Shown here: positions 1 to 64,000 of the stretch, one piece after another
Position numbering within the stretch: the stretch's first letter is position 1
How the letters are laid out: each line of letters starts with the position of its first letter
From: an uncultured Gilliamella sp.
Lineage (GTDB): Bacteria; Pseudomonadota; Gammaproteobacteria; Enterobacterales; Orbaceae
DNA: 64,000 nucleotides
Reading direction: 5' to 3'
NCBI GenBank assembly: GCA_946481345.1
Contig: CAMLMY010000009.1
Coordinates: 1-64,000 of the forward strand
Position numbers and translations under genes: made by a program
The notes under the pieces: generated by a model
What the model was told of the DNA's origin: nothing
The model's database searches: none
Seen by the model: the letters and a program-made list of their open reading frames with translations, nothing else

Positions 1-664
1 GTAATGGTTTATGCTCATCAAATAAAATGGATGATAAATGTGAACTTAAAAGCTCGGTTGGTGATGCTTGATATTCACCAATTTCAGTCGTTACTTTAAT
101 CAGTTTTTGTTGGCGAGGAAAAATCGCAACTTGTTCATCAGGGGGATTGTTCCAAATAACTCGCCATGTTCCATGTGTAGCTTGATCTGGTAAAGGTGCC
201 TCACAATCTTTATGATCTAAAGTGAACTCTATTGATAATGCTTTAGCGCTATCATCTTGTTGTTTAGAGAGCCAACGGTAAGCAAAAGCTGCGCCTTCTT
301 CCATACCTGCAACTACAAATTTATGCTCATTTAATATTTTGGTTGCTTGATTAAAACGATTTTGTTGTTCATCACAACTTGCCTGAGGTTTTAATTCAAA
401 TTGAACCAATTTAGTACCCATCTTTTCAGATAAATCTAATAATTGTTGTTCAGTAAAAAAATCTTTTTGCGTAGCAACAATAATCGCAGCCGCTTCTGCT
501 GAATTTTTGGGGTTAGCTAATATTACTGAAAAATCATTATTTATGGTGACGGTTTTTACAGTTGCACTGCCACTTTTTTTTATATAATACCCGCCAATAA
601 ACACAAGCAAGATAATCAGTAATATGACAATTAATAACAAAAAATAGCGTATGAAATTTTTCAT
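1..664 (-). CDS. AcvB/VirJ-like protein (N-terminal part, truncated by window edge)
   Basis: Open frame on the minus strand from ATG at 664: MKNFIRYFLLLIVILLIILLVFIGGYYIKKSG...FVVAGMEEGAAFAYRWLSKQQ...; N-terminal TM/signal anchor; directly upstream of and overlapping the same-strand operon partner mprF region; resembles the N-terminal domain of AcvB/VirJ proteins. Confidence 0.7.
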   Translation of the reverse strand, partial: MKNFIRYFLLLIVILLIILLVFIGGYYIKKSGSATVKTVTINNDFSVILANPKNSAEAAAIIVATQKDFFTEQQLLDLSEKMGTKLVQFELKPQASCDEQQNRFNQATKILNEHKFVVAGMEEGAAFAYRWLSKQQDDSAKALSIEFTLDHKDCEAPLPDQATHGTWRVIWNNPPDEQVAIFPRQQKLIKVTTEIGEYQASPTELLSSHLSSILFDEHKPL

Positions 665-668
665 AAGA

Positions 669-3269
669 TCAGCTCTTTTTCTTTTTTAAGCTAGTTAATC
701 CACCCGAAATCAGCATAGTGGTATCAATTAAAGCAACAAATGGATCAAGTCCTGCAGGAACAGCCATATAACGCGGTTCCCAATGAGTTGCAAATTTGTC
801 TTTAAAACGACGTAATCCTTGAAAATTATAAAACCGACCTCCACGCCTAAATACTAACGCACCTAGCCTTTGAATTAATGGGGCTCCACGTCTTCTTTGC
901 ATGCCTGATAGAGGTACCATACCTAAACTAAAGTATTTAAATCCTTTTTCTTTATAATGCAGTATTAAACCAATCATTAAAAATTCCATGGTTAGTTTAG
1001 GAATATTTTGAGCAAACCTCATTAGATCGATGCTAGCTGAGTAATGTTGATTTGTTTCAAGTAAATTGACAAAAGCAATAATACGACCTTCAAATTTGAT
1101 AGTAGCAATAGTGAAATTATCTAAATATGGCTTTGAAAAAGATCCCAATGAAAATTGTTTTTCTTTGGAGTGTTTGTTTTTTAGCCATGCATCAGATATA
1201 ACTTTTAACTCATCAAGTGGTGCAGAACCTGGCGCATAAAATTCAAGACTAAGTCCATCGCGTTGGCATCTGTTCCATGTATAACGAAGATCTTTATACC
1301 CTTTAGATGAAAGATTAAACTCTTCTAAATCAACTAAAGCCTCTTCGCCTAATTTTATGGTTCGTAAACCAATATCCATATAAAAAGGTAAATTGGCGGC
1401 TTTAACTTGATAAAAAACTGGGCGAAGATGATGGGCATCACATAAATCTCGAAAAGCCCAAATTAAATCAGCGCGTTTAGTGTTATCGCCAATCGGATCA
1501 TACAGTGCTACCATGCTTCTGCCACGTTTAGCATACATAATGAAAGCAGTGTATGATTCATTGAATAACAGTGATTTATCGCCAGTCATGGCGAGTCCAC
1601 CTTCTGGCTGATCTGAATCTAAAATAATTTGATGAGCTTTGATTAACTCTTCGCGTTTTGGACTATTTAAAATTGGCAAAGCAGGATGAAATAGCCAATA
1701 GAGCATAATACAAATTAATAAAATAAAACTACCCAAGGTTGCTCTTAATGCACGCGGCACTCGAGTATCTAATTCAAATTGCCACCATAATGAATGGTTG
1801 TAAGGTATATCTTGATAAATAAATAATATTAACCATACAAGAAAAGCAATTAAGCAAAAACAGACAGCAAAGGATTTAATCGGAAAAGGTAATACATTTA
1901 ATCGACTTTTGCGATAAAAAGCGTGTCTAAAATAGATTAATAACATCGCAATCATTAATAAAGTACCAGCTTCTATCCAATGTAAGCCCCGTAAAAGTGA
2001 GCAGATGCTACCTAAAAACAATAAAATGACCGAAGCACCCCAAGCCGAATAAAGTCTTCGGCGTAGACCCACAGCCAAGAGTAAACATAAAATACCGATT
2101 AAACTCGCGACTAGATGAGCAGTATTAATTATTTTACTGGGAATAAATGTATTGACTAAGTAGTGATTAAATCCGGGAAGAACACTTGAAAACATCATTA
2201 CTACACCCGCAAAAAATACAGCAGCAGCCATAATAATAGCTGCAATACCGGTTTCTGTTTCTTTAACTTCAGGCATAGTAAAAAGGTGCTTGCTTTCATT
2301 TATTAAAAGTAGAAAGCTCGCTATAAAAAGTGGTATTAATATATAAATAATACGATAAATAATTAACGCAACAGTTAACGACGCAGCTCCAATTTCAGAT
2401 GAAAATGCAGCTAACATTACTGCTTCAAATACCCCTACACCGCCAGGAATATGGCTTAGCACTCCAGCAACTAAAGCTAAAATATAGATCATAATAAAGG
2501 TAGTAAAATGGGGTTGTATTGGTAATAAAAAGTAGAGAATGGCTCCTGCTAAAACAGTATCAATTAAAGCAATTACAAATTGGTAAGATGCAAGGCGTAA
2601 ATTAGGTAAACGTATCGACCAGTGAAATAGTTGGAATAATTGAGTGTCTTTATTCGGTTTTGTTTTTAATCGATTGCAATATAAAAAAATTAGTATGCCG
2701 GCATAAAGGCAAATTATGCCACTCGAAATTAACCCTATCCAGTTTTTTGATAAATGCAATGCCAGCATAGTATTTTTAGTATTCATTAAGGCCGCTAGCG
2801 TGGCCAGTAGGGGTAGGGTAAATCCTAATGATAACGTAACAAATATCGACATTCTGGCTACGTCGATAGTCGTTAATCCTTGTTTGAAATATAATCGGCA
2901 GCGAATTGCACCACCAGATAACGCTGATAAACCGATCGCATTGCCAATGGCTGAAGCACAAATACCACCAAGCGTTATAACCGATGGCTTTAATTTTACA
3001 CCTGCATATCGTGTTGCAGACCATTCGCAGCCAATAAGCATCAAATAACTGCCTATAGCAGATAAGCAAGCAAATAAAATAGCTTTAATTGAAAGTGTGT
3101 CAGCCGCATTTTTTAAATCGCATAGATTAATATCTTTAAGTAGATGCCAGCATAAAATAAGTGCAACAAAGAAGATGGATAAGCCAAACAATAACGTTAT
3201 AAATTGACGATAGCGAGTGAAGTATTCTATCAATTGCCAAGGTAGAACTTTACGCGCTAATATTTTCAC
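669..3269 (-). CDS. mprF: Bifunctional lysylphosphatidylglycerol flippase/synthetase MprF
   Basis: 866 aa; multi-TM N-terminal flippase half and C-terminal DUF2156 synthase half (e.g. ...FSLGMVPLSGMQRRRGAPLIQRLGALVFRRGGRFYNFQGLRRFKDKFATHWEPRYMAVP). Confidence 0.93.
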   Translation of the reverse strand: MKILARKVLPWQLIEYFTRYRQFITLLFGLSIFFVALILCWHLLKDINLCDLKNAADTLSIKAILFACLSAIGSYLMLIGCEWSATRYAGVKLKPSVITLGGICASAIGNAIGLSALSGGAIRCRLYFKQGLTTIDVARMSIFVTLSLGFTLPLLATLAALMNTKNTMLALHLSKNWIGLISSGIICLYAGILIFLYCNRLKTKPNKDTQLFQLFHWSIRLPNLRLASYQFVIALIDTVLAGAILYFLLPIQPHFTTFIMIYILALVAGVLSHIPGGVGVFEAVMLAAFSSEIGAASLTVALIIYRIIYILIPLFIASFLLLINESKHLFTMPEVKETETGIAAIIMAAAVFFAGVVMMFSSVLPGFNHYLVNTFIPSKIINTAHLVASLIGILCLLLAVGLRRRLYSAWGASVILLFLGSICSLLRGLHWIEAGTLLMIAMLLIYFRHAFYRKSRLNVLPFPIKSFAVCFCLIAFLVWLILFIYQDIPYNHSLWWQFELDTRVPRALRATLGSFILLICIMLYWLFHPALPILNSPKREELIKAHQIILDSDQPEGGLAMTGDKSLLFNESYTAFIMYAKRGRSMVALYDPIGDNTKRADLIWAFRDLCDAHHLRPVFYQVKAANLPFYMDIGLRTIKLGEEALVDLEEFNLSSKGYKDLRYTWNRCQRDGLSLEFYAPGSAPLDELKVISDAWLKNKHSKEKQFSLGSFSKPYLDNFTIATIKFEGRIIAFVNLLETNQHYSASIDLMRFAQNIPKLTMEFLMIGLILHYKEKGFKYFSLGMVPLSGMQRRRGAPLIQRLGALVFRRGGRFYNFQGLRRFKDKFATHWEPRYMAVPAGLDPFVALIDTTMLISGGLTSLKKKKS

Positions 3270-3642
3270 GTGAGCAACTCCAATACGTGCTTCAATAGGA
3301 TTTTAGATTGGCGCATTCTACCGTTGCAAACTAATGAAAACAATCGTGAGAAACTAAAGGAAATTTAAAAAAAATATTAATCATTAGAATTTTTTTACAA
3401 TAATTGTCTATTTATTGAATGTTGAATAGGCTAAAAGCGCAGATTAATGGAATCGAATTAATGATTATTGTTAAACACAAATCAAAGAATAATGAATTAT
3501 CTAATAACTTAATATTTTCAAGCTTAATTAAATTAATAGCCATCCAATTGTGGTAATCTATTTAATTTAGGTTTAGCAAAATCTTTACCAAAATTTTTAA
3601 ATTACTATTTTTACATTAATTAAATGGATAATTATAAATTAA

Positions 3643-4323
3643 ATGAGCACAGACCAACCAATTGAATTAACACAAGAACAATATCAGATTATTGAAAAAA
3701 TAAGAATTTATGTTAAGCAAAAGCTTGCTAATGATTTTTCAGGCCATGACATGGCACATATTGAGCGCGTAGTTGGATTAGCAAAAAAAATCTTACCTTA
3801 TGAACCAAAAGCTAATGCTTTTATCGTAATTTTAAGTGCCTATTTACATGATGTCATTGATGAAAAAGTTGTTAATGACGTCAATCAAGCGACAGATGAA
3901 TTATATAGCTATCTAAATTCACTTAATATTTTAAGTGATGATATAAAAATGGTATTTGATATCATTGAAAATATGTCTTACCGAAAAAATCTAACTGGCA
4001 AAAAAACATTATCATTAGAAGGGCAAATTGTACAAGATGCTGATCGATTAGATGCTATTGGCGCAATAGGCATAGGACGAACATTTTATTATGGAGGTAA
4101 TAAACATAATATTATGTACGATCCGACTATTTTACCAAGAACGGTTATCAGTGAAGAAAATTATAAACTACCCAATACTGTGATAAATCATTTTTATGAA
4201 AAATTGTTTCTACTTAAAGATATGATGAACACAGAAAAGGCCAAAAAACTGGCTATATCGAGACATAATTTGTTAGTTGAATTTGTTAAACAATTTGAAA
4301 ACGAGTGGCAAGGTAAAGATTAA
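3643..4323 (+). CDS. HD-domain phosphohydrolase (YedJ-like)
   Basis: 226 aa with HD motif pattern (GHDMAHIERVV...LSAYLHDVID...QDADRLDAIGAIGIGRTF). Confidence 0.85.
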   Translation: MSTDQPIELTQEQYQIIEKIRIYVKQKLANDFSGHDMAHIERVVGLAKKILPYEPKANAFIVILSAYLHDVIDEKVVNDVNQATDELYSYLNSLNILSDDIKMVFDIIENMSYRKNLTGKKTLSLEGQIVQDADRLDAIGAIGIGRTFYYGGNKHNIMYDPTILPRTVISEENYKLPNTVINHFYEKLFLLKDMMNTEKAKKLAISRHNLLVEFVKQFENEWQGKD

Positions 4324-4410
4324 TCTTACTATGGTCAATTGATTGGTAGCAATGGCTTTAACGTTATAATTGATTACCCTTTTTAAATGGTATGTCTGGG
4401 AGTGATGATG

Positions 4411-4442
4411 ACCTTGTTTATTAATAAAAATAAGGTTTTTTA
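4411..4442 (+). terminator. Candidate intrinsic terminator downstream of the HD-domain gene
   Basis: ACCTTgtTTATTAATAAAAATAAGGTTTTTTAT: imperfect stem followed by T-run. Confidence 0.4.
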
Positions 4443-4486
4443 TCGTTTGATTTAGCGATCTCCGATAAGGAGAACGCTACTTTGTA

Positions 4487-5410
4487 TCAAAAAGGAATAG
4501 GGGCGTCAACTAACCATAGCACAGTTGGTAATGTTATCAAACTTAACAAGGTACTCATTAACGTTGCACTTGAAACCAGTTCAGGATTGGTATCAAATTG
4601 GACTGACATTAGAGTAGTATTAGCAGCGCTTGGCATTGCAGCTAATACAATTAATACTTGTTTATAAACAGGTAAAATTGGCATAAAGTAGACCAAACAA
4701 GTAGCCACCAATGGTGAAATTATCATGCGGGTTAATAATGAAAATGAAAGTTTAGGGTAATCAAGCTGTGTGATCTTTATTTTAGCCAGTTGCATTCCTA
4801 AAATAATCATAATAACTACAATAGATGAATCCCCAATCATGCCAATGGATGTCATAATTGATTTAGATAAAGGGACGTGGCATAACTGAAAAATAATACC
4901 TAAAAATGCACCATAAGCAACAGGCATACGGATTACTTTCTTAATAACATCTTTTTGGCTGACAATGTCACTATGAGAACTCCCTTTTACCGCATAATAA
5001 ATACCAACCGTACTCATCACAAATTGTTGTAATACCATCATAATTACACCAAGGTCAAACCCTATGCTGCCAAAAAATACTAATAGTACAGGGGTTCCGT
5101 AATTACCGTTATTCATAAAACAAGAGCTTAAAATCATGGCACAACGTTCTTTAGTCGAATATTTCATGATTATTGACCAAATTGAGATGATGCATACTAA
5201 TGATAAGCAAAGTCCTAAAATATAAAAAATGTAATATAGGTAATCAATGGTTAGTGTATGGATATAAAAAGTTTTAAATGCTAAAAAAGGCGAAAGCACA
5301 TACAGTGACATTTTTGATAAATTAGCTACATCAAATTTTAATATTTTCTGGGAAATAAACCCGACGATAAAAATACAAAAAATAGGAAACAAAATAATAA
5401 AAAATTGCAT
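4487..5410 (-). CDS. AEC (auxin efflux carrier) family transporter
   Basis: 307 aa, ten-TM-like AEC pattern (NNGNYGTPVLLVFFG; AAMPSAANTTLMSVQFDTNPELVSSATLMSTLLSLITLP). Confidence 0.88.
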   Translation of the reverse strand: MQFFIILFPIFCIFIVGFISQKILKFDVANLSKMSLYVLSPFLAFKTFYIHTLTIDYLYYIFYILGLCLSLVCIISIWSIIMKYSTKERCAMILSSCFMNNGNYGTPVLLVFFGSIGFDLGVIMMVLQQFVMSTVGIYYAVKGSSHSDIVSQKDVIKKVIRMPVAYGAFLGIIFQLCHVPLSKSIMTSIGMIGDSSIVVIMIILGMQLAKIKITQLDYPKLSFSLLTRMIISPLVATCLVYFMPILPVYKQVLIVLAAMPSAANTTLMSVQFDTNPELVSSATLMSTLLSLITLPTVLWLVDAPIPF

Positions 5411-5434
5411 AAACCATATCCTGGATTTGAATAA

Positions 5435-8098
5435 TTAATTTAATAATTCAATAGCATTAACAATTGATTCTCGTAATTGATAACAGGTATTATCATCAAG
5501 TGCATTATTATTTTTATCTGTTAAGATAAATAAATCCTCAATGTGTTCGCCGATAGTTGCAATTTTAGCACTACTCAATGATAAATCTAAATTGGCAAAT
5601 ACTTCACCGACACATGCAAGTAATCCTGGTCTATCTAATGCAATGAGTTCCATGTACGTTTGCTTTTCATTGAAAGCAGATAAAAAATTAACTTGTGTTG
5701 GTACTGAAAATGATCGTAATCTTTGTTTGGGTGGTTTAACTGTCACACCTTTGTAAACCGGTTGTTGAAGGGCTTTAGTTAGCGCTTGTATAATGTTTGG
5801 ATGCCTATCCTTTTGTAATGTTTGCCCATTCGGCTCTAATACAATAAAAGTATCAAGTGCAAATCCTTTTTTATTTGTAATAATTAGGGCATCATGGATG
5901 CTTAAGTTATGATTGTTAAGAGTATTACACACTGTGGCAAACAGATAAGGTCTATCAGGCGAATAAATAATTATTTCAGTACCACCATGATAAGGATTTG
6001 GATTAATCAATACCAGTATTTGGTTTAAATCATGCGTTAATAAATTTTGTACATGCCAGACAATTTGTTCTGTGGTATACCGCAGAAAGTAGTCAATGCG
6101 ATAATCTAACCAAAGATTTTTTATTTTCTGTTCATCATAATTTTGCTTAAGTAAGATAGTCAATGCTTCCTGTTTATGTTGACGAGCAATGCTGCGTTGC
6201 TCTGGTATTTGATGAATACCAGAATCAAACGATCGTTTTGCTGTTTCATACAGTTGGCGCATTAAGCTTTGCTTCCAACTATTCCAAAGGGTCTCATTTG
6301 TTGCGCAGACATCAGCAACAGTCAAACACAGTAAATATTGTAAACGTTGCTCACTTTTTACAATTTGAATAAATTCGCGGATAACTGCCGGATCTTGCAG
6401 ATCGCGGCTTTGGGCCGTTACTGACATAAGTAAGTGATAACGTACTAACCAAATGATTAAATCTGTATCTCTAGACTCTAATTCATGTAATTTGCAGAAT
6501 TTTTCTACTAATTTAGCACCTATTTCAGAGTGGTCACCATGATGGCCTTTACCAATATCATGAAATAAACCAGTAATAACCAATAGTTCAGGTTTAGATA
6601 ATTTAGCAAAAACTTTAGAACTATTAGGGTGTCTTTGTTTGCCCGATTCTGTTTTAAGGCTATCAAGCTCAAGCAGTAAGCGAATAGTGTGTTCATCAAC
6701 GGTATAAACATGGAACAGATCAAACTGCATCATCCCCGCAATATGTTTCCAACCAGGTATATAGGCAGTAAGGATGCCATATTGATGCATTGGTAAGATT
6801 GCTTTTTTTATCGCATCTGGGTGTTTAATAATTTTCATAAACAGTGATCTTGCTTTTGCATCTTCACTGAGCAGTGTAGTTAATTGTCTTCGCGCTGAAC
6901 GTAGTTGTCTAATCGTGTTTGAATAAAGTCCAATAATTTGTGGATTAAGCAATATCGTATAAAAAAGTTGCATAATCATAACTGGATCTTTTTTAAATAG
7001 ATTGTCATCTTTTACATCAATGAGTTTTTCCCTAATCTGAAAATGTTCATCTATATCATATATTTTATTTTTTGGATTGAGCTCGAGTATCGTCTCATCA
7101 AAAAGCTGTAATAACATCTGATTGAGCTCAGTAATATTGCGGGCAACACAATAATAATCATGCATCATTTTTTCGACTGGAGTATTACCTTGACCTTGAT
7201 AACCAAGCATATTAGCAATGCTTAACTGGCGATCAAACAGTAAGCGATTATCATAACGCGTTATGACACTATGTAGCGCAAATCGCATGCGCCATAAGAA
7301 TTTTCGACATGTCCTAAAGTCTTCAATATCTTCAGGAGTCAAATAATCAAAGTGAGCTATTTTTTGTAAGAATTCTTCACCAAAATGACGAATCGCAATC
7401 CACTGTACGATTTGCATATCGCGAAGTCCACCCGGGCTATTTTTTAAATCAGGTTCGAGATTATAACTGGTACTATGATATTGCTTATGACGATCTTGTT
7501 GTTCTTTAACTTTAGCCCGGAAAAAAGTAGCTGAGGGCCAGATCTTATCACTAAAGATATGTTTACGCAGTTCATTTAATAATGATTGATTACCAGCGAC
7601 TATTCTTGATTCAATCAAGTTTGTCATGATGGTAATATCATTTTTTGCTTCTTGTAGACAAGTCTTTAACGTTCTAACACTATGACCTATATCTAAATGA
7701 AGATCCCAAAGCAAACGAATTAAATCACTGATTTTTTGTTCAATCTCTTTAGCACATGGATAATCACTTAATATTAATATATCAATATCCGATAATGGAT
7801 GAAGTTCAGTCCGTCCATATCCGCCAACGGCAATCAAAGCTATACGGTTTTGTTTAAAAACAGAGGAGACTTGTTCAGGTATTTGAAAATAACACCATAA
7901 ACGTTGCAACAACTCATCAATAAAATGGCTGCGTAAATGCACTAAAATATCAATATCGACATTTTGTTTAAATTGTGTGACAGACCATTGTTGAAAGTCA
8001 TTAAGTTGTTGTTTGAGGTAGTCAATATTTATCTGCTCATCGCTAAAATTAAGCGGCGAATTAGGGTAAAACGTATGCATTTGAGTCATAGTCATCAT
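5435..8098 (-). CDS. glnD: [Protein-PII] uridylyltransferase / uridylyl-removing enzyme
   Basis: 887 aa; nucleotidyltransferase motif (GGYGRTELHPLSDIDILIL), HD domain (LFHDIGKGHHGDHSEIGA), two C-terminal ACT domains. Confidence 0.95.
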   Translation of the reverse strand: MMTMTQMHTFYPNSPLNFSDEQINIDYLKQQLNDFQQWSVTQFKQNVDIDILVHLRSHFIDELLQRLWCYFQIPEQVSSVFKQNRIALIAVGGYGRTELHPLSDIDILILSDYPCAKEIEQKISDLIRLLWDLHLDIGHSVRTLKTCLQEAKNDITIMTNLIESRIVAGNQSLLNELRKHIFSDKIWPSATFFRAKVKEQQDRHKQYHSTSYNLEPDLKNSPGGLRDMQIVQWIAIRHFGEEFLQKIAHFDYLTPEDIEDFRTCRKFLWRMRFALHSVITRYDNRLLFDRQLSIANMLGYQGQGNTPVEKMMHDYYCVARNITELNQMLLQLFDETILELNPKNKIYDIDEHFQIREKLIDVKDDNLFKKDPVMIMQLFYTILLNPQIIGLYSNTIRQLRSARRQLTTLLSEDAKARSLFMKIIKHPDAIKKAILPMHQYGILTAYIPGWKHIAGMMQFDLFHVYTVDEHTIRLLLELDSLKTESGKQRHPNSSKVFAKLSKPELLVITGLFHDIGKGHHGDHSEIGAKLVEKFCKLHELESRDTDLIIWLVRYHLLMSVTAQSRDLQDPAVIREFIQIVKSEQRLQYLLCLTVADVCATNETLWNSWKQSLMRQLYETAKRSFDSGIHQIPEQRSIARQHKQEALTILLKQNYDEQKIKNLWLDYRIDYFLRYTTEQIVWHVQNLLTHDLNQILVLINPNPYHGGTEIIIYSPDRPYLFATVCNTLNNHNLSIHDALIITNKKGFALDTFIVLEPNGQTLQKDRHPNIIQALTKALQQPVYKGVTVKPPKQRLRSFSVPTQVNFLSAFNEKQTYMELIALDRPGLLACVGEVFANLDLSLSSAKIATIGEHIEDLFILTDKNNNALDDNTCYQLRESIVNAIELLN

Positions 8099-8356
8099 AT
8101 CAAATTAGGATGATTCATTTGTCATATCGTCACCTGATTTTAAAGCACTGTCAAGTTACAGTTATTTGAATTGTTTATAAGTTTTAAAAATAATTCTTCC
8201 TATTTAATTGATAAAACGATATTAAGTAAATTGGTCAGTTAATGGATACTAGATTTGTATGTGATAATCAATTAATTTTAAATAATAAATATTAATAATC
8301 ATGTTATAAATTATATAAACGATTATTAATATTTTTATACAACTTTTTGAATAAAA

Positions 8357-8375
8357 AGGAACTTTAAAGGTTCCT
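8357..8375 (-). terminator. Intrinsic terminator downstream of nrdB
   Basis: On minus strand AGGAACctttaaaGTTCCT followed by TTTTTATT. Confidence 0.65.
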
Positions 8376-8417
8376 CTTGTAAAAAAGTTTGAGGTTAACT
8401 ATACGTTTAAGTAAAAA

Positions 8418-9554
8418 CTACAATTTAAAATCACTCAAATCATCTTCGTTAATCTCAGCGTCAATTTGCCCAACTAAATAAGAACTCATTTCAGCTTCTT
8501 GTGGCGCAACTTGAACATTGTCAGAAACAAGCCAATTGTTAATCCATGGGATTGGGTTGGATTTGACTTGGAATGGTAATTTTAATCCAACTGCTTGCAT
8601 GCGGATATTTGTGATATATTCGACGTATTGGCATAAGATATCTTTGTTTAGACCAATCATTGAGCCGCTTTCAAATAAGTATCCAGCCCACTCTTTTTCT
8701 TGATTGGCCGCTTGCAAAAACAGCTCATAGCAATCTTGTTCACATTCTTTAGCAATTTCAGCCATTTCAGGATCATCTTCACCACTGCGCAAAGTGTTGA
8801 TCATAAATTGTGTACCAGTTAAGTGCAGAGCTTCGTCACGAGCAATAAGTTTGATAATTTTAGCATTACCTTCCATTAGTTCACGTTCAGCGAAAGCAAA
8901 AGAACAAGCAAAACTGACATAAAAACGAATAGCTTCAAGTGCATTAACACTCATTAGGCAAAGATAAAGCTTTCTTTTAAGCTCACGCAGATCGATGGTT
9001 ATGGTGCGGTTGTTAACCGTGTGTTTACCTTCACCTAATAAATTGTAGTAACTTGCATAACTAATAAGATCATCGTAATAACCTGCGATGTCGCCGGCGC
9101 GTTTTTGAATTTCTTTATTTGTGACAATATCGTCAAAAACAACGGAAGGATCATTAACAATGTTACGAATGATATGTGTATATGAACGAGAGTGAATGGT
9201 TTCTGAAAATGACCAAGTTTCTACCCATGTTTCTAGTTCAGGAATAGAAATCAGTGGGAGTAGTGCTACATTTGGACTACGACCTTGAATTGAATCAAGC
9301 AAGGTTTGGTATTTTAAATTACTGATAAATATGTGTTTTTCATGTTCTGGCAAGGCAGCGTAATCAATACGGTCTTGTGAGATATCCACTTCTTCTGGTC
9401 GCCAGAAAAAGGAAAGTTGTTTTTCGATTAATTTTTCGAACATTTCATATTTTTGTTGATCATAACGTGCAACATTTACCGGTTGGCCAAGAAACATTGG
9501 CTCTTTAAGTTGATCATTATGTACATGCGAAAAGGTACTGTAATTCATACTCAT
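8418..9554 (-). CDS. nrdB: Class Ia ribonucleotide reductase beta subunit
   Basis: 378 aa; NrdB pattern ([56 protein letters not shown]). Likely start at the internal Met of [12 protein letters not shown]. Confidence 0.96.
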
Positions 9555-9625
9555 AAAATAACTCCTAATTGAGTTTGGTTGCTTTTACCGCCACCTTTCG
9601 TCATTAGAAAAGAGGGGGGGAATCA

Positions 9626-9649
9626 TTAGGGGGTTATCAATTCCCCTAA
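9626..9649. other. Hairpin in the nrdA-nrdB intergenic spacer
   Basis: TTAGGGGgttatcaattCCCCTAA, 7-bp arms, just after a G7 tract. Confidence 0.5.
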
Positions 9650-9689
9650 ATACGATACTATGTATCAATGTTTCTATAATCTAAATTAA

Positions 9690-11975
9690 TTAAATTTTAC
9701 AAGCTCCACCTTCACAGCCATCGTCACTTCCAGTTAATGCGATATCACCTTGAATATCTTCAGCACCATCACGAGTATTATGATAATAAAGTGTTTTTAC
9801 GCCAAATTTATAAGCTGTCAGTAAATCAGCTAATAATTGTTTCATTGGTACTTTATCATTTGGGAATTTAGTTGGATCATAATTAGTATTGGCTGAAATG
9901 GATTGATCTATAAATTTCTGCATAATTCCAACTAAATGCAAATAACCCGTATTATTTGGAATTTGCCATAACAATTCATAAGCATTTTTTAGATTTTCAT
10001 AATCCGGTACGACTTGTCTTAAAATACCATCTTTTGATGCTTTAACACTAATATAACCGCGAGGAGGTTCAATACCATTAGTTGCATTAGAAATTTGTGA
10101 TGAAGTTTCTGATGGCATTAATGCTGATAAAGTCGAGTTACGTAAACCATAAGTTTTTATTGATTCACGTAATGATTCCCAATCATAATGTAATGGTTCA
10201 TTACTAATGGTGTCTAAATCTTTTTTATACGTATCAATCGGTAAAATACCTTGTGAGTAAGTTGTTTCATTAAATAGTGAGCAAGCACCTTTTTCTTTCG
10301 CTAAACTGTTAGAAGCTTTTAACAAATAATATTGCATAGCTTCAAAAGTGCGGTGTGTTAAATTATTGGCGCTGCCGTCAGAATATTTAACGCCATGTTT
10401 AGCTAAATAGTAGGCATAGTTGATCACGCCAACGCCTAGTGTTCGACGATTGATCGATGAGTTACGGGCAGCCGGTACGGGGTAATCTTGATAGTCAAGC
10501 AGTGAGTCAAGGGCACGTACGGTTAAATCCGCTAATTCTTCAAAATCATCAAGAGAATCAATTTTTCCTAAGTTGAAAGCAGACAGGGTACAAAGTGCAA
10601 TTTCCCCTTTTTCATCATTAACATTATTAAGAGGTTTAGTTGGTAACGCAATTTCCATACATAAATTGGATTGATGGACAGGCGCTAATTGTGCATCAAA
10701 TGGACTATGAGTATTACAATGATCAACATTTTGTATATAGATTCGACCCGTTGAAGCACGTTCTTGCATTAACAATGAAAAGAGTTCAATTGCTTTTACT
10801 ACACGTTTGCGGATAGTTACGTCTTGTTCATATTGATGATAAAGTGTTTCAAATTTATTTTGATCAGCAAAAAATGCATCATAAAGTCCAGGTACATCTG
10901 ATGGACTAAATAGTGTTATATTTTCGTTTTTAATCAGCCGTTGATACATCAACTTATTAATTTGAACGCCATAATCCAAATGACGAACTCGGTTTTCTTC
11001 TACACCACGGTTATTTCGTAAAACAAGTAGGCTTTCAACTTCTAAATGCCAGATTGGGTAAAATACGGTAGCTGCACCACCACGTACACCGCCTTGTGAA
11101 CATGATTTAACCGCCGTTTGAAAATATTTATAAAATGGAATACATCCAGTATGAAAAGCTTCTCCACCTCGAATTGAACTCCCTAAAGCACGAATACGTC
11201 CCGCATTGACACCAATACCTGCGCGTTGTGATACATATTTGACAATTGCACTCGCCGTTGCATTAATTGAATCTAGGCTATCATCACATTCAATAAGGAC
11301 ACATGAGCTAAATTGACGTGTTGGGGTTCTAACGCCTGCCATAATGGGTGTTGGCAATGAAATTTTAAATGTTGACACAGCATCGTAAAAACGTTTGATA
11401 TAATCAAGTCGAGTCTCTTTTGGGTAATTAGCAAAAAGACAAGCAGCAACTAAAATATATAAAAATTGTGCACTTTCATAAATTTCACCTGATACACGGT
11501 TTTGTACTAAATATTTACCTTCTAGCTGTTTTACTGCTGCGTAGGAAAAAGACATATCTCGCCAGTGATCAATCATCTTATCCATTTGTTCAAACTCTTC
11601 TTGAGTATAATCTTCAAGTAAATGTTTGTCATAACGTTTACTCTCTACTAATTTTTTAACGTGTTCAAAAAGAGGCGGTGGGGTAAATTGATTAAAAGCT
11701 TTTTTACGTAAATGAAAAATGGCTAAACGAGCAGCTAAATATTGATAATCAGGTGTTTCTTGTGAAATCAGATCGGCTGCGGCTCGAATAATTGTTTCAT
11801 GAATATCAGATGTACGAATGCCATCATAAAATTGGATATGTGAGCGTAACTCAACTTGGGAAACTGAAACATTCTCTAATCCCTCTGCTGCCCAAGTAAT
11901 TACTTTATGGATCTTATCAAGATTAATCGGTTCTTTTTTACCATCTCGTTTAGTAACGAGCATTAATTTATTCAT
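9690..11975 (-). CDS. nrdA: Class Ia ribonucleotide reductase alpha subunit
   Basis: 761 aa; ATP-cone N-terminus, catalytic core, redox-active C-terminus GCEGGACKI. Confidence 0.97.
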   Translation of the reverse strand: MNKLMLVTKRDGKKEPINLDKIHKVITWAAEGLENVSVSQVELRSHIQFYDGIRTSDIHETIIRAAADLISQETPDYQYLAARLAIFHLRKKAFNQFTPPPLFEHVKKLVESKRYDKHLLEDYTQEEFEQMDKMIDHWRDMSFSYAAVKQLEGKYLVQNRVSGEIYESAQFLYILVAACLFANYPKETRLDYIKRFYDAVSTFKISLPTPIMAGVRTPTRQFSSCVLIECDDSLDSINATASAIVKYVSQRAGIGVNAGRIRALGSSIRGGEAFHTGCIPFYKYFQTAVKSCSQGGVRGGAATVFYPIWHLEVESLLVLRNNRGVEENRVRHLDYGVQINKLMYQRLIKNENITLFSPSDVPGLYDAFFADQNKFETLYHQYEQDVTIRKRVVKAIELFSLLMQERASTGRIYIQNVDHCNTHSPFDAQLAPVHQSNLCMEIALPTKPLNNVNDEKGEIALCTLSAFNLGKIDSLDDFEELADLTVRALDSLLDYQDYPVPAARNSSINRRTLGVGVINYAYYLAKHGVKYSDGSANNLTHRTFEAMQYYLLKASNSLAKEKGACSLFNETTYSQGILPIDTYKKDLDTISNEPLHYDWESLRESIKTYGLRNSTLSALMPSETSSQISNATNGIEPPRGYISVKASKDGILRQVVPDYENLKNAYELLWQIPNNTGYLHLVGIMQKFIDQSISANTNYDPTKFPNDKVPMKQLLADLLTAYKFGVKTLYYHNTRDGAEDIQGDIALTGSDDGCEGGACKI

Positions 11976-12033
11976 TTTTCATCCAATGTCCTGTTGTTTT
12001 GTGAAAGATATAATAATTGATATTTGTCAAAAT

Positions 12034-12049
12034 ATACAATATATAGTGC
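12034..12049. promoter_or_regulatory. NrdR box 1 upstream of nrdA
   Basis: ataCAATATATAGtgc matches the NrdR-box consensus acaCwATATaTwGtgt; 59 bp upstream of nrdA ATG. Confidence 0.82.
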
Positions 12050-12064
12050 CTATTAATAAATTAA

Positions 12065-12080
12065 TTACTATATATAGTAT
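12065..12080. promoter_or_regulatory. NrdR box 2 upstream of nrdA
   Basis: ttaCTATATATAGtat; centre-to-centre distance 31 bp from box 1, i.e. three helical turns, typical of NrdR tandem boxes. Confidence 0.82.
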
Positions 12081-12274
12081 ATTTATTAATTTATAATATT
12101 GATTTTAAGAACTAAAACTGGTTAATAAAGTTTTAAATAGTTGATAATGTTAAATTATATAATGATAATAATGTGAGATGACGACTAAAATAAACACAAA
12201 AAAATGAGTAGTTAAGAATTTACTAATGAATCGTTTTTTGAAGTTATTATTTAAGAGTTAACATTCAAGAAAAA

Positions 12275-12300
12275 TAAGCTCTATTTACAAATAGAGCTTA
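12275..12300 (-). terminator. Terminator hairpin downstream of the 464-aa secreted protein gene
   Basis: TAAGCTCTATTT ac AAATAGAGCTTA, 12-bp perfect arms; followed by TTTTTC on the minus strand. Confidence 0.75.
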
Positions 12301-12316
12301 AAAAGTTATTAATGCT

Positions 12317-13711
12317 TTATTTAGGTATTGAGGCGCATACACCATTTTTATTTTCTTTTTCGTTAGAACGACAGTGATATACGCCTGAATCTATATGTAA
12401 GTCACAAACTTGCCCTTCACCGTCATCTCCTGCTGTTGGTTCCCATACATAAAAGCGTTTGTAACTGCCATTTTTATGAGGTGCAAAAGAACCTGGATAA
12501 GATTGTTGATTTGCATCACCCCATTCACTGATTAATCTGCCTATTTCACGTGAAAGTTGAGCTTCACCTTTTGATCCTAAAACAGCATTACTTATTTCCT
12601 CAGCATTACTCAATTCATAATGACCTTTTTTAGCTGCACATTCAGCAACAACATCAGCGACTTCACCTGTTACTGCTTTATATACGTCTCCATCAATTTT
12701 TTGTTTCCAAGCATCGAACCACATAGTTAAAGTGAATGTATATTGAATTTTTTTATTGTTTTTTTTATTTACTCCTTCAATAATAACTTTATACCCTTTG
12801 CCTGAACCGATAACATACTCCCAAGCTTTTTCTGTATCTTGAGCATCTGGTCCATTAAATAATACCGTAACTACATTCGCATCACTGTCATCAATACTAA
12901 CAAGTTCGCTACCTTGCTTTACATGCCAATTATAATTATTGACGATACCATCTTTAGATAAAAGTAGATCAAATTTAGCCCCGTAAAAACCGGTAGTTGG
13001 AAAGTTTTTTGTTGGATCAATATTCGATTGAATTAAAAATCCATTGTCGGCATCCCACTGATTTTTTTCACTACCAATAACACTATTAGGTTTTAATTCA
13101 GGTCTGGCAAAGCAAATGCCAACATCATCAACAACTGTATATGTTACTGATGGTTGAGTTTTGATAATGTTATTAGGATAGGTATTATCATTAGGATCAC
13201 CATATTGAGAAAATAGGACTAAATTAGCAGATAGTTTCACTTTAAAAGGTGCATATTTTTCTTCAGCAGCCAATGAACAAAATGTATCATTATCTTTTGG
13301 TGTAAATTCAATATCATTATTGTTAGCATCTGTATAGTACCATACCATACTAATATCATCGTCAGCCACTAAATAATCTAATTTATCACCATCCCTATCA
13401 AAAAATTCATTTTCATCAGGTTGTCTAATCATTATTGAAGGTGACAATTGATTAGCAAATGGATAGGCAGTTGGAATCGGCATTTTAGCTATTTCTTTCT
13501 GACCATAATAAGTGTGATTAGAAATCATCAAACCAAATAACTGCAAATTATCAATATTCGTCTCTAATTCTTGTGATAAAGATGGACGCGCTCCTTGGAT
13601 TGTTTGTGCTGTCTGGGCTGTAAAATATCCATAACTGCTGGTAGAAAATTGCAATAAAAGGAAAGTATAAGTAATTTTTTTTATATGACGGCTAATGGTT
13701 ATTAATTTCAC
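12317..13711 (-). CDS. Putative secreted protein, paralogue A (possible invasin/SinI-like C-terminal domain)
   Basis: 464 aa; N-terminal hydrophobic signal (ITYTFLLLQFSTSSYG); paralogous to 14382..15785 along its length; C-terminal pattern SREIGRLISEWGDANQQSYPGSF...CDLHIDSGVYHCR resembles C-type-lectin-like ends of invasin-associated proteins (weak). Confidence 0.6.
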   Translation of the reverse strand: MKLITISRHIKKITYTFLLLQFSTSSYGYFTAQTAQTIQGARPSLSQELETNIDNLQLFGLMISNHTYYGQKEIAKMPIPTAYPFANQLSPSIMIRQPDENEFFDRDGDKLDYLVADDDISMVWYYTDANNNDIEFTPKDNDTFCSLAAEEKYAPFKVKLSANLVLFSQYGDPNDNTYPNNIIKTQPSVTYTVVDDVGICFARPELKPNSVIGSEKNQWDADNGFLIQSNIDPTKNFPTTGFYGAKFDLLLSKDGIVNNYNWHVKQGSELVSIDDSDANVVTVLFNGPDAQDTEKAWEYVIGSGKGYKVIIEGVNKKNNKKIQYTFTLTMWFDAWKQKIDGDVYKAVTGEVADVVAECAAKKGHYELSNAEEISNAVLGSKGEAQLSREIGRLISEWGDANQQSYPGSFAPHKNGSYKRFYVWEPTAGDDGEGQVCDLHIDSGVYHCRSNEKENKNGVCASIPK

Positions 13712-14323
13712 TATTTTTTATCTTTCATTAAATGTTCATTGGATAAAAGAAAGTTTATTTACGTAAACTTATCTATATTTACAAAAGAGTATAGCTTAAT
13801 TAATTAAGTTTAATTGGAACGAAAAACAGTTAAATAATAGTTAATTCATGTGATTAACGGATGTAAGGTTTTAGCTATAGGATTAAAAGCTTTTTAAAAC
13901 TGATAATGAAGTTAACTATTATTAATTGTTATATTGATAATTATTAGTTAGATATGAGTAAAATAAAGAGTTAAAAAAGAACAAACAGTTAAATGATAAT
14001 CTATGAATAGATAGTCATTGTAATACACAGAAATTTTTCTAATGTTTATATATCGATTTAACAACATTATTTTTATCTTTACTATCCTCATATCGGTAAT
14101 GACACTTTTCATTCAATAAATATCACTAGATGTATTATTGAGTTCATTAGAAAAACAAAAATATTAAAATCAAAAAAGATGATTAAAATGAATAGAATTC
14201 TTATATCACTCATTTTTTAGCCTTAATAGGAAATCAACCGTTATTAAAGGTTATATTATTGCTTTTTGAAAGGAATAAATAATACGAAAGGTATTGAAGA
14301 AAAGAACAATCATTTAAATGACA

Positions 14324-14349
14324 ATGACCATCTGTTTATAGATGGTCAT
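14324..14349 (-). terminator. Terminator-like hairpin downstream of the 467-aa secreted protein gene
   Basis: ATGACCATCT gtttat AGATGGTCAT, 10-bp perfect arms; weak T-run on the minus strand. Confidence 0.55.
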
Positions 14350-14381
14350 ATATTTAAAGAAAATTGACTGGCGTTTAGATA

Positions 14382-15785
14382 TTATGGCTTAAAGGAAGCA
14401 CAGATAGCATTTTTATGTTCCCTTTCTCTATCACGGCAATGATATTTTCCAGAGTCAAGATGTATGTCACAATACTTCCCATCTTGATAATCATCACCTT
14501 CAAAACTTTGGTCAAATACATAAAAACGTTTGTCGGCACCAGCACTTGTAGGACCAAAAGAGCCAGGATAATTTCTCGCATCAATATCACCCCATTCACT
14601 TAGCAATTTTCCAATTTCACGTGAAAATTGACCTTTTCCTTTAGAATCTAAATCTGCGTTACTTATTTCCTCAGCATGAGCTACACGATAATGCCCCCCT
14701 TTACTTTCACATCCCTCAATTACTTTATTAAGCTCAGCTGTTGTTGACATAGTACCTATTGGTGTCCAATACTCATACCATTGAGTAATTGTAAATGCAT
14801 ATTGAATTATTTTATCTGTATCTTTCCTTTTTCCTTCAATGATAACTGGGTACCCTTTGCTAGAGCCCATAATAAGATCCCAAGCTTTTTTTGAATCTCG
14901 TGCACTTTCTCCGTTAAATACCACTATAGGTGGTTTATTAGCCTTTTTCGCATCTCTTTCAACATTAACAAGTTCACTACCTTGTTTTACATACCAATCA
15001 TACCCATCATAAATACCTTTTTGGGATAGAATTAGCTCAAATCTAGCGCCATAAAAACCAGTAGTTGGAAAGTTTTTTGTTGGTTCTTCAATTGATTGAG
15101 TGAAGAAACCATTTTTTTTATCAAAATGATTACTACCACCATCAACAACATCACCCGGACGTAATTCCGGTTTTGCATAACAAACACCGACATCCTCTAC
15201 AATAGTAAAAGTTGCCGACGGTTGATTCTCAATGACGTCATTCGGATAAGTAGTAAAATCAGGATCACCGAATTTGGAAAATAGGACTAAATCAGCCGAT
15301 AATTTCACTTTAAAAGGTGCATATTTTTTGTCTTCAGCCAGTGAACAAAAAGTATCAGTGCTTTTTGGTTTAAATTCAACTAGTTGGTTTTTAGCGTTTG
15401 TGAAATACCATACAATATCAATAGCTGGCTCAGCGGCTATAAAATCTAATTCATCACCCTCCCTATCAAAGTATTCGGTACTATCTGGTTGTTTAACTAT
15501 CGCTGTAATTTGATTATAAAATGGAGAGTTGGGTCGAACTGGCGCGTTAGCGATTTCTTCTTCACCATAATAATTCTTATTATTAATACGCAAACCAAAT
15601 AACGGTTTCAATTCACCTGTATTTATTAAACTACTTTCTAACTCATCTGATAATCTTGGTTTTGTTCCTTGAATTGTTTTAGCTGTTTCGATAGTCAAGT
15701 TAGCATAACTTAACTGAAAAAAAGGTAATAGCAGCAAAGCATACCGAGTTTTTTTTAAGGATCTGATCATTGTATTCACTTTCAT
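14382..15785 (-). CDS. Putative secreted protein, paralogue B
   Basis: 467 aa; signal-like N-terminus (RYALLLLPFFQLSYA); shares ...KNFPTTGFYGA.FDL/ELLLS..., ...AEEISNA.L.SKG...SREIG.L.SEWGD... and C-terminal CD.HLDSG.YHCR with paralogue A. Confidence 0.6.
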   Translation of the reverse strand: MKVNTMIRSLKKTRYALLLLPFFQLSYANLTIETAKTIQGTKPRLSDELESSLINTGELKPLFGLRINNKNYYGEEEIANAPVRPNSPFYNQITAIVKQPDSTEYFDREGDELDFIAAEPAIDIVWYFTNAKNQLVEFKPKSTDTFCSLAEDKKYAPFKVKLSADLVLFSKFGDPDFTTYPNDVIENQPSATFTIVEDVGVCYAKPELRPGDVVDGGSNHFDKKNGFFTQSIEEPTKNFPTTGFYGARFELILSQKGIYDGYDWYVKQGSELVNVERDAKKANKPPIVVFNGESARDSKKAWDLIMGSSKGYPVIIEGKRKDTDKIIQYAFTITQWYEYWTPIGTMSTTAELNKVIEGCESKGGHYRVAHAEEISNADLDSKGKGQFSREIGKLLSEWGDIDARNYPGSFGPTSAGADKRFYVFDQSFEGDDYQDGKYCDIHLDSGKYHCRDREREHKNAICASFKP

Positions 15786-16456
15786 GTTTAAAATTGTTAA
15801 TTGTTACTTTTATTATGTAATTATTTGTTTTATATATATTGCATATTGTTTTTTCAATTAATCATTCAATATATCGAATGATTAATGAGCTGATTATAAT
15901 AAAAATAATATAGCTAGTCGATCAATTATATTCAAAATCGCTGTTTTTTTTAATTTTTATCAAAAAACATTCTTTAAATTTTAAAAATCAATTATATAGC
16001 TAATAATAATTTAAAAAATGGGCATCATATATACAATTCGCAGATCCTATCTCATAAATATTTTTTAATAAACAATATTTTTGTCAATTTTTGTTTATTT
16101 AAAATATTATAATTTATTGTATATACGATAATAATATCTCTTAATGTAAATGATACGTATTATTAAATATATTGAGTGGTATACAATTTTAAATATGGAC
16201 TAGTAAAATTAACGTATCTTAGGCCATGAATTAATGATCTTTGTAACCTTTTTCTAAATTGATTGTGATAATATCGGAACATAACAATAGTTTTTGGCAA
16301 TTAATATTTACGAAGAAATTATCAATATATTAAGTTAAGCGTCACTAAGCTTTGTGTAACTTTTGAGAATTGTCCATCCACTAAAAGAAATACATGTTTA
16401 ATTTCGTTAAATAGAAAGTAATCACTTTGTCATGAGATGACCATTTTTCAAATATT

Positions 16457-17797
16457 TTAATCTTTTGAGGATTTATAACGTTGAATTGGGCTGGATTGAT
16501 TTTGCGATTCTAACCAAGCAAGTTTGTCACTATAATTTTTTTCGGCTCCCCGCGTGGTTGGATAATAATATTTGCTATCGGCTAGTTCAGGTGGAAAATA
16601 ATTTTCTCCTGCTGCAAACGCATTAGGTTCATCATGAGCATAACGATACTGAGCTCCGTAGCCTAATTTTTTCATTAAATTTGTTGGTGCATTACGTAAA
16701 TGTTCTGGAACATCATAATCAGGCTTCGATTGTGCATCGAGCATAGCTTGTTTAAAAGCTAAATACACGGCATTACTTTTTGGTGCGCAAGCAAGATAGA
16801 CAATTGCTTGGGCGATAGCACGTTCACCTTCAGCCGGACCAACACGTGTAAAGCAATCCCATGCAGCGAGTGCAACTTGCATTGCCCTTGGATCGGCATT
16901 ACCTACGTCTTCTGACGCTATGGCTAATAATCGACGGGCAACATAAAGTGGATCACCACCTGCTGAAATGATTCTCGCATACCAGTAAAGTGCCGCATCA
17001 GGAGCTGAACCTCGAATAGATTTGTGAACAGCAGAAATTAAATCATAATAACGATCACCTTGATTATCAAATCGAGCACTACGTTCGCCTATCACTTCTT
17101 TAAGTAATGTAGGTGTAAGCGGTTGTCCGTCAGACATATCTACTAAAAGTTCAAGGGTATTTAGGGCGCGTCGAGCATCTCCACCCACAAATTCAGCAAT
17201 CTGTTTTTTGGTTTCATCGGGTAGCTCAATGTTATACTTACCATATCCGCGCTGTGGATCGTCCATTGCTTGTTGTAAAATTAACTCAATGTCATTTGTG
17301 GTTAATGATTTGAGCAGATACACACGAGCACGCGATAATAATGCAGAATTTAATTCAAATGAAGGATTTTCAGTGGTAGCACCTATAAATGTTACCGTAC
17401 CATTTTCAACATAGGGTAAAAATGCATCTTGTTGACTTTTGTTAAAACGGTGAACTTCATCAACAAATAAAATAGTACGAATCCCCGCTTGCTGATTGAT
17501 TTTTGCTCTTTCAATAGCTTCGCGAATATCTTTGATCCCTGACGTTACTGCTGAAACTCTTTCGACTTTTGCGTTAGCATGATGGGCAATGATTTCAGCG
17601 AGAGTCGTTTTACCTGTACCAGGCGGTCCCCATAAAATCATCGAATGTAAATTACCCGCTGCAATTGCTTTGGGTAGTGGTTTGTTTGCACCTAAAAGCT
17701 GTGTTTGACCAATATATTCTGATAACGTACGAGGACGCATTCTTGCCGCTAAAGGCTTAAATTCTTCTGTCGTAAATTCAAAAGACATACTAGGCAT
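16457..17797 (-). CDS. rarA: Replication-associated recombination protein A (AAA+ ATPase)
   Basis: 446 aa; Walker [13 protein letters not shown], Walker [11 protein letters not shown], MgsA C-terminal domain. Confidence 0.96.
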
Positions 17798-17972
17798 AAC
17801 ACATTGAGTCCAATTTTAGATAATTATAGGTATTATATACTTGTTAGATGAAATTAGTGAAAAAGAAAAGAAAATATCTTTTCCCTCTAACTAAAAAACA
17901 GTAATATTTTAAGCAAATTCAATTATCAAAGTTGATTTGAATATTGCCAAATAAAGTACATAAGGATGAGTT

Positions 17973-18566
17973 ATGAAAAAGTTTTTATTGTTAATGGGAT
18001 TGTTGACTAGCGTATCAGTATGGGCTGGCGATAAAGAGTTATTACAACAACGTCTTAATAAAATTGATGGATTTTATGCACATTTTTCTCAAGAAGTGAA
18101 AACAGCTGATAATCAATTGGTACAAGAGGGGAGAGGAGAACTTTGGGTTACCAGACCTTATTATTTTAATTGGACAATGAATGAACCTGATGAAACTTCA
18201 ATTATCTCTGATGGAACAGATATGTGGGTTTATACGCCGGCGGTTGATCAAGTAAGTGTCATGGATTTAAAAAAAGCAGTGGATAATCGATTGATGCTAC
18301 TGATAACTGATAGTCACAATGCCATTTGGAATGTTTATAATGTGACTCGTAAACAAGATTCATTTACATTAAAACCAACAGATGGATCCAATCAGGATTT
18401 TGTTATTTCGGTATTACCAACTGGCATGATTTCTAACTTTTCCATTATTGAAGAAGATGGACAACGTAGCTACTATGAATTATCTAACCAAAAACTTGGC
18501 AAAGTTGACTTAGGCAAATTTAAATTTACACCACCAGCAGGTATAGCGATTGATGATCAACGTTAG
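17973..18566 (+). CDS. lolA: Outer membrane lipoprotein carrier protein LolA
   Basis: 197 aa; signal peptide MKKFLLLMGLLTSVSVWA; LolA pattern (FYAHFSQEVKTADNQLVQEGRGELWVTRPYYFNWTMNEPDE). Confidence 0.95.
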   Translation: MKKFLLLMGLLTSVSVWAGDKELLQQRLNKIDGFYAHFSQEVKTADNQLVQEGRGELWVTRPYYFNWTMNEPDETSIISDGTDMWVYTPAVDQVSVMDLKKAVDNRLMLLITDSHNAIWNVYNVTRKQDSFTLKPTDGSNQDFVISVLPTGMISNFSIIEEDGQRSYYELSNQKLGKVDLGKFKFTPPAGIAIDDQR

Positions 18567-18696
18567 TTCTATATAGAGATAATTAGAGTGTGTAGATATT
18601 TACTATCCATATTTCTAGTTAGTTTTTTTATGTTTGACCGTTATTAATAAAGTTAGTCATTAATATCATAAATGTTATAGATCTTTAATAATCATA

Positions 18697-18748
18697 TCAG
18701 ATAAAAGATTATTATTATGTAAAATGTTAGTGAATGTCTTTTATCTGA
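18697..18748. other. Long hairpin in the lolA-exuR convergent spacer
   Basis: TCAGATAAAAGA ...28 nt... TCTTTTATCTGA, 12-bp perfect arms. Confidence 0.55.
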
Positions 18749-18899
18749 AATCAGTTATGCCTATTCAATTTTTCAATAGAATCTTTATGTATCTCTGTGA
18801 AAAATATTGTCAATTTTCAAAATGCTATCAGCTTGTTTAGCATCAATATTTAATAATTTAGGTTTAAAAAATAGCATTGATTTGTGGTCGCCAAAACGG

Positions 18900-18932
18900 C
18901 CGATAAAATAACTTTCTTCATTATTTTATCGG
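18900..18932. other. Second long hairpin in the lolA-exuR convergent spacer (possible terminator)
   Basis: CCGATAAAATAA ctttcttca TTATTTTATCGG, 12-bp perfect arms; short T-run nearby. Confidence 0.55.
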
Positions 18933-18960
18933 AACATTTTTGAAGTATCTTAATGTCGTA

Positions 18961-18973
18961 TTGGTTTGACCAA
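18961..18973. promoter_or_regulatory. FadR/GntR-type palindrome in the lolA-exuR spacer
   Basis: TTGGTttgACCAA fits the TGGTNNNACCA half-site arrangement of the FadR subfamily. Confidence 0.35.
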
Positions 18974-19126
18974 TTTCGATTATCAAATATAAAAAAAGGT
19001 TTTTTGGTATTTATTTGTAATGTTTAAATTAACCAGAGTACCTGATCCCATTATTCGCTTGCCATATAAAATATACGGTCAGTTGATAAAACCTATAAGT
19101 TAACAAGGCATAAATAAGTACAATAA

Positions 19127-19909
19127 TTATTCAAATTCATTTTCATTAATACTAACAACTGGATTATCTGAAAACAGATAGTGATCGCGTTTAGTTTCAA
19201 AATCTTCACTCGCTGCATCAAATAACATTTTTTTCGTATTTTCTAAATGTTGCCACATCGCTAATTTGGCTGCTTTAGGATCGCGATTGATTAATGCTTC
19301 AAGAATTTTATCATGTTCTTCCCACCAGCTTTCGATATCTTGTTGCTGTACATGTTCATGGAGTTTTTTCCATAAAGGATTTAGGGTTCGCTGTCGCCAT
19401 GTTTCTTCAACAATGGTTATTAAAGCCGTATTACGCGTAATCATGGCAATTTGTGTGTGAAATTTTAGATCCCAATCAGAGTCCCGATAGTGATCTTCTT
19501 TTTTTGCATTATGCTGAATTTCTAATAGGTTAACAATATCATCTTTTGTGATCTGAGTTGCAGCAAACTCAGCAATATTACTTTCGATTAATTGACGAGC
19601 TTGTAATAACTCAAATGGCCCTGTTGTAGCAAAATTGAGTCCGTGTGAGTCAGCGATCATATTTATGGTCTGCTGTTTATTGGCAATAACATGTATACCA
19701 GACCCTTTTCTAGCATCAACAAAACCTTCAACTTCTAACATTATAATCGCTTCTCTTACTACCGAACGACTGACTTTTAATTCTTCACAAATGAGTCTTT
19801 CTGACGGTAATTTGCTGCCTACAGGATAAACGCCATTGATAATACGGTTTTTTAATTCTGTAGCGATAACTTGATAAAGACGCTGATGTTCATTCTGTTC
19901 TTGGGTCAT
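19127..19909 (-). CDS. exuR: GntR/FadR-family hexuronate regulator ExuR
   Basis: GntR wHTH ([65 protein letters not shown]) very close to ExuR; divergent from exuT. Start placed at [10 protein letters not shown] (19909) rather than the longer ORF start at 20035. Confidence 0.9.
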
Positions 19910-20085
19910 AATAATTTTTGAGTAGTTCCATAATTCAAGTTTGGTACTTAAAATAACATCTAATTGCTTAGAGTTAAACAAGCTTGAATTAAAATTTTGT
20001 AATCTTGTCAGATAATTTTTCAATAAGACGGACAAATGAACAACCGGATTTTTATTGTGGTTATTTGCTATGTTCTGTGATGTAT

Positions 20086-20104
20086 GTCAACTTTTTAAGT
20101 TGAC
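20086..20104. promoter_or_regulatory. Palindromic candidate operator in the exuR-exuT divergent promoter region
   Basis: GTCAACTT ttt AAGTTGAC, 8-bp perfect arms, between divergent exuR and exuT. Confidence 0.55.
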
Positions 20105-20151
20105 TGACATGTTAATATGCGCCAAAATTCATAATGTGTATGGAGCATAAA

Positions 20152-21420
20152 ATGTACAAAACAATAAAAAATCTTCGCTGGTATATGATAGCGTTAGTGA
20201 CTATTGGCACAATTCTTGGTTATTTAACTCGAAATTCAATTGCAGTTGCTGCCCCAGTACTTAATGAAGTCATGGGTCTGACAACTCAACAATATTCATA
20301 TGTTGTTGCAGCTTATTCAGCCTGTTATACCGTAATGCAACCTGTAGCGGGGTATGTTCTTGACTTACTTGGCACACGCGTAGGTTATGCGGTATTTGCT
20401 TTATTATGGTCAGTTTTCTGTATCAGTACCGCATTTTCTGGCAGTTGGGTGGGGCTTGCGTTTACGCGTGGTGCTGTTGGAGCTGCCGAAGCGGCTATGA
20501 TACCTGCTGGTTTAAAAGCAACAAGTGAATGGTTTCCAGCAAAAGAAAGATCAATCGCTGTTGGTTGGTTTAATTTAGGATCATCCGTTGGAGCAATGAT
20601 CGCACCGCCATTAGTTGCCGGAGCAATATGGTTACACAGTTGGCAATTAGCGTTTGTTATTTGTGGTTTACTTAGCTTTATTTGGGGGTTATTTTGGTTT
20701 GCTCTTTATCGTCATCCAACTAATCAAAAACGATTATCAGAAGAAGAAAGAAAATACATTTTATCAGGGCAAGAAGTTAGTCACCAAACATCAAACACTA
20801 CCAAATTACCTGCGTATAAAATCGTAAGTACTCGTCGCTTTTGGGGCATTGCCATCCCAAGGTTTTTAGCCGAACCTGCATGGGGAACCTTTAACGCATG
20901 GATCCCATTATTTATGTCTACGGTTTATGGTTTTGACTTAAAACAGATTGCGATTTTTGCTTGGATGCCAATGTTGTTTGCTGATTTTGGTTGTATACTC
21001 GGTGGCTATATGGCGCCATTTTTCCAAAAAAATTTCAACGTCAGTTTGATTAACTCGCGCAAATTAGTTGTTACTGTTGGTGGCGTATTAATGATTGCAC
21101 CTGGGTTAATTGGGCTGTTTGCAAATCCTTATGTTGCTATCTTCTTATTTTGTATTGGTGGATTCGCTCACCAAGCATTATCTGGTGCATTAATTACATT
21201 ATCATCCGATGTATTTGGTCGAAATGAAGTTGCAACTGCTAATGGTTTTACAGGTATGGCAGCATGGCTTGCTAGTACTATCTTTGCTTTAATTGTGGGC
21301 GCGCTTGCGGAATCTGTTGGTTTTAGCCCATTATTTGTAATTTTAAGTTGTCTTGACCTTTTAGCTGCGTTAGCGGTATGGACAATTTTAAAAGCACCAT
21401 CAACAACTGAGCAACAATAA
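20152..21420 (+). CDS. exuT: Hexuronate MFS transporter
   Basis: Near full-length similarity to ExuT (LRWYMIALVTIGTILGYLTRNSIAVAAPVLNE; AYSACYTVMQPVAGYVLDLLGTRVGYA). Start at 20152 preceded by GGAG. Confidence 0.95.
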   Translation: MYKTIKNLRWYMIALVTIGTILGYLTRNSIAVAAPVLNEVMGLTTQQYSYVVAAYSACYTVMQPVAGYVLDLLGTRVGYAVFALLWSVFCISTAFSGSWVGLAFTRGAVGAAEAAMIPAGLKATSEWFPAKERSIAVGWFNLGSSVGAMIAPPLVAGAIWLHSWQLAFVICGLLSFIWGLFWFALYRHPTNQKRLSEEERKYILSGQEVSHQTSNTTKLPAYKIVSTRRFWGIAIPRFLAEPAWGTFNAWIPLFMSTVYGFDLKQIAIFAWMPMLFADFGCILGGYMAPFFQKNFNVSLINSRKLVVTVGGVLMIAPGLIGLFANPYVAIFLFCIGGFAHQALSGALITLSSDVFGRNEVATANGFTGMAAWLASTIFALIVGALAESVGFSPLFVILSCLDLLAALAVWTILKAPSTTEQQ

Positions 21421-21488
21421 ATTAATCGAGTTGCGCATGTTATTGGCATGTGCAATTAAATAGATAAACACGGTTTATGGAGAATAAT

Positions 21489-22901
21489 ATGCGTTTTTTA
21501 ACTGAAGACTTTTTACTTGATACTGAATTTTCTCGTCAACTTTATCACAATTATGCGGCACAACAGCCGATTTTTGATTATCACTGCCACTTACCACCAG
21601 AACAAATTGCACAAGATTATCAATTTAAAAATTTGTACGACATCTGGTTAAAAGGCGATCACTACAAATGGCGAGCCATGCGTACTAATGGTGTGCCGGA
21701 GAAGTTTTGTACTGGCAGCGAGGTAAATGATTTTGAAAAATTCAAAGCTTGGGCCGAAACGGTGCCTCATACAATCGGTAATCCACTTTATCATTGGACG
21801 CATTTAGAATTACGTAGACCATTTGGTATCGATGATATTTTACTATCACCAGCCACCGCTGAAACCATTTGGAACAAATGTAATGCAATGCTTGAAACTA
21901 AAGAATTTACTGCACGTAGCATTATGAAAAAAATGAATGTAAAAATGGTCGGCACAACTGATGATCCAATTGATGATTTAGTTCACCATAAAACTATTGC
22001 TCAAGATAGTTCATTTGATATTAAAGTTTTACCAAGTTGGCGACCAGATAAAGCGTTTAATATCGATTCTGAATTTTTTGTAGCCTATATCGAAAAATTA
22101 TCAACTGTTTCGGATATTAATATCTCAAGTTTCCATCAACTTTGTCAGGCGTTAGCAAAACGTATGGATCATTTTGCTGCACATGGTTGTAAAGTTTCTG
22201 ATCACGCCTTAGATACGGTCGTTTATGAAGAAGCGACAGAAAAAGAATTAGATGCAATTTTAACTAAACGACTAACTGGAGCAAATCTAACTTCGAAAGA
22301 AGTCGCTCAATTCAAGACTGCGGTTATCATTTATTTAGGCAGCGAATACAACAAACGTGGATGGGTTCAGCAATATCATATTGGCGCTTTACGTAATAAC
22401 AATTCAAGAATGTTTAATCTAATGGGGCCTGATGTTGGTTTTGATTCTATTAATGACTCACCTATTGCTCAACCATTATCCCGACTATTAGATGCACAAG
22501 CTAAACAAAATGCTCTACCTAAAACAATTCTCTATTGCTTAAATCCATCTGATAATGAGATTTTGGGTACGATGATAGGTAATTTCCAAGGGGAAGGAAT
22601 ACAAGGCAAAATGCAATTTGGTTCAGGTTGGTGGTTTAACGATCAAAAAGACGGCATGATTCGCCAAATGACCCAACTGGCTCAGCTTGGTTTATTAAGT
22701 CGTTTTGTTGGAATGTTAACCGATAGCCGCAGTTTCCTTTCTTATACTCGTCATGAATATTTTAGACGCATTTTATGTCGTATGATTGGTCGCTGGGTAG
22801 AAGATGGTGAAGCACCTCGTGATATCGAGTTACTAGGTCAAATGGTCAAAAATATTAGTTTTGATAATGCGAAAAACTATTTTGGTATCGAATTAAATTA
22901 A
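21489..22901 (+). CDS. uxaC: Glucuronate/galacturonate isomerase
   Basis: UxaC hallmark [14 protein letters not shown]...[22 protein letters not shown]...[14 protein letters not shown]. Start set to [14 protein letters not shown]. Confidence 0.97.
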
Positions 22902-22919
22902 TATATTAGAGTAATAGTA

Positions 22920-24383
22920 ATGAAAACATTGAACAGAATTGATTTTCCTGGCGCTAAATATACTACCCGTGTTGTACAATTTGGCGAAGGTAATTTTTTA
23001 CGTGCATTTTTAGATTGGCAATTGGATATCTTAAATGAAAAAACCGATCTTGATGCGGGTGTAGCAATTATTCGCCCACTTAATACAGACTTTCCACCAT
23101 CATTAAATACTCAAGATGGTTTATATACCACATTAATTCGTGGATTAAATGAACGCAATGAAACAGTAAAAGAATTTAGGATGATTCGTTCCGTTAATAG
23201 TGAGATAAATGTCTATACACAGTATGACCAGTACCTTGCATTAGCCAAAGATCCTAATATTCAATTTATTTTTTCTAACACCACTGAAGCCGGTATCAGC
23301 TATGTTGAAAGCGATAAACTTACAGACCAACCTGCTACAAGCTATCCAGCTAAATTAACGGCTTTCTTATATGAAAGATTTAACCATTTTTCTGGAAGCA
23401 AAGAGAGTGGTTTAATCATTATTCCATGTGAGTTAATTGATTATAATGGCGATGCACTAAAAAAATTGGTCTTAAAATATGCTAACCAGTGGAATTTGTC
23501 AGACAAATTTATTGCTTGGTTAGAAAACGATAATGTATTTTGCTCAACATTGGTTGATAGGATTGTCCCAGGTTATCCTAAAGCTCAAATTTCTGAATTA
23601 GAATCGGAATTAGGTTATAAAGATAACTTTATTGATTCTGCAGAATATTTCTACCTTTTTGTTATCCAAGGCCCACAATGGCTAGCGCAAAAATTGAATT
23701 TGGATAAATGCAACATTAATATCAAAATTGTCGATGATATTAAACCCTATAAAGAGCGTAAAGTTGCAATTTTAAATGGTGCGCATACAGCATTGGTTCC
23801 AGTCGCTTATCTAGCTGGAATTGATACGGTAGGCGAATCAATGAATGATTCGCAAATTTTAGAATATATCAAAGAGACAATTTTTGATGAAATTATTCCA
23901 GTTTTAGATTTGCCACATCAAGAATTAGTTGATTTTGCGCAGTCAGTTATCAATCGTTTTAAAAATCCATTTATTGAGCACCAATTAATGTCAATTGCTC
24001 TAAATAGTATGACCAAATTTAAAACACGTATACTTCCACAATTGCTCGCTTATCAAAAAGCAAAAAGTGTGTTACCTAAGCATTTAGTCTTCTCTTTTGC
24101 TGCTTTAATTGCTTTCTATCGAGGTGTAAGAAATAACCAAAATTATCCATTACAAGACGATGCAATTTGGTTAGAGCGCTTTAGTACTGGCTGGGCCAAT
24201 GTCAGTAGTGGTAATGAAACACTCGCACAATTAGTGGAAACAGTACTTAGTGATAGTACTCATTGGGATTGCGATTTGCTAAATATTCCGCAATTAGCAC
24301 AAACATTAACACAATATTTAACTGTCATTACTCAAGAAGGTATGCGCAGTGCAATTGAAAAATGTGTTACTGGTAGCAAATAA
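22920..24383 (+). CDS. uxaB: Tagaturonate reductase
   Basis: 487 aa; UxaB/UxuB mannitol dehydrogenase family ([27 protein letters not shown]). Confidence 0.93.
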
Positions 24384-24384
24384 A

Positions 24385-25896
24385 ATGAGTGGAGCAATGG
24401 TAAAATTTATAAAAATTAACAATGAAGATAATGTCGCTGTGGCATTATCTGATATAGAAGCACATGAAGATAATATTATAATCGATGGAAACGCCATTGA
24501 TTTACCACAAGCGATCAAACAAGGGCATAAATTTGCCCTTAAAGATATTGAGCCTAATGAAAATATTATTAAATATGGCTTACCAATAGGACATGCCACT
24601 TGTTTAATTAAAACAGGTGAGCATATTCATTCACACAATTTAAAAACCAATCTAAATGATATTAATAATTATAAGTATCAACCTAATTTATCCAAAAATC
24701 AGTCGCTGCATGAAATAGCTGATAAACCAGTAAACATTTACCGCCGAAAAAACGGTGAAGTTGGCATCCGTAATGAACTTTGGATTATACCAACGGTAAC
24801 ATGTATTAATGGTATTGCGCAGCAAATTGTTAAACAGTTTTGTGATGAACTCAATAATCAATTAGAAATTGATGGTATTACCGTACTTGAACATCCTTAT
24901 GGTTGTTCGCAACTTGGACAAGATCATAAAAACACCAAAATAATATTACAAGATCTTGTTAAACACCCTAATGCGGGGGCTGTATTAGTTATTGGACTTG
25001 GATGTGAAAATAATCAAATCTCAGAATTTAAAGCCGATCTTGGTGATTATGATGAATCGCGTGTTAGATTCCTGATTGCTCAACAAGAAGCCGATGAAGT
25101 TGCTTGTGCATTGACGCTGCTAAGAGAACTTTATGCCATTATGAAGCAAGACAAACGCGAAGTAGGGCGGTTAAGCGAATTAAAATTTGGTTTAGAGTGT
25201 GGTGGATCAGATGGTTTTTCAGGAATAACGGCTAATCCGATGCTAGGGTTGTTTTCGGATTATGTCATTGCCCATGGAGGAACCAGTGTTCTTACCGAAG
25301 TACCTGAAATGTTCGGTGCAGAAAATATTTTGATGTCTCACTGCGTTGACGAGCCTACTTTCGATAAAACCGTGCTTATGATCAACGATTTTAAACAGTA
25401 TTTCATCTCAAACAATCAGCCTATTTATGAAAATCCGTCTCCAGGTAACAAAGCTGGTGGAATAACAACCTTAGAAGAAAAATCCCTTGGTTGTACGCAA
25501 AAAGCTGGCGGAAGTGAAGTGATTGATGTCTTAAAATATGGTGAAAGACTCACAAAGCATGGGCTTAATTTACTCAGTGCGCCTGGTAATGATGCCGTGG
25601 CTACAGGGGCTTTATCAGCAGCAGGATGTCATATGGTGCTATTTACTACAGGTCGCGGAACTCCTTATGGTGGAATCGTACCAACGGTAAAAATTGCGAC
25701 TAATACACAATTAGCGGACAAAAAAGTAAATTGGATTGACTTTAATGCTGGCAAACTCATTGAGGGTACCTCTATGCAACAGTTATTAATTGAATTTATT
25801 GACTATATCGTACTGGTTGCTAATGGTCAGCAAACACGCAATGAGATAAATAATTTCAGAAATCTAGCGATATTAAAAAGTGGTGTAACTCTTTAA
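24385..25896 (+). CDS. uxaA: Altronate dehydratase
   Basis: SAF N-terminal domain plus UxaA C-terminal domain (HPYGCSQLGQDHKNT; KFGLECGGSDGFSGITANP; SEVIDVLKYGE). Start set to MSGAMVKFIKIN, directly after the uxaB stop. Confidence 0.94.
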   Translation: MSGAMVKFIKINNEDNVAVALSDIEAHEDNIIIDGNAIDLPQAIKQGHKFALKDIEPNENIIKYGLPIGHATCLIKTGEHIHSHNLKTNLNDINNYKYQPNLSKNQSLHEIADKPVNIYRRKNGEVGIRNELWIIPTVTCINGIAQQIVKQFCDELNNQLEIDGITVLEHPYGCSQLGQDHKNTKIILQDLVKHPNAGAVLVIGLGCENNQISEFKADLGDYDESRVRFLIAQQEADEVACALTLLRELYAIMKQDKREVGRLSELKFGLECGGSDGFSGITANPMLGLFSDYVIAHGGTSVLTEVPEMFGAENILMSHCVDEPTFDKTVLMINDFKQYFISNNQPIYENPSPGNKAGGITTLEEKSLGCTQKAGGSEVIDVLKYGERLTKHGLNLLSAPGNDAVATGALSAAGCHMVLFTTGRGTPYGGIVPTVKIATNTQLADKKVNWIDFNAGKLIEGTSMQQLLIEFIDYIVLVANGQQTRNEINNFRNLAILKSGVTL

Positions 25897-25947
25897 AACT
25901 ATCCACTCAAGGCTAAAATTAACCAGCCTACTTATCCAAATAACAAT

Positions 25948-25980
25948 GCGAACTGTAATCTATAATGGGCGACAGTTCGC
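25948..25980. other. Hairpin between uxaA and the GH28 gene
   Basis: GCGAACTGT aatctataatgggcg ACAGTTCGC, 9-bp perfect arms, no T-run. Confidence 0.55.
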
Positions 25981-26004
25981 GTTAAAATGCAAAAGGAAGC
26001 AACA

Positions 26005-27327
26005 ATGACAATGGTATCTGTTAAAGATTTTGGTGCAATAGGTAATGGCAAAACACTTAATACAGTTGCTTTTGCCAATGCAATACAACATATAGAACAA
26101 CAAGGTGGTGGAACGCTTATCGTTCCAGTGGGAACTTATTTAACAGGCGCAATCAAGCTTTGCAGTAATTTAACTTTAGTTATTGAACAGAATGCGACTT
26201 TATTATTTTCAGATAATGAACAAGATTACCCAATCGTGCATTCACGTTGGGAGGGAGTAAAACAAGATGTCTATATGCCTTGTATTTACGGTCAACATCT
26301 TGAAAATGTCATTATCACCGGTGGCGGTAAAATTGATGGCAATGGTGCTAAATGGTGGCATACTTTCCGTCATAATCGTGATGCCCTAAAGTATCCAAGA
26401 CCTTACTTAATCGGTTTTGATTTTTGCCAACGTATAACTATTGAAAAAGTCTTTTTAACCCAGTCACCAAGTTGGACAGTCCATCCAATGGAGTCAAATA
26501 ATGTAGTGATTGATAATATATCGATTTTAAATCCTGCAGATTCACCTAATACCGATGGTATTAATCCTGAATCTTGCCGTAATGTCAGAATTTCAAATTG
26601 CTATATTGATGTGGGTGATGATTGCATCGCAATTAAAGCGGGTACTGAGGAAACAGCAGATAAAAGCCCTTGCGAAAATATTTTAATTACTAACTGTAAC
26701 ATGATTCATGGTCATGGTGCGGTAGTATTGGGTAGTGAAATGAGCGGTAGTATTCGTAATGTCACTATTACTAACTGTGTATTTCAAAAAACAGATCGAG
26801 GTGTGAGATTCAAAACACGTCGAGGTCGCGGTGGTACTATTTCAGATATTACTTTTAGTAATATTGTTATGGATGAAGTACTATCAGCCTTTGTAATGAA
26901 TTATTACTATTACTGCGGACCAAAAGGTAACGATCCAATTGTTTGGAATAAAGATCCGCTGCCAATAAATGAAGCAACCCCAGCCTGCCATAATATTAGT
27001 TTTTCAAATATTATCGCCAAAAATGTGCGTGCCTATGCTGGTTTTTTATATGGCATTCCTGAATCGCCAATTGCCAATATTTCGTTTGATAATATTCGAG
27101 TATCAATGCAAATTAATGCCAAGGCAGGTGAAGTTGATATGTTTAAGGATGTTAAACCTGAGGCTGGTAAAGGATTTTTTATCGAAAATGCACAGAGTGT
27201 TTTATTTAATAACGTTATTATCGATAATGTTGTAAGTGAGCCGCTTTGTGTTAAAAATAGTAGTGATGTTTACGTTAATCAGTCATTTGTGAAGCAGGAT
27301 GGCAAATTAATTAAATTGAAGGTTTGA
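26005..27327 (+). CDS. Glycoside hydrolase family 28 polygalacturonase, probably exo-acting and cytoplasmic
   Basis: GH28 motifs NTDGI, GDDCIAIKAG, GHG and RFKTRRGRGG; no signal peptide. Start taken at an internal Met (MTMVSVKDFGAIGNG). Confidence 0.9.
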   Translation: MTMVSVKDFGAIGNGKTLNTVAFANAIQHIEQQGGGTLIVPVGTYLTGAIKLCSNLTLVIEQNATLLFSDNEQDYPIVHSRWEGVKQDVYMPCIYGQHLENVIITGGGKIDGNGAKWWHTFRHNRDALKYPRPYLIGFDFCQRITIEKVFLTQSPSWTVHPMESNNVVIDNISILNPADSPNTDGINPESCRNVRISNCYIDVGDDCIAIKAGTEETADKSPCENILITNCNMIHGHGAVVLGSEMSGSIRNVTITNCVFQKTDRGVRFKTRRGRGGTISDITFSNIVMDEVLSAFVMNYYYYCGPKGNDPIVWNKDPLPINEATPACHNISFSNIIAKNVRAYAGFLYGIPESPIANISFDNIRVSMQINAKAGEVDMFKDVKPEAGKGFFIENAQSVLFNNVIIDNVVSEPLCVKNSSDVYVNQSFVKQDGKLIKLKV

Positions 27328-27380
27328 GCACATTATAGATAATCTTCCAAATTCTATTTGAAAGATGGGTCATTTTTGGT

Positions 27381-27410
27381 AAATAACCGCTTTTGCAGCG
27401 GTTATTTTTT
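27381..27410 (+). terminator. Intrinsic terminator of the exuT-uxaCBA-GH28 operon
   Basis: AAATAACCGC ttttgca GCGGTTATTT TTT, 10-bp perfect stem and T-run. Confidence 0.88.
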
Positions 27411-27474
27411 ATAATTAAAAAACGTTAATCAATAATATTCCTTTGGAAAATAGATTGCGCATAATGCAATTAAA

Positions 27475-27506
27475 TAATTATTACCATTTATCAATGGTAA
27501 TAATTA
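27475..27506. other. Perfect 14-bp-arm hairpin
   Basis: TAATTATTACCATT tatc AATGGTAATAATTA. Confidence 0.65.
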
Positions 27507-27893
27507 CATCCATTATCCATTATGGCAATTTAGCTATTTTATTCCATCCACTGATAAGCACATTAAAATCCATCCAATATTCATTACAAATTTATACCAC
27601 ATTGTCATTTGAATGATTGAAATTGACTTAATTGTTGATAAATCCTGCTACGCATGGGGATGCAACAAATCTTCTTTATTGAAATGGCAAATGGGAACCA
27701 ATAGATAACAGTATGGCTAATTTTGCTGCTAATGATCACCAAACTACAGAGTCTGTAAGTGTTTTCATATTGCCTAATTGGTCAACAATAAACTTAGCAG
27801 AGCTTCAATAACAAGGTCGCTTATAATTCTTATTTACATTACTTTAGCAAAATAACTTTGAAGTTGATCACATTTATCTAATAAAGCCATTAA

Positions 27894-27909
27894 AGCTAAA
27901 TTTTTAGCT
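27894..27909. promoter_or_regulatory. Palindromic candidate operator upstream of the CscB-like permease
   Basis: AGCTAAA tt TTTAGCT, 43 bp upstream of the ATG. Confidence 0.3.
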
Positions 27910-27951
27910 ATTCATACTCAAATGCGTACTTAACTCTTTATAGGATAAATT

Positions 27952-29202
27952 ATGACTAGTGCATTTTATAAAAAACCAACTTATTGGTTTGCCTCGTTTT
28001 ATAGCATTATGTATTACGCAGCGGGAAGTTTCGTTTTTTCCTTTTATGCTATATGGCTAAGTAAGGAGATAGGCTTAAGCGCAAAACAGACCGGCATTAT
28101 TTATTCGTTTAACTACTTTATTTCGTTAATCATTATGATTATGTATGGTATTTATCAAGATAAATTAGTGCTAAAAAAACACCTTGTCTGGTTTCAAAGT
28201 ATTATTATTACTTGCGCTGCTCCCGCATTAATTTATGTGTATGAACCCCTATTGCGCCATAATTTTTATCTTGGTGTAATTTTCGGTAGTTTCTTTTTAG
28301 GATTTGGTTGGATTGCAGGCATGGGACTAATTGATTCCTACTGCGAAAAAATCAGCCGAGCATTTGGTTTTGAGTTTGGCCAGTGTCGAACATGGGGATG
28401 TATTGCTTATGCTGTCGGTACCTTTATTGCGGGTATTTTGATTAGTATCAATCCTCACCTTAATTTTTGGGTAGCATCGGGTGTTGGTGTTTGTTTCATG
28501 ATTCTTAACCTCAACTTCAAGCCTGATTTAAGTAAATCAACCGAAGCCGTGTTCCAGAAAAAGGATAAACTCAGTTTTAATGAGATCCTCTCCGTTTTTA
28601 CCCTTAAAAAATTCTGGATATTTGTTATCTATGTGCTCGGAACTTACAGCCTTTATAATATTTATGATCAACAGTTATTCCCTGTTTATTTCACACAACA
28701 GTTTGAAGATGTCAATGATGGATATCGTTTGTATGGTGTTTTAAATTCATTCCAAGTCTTTTTAGAAGCCGCAGTTATGTTTTGTGTACCATTTGTGGTG
28801 AATCGTGTCGGTGCAAAAAATGCATTGATTTTTGCCGCATTTGTTTCGGCTTCTCGTATCTTCTTAACGGGTCATGTAAGCAGCATTGCAATTATCTCAG
28901 TAATTAAACTTATGCACTGCTTAGAAATTTCAACCATTTTGGTTTCAGTGTTCAAATATATTGATAATAACTTTAATGCTCGATTATCTGCGACTGTTTT
29001 TTTAATTGGTTATCAGGTTGCAGGTTCAGTAGGGGTCATTTTATTTTCAACTTTAGTTGGTGATTTTTATGATACAGCAGGTGCAGCAACAACATTTAAT
29101 AATCTTGGTTTAGTTGTATTAGGCTTTATGATTTTTGCCATCTTCTTCTTAAGTCGTGATAGAAAAAATGTCAATATCGAAGATAAGCCAGAAGTTAAAT
29201 AA
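27952..29202 (+). CDS. Oligosaccharide:H+ symporter family permease, CscB (sucrose permease)-like
   Basis: 416 aa; CscB-like segments throughout (YGIYQDKLVLKKHLVW; IYVYEPLLRHNF; GLIDSYCEKISRAFGFEFGQCRTWG; YNIYDQQLFPVYF; RLYGVLNSFQVFLEA). Confidence 0.85.
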   Translation: MTSAFYKKPTYWFASFYSIMYYAAGSFVFSFYAIWLSKEIGLSAKQTGIIYSFNYFISLIIMIMYGIYQDKLVLKKHLVWFQSIIITCAAPALIYVYEPLLRHNFYLGVIFGSFFLGFGWIAGMGLIDSYCEKISRAFGFEFGQCRTWGCIAYAVGTFIAGILISINPHLNFWVASGVGVCFMILNLNFKPDLSKSTEAVFQKKDKLSFNEILSVFTLKKFWIFVIYVLGTYSLYNIYDQQLFPVYFTQQFEDVNDGYRLYGVLNSFQVFLEAAVMFCVPFVVNRVGAKNALIFAAFVSASRIFLTGHVSSIAIISVIKLMHCLEISTILVSVFKYIDNNFNARLSATVFLIGYQVAGSVGVILFSTLVGDFYDTAGAATTFNNLGLVVLGFMIFAIFFLSRDRKNVNIEDKPEVK

Positions 29203-29260
29203 ATTAAAACTGTTTTCAATTTTCATTAATAGAATTTAATAACGTTAGTAAGGATTCACA

Positions 29261-30379
29261 ATGAACATATATAATTCTGTAACACAATTTCACTTCGAAC
29301 AAACTCGAACCATTTCGCCAGAAAATATGACCGGTGAAAAAGGTAAATCTTGTATGAAAGGCAGTGCATTAGGTCCAAGCCGTAAAGGACAAGGTTGTAT
29401 TTCGATTCCAGCAGGTGAAACGGTAACAATTGCTGAGATCACAGGTCCAGCTGAAATTCGTCATATGTGGTTTACCTTAACCGACAGAACGCATCGCGGT
29501 AGTTTTGTACTTCGTGATGTAGTGATTCGTATTTATTGGGATGATGAAAAAGTGCCTTCTGTTGAAAGCCCAATTGGTGATTTTTTCTGTAATGGTTTTG
29601 GGGCTAGGTGTGATATTAATTCAGTGCCAATTGTTGTTAATCCAACAGGTGGTTTTAATAGCTATTTTAGAATGCCATTTAATAAAAAAGCGCGCATTGA
29701 AATTCAAAATGAGCATGAAGCTGATTTACAACATTTCTTCTTTACTATTAATTATGCCATTATGCCAAAACCGTTTGAAGCACCACTTTATTTCCATGCA
29801 CAATGGCGTAGACAGCGCGTCACTAATTATGCACAAGACTATGTGATATTAGACAATGTTGAAGGTCATGGCTATTATGTTGGTACTTACTTAGCATTGA
29901 CCGCCCTTGAGCGTTATTGGTGGGGGGAAGGTGAGTTTAAATTCTATCTAGATGGCGATAGCGATTACCCAACTCAACATTCAACCGGCTCAGAAGACTA
30001 TTTTGGTGGCGCATGGGCATTTCATAACCGCGACAGTCAAGGTCGGCCAAAAGCGAAATGTTTCCAAACACTGTTTATGGGATATCCATATCAAACCAAT
30101 CGTGATGCAACGCGTGACTTTTTCCAAACTGGAGATTCTAACCCAGTACACGGTTTTGGTGATGATAGCTTACCAATGCATGGCTTATATCGTTGGCATT
30201 TACCAGACCCAATTGCGTTCCATAAAAATATCAAACTTGCTTTTCAACAAATTGGTAATGATGATATAAGATTATATGAACGTTGCGATGATATTGCCAG
30301 TGTTGCTTATTGGTATCAGAGCCCATCGGAAAACCATAATCCGGTATTCCCGAATAAACAACAACGTACACCACGATAA
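29261..30379 (+). CDS. DUF2961 / glycoside hydrolase family 172 protein
   Basis: 372 aa; DUF2961 hallmark (GPAEIRHMWFTL; DGDSDYPTQHSTGSEDYFGGAWAF). Confidence 0.87.
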   Translation: MNIYNSVTQFHFEQTRTISPENMTGEKGKSCMKGSALGPSRKGQGCISIPAGETVTIAEITGPAEIRHMWFTLTDRTHRGSFVLRDVVIRIYWDDEKVPSVESPIGDFFCNGFGARCDINSVPIVVNPTGGFNSYFRMPFNKKARIEIQNEHEADLQHFFFTINYAIMPKPFEAPLYFHAQWRRQRVTNYAQDYVILDNVEGHGYYVGTYLALTALERYWWGEGEFKFYLDGDSDYPTQHSTGSEDYFGGAWAFHNRDSQGRPKAKCFQTLFMGYPYQTNRDATRDFFQTGDSNPVHGFGDDSLPMHGLYRWHLPDPIAFHKNIKLAFQQIGNDDIRLYERCDDIASVAYWYQSPSENHNPVFPNKQQRTPR

Positions 30380-30394
30380 TTAAGAGAGTAGTAA

Positions 30395-31393
30395 ATGGCG
30401 AGTAATAAATTAAAAATTAATGATATTGCTCGTTTGGCTGGCGTGTCGGCAACGACCGTCAGTCATATCTTTAATAAACGAGATAAAAAATATCGTATTT
30501 CACCGCAGACACGGCAAAGGGTATTAGCCATTGCTCAACAATACAGTGATCAATCGCATATTCGCCAATATTTGATAAAAGCCAATAGTACCAATACGGT
30601 AGGTGTTATTGTTCCTGATATGTCGAATTCTTTTTTTTCAATGTTTTTGCATCATTTAGAGGCATCGTTTAGGCAAAAAAACATCCAATTATTAATTACT
30701 TGTAGTCATTATAATAAAGACGTAGAAGTTAACGTTGCTCAAAATTTAGTTGAGCGCAAAGTAGATGCGATGATTGTGGTGACATCTTTAGACAGTGATG
30801 ATTTTTATGTAGGTATTAATCAACATACCCCGGTACTATTTTTTGACCGCTATCTTAAAGATACCTCCTTACCTTTTATCACAAGTGAATCATTGGATTC
30901 GGTTGCTGAATTAATTCAACCTTATGCCAAACAATTAGATGAATTTTATTTTATTGGTTGTGACACGCAACTGACATCGATTGATGCAAGGCTTAAAGGA
31001 TTTAAACAAGGACTTAAGAATGCTGATTTAGCCATTAATCCAGAATGGTTAGTAAGTGATGACTACTGTCCAAATAAAGGATACGATTTGCTTAAAAATC
31101 TGCATAACAAACTAGGGCGCTTACCAAAAGCGATTTTTACACCGTCAGGAAATCTGTTACAAGAAGTGCTTAGTTATTTAGTGGAAATAAAGTTAGATCC
31201 GAAAGAAATTTGCATATGTTCTTACGACTACAACATCTATCTAGATTACTCTTATTATCCAATTGATGCCATTGCGCAGGATTTTCAAAGTATGGCGCAT
31301 GTTTGTGTTGATGTGATCGATGATTTACTTAACTTTAAGGAGTTAAAAAACCATGAAATTTTTATCAAACCACAAATAATACGCCATCATTAA
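30395..31393 (+). CDS. LacI-family regulator of the Cra/ScrR type
   Basis: 332 aa; LacI HTH (KINDIARLAGVSATTVSHIFNKRDKKYRISPQTRQRVLAIAQQY) and Cra/ScrR-like core (VGVIVPDMSNSFFSMFLHHLEASFRQKNIQLLITCSHY...LVERKVDAMIVVTSL). Confidence 0.85.
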   Translation: MASNKLKINDIARLAGVSATTVSHIFNKRDKKYRISPQTRQRVLAIAQQYSDQSHIRQYLIKANSTNTVGVIVPDMSNSFFSMFLHHLEASFRQKNIQLLITCSHYNKDVEVNVAQNLVERKVDAMIVVTSLDSDDFYVGINQHTPVLFFDRYLKDTSLPFITSESLDSVAELIQPYAKQLDEFYFIGCDTQLTSIDARLKGFKQGLKNADLAINPEWLVSDDYCPNKGYDLLKNLHNKLGRLPKAIFTPSGNLLQEVLSYLVEIKLDPKEICICSYDYNIYLDYSYYPIDAIAQDFQSMAHVCVDVIDDLLNFKELKNHEIFIKPQIIRHH

Positions 31394-31431
31394 ATTGATC
31401 ATTGAGTGATGAATTACACAATGATTAACGA

Positions 31432-31908
31432 TTAGCGTTTATTCATAATACGGGCTTTATCAACTTGCCATTGACGCTCTTTGATATCGGTGCGTTTATC
31501 GTACTCTTTTTTACCTTTAGCAATACCAATTTTTACTTTTGCCCAAGCATTTTTCCAATATAAAGAAAGGGCAACAACGGTATAACCTTGACGATTGATT
31601 TGACCAAATAATGAGTTAAGCTCACGTTCATTTAATAATAATTTTCGATTGCGCATAGGTTCACACACCACATGTGTTGACGCAACATTCAGTGGTGTAA
31701 TTGTTGCACCAAATAACCACGCTTCACCATCTTTAAGTAATACATAACTATCACTTATATTGGCTTTACCTGCACGCAATGATTTTACTTCCCAGCCTTG
31801 CAGGGATAATCCTGCCTCAATTTCCTGTTCAATAAAGTACTCATGGCGTGCGCGTTTATTTAATGCTATAGTTGCCGAACCCGGCTTGTGTAATTTTTTC
31901 TTAGTCAT
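31432..31908 (-). CDS. smpB: SsrA-binding protein
   Basis: 158 aa; [40 protein letters not shown]...[17 protein letters not shown]. Confidence 0.97.
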
Positions 31909-31973
31909 AATGTGCGATATTATAAAGTTACGTGGTACTATATGCCACTAATTTTAACTTTTATTTTATTATT

Positions 31974-32402
31974 ATGGCACATGTTTTTCACGAGGTTATC
32001 GAGCCTTATTCAATTGAGCAAATGTTTGCTTTGGTCAATGATATTACTCTCTATCCAGAATTTGTACCTGATTGTATCGCAACTGGCATTATTAGAAAAC
32101 AAGATAATTTAATGGCGGCATTTATTGAAGTTGAAAAATTAGGTTTTAAGAAATCTTTTACAACACTAAACAAAATTAATCAGCCTCATTCAATAGAAAT
32201 GAGTTTGTTAGACGGCCCATTTAAATACCTATCGGGAAAATGGCAGTTTACTTCATTAGGGGAAGATAAAAGTAAAATTAGTTTTGAGTTGAATTTTGAA
32301 TTCAAAAATAAGTTACTTGATATTACTTTCACTCCAGTATTTAAAGAGGTGATGGCGAATATGGTTAATGCATTTTCACAAAGAGCAAGGCAGATTTATT
32401 AA
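31974..32402 (+). CDS. ratA: RatA/START-like domain protein
   Basis: Start at MAHVFHEVIEPYSIEQMFALVNDITLYPEFVPDC; divergent from smpB as in enterics. Confidence 0.92.
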   Translation: MAHVFHEVIEPYSIEQMFALVNDITLYPEFVPDCIATGIIRKQDNLMAAFIEVEKLGFKKSFTTLNKINQPHSIEMSLLDGPFKYLSGKWQFTSLGEDKSKISFELNFEFKNKLLDITFTPVFKEVMANMVNAFSQRARQIY

Positions 32403-32403
32403 G

Positions 32404-32673
32404 ATGAACAGTATTCAAATTGTTTATGCGCTACCTAATAATCCAACAATAATTAATTGTGATGTTGATGAGCAAACGAATGTCTTGCAAGCAATCACAA
32501 AATCCAATATCTTATCGATCTGTCAGATAAAATTAGATGAACACTTGATTGGTATTTATGGTAAACGTTGTGATCTTAATGATTTAGTGAAAAATGGCGA
32601 TCGTATTGAAATCTATCGTCCATTAATTAATGATCCTAAAGAAATAAGACGAAGAAGAGCAGCAAAAAAATAA
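32404..32673 (+). CDS. rnfH: RnfH (RatB) family ubiquitin-like protein
   Basis: MNSIQIVYALPNNPTI...VKNGDRIEIYRPLINDPKEIRRRRA; follows ratA. Confidence 0.92.
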   Translation: MNSIQIVYALPNNPTIINCDVDEQTNVLQAITKSNILSICQIKLDEHLIGIYGKRCDLNDLVKNGDRIEIYRPLINDPKEIRRRRAAKK

Positions 32674-32696
32674 TTTATTGAAGCAAAGGAAACAGA

Positions 32697-33131
32697 ATGC
32701 ATAATCTGCTAATTGAAAAAATTGAAACTTTATGCAAGAAGCGTGGTATTAAATTGACAACACAGCGTCGAACAGTGTTAGATATTATGCTGAAAGCAAA
32801 TAAAGCAATGAGTGCATATGATCTTTTAGATTTGCTTAAGGTCAGTGAACCACAAGCAAAGCCGCCAACAATTTATCGTGCGTTAGAATTTTTGCTTGAA
32901 CAAGGTTTTATCCATAAAGTTGAATCGTCGAATAGTTTTATTATTTGTCCACATTTTCATGATCCAGAGCATATTTCAATACTGTTTATTTGTGACAAGT
33001 GTCAACAGATCATTGAAAAACATTCTCAAGATATCGAAACACAACTTAAGCAATTAGCGCGACAAAGTGACTTTTTAATAAAACACAGTGTGCTTGAAAT
33101 ACATGGAATTTGTCAGCCATGTCAGCCTTAA
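32697..33131 (+). CDS. zur: Fur-family zinc uptake regulator Zur
   Basis: 144 aa; KLTTQRRTVLDIM...KPPTIYRALEFLLEQGFIHKVES..., CDKC and CQPC metal-binding cysteines. Confidence 0.85.
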   Translation: MHNLLIEKIETLCKKRGIKLTTQRRTVLDIMLKANKAMSAYDLLDLLKVSEPQAKPPTIYRALEFLLEQGFIHKVESSNSFIICPHFHDPEHISILFICDKCQQIIEKHSQDIETQLKQLARQSDFLIKHSVLEIHGICQPCQP

Positions 33132-33475
33132 TTATTACTCTTTGGTTAGTAAATCTATTTTGTGATACTGTCGGACAAATTGCCTTTAAATATGCTGCAA
33201 TAACTTCAAAACATCAACAAGGTTTACACTATTGGCAAAAATTGTTTGGTAATTTTTGGCTATGGTTAGGGTTTAGTACCTATTTTGTTGGCTTTATTTT
33301 TTGGCTGGCTTTTTTAAGTGAAGTTCCATTATCGCAAGGTATTCTATTAGGATCGTTTAATATCATCACAGTAATGGTTGCTGGGCGAATTTTATTCAAA
33401 GAACATCTAACAGCATTTCGTCTTATTGGTATATTTTTTATTACTTTCGGCGTGATATTAGTAGGACTTACCTAA
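33110..33475 (+). CDS. Small EamA/SMR-like 4-TM transporter subunit 1
   Basis: 121 aa; four hydrophobic segments; ends TFGVILVGLT; overlaps the zur 3' end. Confidence 0.72.
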   Translation: MSAMSALIITLWLVNLFCDTVGQIAFKYAAITSKHQQGLHYWQKLFGNFWLWLGFSTYFVGFIFWLAFLSEVPLSQGILLGSFNIITVMVAGRILFKEHLTAFRLIGIFFITFGVILVGLT

Positions 33476-33858
33476 TGAAAAAATTTTATATCATCGGTTT
33501 TATTTTATTGTTATTTTTTGATACATTTGGTCAAACTACTTTCAAATTAACCGCATTATCAGCTTTACCATTTGAAATTAGTTTCGATTGGTTAATCCGT
33601 ATTTTTAGTCATGGTTGGGCATATTTGGTCATCTTAGGCTATACAGGCGCATTTATGACTTGGATGGTTTTATTAAAAAAAGCGCCTGTAGGACCAGCGT
33701 TTGCTGCTTCACATCTACAAGTAGTGACCGTTATGCTAGTTTCAGTGATCGTGTTTAATGAACAAATAACATTAACTCGTTTGTTGGGTGGATTATGTAT
33801 TATTATTGGTATTGTATTTTTAGCTTTGGCTGAGCAAAAATTACAATGCAAAAAGTAG
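33475..33858 (+). CDS. Small EamA/SMR-like 4-TM transporter subunit 2
   Basis: 127 aa; tandem paralogue, TAATG overlap with subunit 1. Confidence 0.72.
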   Translation: MKKFYIIGFILLLFFDTFGQTTFKLTALSALPFEISFDWLIRIFSHGWAYLVILGYTGAFMTWMVLLKKAPVGPAFAASHLQVVTVMLVSVIVFNEQITLTRLLGGLCIIIGIVFLALAEQKLQCKK

Positions 33859-33859
33859 G

Positions 33860-33904
33860 TTTTTATACTGAAACGTATGCATTACCTGAAACTTTTTGAC
33901 AAAA
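33860..33904 (-). repeat. Copy 1 of the 45-bp repeat (inverted relative to copy 2)
   Basis: TTTTTATACTGAAACGTATGCATTACCTGAAACTTTTTGACAAAA; exact reverse complement of 34386..34430. Confidence 0.93.
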
Positions 33905-33957
33905 ATTTTTCTTATTTACTTTTTTAGGTTAATTTTGACTCGATCTATTTATTATTA

Positions 33958-33996
33958 GGAATCAATAAAGTTAATAAAAATATTGATTCCTTTTTT
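33958..33996 (+). terminator. Intrinsic terminator of the zur-SMR pair operon
   Basis: GGAATCAATA aagttaataaaaa TATTGATTCC TTTTTT, 10-bp perfect stem. Confidence 0.8.
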
Positions 33997-34006
33997 AATG
34001 ACTGGA

Positions 34007-34243
34007 TTAGAAAAAGTTTGGTTTAATATTATCGTGTTCTCGTTCCAATATAACTAAGTAAGCTTCTCTACGCCAAAATAGATATAAACGACGTATGTCT
34101 TTTTCCATCGTAACCACTCGCCAACCTTGAAATGCATATTTATTTAAAAAATTAGAAAACTTTAAAGGATCAGCGTTAGCGGTACCTAAAAGTAATGAGG
34201 ATAATGCACTTTCTTGATAAATTATTACTTTGTATTCTTTCAT
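34007..34243 (-). CDS. DUF4177-like small protein
   Basis: 78 aa MKEYKVIIYQESALSSLLLGTANADPLKFSNFLNKYAFQGWRVVTMEKDIRRLYLFWRREAYLVILERE. Confidence 0.68.
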   Translation of the reverse strand: MKEYKVIIYQESALSSLLLGTANADPLKFSNFLNKYAFQGWRVVTMEKDIRRLYLFWRREAYLVILEREHDNIKPNFF

Positions 34244-34385
34244 ATAGTTAAACCTTAATTCCTTTTATAAAAATAGTCATTTTTTTGATTGTAATATTAA
34301 AAAATAGACAGAAATTATACCTTTTTTAACCAGTCAAACAAGCAATTAAACTTACCATAATTAAAACTAACTAATTTAACGTCAG

Positions 34386-34430
34386 TTTTGTCAAAAAGTT
34401 TCAGGTAATGCATACGTTTCAGTATAAAAA
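34386..34430 (+). repeat. Copy 2 of the 45-bp repeat
   Basis: TTTTGTCAAAAAGTTTCAGGTAATGCATACGTTTCAGTATAAAAA; exact inverted copy of 33860..33904. Confidence 0.93.
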
Positions 34431-34607
34431 TTATAATTTAAATGAATATTAAAATAATTGATAACGTTTATGACACCATTTGGCAAGAGTTGATAAGTAA
34501 ATTAGAGGGAATTAATAATTTAGCGTTTTACTTTAATGTGACAAAAAAACAAAAGCCCTCTAGCTTCAAAATATTTCAAAGCTATCTAAAGTGACCAGAC
34601 TAATGAA

Positions 34608-35012
34608 TTAAATCTGTTTATCTAAGTTTTTAAGCATTTCGATAATCGGTCTATTGGCATCAGGAAATTCGTCTGCATTAAGATCTTCTTGTGCAACCCA
34701 ACGGCTAGGTTGACCTTCTTTAGCAAATGGTACACCGTCCCATTCTTCAACAAGATAAGCATGAATGGTGATGTCACGATCATCATAACTATGTTTAAAA
34801 ACATTTAAAAATTGGGCTTGATGAATTTGGATATCAACTTCTTCCGCTATTTCACGTTGCAAGGTTTGAAATGGGGTCTCACCTACTTCAATCTTTCCAC
34901 CTGGGAATTCCCAAAAACCAGCAAGATGGGAGTCTTCACCGCGTTGGGTTATAAAGATTTGACAATCTTGTGAACGAATAATACCTACAGCAATTTCAGT
35001 ATGTTTTTTCAT
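34608..35012 (-). CDS. mutT: 8-oxo-dGTP diphosphatase MutT
   Basis: 134 aa; Nudix box GGKIEVGETPFQTLQREIAEEVDI; follows secA. Confidence 0.93.
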   Translation of the reverse strand: MKKHTEIAVGIIRSQDCQIFITQRGEDSHLAGFWEFPGGKIEVGETPFQTLQREIAEEVDIQIHQAQFLNVFKHSYDDRDITIHAYLVEEWDGVPFAKEGQPSRWVAQEDLNADEFPDANRPIIEMLKNLDKQI

Positions 35013-35129
35013 AATCCTGTCTATTTGTGATTAAAATCAGGGAAAGTTGGTACTTTCCCTAGTAATTTTAGTACCGAGTTTAATCGGTTATTTAATATCA
35101 ATATTGCTTGATGATACTAAATTTTTGCC

Positions 35130-37862
35130 TTAGTGAACAGCACCATGACAATGTTTATATTTTTTACCTGAACCACAAGGACATGGGTCATTACGTCCCA
35201 CTTTAGCTTGGTTTCTTACTATTGGTTGTGATAAAGTTCCTGCTGATTGTTCTTTACTTTCACTGCCCATATTTGTTACCTCTTCATGGTTGGCTTGTTG
35301 TTTTGCCATTAATTTTTCCATTTCGGCTAGACGTTGACGTTCAGCTTCATCAACTTCTTCTTGAGAACGAATCTGAACGCGACTTAATATCCCTATTACA
35401 TCATATTTTAATGCTTCTAGCATACCAGCAAACATATTAAATGATTCACGTTTATATTCCTGTTTTGGATCTTTTTGTGCATAACCACGTAAATGAATAC
35501 CTTGACGTAAATAATCCATTGCTGCTAGATGTTCTTTCCATAAAGTATCAATTGTTTGTAACATAACGCTTTTTTCAAAATGTCTAAATGCTTCAGAACC
35601 AGCATTATTTTCTTTTGCGATATAGGTATCTTGGGCTATTTGTAAAATACGTTCACGTAATGTTTCTTCATGAAGATTTTGTTCTTCATCTAGCCATTTA
35701 GCAATAGGTAAATCTAAATCAAAATCGCTTTTAAGTGCTGTTTCAAGTCCTGCAACATCCCACATTTCTTCAATGGATTGTGGCGGAATATATTGATCAA
35801 TTAATGCATTAAAGACATCACTACGGATTGAATCAATCGTTTCTTTAATATCGGAGTTATCAAGTAATTCATTACGTTGACGATAAATAACTTTACGTTG
35901 ATCGTTTGCAACATCATCGTATTCGAGTAACTGTTTACGAATATCAAAGTTTCGGCTTTCAACTTTCTTTTGAGCATTAGCAATAGCTTTGGTTACCCAA
36001 GGATGCTCAATAGCTTCACCTTCTTTCATACCTAGTTTACGCATCATGTTACCCACACGATCGGAAGCAAAAATTCGCATTAATGGATCTTCCAGTGATA
36101 GGTAAAAGCGTGATGCCCCTGGGTCACCTTGACGACCGGCACGGCCACGAAGTTGGTTATCTATTCGACGTGATTCATGACGTTCAGTACCTAAAATATA
36201 AAGTCCTCCTAGCGCAATCACTTCTTCGTGTTTTGCTTGCCATGCTTGTTTGGCTTTTTCGATATCTTCAGGAGTAGGTGCTTCAAGTTTTGCTATATCG
36301 CTTTGCCAGTTACCACCAAGCATAATATCGGTACCACGACCAGCCATGTTTGTAGCAATGGTTACTGCACCTTTACTACCTGCTTGAGCGATTATTTCTG
36401 CTTCTTGAGCATGGAATTTTGCGTTAAGTACGTTATGCTTGATACCTGCTTTTTTAAATGCGGATGACACTAATTCAGATTTTTCAATTGAAGCTGTACC
36501 AACTAAAACAGGTTGTCCACGTTCTACACAAGCTTGTACATCAGCCACAATCGCATTGATCTTCTCTTTTTCTGTCATATAAACAAGATCAGGTTGATCT
36601 TTACGTATCATTGGACGATTGGTTGGGATAACAATAGTATCTAAACCATAAATCTGATTGAATTCAAATGCTTCGGTGTCAGCAGTCCCTGTCATGCCAG
36701 CTAATTTTTCGTACAAACGGAAATAGTTTTGGAAAGTAATTGATGCTAATGTTTGGTTTTCATTTTGGATTTTAACATGCTCTTTAGCTTCAACGGCTTG
36801 ATGCAAACCATCAGACCAACGTCGTCCATCCATTGTACGGCCAGTATGCTCATCAACAATAACAATTTCGTTATCTCTGACAATGTAATCCACATCTTTA
36901 TGGAATAGGTGATGAGCACGTAATGCTGCATTGACATGATGCATTAATACAATATTACTTGGCGCATAAAGTGATTCGTCACCTTTCATAATTCCATTTT
37001 TAATAAGCAACTCTTCAACTTTCACTAATCCACGTTCAGTCAAATTGGCTTGACGTGTTTTTTCATCGATAGAAAAGTCACCATCACCCTGAAATTGATC
37101 GGAGTCTTCTTTTTCTTGTTGAATTAGATATGGAATGATTTTATTAACACTAACATATCGGTCAGAACTATCTTCAGCTTGCCCCGAAATGATAAGAGGT
37201 GTTCTTGCCTCATCAATTAAAATTGAGTCAACTTCATCGACTAAAGCATAATGCAGAGGGCGTTGTACACGAGAATCTTTAGTAAATACCATATTATCGC
37301 GCAAGTAGTCAAAGCCATATTCATTATTGGTACCGTAAGTAATATCGGCATTGTAAGCTTCACGTTTCATTTGAGGTGGCATATGAGGTAGATTGATGCC
37401 AACCGATAATCCTAAAAATTCGAATAATGGGCGATTATTTTCAGCATCACGCTGTGCTAAGTAATCATTTACTGTCACAACATGTACGCCTTTACCGGTT
37501 AACGCATTTAAATAAGCAGGTAAGGTTGCGGTTAAAGTTTTACCTTCACCGGTACGCATTTCAGCAATACAACGTTCATTTAATACCATACCACCAATAA
37601 GTTGTACGTCAAAATGGCGCATACCAAACACACGCTTACTTGCCTCACGTACAACTGCAAAGGCTTCTTCTAAAATATCATCTAACTTAGCACCTTCAGC
37701 GATTTTTTGTTTAAATTCTTTGGTTTTATCTTTTAGCTGTTCATCGGTTAACGCTTCAATTTGCGGTTCAAGTGCATTAATTCTTTCAACGCGTTTACGC
37801 ATCATTTTTAATACGCGTTCATTTCGACTACCAAATACTTTGGTTAATAGATTTAATAACAT
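35130..37862 (-). CDS. secA: Preprotein translocase ATPase SecA
   Basis: 910 aa; [40 protein letters not shown]-terminal zinc motif [18 protein letters not shown]. Confidence 0.99.
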
Positions 37863-37878
37863 GATTTTTCTCTTGTTT

Positions 37879-37943
37879 TTTTTAATAGGAATAGTAAGGC
37901 TTCTGCCTTTATAAAAATTTAATTTAATTGAGCAGTAAGCTCA
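37879..37943 (-). promoter_or_regulatory. secM-secA intergenic leader with two small hairpins
   Basis: Minus strand contains TGAGC ttact GCTCA (partly 3' of the secM stop) and AAGGC agaa GCCTT upstream of the secA AAGAGA ribosome-binding region. Confidence 0.45.
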
Positions 37944-38288
37944 TTAAGCGGTAGTGTTAGGTCCAGCTCTTATGCCATTATTAGGTGATAATCGAATAAT
38001 TGGATTTGGACTAACATCACGGTAATTTAATGGTGTAGTTAACCTATAACATTGCCCTTTTTGCGCTAAGACTAATGTTTGTGATGTTGTTGTTATCGGA
38101 GCTTGATGATCTTGTACAATTCGGGTAATGGTAATAATACCAACTTGGGACGCTGATGATTGCGCAGGTAAAGCGTTTTCTTGATACAATCCAAACCCAG
38201 CAGCAATCACACCTAATAATAAGTGCGATAAAGCCGTGTTAATAATCAAGCGTTTGCTGATTTTTTGCCAATAATTAATTATGATCAT
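37944..38288 (-). CDS. secM: SecM-like secretion monitor / arrest peptide, divergent
   Basis: 114 aa directly upstream of secA; N-terminus ...WQKISKRLIINTALSHLLLGVIAAGFGL... resembles SecM (HLLLGMVAASLGL); C-terminus NPIIRLSPNNGIRAGPNTTA* keeps GIRAGP with four residues after the Pro, as in E. coli [10 protein letters not shown]. Confidence 0.88.
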   Translation of the reverse strand: MIIINYWQKISKRLIINTALSHLLLGVIAAGFGLYQENALPAQSSASQVGIITITRIVQDHQAPITTTSQTLVLAQKGQCYRLTTPLNYRDVSPNPIIRLSPNNGIRAGPNTTA

Positions 38289-38453
38289 TTCGGCAGTATA
38301 TTAGCATTTTTTGTCAAAATCAAAAACAATTATTACAACAAGTTAAGCGATTATTGTAGGCAATGAAATGATCAGCAAATAAAGTTAATAAGCCCGATTA
38401 TAAATAAGAGATAATTTATATAAATAAAGTAATATTTAATGAGGAATAGTATA

Positions 38454-38490
38454 AAATCCACCCATCAAAAAACTTATGATAAGTGGATTT
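38454..38490 (-). terminator. Terminator-like hairpin downstream of the PTS operon
   Basis: AAATCCAC ... GTGGATTT stem just beyond the 38510 stop on the minus strand. Confidence 0.55.
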
Positions 38491-38509
38491 AAATTGATCG
38501 AAACTTACG

Positions 38510-39049
38510 TTATTCTAAACTTGCATGACGATGAGCCATATCATCATTACTATCTTTTTGGTTATTACTCATAGTAAGAATAACAGTATCAAAGATAATA
38601 AGTAACATCTGTTCGAAAAGGCTACCAAGTGGTTGTTGACTTACTTGTGATTGTGAATATTTAGTACCCGATTGTAACATAATGTCTGGTGATTGGATTT
38701 TGGCAAGAGTTGAATCAGGCGATGCACAGATAATAGCAAGATCAATACCTTGTTTGAGTGCTGATTTAGCCATTAAATTAACACTTTCAGTTTCACCTGA
38801 GGCTGATGCGACTATTAAAAGATCACCTTTTTGTACTGATGGTGTAGTTGTTTCACCAACTACAAAAGAGTTTAATCCAAGCTGCATCAGTCTCATTGCA
38901 AAAGCCTTTAACATAAGACCTGAACGTCCTGTACCATGGACAAAAATACGGTTATGCTGTTTTATTTTCTGGATTAAATTTGTGATGTTTTGGTCAGTTA
39001 ATGTTTGAACAGAATGATTTAGTTCATTAATAATTAGTTGTGATTGCAT
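38510..39049 (-). CDS. SIS-domain 6-phospho-3-hexuloisomerase-like protein
   Basis: 179 aa; HGTGRSGLMLKAFAMRLMQLG...ASASGETESVNLMAKSALKQGIDLAIICASPDSTLAK. Confidence 0.83.
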   Translation of the reverse strand: MQSQLIINELNHSVQTLTDQNITNLIQKIKQHNRIFVHGTGRSGLMLKAFAMRLMQLGLNSFVVGETTTPSVQKGDLLIVASASGETESVNLMAKSALKQGIDLAIICASPDSTLAKIQSPDIMLQSGTKYSQSQVSQQPLGSLFEQMLLIIFDTVILTMSNNQKDSNDDMAHRHASLE

Positions 39050-39063
39050 TTTGCTTGCTCCTA

Positions 39064-39819
39064 TTAAGCAATAGTTCTACCGCCATCAAGTAAAATAGTT
39101 TGTCCTTGAATATAAGAATTATCTTTATCTGCTAAGAATAAAGTTAAGTTAGCAACATCTTCGACAGTACCAAGACGTCTAACCGGTATTTTTTCCAACA
39201 CGGCATCTAGACTTTCTTGAGTCGGGTAATTCACACGCATCATTTTTCCTGAGTCAATTAATCTTGGAGCAATTGAATTTACATTTACACCCTTTGGACC
39301 TAGTTCTTTGGCTAATCCTCGCATTAATCCTTCGCCTCCTGCTTTAGATGCAGGGTAAGACACACCACCACCAGTGCCACTTAAGGCTGAACCTGAACTG
39401 ATATAAACAATTGAACCTTTATTGGTTAAAAAATCGTTATAGAAAGGTTTAACGGTATTAAATAGACCACTTAAATTGATATCTAATGTTTTTTGCCATT
39501 CTTCATAAGAGATATCATTAACTTTGTTAGCAAATGCAACACCAGCATTTAATACTAAAATATCAATACGTCCAAATTGTTTGAATGTTTCTTCTCGTAC
39601 TTTTTCCATATCTTTCGCGTTTGATACATCAGCTTGAATAAATATTGACTGTTGCTGATAATCGCGAGTTATTTGTTCTGCCGTTTCAGTCCCTAATTCA
39701 TAATTAAAATCGACAATAACTGTATTAGCTCCAGCTTTTGCAAATTTTTCAGCAATTGCTTTACCAATTCCATGTGCTGCACCAGTTACAAGTGCAACTT
39801 TTCCAGTGAAATTACTCAT
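39064..39819 (-). CDS. Short-chain dehydrogenase/reductase
   Basis: 251 aa; TGAAHGIG cofactor motif, LNAGVA, SYPASK catalytic motif. Confidence 0.9.
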   Translation of the reverse strand: MSNFTGKVALVTGAAHGIGKAIAEKFAKAGANTVIVDFNYELGTETAEQITRDYQQQSIFIQADVSNAKDMEKVREETFKQFGRIDILVLNAGVAFANKVNDISYEEWQKTLDINLSGLFNTVKPFYNDFLTNKGSIVYISSGSALSGTGGGVSYPASKAGGEGLMRGLAKELGPKGVNVNSIAPRLIDSGKMMRVNYPTQESLDAVLEKIPVRRLGTVEDVANLTLFLADKDNSYIQGQTILLDGGRTIA

Positions 39820-39838
39820 TTTTATCTCCTTATCTATA

Positions 39839-40495
39839 TTATGCGGCTAATGAAACTCTTAACTTAGTAATGTTGTCTGTGATATTGCCATTGAATAAAT
39901 ATCCCCCAGAGACAAAAATATTTGCTCCAGCATCGCGACAATACTTAATGGTTTTGTCATCAATACTTCCGTCGACTTCGATATCAATATTGTAATTACT
40001 GACCAAAGATCTAACTCGTTTTATCTTATCCACTACGGACATTAAAAAATGTTGTCCTCCCTCACCAGGATTAACTGTCATAAGTAAAACCATATCAATA
40101 TCATTTAAAAGATATTTTATATTTTCTTCGGAAGTGCCGGGATTAAGCACTATTCCAGCTTTTATTCCCGCCTTACGAATTTTCTGCAAACAACTTATGT
40201 GGCGATTAGTCGCTTCTTGATGAATTGTGATAATGTCTGCTCCGGCTGCAATGATACTGTCTAAATGCACTTCAGGTTTTTGCACCATTAAATGGACATC
40301 AAGTGGTAAATGTGTTAATTTTTTTAGAGCTTTAATGTGATCAGCCCCAAAGGCTATGCGTTCAACAAAATGCCCATCCATTACATCTACATGTAATAGT
40401 TCGACCTCATTTTTTTCTAGTTCTGTCAATTGTTGCTTTAACATACCTAAATTAGCAGCAAAAACAGATGGTGAGAGTTTAAATTTGTTTGCCAT
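39839..40495 (-). CDS. Ribulose-phosphate 3-epimerase family (Rpe/AlsE/SgcE-like)
   Basis: 218 aa; LSPSVFAANLGMLKQQL, LHVDVMDGHFVERIAFG, VNPGEGGQHF, EVDGSI. Confidence 0.88.
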   Translation of the reverse strand: MANKFKLSPSVFAANLGMLKQQLTELEKNEVELLHVDVMDGHFVERIAFGADHIKALKKLTHLPLDVHLMVQKPEVHLDSIIAAGADIITIHQEATNRHISCLQKIRKAGIKAGIVLNPGTSEENIKYLLNDIDMVLLMTVNPGEGGQHFLMSVVDKIKRVRSLVSNYNIDIEVDGSIDDKTIKYCRDAGANIFVSGGYLFNGNITDNITKLRVSLAA

Positions 40496-40524
40496 GTATT
40501 ATTTCCTTATTCATAAAAATATAT

Positions 40525-41814
40525 TTAAGAAAAAACTTCTATTAATCTATGTATTAATGAAACCAAAATGCTTCCTGGATTCCAGCCAAAATGACCACCA
40601 TCGGTTACTGTGGCATTTGGATTTGTGGCGAAGATATCTAAGCCTGCATACTTCATCATCGCTGTTGCTTCTGGAGCAAAATAGTTAGCGCTAAAGCAGA
40701 CAAAATACATGCAGATTATTGATAGTAAGGTGCTACGAAATACATTTCCCTTACTGGCTAAGACAATCATAGGTGTCAAATAACAAACTTGAGCGAGTAA
40801 ACCTAAAGGAAAAAACGTCATATTAGGAATAAGGAAAGCAAATCCGATAACAAATGGTATAGTGATTGCGGTTACGGTAATACAAGCAGGATCGCCAAGT
40901 CCTAAGGCAATGTCCATGCCTATATAAAACTTACCATCACTACCACTAACATGTTTTTTGATAAATGTTGTTGCTGCATTACCTATTGGTGTTACGCCCT
41001 CCATCATAATTCCTACCATTCTTGGAATAAGTATCATGACTGCTGCAAATCCCATACAAATGGTGAGAATTGTTGGAATATTTTGTTGAGTTAATATGCC
41101 TAAAAATGCACCAACAAAAATACCAATAAAGGTAGGATCTCCAAAAATACCTAATTTACTTTCAATTTTATCCATATTTATTTCAAGATTTTTAATAAAA
41201 GGAATAAAATCAATTAGTTTATTTAAAAATACGGCAATTGGATAAATTAAAGCAACAAAAGCTAAAGTAGTGCATGTGGTTCCCTCTAAACCAAAATATT
41301 CCTCCCATTTAGGAGCAACCCATTTAGCACAAAATAATGTAATAACAGATAAGCCGATTGTGACTAAAACACCAATGAATATATTGTTAAATAGAGCAAT
41401 GGCTAAAGCTCCCGGAATCATGAAGTGAATGAAGTTCCATACATCAACATTAATTACATTAACAACTTTTATTTTGATTAATAAAATATTTAATAAAATG
41501 ATCAACGGAATACACAATACCACTGCTGGGATAGACCAAGCGGCACCACCGATTGCAGCAAATCCTACATCAATCGTTGTAAAACCTGACCCAAGCTTTT
41601 CATAATAGGCGATAACTGGGTTTATTGTTGCCATTAGTAGGTTAAGCACTAGTACTAAACCTTGAAAACCAATTCCAACGAGTAAACCTGATTTAATTGC
41701 TGAACCAATTCGCATACGGAAAAACAAACCTAGTAGCATGATAACTACGGGTAGCAATACTACTGCACCTAGTTTTGAAACGGTTTCAAAAAAAGTTTGT
41801 AATATATCCATCAT
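40525..41814 (-). CDS. PTS galactitol-type IIC component (set 1)
   Basis: 429 aa; GatC family (GGAAWSIPAVVLCIPLIILLNILLIK...VNVDVWNFIHFMIPGALA; MMEGVTPIGNAA). Confidence 0.88.
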   Translation of the reverse strand: MMDILQTFFETVSKLGAVVLLPVVIMLLGLFFRMRIGSAIKSGLLVGIGFQGLVLVLNLLMATINPVIAYYEKLGSGFTTIDVGFAAIGGAAWSIPAVVLCIPLIILLNILLIKIKVVNVINVDVWNFIHFMIPGALAIALFNNIFIGVLVTIGLSVITLFCAKWVAPKWEEYFGLEGTTCTTLAFVALIYPIAVFLNKLIDFIPFIKNLEINMDKIESKLGIFGDPTFIGIFVGAFLGILTQQNIPTILTICMGFAAVMILIPRMVGIMMEGVTPIGNAATTFIKKHVSGSDGKFYIGMDIALGLGDPACITVTAITIPFVIGFAFLIPNMTFFPLGLLAQVCYLTPMIVLASKGNVFRSTLLSIICMYFVCFSANYFAPEATAMMKYAGLDIFATNPNATVTDGGHFGWNPGSILVSLIHRLIEVFS

Positions 41815-41825
41815 AGTTATGCTCC

Positions 41826-42143
41826 TTATGCGTTAGATAAAATCTCTTGGCATAGTTGCAATAGTTTGTCTTTTACTAAATCAACGTTAACACCAGAAAT
41901 AAGACCAAAAACACTCATATGTGGAATGGTTAATGCTTTTTTATAATTAGCGGTTGTGAGTACTAAATCAAAATTTTGCTGTTTACCCTCCAATTCTCCT
42001 AAAGTACATTTACTAATTTTTGCTGTTATACCAGCACTTTCTAATATATTTTTTACTGCATCAACAGCAACTGTTGACGTTGCTACACCACTTCCACAGG
42101 CAACAATGATATTTAATTGTTTGGACATAATTTTTCCTTTCAT
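41826..42143 (-). CDS. PTS galactitol-type IIB component (set 1)
   Basis: 105 aa ORF; P-loop cysteine IIVACGSGVATSTVA. Confidence 0.88.
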   Translation of the reverse strand: MKGKIMSKQLNIIVACGSGVATSTVAVDAVKNILESAGITAKISKCTLGELEGKQQNFDLVLTTANYKKALTIPHMSVFGLISGVNVDLVKDKLLQLCQEILSNA

Positions 42144-42201
42144 CTATTTTATTCATCAGTAATTTTTAAATTAGTGATGAATAAAAATTTAGTATAATTA
42201 T

Positions 42202-42651
42202 CTATTTGTTTATATGCTGATTGATTAATTGTTCAACTTGTAAGCAGCTAAGGTTTTGACAGTTGTCAACGAAAATTTCATCTTGAAATAAAGCAAACAA
42301 CCGCTGGAGTATCGTCAAGTGTTGATTACTGGTTGATAAAGCTAGGTTGAATATTAATTGACAACTGACTTTTAAATCAGAATCTTCCATTTGTCCAAAC
42401 TCAACACCTTTAGAGGAACGAACTAAACTAATAGCATCAGACTTTACCAATTGATAATTTGCATGAGGTATAGCTATCCCTATTCCGTTACTCATAAGTA
42501 ATCCTGTAGGATAATCTTTTTCACGATCAATACATGCAGTAATGTAATCAGCTTGGATATAATCTTTTTCTAACAAATAAGAACCTGATGCGTTAATTAC
42601 TTCTTGATATATTTTGATACTGTTATCTAAATCATGAACTAAAATATGCAT
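42202..42651 (-). CDS. PTS IIA component (GatA/fructose-mannitol type)
   Basis: 149 aa; phosphohistidine motif GIAIPHANYQ. Confidence 0.88.
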   Translation of the reverse strand: MHILVHDLDNSIKIYQEVINASGSYLLEKDYIQADYITACIDREKDYPTGLLMSNGIGIAIPHANYQLVKSDAISLVRSSKGVEFGQMEDSDLKVSCQLIFNLALSTSNQHLTILQRLFALFQDEIFVDNCQNLSCLQVEQLINQHINK

Positions 42652-42661
42652 AAACTACCTC

Positions 42662-42946
42662 TTATTTAGTAAGTTCTTTTTTTACTGCATCAAAAATTGC
42701 TTCTTCGCCAATACCGGTAAGCAAACCAGCACCAACAATTACTTTAGTTGTAATATCAGGATTATCGATTTTGGTTGATGACACGACTAAATCGTAGCCA
42801 TTAAACGTATCAGCTGAACATGCCATGAGTGAGGATTTATCCACTTGTGCAACAATACTTTGTTCTTTCAGATAATCTTGTAAAATTGAAACCATAATTG
42901 ATGATGAAGCAATTCCATTTCCACAAACCACTAAAACTTTTTTCAT
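42662..42946 (-). CDS. PTS galactitol-type IIB component (set 2)
   Basis: 94 aa; KVLVVCGNGIASSSIMV. Confidence 0.88.
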   Translation of the reverse strand: MKKVLVVCGNGIASSSIMVSILQDYLKEQSIVAQVDKSSLMACSADTFNGYDLVVSSTKIDNPDITTKVIVGAGLLTGIGEEAIFDAVKKELTK

Positions 42947-44310
42947 TTTGAGACCTCGCTATTAATGTTTGAATTTCTTTGTTTTTTCTTCAATAAATAA
43001 CCTACTGATAGTAAAATCAGACCAATTAACGCATAACCTAGTATTCCTATGTGGCTAGTTGCGGCAAACAGTCCTGTAAATGGATTTGCAGATGGATTCA
43101 ATGAGGTATACATCACAGAAGCATCAGGATTGGTTCCAAATTCTTGAAATACTTCATTTGTTGCAGGAGTCATCCACGAAGCGATATATAAACCACCGCC
43201 AAATAAAAAAATTGAAGTGATCCATGTACGAATGATATTGCCTTTAAATACTGGTACCATACAGGCAATAAAGAATACAAATTGAGATAAGTCACCTAAT
43301 GGCATTACCTTATTACCGGGTAAAATTACGGCTAAGATGACAATGACTGGTATAAGCAATAATGCGGGTGCAATTACTGATGGGTTACCAACAATTAACG
43401 CAGTATCCATACCAACAGTAATATCACGATTTGGGAAGCGTTTAACTAGTTTTTTTCGAACTACATTTGATAACGGTACTAATCCTTCCATCATTATGGA
43501 AGTCATCCTTGGTAATAACAACATAACAGCTGCTAAATACATTCCCAATTGTAAGCTAGAAATGATAGTGTGATAGGGGCTTTGCCATGAATAACCACAA
43601 AAACCAAGTAAAACTCCAATAATAAAACCAACAATGGTTGGATCACCAAGTACACCAAAGCGTTTTTGAATTGTTTCTGCTGTAATACTCAGATTTTTAA
43701 AACCAGGAATACGGTCATAAACCCAATTGAAAGGGTAAGCAAAAATGAGATAAGTATTTGCTACTGGGTGAGAAATGGATACACCTTCGGGTAAATTATA
43801 AAACTGTTCATTATTTTTAGCGCCAATATCGGCCGCTATTAATGCCCAAATATGGAAGAGTGCTGCTGTTAATACTCCATATAGAAAACTTCCAGAGTAA
43901 ACACCAACAATAGCCCCCATTGATGCATTTTGATGTAAATTGAACACATCAACATTAACGCAATCTGTTATTTTTAAAATAAGGAGTAGTACATTAACAA
44001 ATACACATAATGGAATAATAATTGGTCCCATACTAGAACCGAATCCCATTACGGCAGTAGCAGCGCCTCCGACATCAATTGCACTAAGTGAAGATCCTGT
44101 ACTTTCAGCAAGTCCAGTAACTGCAGGAGCCATCTTGTCTAGCATAAATTTAATTGTCATACTTAATGCTATAAAGCCAATACCAACTTTCATTGCAGAA
44201 GATATACATTCTGAAATAGGTCGACCAAGACCAGCCATGAGTATTAAAAAAATAATAGGGATAAAGATAAAATTACCTAAATCATTAATAAATTGCGTGA
44301 TTAGTTCCAT
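42943..44310 (-). CDS. PTS galactitol-type IIC component (set 2)
   Basis: 455 aa; GatC family (VNVDVFNLHQNASMGAIVG; MMEGLVPLSNVVRKK); 4-bp overlap with the IIB gene. Confidence 0.88.
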   Translation of the reverse strand: MELITQFINDLGNFIFIPIIFLILMAGLGRPISECISSAMKVGIGFIALSMTIKFMLDKMAPAVTGLAESTGSSLSAIDVGGAATAVMGFGSSMGPIIIPLCVFVNVLLLILKITDCVNVDVFNLHQNASMGAIVGVYSGSFLYGVLTAALFHIWALIAADIGAKNNEQFYNLPEGVSISHPVANTYLIFAYPFNWVYDRIPGFKNLSITAETIQKRFGVLGDPTIVGFIIGVLLGFCGYSWQSPYHTIISSLQLGMYLAAVMLLLPRMTSIMMEGLVPLSNVVRKKLVKRFPNRDITVGMDTALIVGNPSVIAPALLLIPVIVILAVILPGNKVMPLGDLSQFVFFIACMVPVFKGNIIRTWITSIFLFGGGLYIASWMTPATNEVFQEFGTNPDASVMYTSLNPSANPFTGLFAATSHIGILGYALIGLILLSVGYLLKKKQRNSNINSEVSK

Positions 44311-44328
44311 AAGATGCTCCTTTGTTAC

Positions 44329-44850
44329 TTATTCATCAGCTCTAAAACCCATATTCCATGCAACATGCATAGGTTTGACTAATAGAGCATTGTCATTACG
44401 TTCTGCTTCTAATAAGTTTTTTTTCGAGTTTTCGCGAGCAGTAGTAAAATCAAAAGGTTCATCAAGCCAAGCGTCAATGATCATTTTTGTATACTCAAGC
44501 CCATTGACTCGGCAACCAATACCGATGATTTGCGCATTATTACTGAGTCTGGCTCGTTTGGCTGAATAAGGATTGGTTACTGCAGTGGCACGAATACCCC
44601 AATGTTTATTTGCTTGACAAGTAAAACCAATTCCAGTTCCACAGATATAAATACCTAAACGGCAAATATCTTTTTGAATCAGCACTGACATTTCATCTGC
44701 CAATTTGGCGAATGTATTGACACCATCATCCTTGACCTTTACTGGGTCATAAACGACCTCAGCATTTTTTTCATCAATTAAGTATTGTTTAATGGCTTGT
44801 TTATATTCAAATCCCAGATCATCGCATGCGATAGCAATTTTTGTTTTCAT
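44329..44850 (-). CDS. RpiB/LacA/LacB family sugar-phosphate isomerase
   Basis: 173 aa; IAIACDDLGFEYKQAIKQYL...YICGTGIGFTCQANKHWGIRA...NNAQIIGIG. Confidence 0.88.
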   Translation of the reverse strand: MKTKIAIACDDLGFEYKQAIKQYLIDEKNAEVVYDPVKVKDDGVNTFAKLADEMSVLIQKDICRLGIYICGTGIGFTCQANKHWGIRATAVTNPYSAKRARLSNNAQIIGIGCRVNGLEYTKMIIDAWLDEPFDFTTARENSKKNLLEAERNDNALLVKPMHVAWNMGFRADE

Positions 44851-44888
44851 CAGTTTTCCTCATTTAGATTTAGTAACCAACTTTATAG

Positions 44889-45015
44889 TTGGTTTTTATT
44901 GGTAAGTCAATGTGATCTGCGTCACAAAAATAATAAGATTATGTTTTTTATTTAATTAAAAACCAATTTATGCCAATTTTGTGTTGGTATTTAATATTAA
45001 GTCAATTGGTTTTTT
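44889..45015. promoter_or_regulatory. Cluster of TTGGTTTTTA-type repeats between the PTS operon and its DeoR regulator
   Basis: TTGGTTTTTA at 44889-44898, inverted TAAAAACCAA at 44957-44966, TTGGTTTTTT at 45006-45015. Confidence 0.55.
44911..44926. promoter_or_regulatory. CRP-cAMP binding site
   Basis: TGTGAtctgcgTCACA, exact TGTGA-N6-TCACA, upstream of the PTS operon. Confidence 0.8.
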
Positions 45016-45137
45016 TAGAAAAGTAGTTAAGATAAATGAGGAATAAGTTAGATTCTGTTGTAAAATATCGGCAAAAATAAAAAAGATAACTATTAATAAC
45101 ACCAATACCCATACTAAAATAATTGAGATTGTTAACT

Positions 45138-45893
45138 ATGCACTTAATGAATGAGAGAAGAGAATTAATTTTAGAAGAGTTGATTACAGCGGGAACTGTG
45201 TATGTAAGTGAACTAGCTCGTAAATATCAAGTAACTTATGAAACTATTCGCAAAGATCTATCTCAATTAGAAAAAAAAGGATTTTTAGTTAAATGTCATG
45301 GCGGTGCAACGCTTAAACAAGGTGCTATTGAGAATCCATTCAAAATTAGAGAAAAAGAAAATGCAAGCTTAAAAAAGAGTATCGCACAAAAAGCATTAAC
45401 GCTTCTTCCAGATAATTGCTCAATAATTATCGGTACAGGAAGTACAGCATTAGAACTAGCTAAATTATTAGTGTATCGTTCTGGTTTCAAAATTTTCACG
45501 GACTCTCTACCTGTAGCTAACATATTGATTTCGTCAGAAAATCAAGTGTTTTTATTTGGTGGTGAATTACGTGACAAAAGTTCATCTGTATTTGGAGGTT
45601 GGGCGCTATCAATGATCAACGAAATCCAAGTTGATGTCTGCTTTTTAGGAACTGATGGCTTTAGCAATTTAAACGGCCCTTCTAGTCCTTCGTCTTCAGA
45701 TGCCTACATAGATAAAGTGATCATTGCACATTCGGATAAAAGATATATTTTAGGTGACTATACTAAATTCAGTCGTAAAAGCTTATATAAAATTTGTGAT
45801 TGGGGTGAAATTACCGCGTTAATTACTAATGATATGGCAGACGCCTCACAAGTTATGGAGTTAGAAAAGCAGACACGTGTGATTTTGTGCTAG
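45138..45893 (+). CDS. DeoR/GlpR-family regulator of the PTS locus
   Basis: DeoR HTH (RRELILEELITAGTVYVSELARKYQVTYETIRKDLSQLEKKGFLVKCHGGATL) and sensor domain. Start approximate. Confidence 0.9.
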   Translation: MHLMNERRELILEELITAGTVYVSELARKYQVTYETIRKDLSQLEKKGFLVKCHGGATLKQGAIENPFKIREKENASLKKSIAQKALTLLPDNCSIIIGTGSTALELAKLLVYRSGFKIFTDSLPVANILISSENQVFLFGGELRDKSSSVFGGWALSMINEIQVDVCFLGTDGFSNLNGPSSPSSSDAYIDKVIIAHSDKRYILGDYTKFSRKSLYKICDWGEITALITNDMADASQVMELEKQTRVILC

Positions 45894-46068
45894 CAAAATA
45901 TTGTTGTTTGATAGGTTAATCGCCTTATTTTAAATGTTACTTTCTTAAACTGAATTACTCAGTATTCTAAACCTTAAACTTTGTTTATTGTTTTTCTTTA
46001 TCAACAAAATATCCCACCTCTAATTTTAATAAATAATGGTTAAAAAAAGAGGGGGAAAGTTGATTAAA

Positions 46069-47616
46069 TTATTTCACCATCAATTGACCCATCATACCCA
46101 GTGTTTCATGTTCAACTATGTGGCAATGATACATGCGTAATCCTGGCATATTTTGTTGAATTTTTATGGTGATTTTTTCATGTGGGCGCAGATTAATGGT
46201 ATCTTTTAATGCTGCATATTTAGGTGGATTCTTTTTACCATTTAATTCATGTGAAACGACGGTAAACTGTGCTCCATGTATATGAAAGTTATGATCCATG
46301 TGAGAGTTATTAAAAATTGTCCATTCTTCAACTTCATGAATTTTACTTTCTAAATCAATTCGTTGCATATCATGGCGTTTGCCGTTTATTAAAAATAGCA
46401 TCCCTCCTCGAGGTTCTTTTACATCCATAACTTCGGTATATTCAAGTGTTTTATGGGCAGTTGCTTGCCCTAATTTTGGCAATTCTCGTAACGTTGACGG
46501 TAAGGTTATAGGGGAGGATTCTGTCAAAGCTAATTCACCAAGTATGATATCTTGCTCTGGGGGGACATTGCCCATTTTTCCACGATGGTATCCAATTGAT
46601 TGTAAATATACTGTACCCGATTGTTTAGGAACAATAACCAATTCAGCGCGTTCAGCTGGTGATAATAATAGCGGTGAATTTAGTTGAACAGGTTTAGGCA
46701 TCAATCCTCCATCTGTGCCAACCAAGTAAACATCGCAGCCAGGAATTGATAAATTAAGATAACGGCCAGAACACGCATTCCAAATACGCACTCTAGTTGC
46801 ACTTTTTACGGTAATTTTAGGACGATAAGCACCATTAATTAATACAAATTGACCTTCGCGTCCATTCATCCAATCAACCATTGAATTATCGGCAATTTCT
46901 CCTTTATCGGTTAATTTTAAATCAGAAAAGAACCAGTTTTGTTCAGGAAAAGAGGCAAGTGGATCTTTTTTACTGCGTACAATAAACATTCCAGCTAATC
47001 CTCTTGCAATCTGTTCGGAAACGGTTTCATGCCCATGTGGATGGTACCAATATGTACCTGCATTGCCTTCTGGAATAGTAAATTCATAAGTTCGGCTACT
47101 GCCAGCAGGGATTTCGTCTTGTGGATTACCATCTTGATTGGATGGAATGAGTAAACCATGCCAATGTACCGTTGTGGCTTGCGGTATACTGTTTTTGACG
47201 GTTATTTTAACTTTATCGCCTTCGAAAGCTTCAATCGCAGGGCCCGGAATAGTGCCATTATATGCCCAAAATTCTGTTGTTAATTGTGGTGTTAATTTTA
47301 TTTTAACAGGTTTTGCTTCCAGATTTGCTTCGAATGTTCCTGGCTGGTCACTTGTATTTTTTAAACGAACTAACTCTGGTAAATCTTGACCTTGTGGTAA
47401 TGCTGAAGTAGGTAAAAGTTTTTGTGGCTTTTTGTTATGACTCATGTTCATATTCATATGTTCGTGGTGCATTCTATCCCCCTTTAGACATTCATCAGAA
47501 TTTGTTTCACACATGGTATTACTCATCGCAGAGTGATCCATTTTGGCAAAGGCTTTGGTAACGGCTAAACCACTTATAGCTGCAGTAAGATTTAATAAAA
47601 AAATTCGACGCTTCAT
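46069..47616 (-). CDS. Tat-exported multicopper oxidase (CueO-like)
   Basis: KRRIFLLNLTAAISGLAVTKAFA signal; copper ligand motifs HWHG, HPHGH, HMDHNFHIHG, YHCHIVEHETLGMMG. Start moved to MKRRIF at 47616. Confidence 0.92.
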   Translation of the reverse strand: MKRRIFLLNLTAAISGLAVTKAFAKMDHSAMSNTMCETNSDECLKGDRMHHEHMNMNMSHNKKPQKLLPTSALPQGQDLPELVRLKNTSDQPGTFEANLEAKPVKIKLTPQLTTEFWAYNGTIPGPAIEAFEGDKVKITVKNSIPQATTVHWHGLLIPSNQDGNPQDEIPAGSSRTYEFTIPEGNAGTYWYHPHGHETVSEQIARGLAGMFIVRSKKDPLASFPEQNWFFSDLKLTDKGEIADNSMVDWMNGREGQFVLINGAYRPKITVKSATRVRIWNACSGRYLNLSIPGCDVYLVGTDGGLMPKPVQLNSPLLLSPAERAELVIVPKQSGTVYLQSIGYHRGKMGNVPPEQDIILGELALTESSPITLPSTLRELPKLGQATAHKTLEYTEVMDVKEPRGGMLFLINGKRHDMQRIDLESKIHEVEEWTIFNNSHMDHNFHIHGAQFTVVSHELNGKKNPPKYAALKDTINLRPHEKITIKIQQNMPGLRMYHCHIVEHETLGMMGQLMVK

Positions 47617-47750
47617 AATATTCCTTTCATCATTTTTAAGAAAAACAAGGACTGTTTCGTTATTAACGATAGAATTAATAACCAAAAACAGTCACTTTTG
47701 TGATAATTGCTTAAACTAATTTTTGTTGCCAATGCAACTGAATCATTTAA

Positions 47751-48140
47751 TTAAGCAACTTTTGGTGGTTTTAATTCAGGAATAAATTCTTTAAATTGTG
47801 GAGCAAAGTTATATGAAAGATATTGTTCACGGTGTGGTGAAAACTCAACATTCAATACAATATTTGGTATTAGCGTATTACAGAGTGAACAATGGTTAAA
47901 GACAGTACAATTTGATAAACATTCTGATTTTTTTGTTAAAACATAACAACTATCATGGTTATTACTGACTTTTAACATGGATGATCTATGTTGTGAAACC
48001 ACAGCAACAGGCAAAGATGAATTTATGATGATAGATAAATGTCTTATAGAATAAACAAATAGAAATAAAATTATTGCTACTATTGCAATAATATAGGTTT
48101 GTTTATGGATGAATCTTAATGACATGTAAAATCTCACCAT
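47751..48140 (-). CDS. Cysteine-rich membrane-anchored small protein upstream of the multicopper oxidase
   Basis: 129 aa; one TM segment, then CYVLTKKSECLSNCTVFNHCSLC cluster and ...ELKPPKVA tail. Confidence 0.5.
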   Translation of the reverse strand: MVRFYMSLRFIHKQTYIIAIVAIILFLFVYSIRHLSIIINSSLPVAVVSQHRSSMLKVSNNHDSCYVLTKKSECLSNCTVFNHCSLCNTLIPNIVLNVEFSPHREQYLSYNFAPQFKEFIPELKPPKVA

Positions 48141-48620
48141 TCATCAAGTGGATAATATATAAACTTATTTTACTTAAAAAAGCATCAGATTTATACCATT
48201 TTTACATATATTGAAAATGGTAATGACTCATAAAAAATAAAAATCCAATATATTTAAAATATTAATTGCAGTTTAGGATGAGCAGTTATTAACATTATCC
48301 ATACAGAAAACCATTATTAAGTGCTGAATCATTTATCAATGATCAACTATTTTTACAATCATTTGTATCGCATTGAAATTTATTTCATAGATTTGATGAG
48401 TTAGGGGGAGTAAATAATTTAATCTAAAAATTATGCTAACCAATAAACTTTCATTAAATTGCAATCTTTTTTAATAAGATAATTGTTATTAATAACTGAA
48501 ATAAATAATCGTATTTGTTAGGTAAAAACTGATTCATTTTTTTAAATGTTTCAATTGGTTTGTTGATTGTTATCGAAATGAATTAATGGATTTTTCATTA
48601 GTAAGAATGAATTTTAAAAG

Positions 48621-48655
48621 TTGTTATTTATAACAAAAAGAGGTGACTTATCACC
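48621..48655. promoter_or_regulatory. Palindrome plus hairpin upstream of the glycosyltransferase gene
   Basis: TTGTTAT tt ATAACAA (48621-48636) followed by GGTGA ctta TCACC (48642-48655). Confidence 0.4.
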
Positions 48656-48842
48656 ACTAAATATTTATCAGTTAATTGATTTATAAATAAATTTTACAAA
48701 TGTTTTTTGATATTTTTAATCAAAATTACTATTAATAGTTATTGATTATAATTATTTGCACTATCTGCTTAAAATAATGGAGCTAATAATTAAGTGTTCT
48801 GTTATTATATTCGCCAATTACAATCATCAAAAAAATATTGAT

Positions 48843-49907
48843 ATGAAAATTCTCTTTGGTGTTCAAGGAACAGGAAATGGCCATGTCAGTCGTTGCCGAA
48901 CGTTAGCAAAAGCTTTAAAAGTAGCTGGTGCTGATGTTGACTATATTTTCAGCGGTCGTGATCCTAAAGACTATTTTGATATGCAAGCCTTTGGCAACTA
49001 TACTACTTATCGTGGTGTCTCTTTTGCAACAATGAATGGTAAAATCAACTTTCGTAAAACGGTACAACGAATTCGAGCTTTTCGACTCGTAAAAGATGTG
49101 CGTGAACTCGATTTATCAAAATATGATTGTATTATTAGTGATTTTGAGCCAGTTAGTGCATGGGCTGCTCACTATCAGCATCGAAACTGCTTAGGTATCA
49201 GTAATCAAGCTGTATGCCAATATCTAAAGCCTAAAGAATATGGTTTGATAGCGAATGTGATTATGAAGTATTATGCGCCTGTCACTAATCCTATTGGCTT
49301 ACATTGGTTTCATTTTGGGCATAAATTGATTCCGCCAATGATTGACACCTTTGACGTTACACCTACCGAAGATGGAAATATCATTGTTTATTTGCCATTT
49401 GAGGCATTAGATGAAATTGTACAATTGTTACAACAATTCCCAGATCATCAATTTATCTGTTTTCATCCAGATATAAAGCAACAGTCTCAACAAAAAAATA
49501 TCACTTTTCAACCTCTTGGTCGTGATAACTTTACCCATGCTTTAGTGAGTTGTTCTGGTATTATTTCCAACACAGGTTTTGCCCTAATTTCTGAAGCGTT
49601 AGTATTAGGTAAAAAGATTTTGACTAAGCCTGTATCAGGGCAATTTGAGCAAATCTATAATGCACAGTGTTTACACACTTTAGATATGGCTACTGTTATG
49701 GAGAATCTGAATAGTATTAAACTTAAGTATTGGTTGAGCTTACCTTCTCCTAAACCAACAATATATCCTGATGTAGCAACTGAATTAGCGAATTGGATAG
49801 TTTCCGGACAGACAGAGCCTTTACTTTCTCTAAGCCGTAGGCTTTGGAGTCAAACCATTTTTCCAGAAAATGTGAATCAACGAATTAAATCTTTAGGATA
49901 CGTGTAA
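48843..49907 (+). CDS. MJ1255/VC2487-type glycosyltransferase family protein
   Basis: [45 protein letters not shown]; start set at 48843. Confidence 0.82.
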
Positions 49908-49912
49908 TTACT

Positions 49913-50413
49913 ATGATTTTAAGTGTTATTGTTGCTATGGCACATAATCGTGTTATTGGCCTAAATAATCAAATGCCTTGGCATTTACCTGCTGATTTGG
50001 CATGGTTTAAAAAAAACACGCTCAATAAGCCTGTTATTATGGGGCGAAAAACGTTTGAATCAATTGGTAGACCACTTCCTAATCGTCACAACATTGTTAT
50101 TTCAAGACAAATAGAGCCAAGTGATAATAAAATTTCTAATGTAAGCAGGGTAAAATCGATTGATGAGGCAATATCCCTTGCCCAAGCGCAACAACCTGAT
50201 GAAGTTTTTATTATTGGCGGAGGTAATATTTATCAGCAAGTCTTGCCATTAATTGATCGGCTCTATTTAACGCATATTGATGCTGAATTGCAAGGGGATA
50301 CCTATTTCCCCGATTATTTACCCGAGCAATGGCAGGTAATTTATCAAGAAGATCACCAAGCCGATGAAAAAAATAGTTATCCATATCAATTTAAAATTTT
50401 ACAACGAAAATAA
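49913..50413 (+). CDS. folA: Dihydrofolate reductase
   Basis: 166 aa; [45 protein letters not shown]. Confidence 0.97.
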
Positions 50414-50426
50414 CGTGTAATGCATT

Positions 50427-50448
50427 ATCGCCACTTAAGCGTGGCGAT
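50427..50448. terminator. Bidirectional hairpin between convergent folA and relA
   Basis: ATCGCCAC ttaagc GTGGCGAT, 8-bp perfect stem. Confidence 0.6.
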
Positions 50449-50458
50449 TGATTAGTTG

Positions 50459-52717
50459 TTAGCTTTGAAAACGTTTGGCTTCAATAACATCGGGTAGTTG
50501 CTTAATTTTATTGAGTATACGATTTAAAGAATCCTGGTCAAAGATTTCCATATCTACTTCAATGGTCGCTAATTGTTGCTTCATATCAGAACGGCTTATT
50601 AGGCCAAGCACATTAACTTTTTCGTTAGCTAATATGGTGGTGATGTCTCTTAATAAACCGCTACGATCATTGGCAACGATTTGGGTAACCATGGTATAAC
50701 TTGAGTGAGTATTATCATTCCAAACGGCGTTAGTGATGCGTTCAGGAGCATGATTTTTTAATTCTTGTAACTGTTCGCAATCTGCTCGATGAATTGAAAT
50801 ACCGCGTCCTTGCGTTACAAAACCCGCAATAGGATCACCAGGGATAGGGCGACAGCAATTAGCAATGGTGTACATTAAGTTGCCGACACCTTCAATAATG
50901 ATTTCACTGCCTTTTTTATTACCCGCTTTGTTGCTATTCTTAGCTTGTGTAGTTGATTTTTGGGCAATTTGTTTTAAGACAGCCTCATCTTCTTGTTCCG
51001 CCGTCGGTTTATTAAATTGAGCATTAATAAAATTAACTAACTGGTTAATTCTAATATCACCACTGCCAATACCTGCAAGTACTTCGTCAAATGAGTGGGC
51101 ATTGTATTTATTGATGAGTATTTTTTCGACACTTTTTAAAGTAATATTTAACGGCTCAAGTTCACTTTGTAAAATTTGCTCGCCGGTGGCGATATTTTTA
51201 TCGCGATCTTGTTTTTTAAACCATGCCTGAATTTTAGCTCTGGCACGACTGCTGTTAACAAATCCTGTATTTGGATTCAGCCAATCGCGACTTGGATTAG
51301 GTTGCTTTTGGGTAATAACTTCAACTTGGTCGCCCATTTTTAAATTGTAGGTAAAAGGTACAATGCGACCACCTACTTTTGCACCAATACAACGGTGCCC
51401 GACATCACTGTGGATATGATAAGCAAAATCAAGCGGAGTTGAACCAGCGGGTAAATCCACGACATCGCCTTTCGGTGTAAAAACATAGACTCGATCATCA
51501 AAAATTTGGCTGCGTACGGCTTCTTGAATTTCACCACTTTCCGACATCTCTTGTTGCCAAGTTAGAAGTTTACGTAACCAAGAAATCCGCTGATCATAAG
51601 CAGTCATTTTATCGGTACTGCCTTCTTTATATTTCCAATGCGCAGCAACACCTAGCTCTGCGTCATTGTGCATTTGTTCTGTTCGGATTTGAATTTCAAT
51701 CGTTTTATGTTGTGGTCCATAAACAACCGTATGAATGGATTGATAACCATTAGGTTTTGGATTGGCAACATAGTCGTCAAACTCTTTGGCGATATGTTTA
51801 TAATGGCTATGAACGATACCTAAAGCGTTATAACAATCTTCAATACGATCGCAAATAATCCTTACTGCGCGAATATCATAAAGATCCTCAAATTGCAGAT
51901 GCTTACGCTCCATTTTGCGCCAGATACTATAAATGTGTTTAGGGCGACCATAAACTTCTGCACGAATATGATCTTTATTCATTAAATCTTGTAGATGTTC
52001 AACAAATTGATCAATATACAGTTCACGATCTAGGCGCTTTTCATGTAGCTTTTTAGCGATAAGGCGATATTCATCAGGATATAAGTAACGGAAACAAAAA
52101 TCTTCAAGTTCCCATTTGAGTTGACCAATACCTAGACGATTTGCAAGTGGCGCATAGATATTAAAACACTCTTTAGCCGCTAAAACCTGCTCTTCTTGTG
52201 GGGCTGAGATTAAATCTCGTAAATAAGTAATGCGTTCAGCTAATTTAATGACGACACTGCGAAAATCATTGACCATAGCTAATAACATGCGACGAATACT
52301 ATCAATTTGTTCCGTTGTCGCACTGCCATTACGAATTGCTCGTAAATGGCGAATTTCTTTCATTCTTACGATGCTGGAAATAATATTTGAAATTTCGCGA
52401 TCGAAATCTTCAGGAATATCTTCTCGACGAATAATTTTGGTATCAACAAAAGGAAGTAATAACGCAGCACATAGACTATTAATATCCATATTGAGCGTTG
52501 ATAAAATTTCGACCATTTCAATCGCATTTTGGAAGCAGTGGATCTGTTCTGGTGCACCGGCACTGTTTTCAAAACAAAAATCCCAAACTTCTTTGAACTT
52601 TTTATAAGAGGTCGGATTGGTTAATAATAATTCTTGACTGGTCCATCTTTCAATATCAAATTGTGCAAGAGAATAATGCTCTTCACTGTGTTGATGGGCT
52701 CCTCTAACTGATACCAT
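50459..52717 (-). CDS. relA: (p)ppGpp synthetase RelA
   Basis: 752 aa; synthetase domain (DLYDIRAVRIICDRIEDCYNALG; NPKPNGYQSIHT), TGS and ACT domains; degenerate HD region as in RelA. Confidence 0.96.
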   Translation of the reverse strand: MVSVRGAHQHSEEHYSLAQFDIERWTSQELLLTNPTSYKKFKEVWDFCFENSAGAPEQIHCFQNAIEMVEILSTLNMDINSLCAALLLPFVDTKIIRREDIPEDFDREISNIISSIVRMKEIRHLRAIRNGSATTEQIDSIRRMLLAMVNDFRSVVIKLAERITYLRDLISAPQEEQVLAAKECFNIYAPLANRLGIGQLKWELEDFCFRYLYPDEYRLIAKKLHEKRLDRELYIDQFVEHLQDLMNKDHIRAEVYGRPKHIYSIWRKMERKHLQFEDLYDIRAVRIICDRIEDCYNALGIVHSHYKHIAKEFDDYVANPKPNGYQSIHTVVYGPQHKTIEIQIRTEQMHNDAELGVAAHWKYKEGSTDKMTAYDQRISWLRKLLTWQQEMSESGEIQEAVRSQIFDDRVYVFTPKGDVVDLPAGSTPLDFAYHIHSDVGHRCIGAKVGGRIVPFTYNLKMGDQVEVITQKQPNPSRDWLNPNTGFVNSSRARAKIQAWFKKQDRDKNIATGEQILQSELEPLNITLKSVEKILINKYNAHSFDEVLAGIGSGDIRINQLVNFINAQFNKPTAEQEDEAVLKQIAQKSTTQAKNSNKAGNKKGSEIIIEGVGNLMYTIANCCRPIPGDPIAGFVTQGRGISIHRADCEQLQELKNHAPERITNAVWNDNTHSSYTMVTQIVANDRSGLLRDITTILANEKVNVLGLISRSDMKQQLATIEVDMEIFDQDSLNRILNKIKQLPDVIEAKRFQS

Positions 52718-52727
52718 AATTACTATC

Positions 52728-54056
52728 CTACTTCGTTAGCAGCAACATTGATTCAATGTGCTTAGTTTGTGGAAACATATCCAAAATAGCAACTTGAGCA
52801 ATTTTATATCCTTTATCAATAAATTGCTTACAGTCTCTTGCTAGAGTAGCAGGGTTGCACGAGATGTAAACAATCTTTTCGGGTGCTATCTTCACAATTT
52901 CTTCTGCAGCATTATAAGCGCCTGCTCTTGCAGGATCTAATAATACTTTTTCAAATGTAGCATGATTCCATGTGTTAAATTGCTGTTTATCATCTAAATC
53001 ATTGATTAAAAAATGTGTTTTAGCACAAATTTCTTTGTTATTTAATTGAGCATTGAATTTGGCTTTTTCAACCAGTGCACCGATGCCTTCAATCCCAGTA
53101 ACCGATTTACTTAATGTTGCCATTGGCAATGAAAAATTACCCATTCCACAAAATAGATCTAATACATTATCTGATGGTTTTAATGTTAACCATTCCAAAG
53201 CTTGATTAACCATTTTTTGATTAATTTTGCTGTTTACTTGAATAAAATCAAGTGGACTAAAAGTTAACTTTAAATGATTGATTAAATAATAGTGTTCTTT
53301 GTTTCCAGTGATATGGACTAACTCTTCACCATAAAAGTAGAGTGAAATGTTCTGCACTTGGGCAAACTGTTTCAATAACTCGGTATCTTGAGATGTCATT
53401 GGCAAGGTATGCCTTAATACAATAATCACACCACTATCAACGGCGATTAATTCAATGTGGCCGAGTGCTTTTTTTTGGGTAATTTGGCGTAAGCAATTTT
53501 GTAACGGGGCAAGTAATAAATCTAATTGTTCAACTAATATCGGACAATGCTCAATATTGATTATTTGACTTGATTCTGCTTGACGAAATCCAATAAATAA
53601 TTCACCTTTAACTAGATTGATTGCTAATCTTGCTCGCCTGCGATAATGGTAAGGTTGATCTGCAATAATTTGGGGTGAATCTTTAATAACACTAGCTAAA
53701 TTTTGTCCACTTTCTTTTTGTAATAAGTTAATAAGCGCCGAGTATTTGGCTTGCTGTTGTAAATGTGATGAGATATGTTGTAGTTCACAACCTCCACATT
53801 TTTGATAATATTCACATTGAGGTTTAACCCGTTCGTTACTTTGATTGTAATATTTTATGACGGTCGCTTTTGCGTAATTTTTTTTATCTTCGGTCAGCTT
53901 AATATCAACGGTTTCATCAGGCAAGGCTGACTTGATAAAAATTGTTTTTCCGTTATGGCTAGCAACGCCTTGCCCAAAGGCATCAAGCGAAGAAACGGTA
54001 ACGGTCAATTTTTGTGAGGTGAGCTTTTTTTTAGGTGGGGTGTAAAATTTAACCAT
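52728..54056 (-). CDS. rlmD: 23S rRNA (uracil(1939)-C(5))-methyltransferase
   Basis: 442 aa; TRAM domain, Fe-S cysteines CEYYQKCGGCELQH, DLFCGMGNFSLPMA, VYISCNPATLARD. Confidence 0.95.
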   Translation of the reverse strand: MVKFYTPPKKKLTSQKLTVTVSSLDAFGQGVASHNGKTIFIKSALPDETVDIKLTEDKKNYAKATVIKYYNQSNERVKPQCEYYQKCGGCELQHISSHLQQQAKYSALINLLQKESGQNLASVIKDSPQIIADQPYHYRRRARLAINLVKGELFIGFRQAESSQIINIEHCPILVEQLDLLLAPLQNCLRQITQKKALGHIELIAVDSGVIIVLRHTLPMTSQDTELLKQFAQVQNISLYFYGEELVHITGNKEHYYLINHLKLTFSPLDFIQVNSKINQKMVNQALEWLTLKPSDNVLDLFCGMGNFSLPMATLSKSVTGIEGIGALVEKAKFNAQLNNKEICAKTHFLINDLDDKQQFNTWNHATFEKVLLDPARAGAYNAAEEIVKIAPEKIVYISCNPATLARDCKQFIDKGYKIAQVAILDMFPQTKHIESMLLLTK

Positions 54057-54073
54057 AATCGTAAGTTTAAAAT

Positions 54074-54562
54074 CTAAGTAAGTCTTTGTAACAATTCTTT
54101 TTTAACATGAACAGGCACTAAATTGGTAATATTGCCACCATGGTAAGCCACATCTTTAACAATAGTTGATGAAATAAAGCCCATTGCAATTGATGGCATC
54201 AAAAATATAGTATCTAAATCTGGCTTTAATGCGCGATTCATTTCAGCTAATTGCCTTTCATATTCAAAATCATGCGTTGTACGCACACCACGAACAACTA
54301 CAGTCGCATTATGTGTTTGAGCAAAATTAGCCATTAAATTATCGAAACCAATCACTTCAACATTCAATAGGTGTTCAACCGCAGTCGAAGCTAAATTAAC
54401 TCGTTCTTCTAAGGTGAAAAGGGTATTTTTATTAGGATTTTCTGCAACTGCAACAATTAAACGAGGAAAAAGTAATGATGCTCGAGTAATGAGATCAATA
54501 TGCCCATTAGTAATTGGATCAAAAGTTCCAGGAAAGATAGCGGTTAAAGTTTTGCTTTTCAT
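54074..54562 (-). CDS. coaD: Phosphopantetheine adenylyltransferase
   Basis: 162 aa; AIFPGTFDPITNGHIDLITRA...VVVRGVRTTHDFEYE. Confidence 0.97.
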   Translation of the reverse strand: MKSKTLTAIFPGTFDPITNGHIDLITRASLLFPRLIVAVAENPNKNTLFTLEERVNLASTAVEHLLNVEVIGFDNLMANFAQTHNATVVVRGVRTTHDFEYERQLAEMNRALKPDLDTIFLMPSIAMGFISSTIVKDVAYHGGNITNLVPVHVKKELLQRLT

Positions 54563-54726
54563 TTATTAGTTTATCCATTAGCAAAGATATGAATATCATA
54601 CCTAATTTTAGCTTGGATTGTTAGTAAACTAGCCAAAAATCTTGTTTAAATTTAGCGGTAATCTAAAATAAAGTAATTGAATATTGTTAACTTTAGAAGT
54701 TATTGATTGAAATAAAGGATATTGAA

Positions 54727-55791
54727 GTGATTAGACTAATTAAAAGGAGTATGATAATTCTTTTGTTAATTTTACCCTATACAGGTAGTGCTAGTATGAT
54801 CGAAAAAAGAGATCATTTGATCGGTTCTTATTATTTAGATGAAAATATTTTTATCAGAGAAGTTAAGGTAAAGGATAATAAACATAAACAAGAACCATTA
54901 TTATTAGTTCATGGTGCTCGAGTTGCAGGTATTGGTTCTTTTGATTTACCTGTTCAAGGGGGATCGTTAGCAGAAGATTTAGCTCAAGCTGGGTTTGATG
55001 TCTATATTATTGATTTACGAGGATATGGTAAATCGAGTCGTCCTAAAGAGATGTCTCGACCTGCAAGTGAATCTAAACCATTAGTCCGCACGCCCGCCGC
55101 AATTGATGATTTAAAGTGCGCTGTGAATCAAATATTAAAATGGACAGATTCCAAAAAAATAAATATTTTGGGTTGGGCTACAGGTGGTCATTGGGCTGCC
55201 GCCTATGCTGAGCAACATAGTGATAGTGTTAATAAGTTAATTATTTATAATTCATTATATGGTGCTGTTGACGATCATAAATTATTAGGTAAAGGCTCAG
55301 TATTTGAAGACAAATTAAATCCAAAACAATTCAATCACAGTATTGGTGGTTATCAATTAAATACTAAAGAAAGTTTGTTTCAGGCTTGGGATTTAAGTAT
55401 CCCTTTGGTTGAAAAAGATTTATGGCGGGATCCTTTAGTTGCTAATGCTTATGCTCAAGAGGCGATGAATTCTGATCCTGAATCTTTTTCTCATACACCT
55501 CCTCAATTTCGCTCACCAACAGGGACAATGGCAGATAGTTTTGAATTAGCTATTGGCCAAAAGCAGTGGCAAGCCAAACATTTATTGATGCCGATATTAG
55601 TTATTTTCTCGCAAAATGACTTTTGGAGCCGTAAAGCGGATGCTTTAGCTATTGTTAATGAAGCTAAGCAAGCACATTTGGTAGAAATACCCGATGGCAC
55701 ACATTTTGTGCATTTAGATCGTGCTGAAAAAGGGCGAAGTTTATTTGTTTCTTCTGTAGTTGATTTTCTTAATTCAGATAAATCAATTTAA
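54727..55791 (+). CDS. Secreted alpha/beta-hydrolase-fold protein with non-canonical nucleophile elbow
   Basis: Signal-like N-terminus IRLIKRSMIILLLILPYTGSA; LLLVHGARVAG, DLRGYGKSSRP, elbow ILGWATGGHWA, FSQNDFWS and DGTHFVH. Start may instead be 54703. Confidence 0.8.
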   Translation: MIRLIKRSMIILLLILPYTGSASMIEKRDHLIGSYYLDENIFIREVKVKDNKHKQEPLLLVHGARVAGIGSFDLPVQGGSLAEDLAQAGFDVYIIDLRGYGKSSRPKEMSRPASESKPLVRTPAAIDDLKCAVNQILKWTDSKKINILGWATGGHWAAAYAEQHSDSVNKLIIYNSLYGAVDDHKLLGKGSVFEDKLNPKQFNHSIGGYQLNTKESLFQAWDLSIPLVEKDLWRDPLVANAYAQEAMNSDPESFSHTPPQFRSPTGTMADSFELAIGQKQWQAKHLLMPILVIFSQNDFWSRKADALAIVNEAKQAHLVEIPDGTHFVHLDRAEKGRSLFVSSVVDFLNSDKSI

Positions 55792-55887
55792 AGAGTTTGT
55801 TATTTTGTTTTAATTATAAAAATCCAATAACAATTCGCCCATATATATTGTTTTTAAGGCTAAAAAGCCTTTACTCTATTTTTTTAT

Positions 55888-55912
55888 GGATGAACACTAT
55901 GATCGTTCATCC
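55888..55912. other. Hairpin between the alpha/beta hydrolase gene and galM
   Basis: GGATGAAC actatgatc GTTCATCC. Confidence 0.5.
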
Positions 55913-55925
55913 GTAATTAGTTATC

Positions 55926-56930
55926 TCATAACTTATCTATCATAAACTGGTAACAAATTTGATGATGATAAGTTTGATTCGGTTCTAAAAAACAGCTAGG
56001 TTGTGGCCAATCGGGATGATTTGGACTATCTGGTAGAAACTGCGCTTCTAACGCGATACCCGCAAAATTATGATATTCACCATTATGCCTATTCGGCGTA
56101 TGTTGTAAAAAGTTACCCGTATAGATTTGTAGTGCAGGTAGGGTTGTGGCCACATTCATCTTCACTTTCTTATCGGCAGATATTAAATGAGCAGCAATAG
56201 GTTGTGATTTATCTAATAAATAAGCATGATCATAACCACTCGTGATTTGCCTTTCTGGGCTTTGAAGTAATTTATCAGAGATCAGCCTTGGTATTCGTAA
56301 ATCCATATCGTTATGGCTAACGCTAACTAAATCACTGTTTGGGATACCGTCGCGATCGACGGGTAAATAAAAGTCAGCATTCACTTGCAAGGTATGATTA
56401 AGGATATCTTTGCTAGTTTCTCCATCCAAATTAAAATAAGCATGATTGGTTAGATTGACTGGGGTTGTTTTGGTCGTGATAGCATTAAAAGAGATAATAA
56501 CTTGATTGTCATCAGTGAGTTTATAGGTTACTTCGACCTTGATCTCACCAGGGAACCCTTGATCTCCATCTGGTGAAATCAATGCAAAGGTGACCTGCTT
56601 GTCAGCTTGAGATTGGATGTGCCACAGTTGTTTATCAAACCCTAATTTGCCACCATGCAGTTGGTTTACTCCTTGATTGGCAGTCAGTGAGTAGCTTTTT
56701 TCGTTGACCTTGATGGTCGCGTTTGCAATTCGGTTAGCATATCGCCCAATGGTCGCGCCTAGATAGGCATCTTGCTGTGCATATTGTTCAAAAGTTTTAC
56801 AACCAAGTAAGACTTCTCGATTTTGTCCTGCAACGGGTAGTTCACATGAAAGCCAAGTTGCTCCCCAGTTTGAGAGTTTAATGCTCATACCCTGTTTATT
56901 TGAAAGTGTAATAATCTGTTTTATAGGCAT
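55926..56930 (-). CDS. galM: Aldose 1-epimerase
   Basis: 334 aa; [44 protein letters not shown]; overlaps galK by 10 bp. Confidence 0.95.
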
Positions 56931-58078
56931 AAAGCGTGCACTCCTTTGCTTGGTTTGCAGATATAAAAATCTTCTTTGATACCAAATTTTTTAAAATAAT
57001 TATCATTAACCACTGCTTTGATATCATCAACTTTATTTTTGGGTACGAGTGCGACAACACAACCGCCAAAACCACCACCTGTCATGCGTACGCCACCTTG
57101 ATCGCCAAGTTTATTGTGAATTATCTCAACCAGATAATCAATGGCAGGCACAGTGATTTCAAAATCATCACGCATAGAGTTATGGCTTTGCGCCATAAGA
57201 TTTGATAAAGATGTATAGTCGCTGTTTGCCAACGCTGAAGCGGCTTTTAAGGTACGTTCATTTTCAGTGATTATGTGACGAGCGCGTTTAAAAACGATAG
57301 GATCAAGCTTACTTTCAATTTGTTTCAATTCATCTAACGTTACATCGCGTAATGCTTTTACCCCAAGAGCTTTAGCTGCTGCTTCGCATTGTTGGCGACG
57401 ACTATTGTATTCGCTATCGACTAAACCACGTTTGATATTTGAGTTAATAATTACTACTGCAAACTCTTCAGGTATTGAAACAGGGAATGCTTCTAACGAT
57501 CGGCAATCAATCAATAAGGCATGTTGTGTTTGTCCAAGTGCGGAGATGAGTTGATCCATAATACCGCAATTACAACCAACAAATTGATTTTCAGCCTCTT
57601 GACCAATCAAAGCTAATTGGGTGCCATCTAATGGCAAATCATATAAAACTTGGAACATTTTAGCTACGGCAACTTCAAGGGATGCTGATGAGCTTAATCC
57701 CGCACCTTGTGGTACATCACCACTAATGGCGAGATCAACGCCATGAATATTATCAGTATGTTTTTTTAGATGTTTGACTACGCCGCGTACATAATTGGCC
57801 CATTGGTATTTTGGATGTTTTTCAATGGGAAAATCCAATGAAAATTCATCTTGCTCATTATTATAGTCAACCGCAATGACCCGAATCAGATTATCTGAAC
57901 GTTTATGGCAGCTAATTACTGTTTGATAATTAATAGCGCAAGGTAGTACAAATCCATCATTATAATCTGTATGTTCCCCGATTAAATTTACGCGGCCAGG
58001 CGCTTGTATCAACGTATCTGGTTTATAGCCAAATTTAGTTTCAAATGCTTGCGAAGTTTTATTAATTAATTCTTTCAT
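56921..58078 (-). CDS. galK: Galactokinase
   Basis: 385 aa; [42 protein letters not shown]. Confidence 0.97.
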
Positions 58079-59128
58079 CTATTTATCCTTTATATCTTTA
58101 TAATGAACATCACTTACATTACGCAGTCTTTCGGCTGCCTGTTCTGGCGTTAAATCTCGTTGTACTTCGGCTAGCATTTCGTAACCGACCATAAATTTTT
58201 TGACTGTCGCTGAACGTAACAAAGGGGGATAAAAGTGAGCATGTACTTGCCAATAGTCATTTTTATTTTCCATAAATGGTGCGCCATGCCAACCCATTGA
58301 ATAAGGAAAAGAGCAGCGAAATAAATTATCGTAACGACTGGTTAATTTTTTGAGTGCAATCGCTAAATCACTTTGTTGATCGCTTGTTAACAGGGTTAAT
58401 TGTGGAATATGTGTTTTGGGTAACAGAAGTGTTTCAAATGGCCAGATTGCCCAAAAAGGAACCACCGCCAACCAATATTGAGTTTCAACGACAATTCGCT
58501 CACGATTTATGAGTTCTTTTTCAACATAATCAATTAATAAATTACGTTGATATTTTTCATAATAATTGCGCATATTGAGATCTTCGCGCACAATTTCGTT
58601 GGGTAAAAAACTATTTGCCCAAATTTGTCCATGCGGGTGAGGGTTAGAACACCCCATTACTGAACCTTTATTTTCGAACACTTGTACCCAAGGATATTTT
58701 TTACTTAATTCCTGTTGTTGAGTGATCCATGTTTTAATCACTCTTTCAATGGCAGATAAATCCAGTTCTGGCAAAGTTTTACTGTGATCTGGTGAAAAGC
58801 AGATAACACGGCTGGTGCCTTTAGCGCTTTGCATTTGAAACAGTGGATCATCGTTAACTGGTGAATTTGGCGTATCTTCCATTAACGCAGCAAAATCATT
58901 GGTAAATACAAATGTCCCTTTATAATCGGGATTGATATCACCCGTGACTCGCTGGTTACCTGCACACAAAAAACAAGTTGGATCGTGACTTGGTTTTTGC
59001 TCCTCATTTATCTCTTCTTGTTGTCCTTGCCAAGGGCGTTTTGCTCTATGTGGTGAAACAAGTACCCATTGATTGGTCAATGGATTATAACGACGATGAG
59101 GATGATCAACTGGGTTAAAAATATCCAT
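58079..59128 (-). CDS. galT: Galactose-1-phosphate uridylyltransferase
   Basis: [41 protein letters not shown]; start set at MDIF. Confidence 0.97.
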
Positions 59129-59178
59129 TTTTTGCCTCTTCAATTATGATTTTGCTGCTATTATTCTCAAACTATAAT

Positions 59179-60195
59179 TCAATCAGGATAACCTTGTGGA
59201 TTATTAGATTGCCAATTCCATGAATCTTTTACCATATCATCAAGCGTGAGTTTGGTTTTCCAACCTAATATTTGCTCGGCTTTGTTAGCATCGGCCCAGA
59301 AAGCGGGTAAATCACCTGCTCGGCGTGGTGCAAAATGCCAATTAAGTGGTTTACCAGAGGCTTTTTCAAAAGCTTTAATAACTTGTAAAACACTGTAGCC
59401 AACACCAGAACCTAAATTATAAATATTAATTCCAGCTTTATTTTGATCAGCTTTTAGAGCGGCAATGTGTCCGTCAGCCAAATCTACAACGTGAATAAAA
59501 TCACGTACACAAGTGCCATCTTCTGTTGGATAATCATTACCAAATACAGCGAGTGACTCTCGTTTACCCACTGCAACTTGAGTAATATAGGGCATCAGAT
59601 TATTTGGAATGCCTAAAGGATCTTCACCCATTAAACCACTAGGATGAGCACCAACAGGGTTAAAATAGCGTAGCAGTGTTAGTGACCAATCAGGTTCGGC
59701 AACGGCTAAATCCATCATACATTGTTCTACCATAAGTTTACTTTTACCATATGGACTAGTAGGTAATCCTTGCGGTAACGTTTCAACATAAGGAACAGGT
59801 GCTAATTCACCGTAGACGGTGGCTGAAGAACTGAATACCAATTGTTTCACGCCAGCATCACGCATCGCTTTCATTAAAACAATGCTGCCATACACATTAT
59901 TTTCATAATATTCAAGTGGTTTGTATACCGATTCACCAACAGCTTTTAAACCAGCAAAATGAATAACGGCTTTGATGTCATGTTCTTTAAAAATTGTGGC
60001 TAATAATTTTGCATCACATACATCTCCTTGGTAAAAGACAACAGGCTTCCCTGTGATCGTTTGTATTCTCTCTAATACTGATGCTTTACTATTGAATAAA
60101 TTGTCAATAATAATTGGTGTATAGCCTGATTGAATTAGTTGGACACAAGTATGGCTACCTATATATCCACAACCACCCGTTACTAATATTTTCAT
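59179..60195 (-). CDS. galE: UDP-glucose 4-epimerase
   Basis: 338 aa; VTGGCGYIGSHTCVQL; FSSSATVYG; SPYGKSK. Confidence 0.97.
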   Translation of the reverse strand: MKILVTGGCGYIGSHTCVQLIQSGYTPIIIDNLFNSKASVLERIQTITGKPVVFYQGDVCDAKLLATIFKEHDIKAVIHFAGLKAVGESVYKPLEYYENNVYGSIVLMKAMRDAGVKQLVFSSSATVYGELAPVPYVETLPQGLPTSPYGKSKLMVEQCMMDLAVAEPDWSLTLLRYFNPVGAHPSGLMGEDPLGIPNNLMPYITQVAVGKRESLAVFGNDYPTEDGTCVRDFIHVVDLADGHIAALKADQNKAGINIYNLGSGVGYSVLQVIKAFEKASGKPLNWHFAPRRAGDLPAFWADANKAEQILGWKTKLTLDDMVKDSWNWQSNNPQGYPD

Positions 60196-60238
60196 CTAAA
60201 TACCTTAATTTATGCTAATTATGTTTAGTGAATCTAGA

Positions 60239-61513
60239 TTAATTACTTGATTCTTGTTTTTTTGTATATTTAAAAACATCCCATGGTCCACGTCCTGATA
60301 ACGTGAAAGACGAAATCAGTGTAAAACTAAATGCGATGAAGCCAAGGACTAAATAAGCTCCTTCAAAACCAATTTTAACATACATCAAACCCGCAAACGT
60401 AGACATAAACATGATAGATAATTGTTTTGCAAAACAAAATGCAATTAAGTAAACGGTTGCTGATAAGCGGATAGGAAAGTGCTTAGTTATATATTTAAAG
60501 GCGCCAACAAGTAATAATGGTGCTTCAAACATGTGTAATGTTTTTAATATTATTACTTCAACTGCGGTGCTAGCAAACGCTGAGCCAGTTATGCGAATTG
60601 ACATGATTATACCCGCAATCAATAAGGTATTTTTACTGCCGATTTTCATTACAATTATTGGTGCAAAAAACATTACCGTAGCATTTAAAAATTCACCAAG
60701 TGTTGTGACATAACCAAATGCCTCACGACCAACTTGTTCACTAGAAAAGAACGAGGTAAAAAAGTTAGCAAACTGTTGGTCAAACACATCATAAGTACAT
60801 GCCACACCAACGATATAAAGCATAAAGAACCATGTTTTACGCATGCTGAGTAAATCTAAAGCTTGTTTTATATTAAAAGGTTCAGGTTTATTTAATCCCA
60901 TTTGCTCGACAACATCCGTTGTTGAAGTTCTTGCTGGATCAGCGATCTTGACTAAAACTAGAAGAATCAGGGCAAATCCAGAGCATAACCAATAAACAGC
61001 ATTGACGTTTTTTGATATCATAATCCCAACAAATGAAGCACAAATTGCCCATCCAAAACAACCAAACATACGACTGCGACCAAATTCAAAACCGCTACGA
61101 CGACTGATTTTTTCAACTAAAGCTTCTATAGATGGAGCCCCTCCACTAAATACCATGCCTAGATAAAATCCACCCACAATTGCGCCTAGTGTGACATTAA
61201 ATTTGAGTAGGGGGCCAAATACGAAAATGAAGAATGGTCCAAACAATACTAATAGCAGGGTAATAATCCAAAGAAGATGCTTTTTTAATCCCAATTTATC
61301 TGAAATCAAGCCAAAAATAGGTTGGAAAACTAACGCAAATAGCGAAATAAATGAAAAAACGTATCCTGTACTTGCTTGGTCTAGTCCAATCATTTTTAAC
61401 CAAACTGGAAAAAATGGGACATAGGCTCCCATAATAAAAAAGTAAAGGAAAAAGTAGAGGCTAAACACCCAATAATTCTTATTATGCAGTGATGACGTAA
61501 TGTTTTGATTCAT
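60239..61513 (-). CDS. lacY: LacY-type galactoside:H+ symporter
   Basis: 424 aa; LacY-like throughout. Counterparts of LacY E126 (LVEKISRR), R144 (RMFGC), E269 (TTLGEFLNA), R302 ([10 protein letters not shown]), K319/H322/E325 ([10 protein letters not shown]) are all present. Confidence 0.92.
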
Positions 61514-61555
61514 GATGAACTTCCTTTGTTGAGCTTTAAATGATTTGCATCATTT

Positions 61556-61569
61556 AGAAATCGTTTACA
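61556..61569. promoter_or_regulatory. GalR/GalS-type operator 1
   Basis: Reverse strand TGTAAACGATTTCT, 1 mismatch to TGTAANCGNTTNCA. Confidence 0.65.
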
Positions 61570-61652
61570 CTTTTATTTATCTAAAAATTTATTGGTTTAA
61601 ATTAATACTATCACTTTAAATATCCCAAAAAAGTGATCTAGTTAACATTTTA

Positions 61653-61666
61653 TGAAATCGATTACA
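61653..61666. promoter_or_regulatory. GalR/GalS-type operator 2
   Basis: Reverse strand TGTAATCGATTTCA, exact match to TGTAANCGNTTNCA; 97 bp from operator 1. Confidence 0.72.
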
Positions 61667-61684
61667 TTTGATATTTTTCTATTA

Positions 61685-61724
61685 TTTGTCAAAAAGTTTC
61701 AGGTTACACTAACGTTTCAGTATA
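61685..61724 (+). repeat. Copy 3 (partial, diverged centre) of the 45-bp repeat
   Basis: TTTGTCAAAAAGTTTCAGGTtAcacTaACGTTTCAGTATA versus 34387..34426. Confidence 0.87.
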
Positions 61725-61856
61725 TTTTTATTTTATTTTTATTATTGTTTACGATAATAATAATCAAGACAGTAGGGATTTAATCAATAATTGCGCGAAT
61801 CGAATAAATTTTTTAATTCTTTCGCATTTGGATTTGCACTAAAGAAAAGTAATTTA

Positions 61857-61870
61857 TGAAACCGATTACA
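61857..61870. promoter_or_regulatory. GalR/GalS-type operator 3
   Basis: Reverse strand TGTAATCGGTTTCA, exact consensus match; immediately followed by hairpin GCTGC ttg GCAGC (61871-61883). Confidence 0.55.
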
Positions 61871-62393
61871 GCTGCTTGGCAGCAAAGGTATTTAATGGAT
61901 TATCATTTATTAGATTGATTGCTAACTTCTTTATGGGAAGATTAAAAATAGCGATTAAAAATGAAATTAAAAATGAAATTAAAATCGTTGTGATATGGCT
62001 ATACCCAATTTACTATTGTACTTGTGATAGATTAATAATCTGATTCAACTAAATCGATGGACTTTTTCATCCTAATGACCAATAAATTTTTTTCTTAGTA
62101 TTGTATTGAATCATAGTAAAAGCTAATTTTTTATTTGTGTCTATTTTATCTCATTTTTAAAAATAAACAGTTTTCAGTAAATATGCTGTGCATATTCTGT
62201 CCAAGTATGTTTTTGGGATTGGCTTATTGTTAGAAATCTTTTATTGGGGTATTTGGTTGGGTATTTTAACTTAATTATTGAAAAAAGTTAGAAGAGTAGG
62301 TGATTATATCTGCGGGTATTCACTCAGAAAAAAGAGCAAGTTTTCCACCGATGAGTGTCGATGGAAACTATTTCTTATAGAAAAACTAAATGA

Positions 62394-63554
62394 CTACTCA
62401 TTCTTGTCCAAACGTTTTGCAAAATCTGCCCAATCATAATAACCATCACTATTGACAGAAGCATTTTCCAACTGTAATTGATAATGTTGTGGTGGATTAT
62501 TGATATCGATTGCCTGTCCGGTATAAAGTTGTTCAAAACTTTGATATACGTATTCGGCTTTAAAAAAGTATTTGCCAGATGATATATGGCGATAACGTTG
62601 GAAGATAACCATTCCTCCGATTGGGGTATTTTCACATTGGTTTGGTAGTTGGTATGGTGCAAAATCTAAAGCACCAAGTAATGCTGCAATGGTACTATCG
62701 TGACCAACAAGTAAATTTACCTTATGCTGTTTATTATGCAGTAAATCATCGATTTTATTGATTAATAGTTTACTAATATGTTGAGCAATGGTTTTGGTGT
62801 GAAATACTAAATCAATATAGTGGTTACGAATTTGTATTATTTGTTGCCATTGTTCTTGGCTGGTGATTTTGCCCCACGCAATCTGATCTTTTGGAAATGC
62901 AGAATAATATTGTAATAAGAAAGCATCAACAGCACAAATTCCGATAGCTAATGGGCCATGTAATTCAGGTTCTTCATTTTTCTTAAAATAGAGTTCATAA
63001 GGGATATCAGCAAAATCACATTGATATTGAGCATATAATTGTGAATGCGGATACTCCAATATATCTGAAACCATTTGATAAGCAGGCGCTAAATTTTTAA
63101 AAATTGCCCCAGCTTTATCAGCCTCTTCAATATCGTTTAATACAGCTTGTTTTATTTCTGGCGAATCATCTTGCACACTTGGATCAAAAATCGGATCCAT
63201 TTTTTCAATGGTATATTTGTGATGGATAGGAATATCATAACCCGCAAAAGCGCCATTAACCAAAAATTGGGCTGTTGCTACCGTTCTTTGAAGGCTGTTA
63301 GCATAAACATAGATATCTGGATTTTCTGGTTCAATATTAATATTTTTTTGTTCAAGCCATTGTGATAGATAGTGTCCAAAGAAAGCTTCTAATACACCAC
63401 CCCGTGTCGTTAAATAACCATAAGCATGATCCCAGCTAGGCCATTTTAATGGACTGGACTTTTCTAAAAATGCTAGTGTGTTTTGTAACGGAGTGCGGAT
63501 ACCGTGACGACTTAATATAACGACTTTGTCTAATTGGTATTGATTGTTGTTCAT
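62394..63554 (-). CDS. Histidine acid phosphatase, Agp (glucose-1-phosphatase)-like, lacking a signal peptide
   Basis: 386 aa; VVILSRHGIRTPL (RHGxRxP), YANSLQRTVATAQFLVNGAFAGYDIPIHH, VGHDSTIAALLGALDF; Agp-like over its length. Confidence 0.9.
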   Translation of the reverse strand: MNNNQYQLDKVVILSRHGIRTPLQNTLAFLEKSSPLKWPSWDHAYGYLTTRGGVLEAFFGHYLSQWLEQKNINIEPENPDIYVYANSLQRTVATAQFLVNGAFAGYDIPIHHKYTIEKMDPIFDPSVQDDSPEIKQAVLNDIEEADKAGAIFKNLAPAYQMVSDILEYPHSQLYAQYQCDFADIPYELYFKKNEEPELHGPLAIGICAVDAFLLQYYSAFPKDQIAWGKITSQEQWQQIIQIRNHYIDLVFHTKTIAQHISKLLINKIDDLLHNKQHKVNLLVGHDSTIAALLGALDFAPYQLPNQCENTPIGGMVIFQRYRHISSGKYFFKAEYVYQSFEQLYTGQAIDINNPPQHYQLQLENASVNSDGYYDWADFAKRLDKNE

Positions 63555-64000
63555 TTAGTTATCCATCCTTGTTTATGCAAATAATTTAAAATGAAATCTC
63601 GTTGCCCTTTGATAATTGTTTCTGCAATTTTATCACTCCAACCATTCGTTTTTTGATTAGTCAGTCGATGACCATAGTATTGACGCATCTGAGTATCATA
63701 TTGTGCTAATAATTGATGATTGATTGGTTGATAGTGATTTTCAAAGAAAACTAATTCTTTCGGTAATCTTGGTTTTATATCTGGATTTTGGTCAGGATAA
63801 CCAATACAAAGCCCAAAAAGCGGAAGAACATATTTAGGTAAGGCAAGTAATTGTGTTACTTTCTCAATATTGTTGCGTAATCCACCAATATAAACCGTAC
63901 CTAAACCTAATGATTCTGCCGCAATAACGGTATTTTGTGCCATAAAAGCCGTATCAATGCAACCCACTAAAAGTTGTTCTGCTTTTTCAAGAGGAATAGT
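63551..64000 (-). CDS. NfsA-type oxygen-insensitive nitroreductase (C-terminal part, truncated by window edge)
   Basis: Frame open through position 64000; AAESLGLGTVYIGGLRNNIEKVTQLLALPKYVLPLFGLCIGYPDQNPDIKPRLPKEL; ATGA overlap with the downstream phosphatase. Confidence 0.87.
   Translation of the reverse strand, partial: TIPLEKAEQLLVGCIDTAFMAQNTVIAAESLGLGTVYIGGLRNNIEKVTQLLALPKYVLPLFGLCIGYPDQNPDIKPRLPKELVFFENHYQPINHQLLAQYDTQMRQYYGHRLTNQKTNGWSDKIAETIIKGQRDFILNYLHKQGWITK

Follow-up and report, generated by a model that had tools for sequence, protein, structure and literature searches.

The secM-secA Locus

The window analyzed in the present study, a stretch of 64,000 nucleotides, belongs to Gilliamella, a bee-gut bacterium of the family Orbaceae, and carries a 114-aa ORF 81 nt before the secA start codon (ATG 37862) on the same strand (Table 1). 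Regarding its C-terminus, which reads ...PNPIIRLSPNNGIRAGPNTTA before the stop codon, an alignment to the E. coli SecM motif anchored on P166 (the basis of all residue numbers below) placed P, R, and L at the positions of F150, W155, and I156, with S157, the GIRAGP core, and a four-residue tail being retained. The assignment to Gilliamella follows from named contigs with a shared SecM (L032 and L033). The ORF, its C-terminus, and these substitutions had been described in exactly the same terms in an earlier sequence-only reading, and the secM-secA-mutT order claimed there was confirmed by NCBIfam equivalog matches.

Table 1. Positions of the features of the secM-secA-mutT region within the window
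Feature	Position	Strand	Basis or remark
secM	37944..38288	-	114-aa ORF before secA; ATG 38288, stop 37944-37946
Sec signal hydrophobic core, residues 14-34, LIINTALSHLLLGVIAAGFGL	38187..38249	-	sequence, hydrophobicity, NCBIfam SecM match, pN/pS 0.31
Arrest region PNPIIRLSPNNGIRAGP, residues 94-110 (E. coli 150-166)	37959..38009	-	sequence alignment
RLSP, residues 99-102 (E. coli 155-158)	37983..37994	-	Orbaceae-specific, in place of WISQ; pN/pS 0.18
GIRAGP core	37959..37976	-	IRAGP in 43/43 Orbaceae; positions 159-166 pN/pS 0.07
Four-codon tail NTTA	37947..37958	-	length 4 in 31/34; sequence unconstrained, pN/pS 1.01
Stem-loop TGAGC-TTACT-GCTCA	37929..37943	-	directly past the secM stop; comparable stems there in several relatives, not all
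Stem-loop AAGGC-AGAA-GCCTT	37896..37909	-	intergenic, secM-secA; conserved across the genus
secA Shine-Dalgarno AAGAG	37870..37874	-	sequence; nearly all relatives have AAGAG
secA, 910 aa, presumed regulated gene	35130..37862	-	NCBIfam SecA equivalog, E=0
mutT	34608..35012	-	NCBIfam MutT equivalog, E=7.4e-54, over cut-off

On its upstream side, secM adjoins hxlB (6-phospho-3-hexuloisomerase, over the cut-off), whereas the corresponding gene in E. coli is lpxC; the conserved order thus covers only secM-secA-mutT. The hxlB gene lies within a segment at 38510-44310 (-), in which a sequence reading also indicated an SDR oxidoreductase, a ribulose-phosphate 3-epimerase-like protein, and PTS components. 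At 33110-33858 (+), two adjoining small membrane proteins resembled EamA/SMR-type transporters, again by reading.

The SecM-like HLLLGxxAAxxGL signal segment noted in the sequence-only reading is present at the N-terminus, and the NCBIfam SecM model (NF002799) matched residues 3-76 with E=3.6e-7 and 30 bits, which is below the curated cut-off of 100 bits, an annotation threshold set for the long enterobacterial SecM rather than a biological criterion. Pfam and PDB sequence searches with the ORF returned no match. Since only 29 of the order's 395 sampled genomes passed this cut-off, and short Pasteurellaceae SecM proteins among the matches listed also scored under it, it marks the long SecM class and not SecM as such. 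The 114-aa ORF is real, and it is a SecM homologue.

Conservation and Selection in Orbaceae

A homologous ORF was found before secA in all 43 Orbaceae genomes with a secA match, which represent five genus codes; the sample comprised 44 genomes, the last of which (59% complete) had no secA match in its assembly. These SecM proteins are 110-120 aa in length. Most members of the genus have a secM-secA gap of 72-88 nt; in two deep-branching members (L114 and L120, from genomes G029 and G030), which do not have R155, the gaps are 135 and 223 nt.

C-terminal IRAGP was retained in 43/43, including I162, R163, and P166, the three residues that Yap and Bernstein, as cited in PMC10951299, reported to be invariant in all SecM. 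This fixation is notable because RAGP is generally avoided in proteomes (PMC12992588). Among 28 aligned sequences of the genus, pN/pS was lowest at positions 159-166 (0.07), followed by RLSP at 155-158 (0.18), the signal (0.25 and 0.31), the spacer (0.52), and the tail (1.01), with pS between 0.35 and 0.77; these ratios were simply pooled over sequence pairs with no correction for common ancestry, and the contrast between them is large. The core is under strong purifying selection and the ORF is not decaying, which is the opposite of the outcome, namely, the loss of GIRAGP in relatives during decay of the ORF, that the sequence-only reading had named as evidence against its view. The decrease in pN/pS from the spacer to the core corresponds to an arrest-peptide pattern, with the signal and C-terminus constrained and the spacer freer.

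Short and Long SecM Classes

Long and short classes of SecM have been published, the latter assigned to Pasteurellales by Fujiwara 2024 (PMC10987492). For comparison, we used 48 enterobacterial and 22 Pasteurellaceae SecM proteins. The former are 167-216 aa as read, their lengths being taken from the first possible start, with W155 in 44/47, and the latter are 99-112 aa, with W155 in 0/22. The median distance from the signal core to the arrest site was 81 in Orbaceae, 73 in Pasteurellaceae, and 132 in enterobacteria; Fujiwara 2024 gives a median of 71 for short SecM by another measure (PMC10987492). Considering the short spacer between the signal and arrest site, the Orbaceae proteins fall within the short subclass, and the window protein departs from the long, E. 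coli-type subclass in P, R, and L for F150, W155, and I156 and in its length of 114 rather than about 170 aa. It is accordingly assigned to the already described short class, with a tunnel-contact segment of its own.

The SecM identity, the short form, the conserved gene order, and the retained GIRAGP core proposed in the sequence-only reading are borne out. Its description as divergent holds against E. coli only, the sole comparison made there; the F, W, and I residues are not general across SecM homologues, and a short SecM without W155 is nothing unusual.

Origin of the RL[ST]P Segment

Within the genus, I154 and R155 were each present in 29/34 sequences, L156 in 31/34, and P158 in 30/34. 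In the other Orbaceae, R155 occurred in 6/9; within the family, Gly155 was present in two sequences and W155 in one (L119). Variants of the segment in the family included W155 (L119), GY (L123 and L124), RL[ST]P (most), and QITS (L112 and L113).

In a partial SecA tree, Orbaceae grouped with enterobacteria (SH-aLRT 92) and not with Pasteurellaceae, and the W155 carrier L119 branched first in Orbaceae (support of 99 for Orbaceae and 82 for the remaining Orbaceae); this tree was obtained by a quick search with moderate supports, and its inner branch order is open. The early branching of L119 suggests that W155 was probably lost, and the RL[ST]P module gained, inside Orbaceae. The reduced recognition set proposed earlier is only half correct: positions 155-158 have not simply been lost but now hold RL[ST]P, which is conserved in the lineage and constrained by purifying selection.

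The Ribosome Tunnel

Changes in the tunnel that might compensate for the loss of W155 were considered and ruled out by a comparison spanning the uL22 tip (VDEGP[ST]MKRIMPRAKGRADR), the uL4 loop, and the 23S A749-A753 stretch around A751, all of which matched E. coli. The comparison was made in relatives, as the assembly of the window lacks these genes, and the E. coli query stretches serve as a lead rather than as a database copy. Two Orbaceae genomes matched the 23S query at 100%. The 23S stretch of G029 was slightly off the otherwise uniform Orbaceae sequence by reading, and G030 stood at the same 97% identity. By this comparison, it is the peptide that has changed and not the checked parts of the tunnel. 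With these elements E. coli-like, the ribosome should be permissive, and E. coli ribosomes should be a fair test bed.

The RNA Region between secM and secA

In E. coli, a stem-loop hides the secA Shine-Dalgarno sequence until it is opened by the stalled ribosome (PMC10987492). Two stem-loops were located between secM and secA in the window, and the secA Shine-Dalgarno sequence is in neither. The AAGGY...RCCTT hairpin had an RNAalifold energy of -14.9 against a column-shuffled mean of -5.0, with none of 100 shuffles being as low; its fifth pair varies (C-G or T-A), and it has no terminator T-run. In the folding model, a stalled ribosome made the secA start easier to open; the gain was 0.5 kcal/mol for the window, against a genus mean of 0.7 and a value of 1.4 for the 48 enterobacterial loci, and the value for the window was equaled or exceeded in 5/25 shuffles. 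In the subset with shuffle controls, the easing was 1.03 in the genus (0.18 when shuffled) versus 2.26 in enterobacteria (0.22 when shuffled); the shuffles are random and their exact counts vary slightly on rerun. A Shine-Dalgarno-sequestering helix sought across relatives was not general, and an effect of 2-3 kcal/mol was found only in some (such as L017, L019, L020, L023, and L112). A promoter scan yielded promoter-like sites no more numerous than in shuffled sequence. No clear helix hiding the Shine-Dalgarno sequence was thus found.

Proposed Arrest Mechanism and Alternatives

We consider it highly probable, by analogy with stalling in E. coli SecM, that Orbaceae SecM is a short secretion-monitor arrest peptide controlling secA. 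In the stall register taken from E. coli SecM (PMC10951299), the nascent chain would stop with peptidyl-Gly109 (E. coli G165) in the P site and the tRNA of Pro110 (P166) in the A site. In the 2.0 A structure of E. coli SecM, a 23S pocket accommodates R163, and the P166 nitrogen is engaged by the carbonyl of A164 (PMC10951299); because the core is unchanged, the same block is expected here, with Arg163 held by the 23S pocket and the Ala164 carbonyl blocking the proline nitrogen. The engagement of the N-terminal signal by SecA/SecYEG would pull the chain and release the stall, and impaired export would allow the stall to persist, with more translation of secA. The four-codon tail, in which length but not sequence is kept, would fit a stalled-ribosome footprint reaching just to the stop codon.

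Residues 152-158 of E. coli SecM form a short helix, the unfolding of which was proposed to set the release force (PMC10951299). A proline at 158, the helix end, removes one backbone hydrogen bond, and the helix is hence predicted to be shorter or missing, with a changed release force. The Orbaceae-specific [IV]RL[ST]PxN module probably tunes stall strength and release force. A more extended proposal is only tentative and may well prove wrong, namely, that Orbaceae swapped the F150...W155-I156 short-helix module for [IV]RL[ST]PxN with its helix-disturbing P158 while the tunnel elements compared remained E. coli-like, so that SecM is released at a different force and its RNA output may not involve hiding the secA Shine-Dalgarno sequence.

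An alternative is that the protein is a SecM descendant without efficient arrest, a translated leader only coupling the translation of secM to that of secA. The absence of a clear RNA switch would suit such a leader, as would the loss of F150 and W155: in E. coli SecM, alanine at either position reduces or abolishes stalling and W155Y leaves about 20% (PMC6340945), and so E. coli ribosomes might respond only weakly to the core within the Gilliamella sequence. Efficient arrest is also lacking in most of the other RAPP-like sequences that have been tested (PMC10987492), and RAGP alone is therefore insufficient for arrest. However, a mere leader would not retain these exact residues, and IRAGP is invariant across the family despite much synonymous change. 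Moreover, Pasteurellaceae SecM proteins also do not have F150 or W155, and the member from M. succiniciproducens is listed among the motifs with demonstrated stalling (PMC10987492). We therefore judge a leader without arrest to be improbable.

In most Orbaceae SecM proteins, the IRxxP pattern occurs twice at a spacing of eight residues; in the window, the two occurrences are IRLSP at 37983-37997 (-) and IRAGP at 37959-37973 (-). This repetition, together with the frequencies of I154, R155, and P158 and the occurrence of IRGSP as the natural core of one SecM, raises the idea of a stalling peptide with a second arrest element at 155-158, in which IRLSP is a degenerate copy and two pause sites exist. 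Leu in the place of A164 is not expected to allow arrest, only small residues being tolerated in ApdA/ApdP (PMC12992588), lineages such as L112/L113 carry QITSHN at the segment, and a tunnel contact or helix cap accounts for the same conservation; a second pause site is thus very improbable, even more so than the loss of arrest. Chance RAGP in a spurious ORF, which the short length, the absence of a Pfam match, and the sub-threshold NCBIfam score might suggest, is refuted because 43 genomes from five genus codes keep the reading frame and the C-terminus and share the N-terminal homology.

Significance and Comparison with Known Systems

The arrest-peptide reading extends the known range of SecM to a gut-symbiont family and shows that such short members are missed by curated SecM models. 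It also points to a natural mutant series (W155/GY/RL[ST]P/QITS) in hosts whose ribosomes resemble that of E. coli in the tunnel elements compared, by which a model of SecM as an arrest module plus a regulator module becomes testable with evolved, not designed, sequences. Among the papers searched, none joined Gilliamella or Orbaceae with SecM, and the main text of the survey (PMC10987492) names neither Gilliamella nor Orbales, which its supplementary tables may list.

The Pasteurellaceae short SecM is similar in having about 100-112 aa, a signal, a short spacer, IRAGP (or IRGSP) near the stop, a position upstream of secA, and no W155. It differs in Pro161 (21/22), mostly Ala or Pro at 160, and variable residues at 155-159, whereas Orbaceae have RL[ST]PxNG and usually a four-residue tail. 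The long SecM of E. coli and other enterobacteria shares the HLLLGxxAAxxG N-terminus, the GIRAGP core, the four-residue tail, and the secM-secA-mutT order, but has 167-216 aa and W155 in place of 114 aa and R155, and the Shine-Dalgarno-hiding helix described for E. coli was not clearly found in Gilliamella. RAPP-type peptides (ApdA, ApdP, ApcA, and the RQH family) share with SecM the R-A-(G/P)-P chemistry at the peptidyl transferase center (PMC10951299, PMC12992588), although the rest of the protein is not homologous and several of them, in other phyla, precede secDF or yidC. Against this background, the short SecM class is known, and what appears to be new is an Orbaceae member with a lineage-specific regulator segment.
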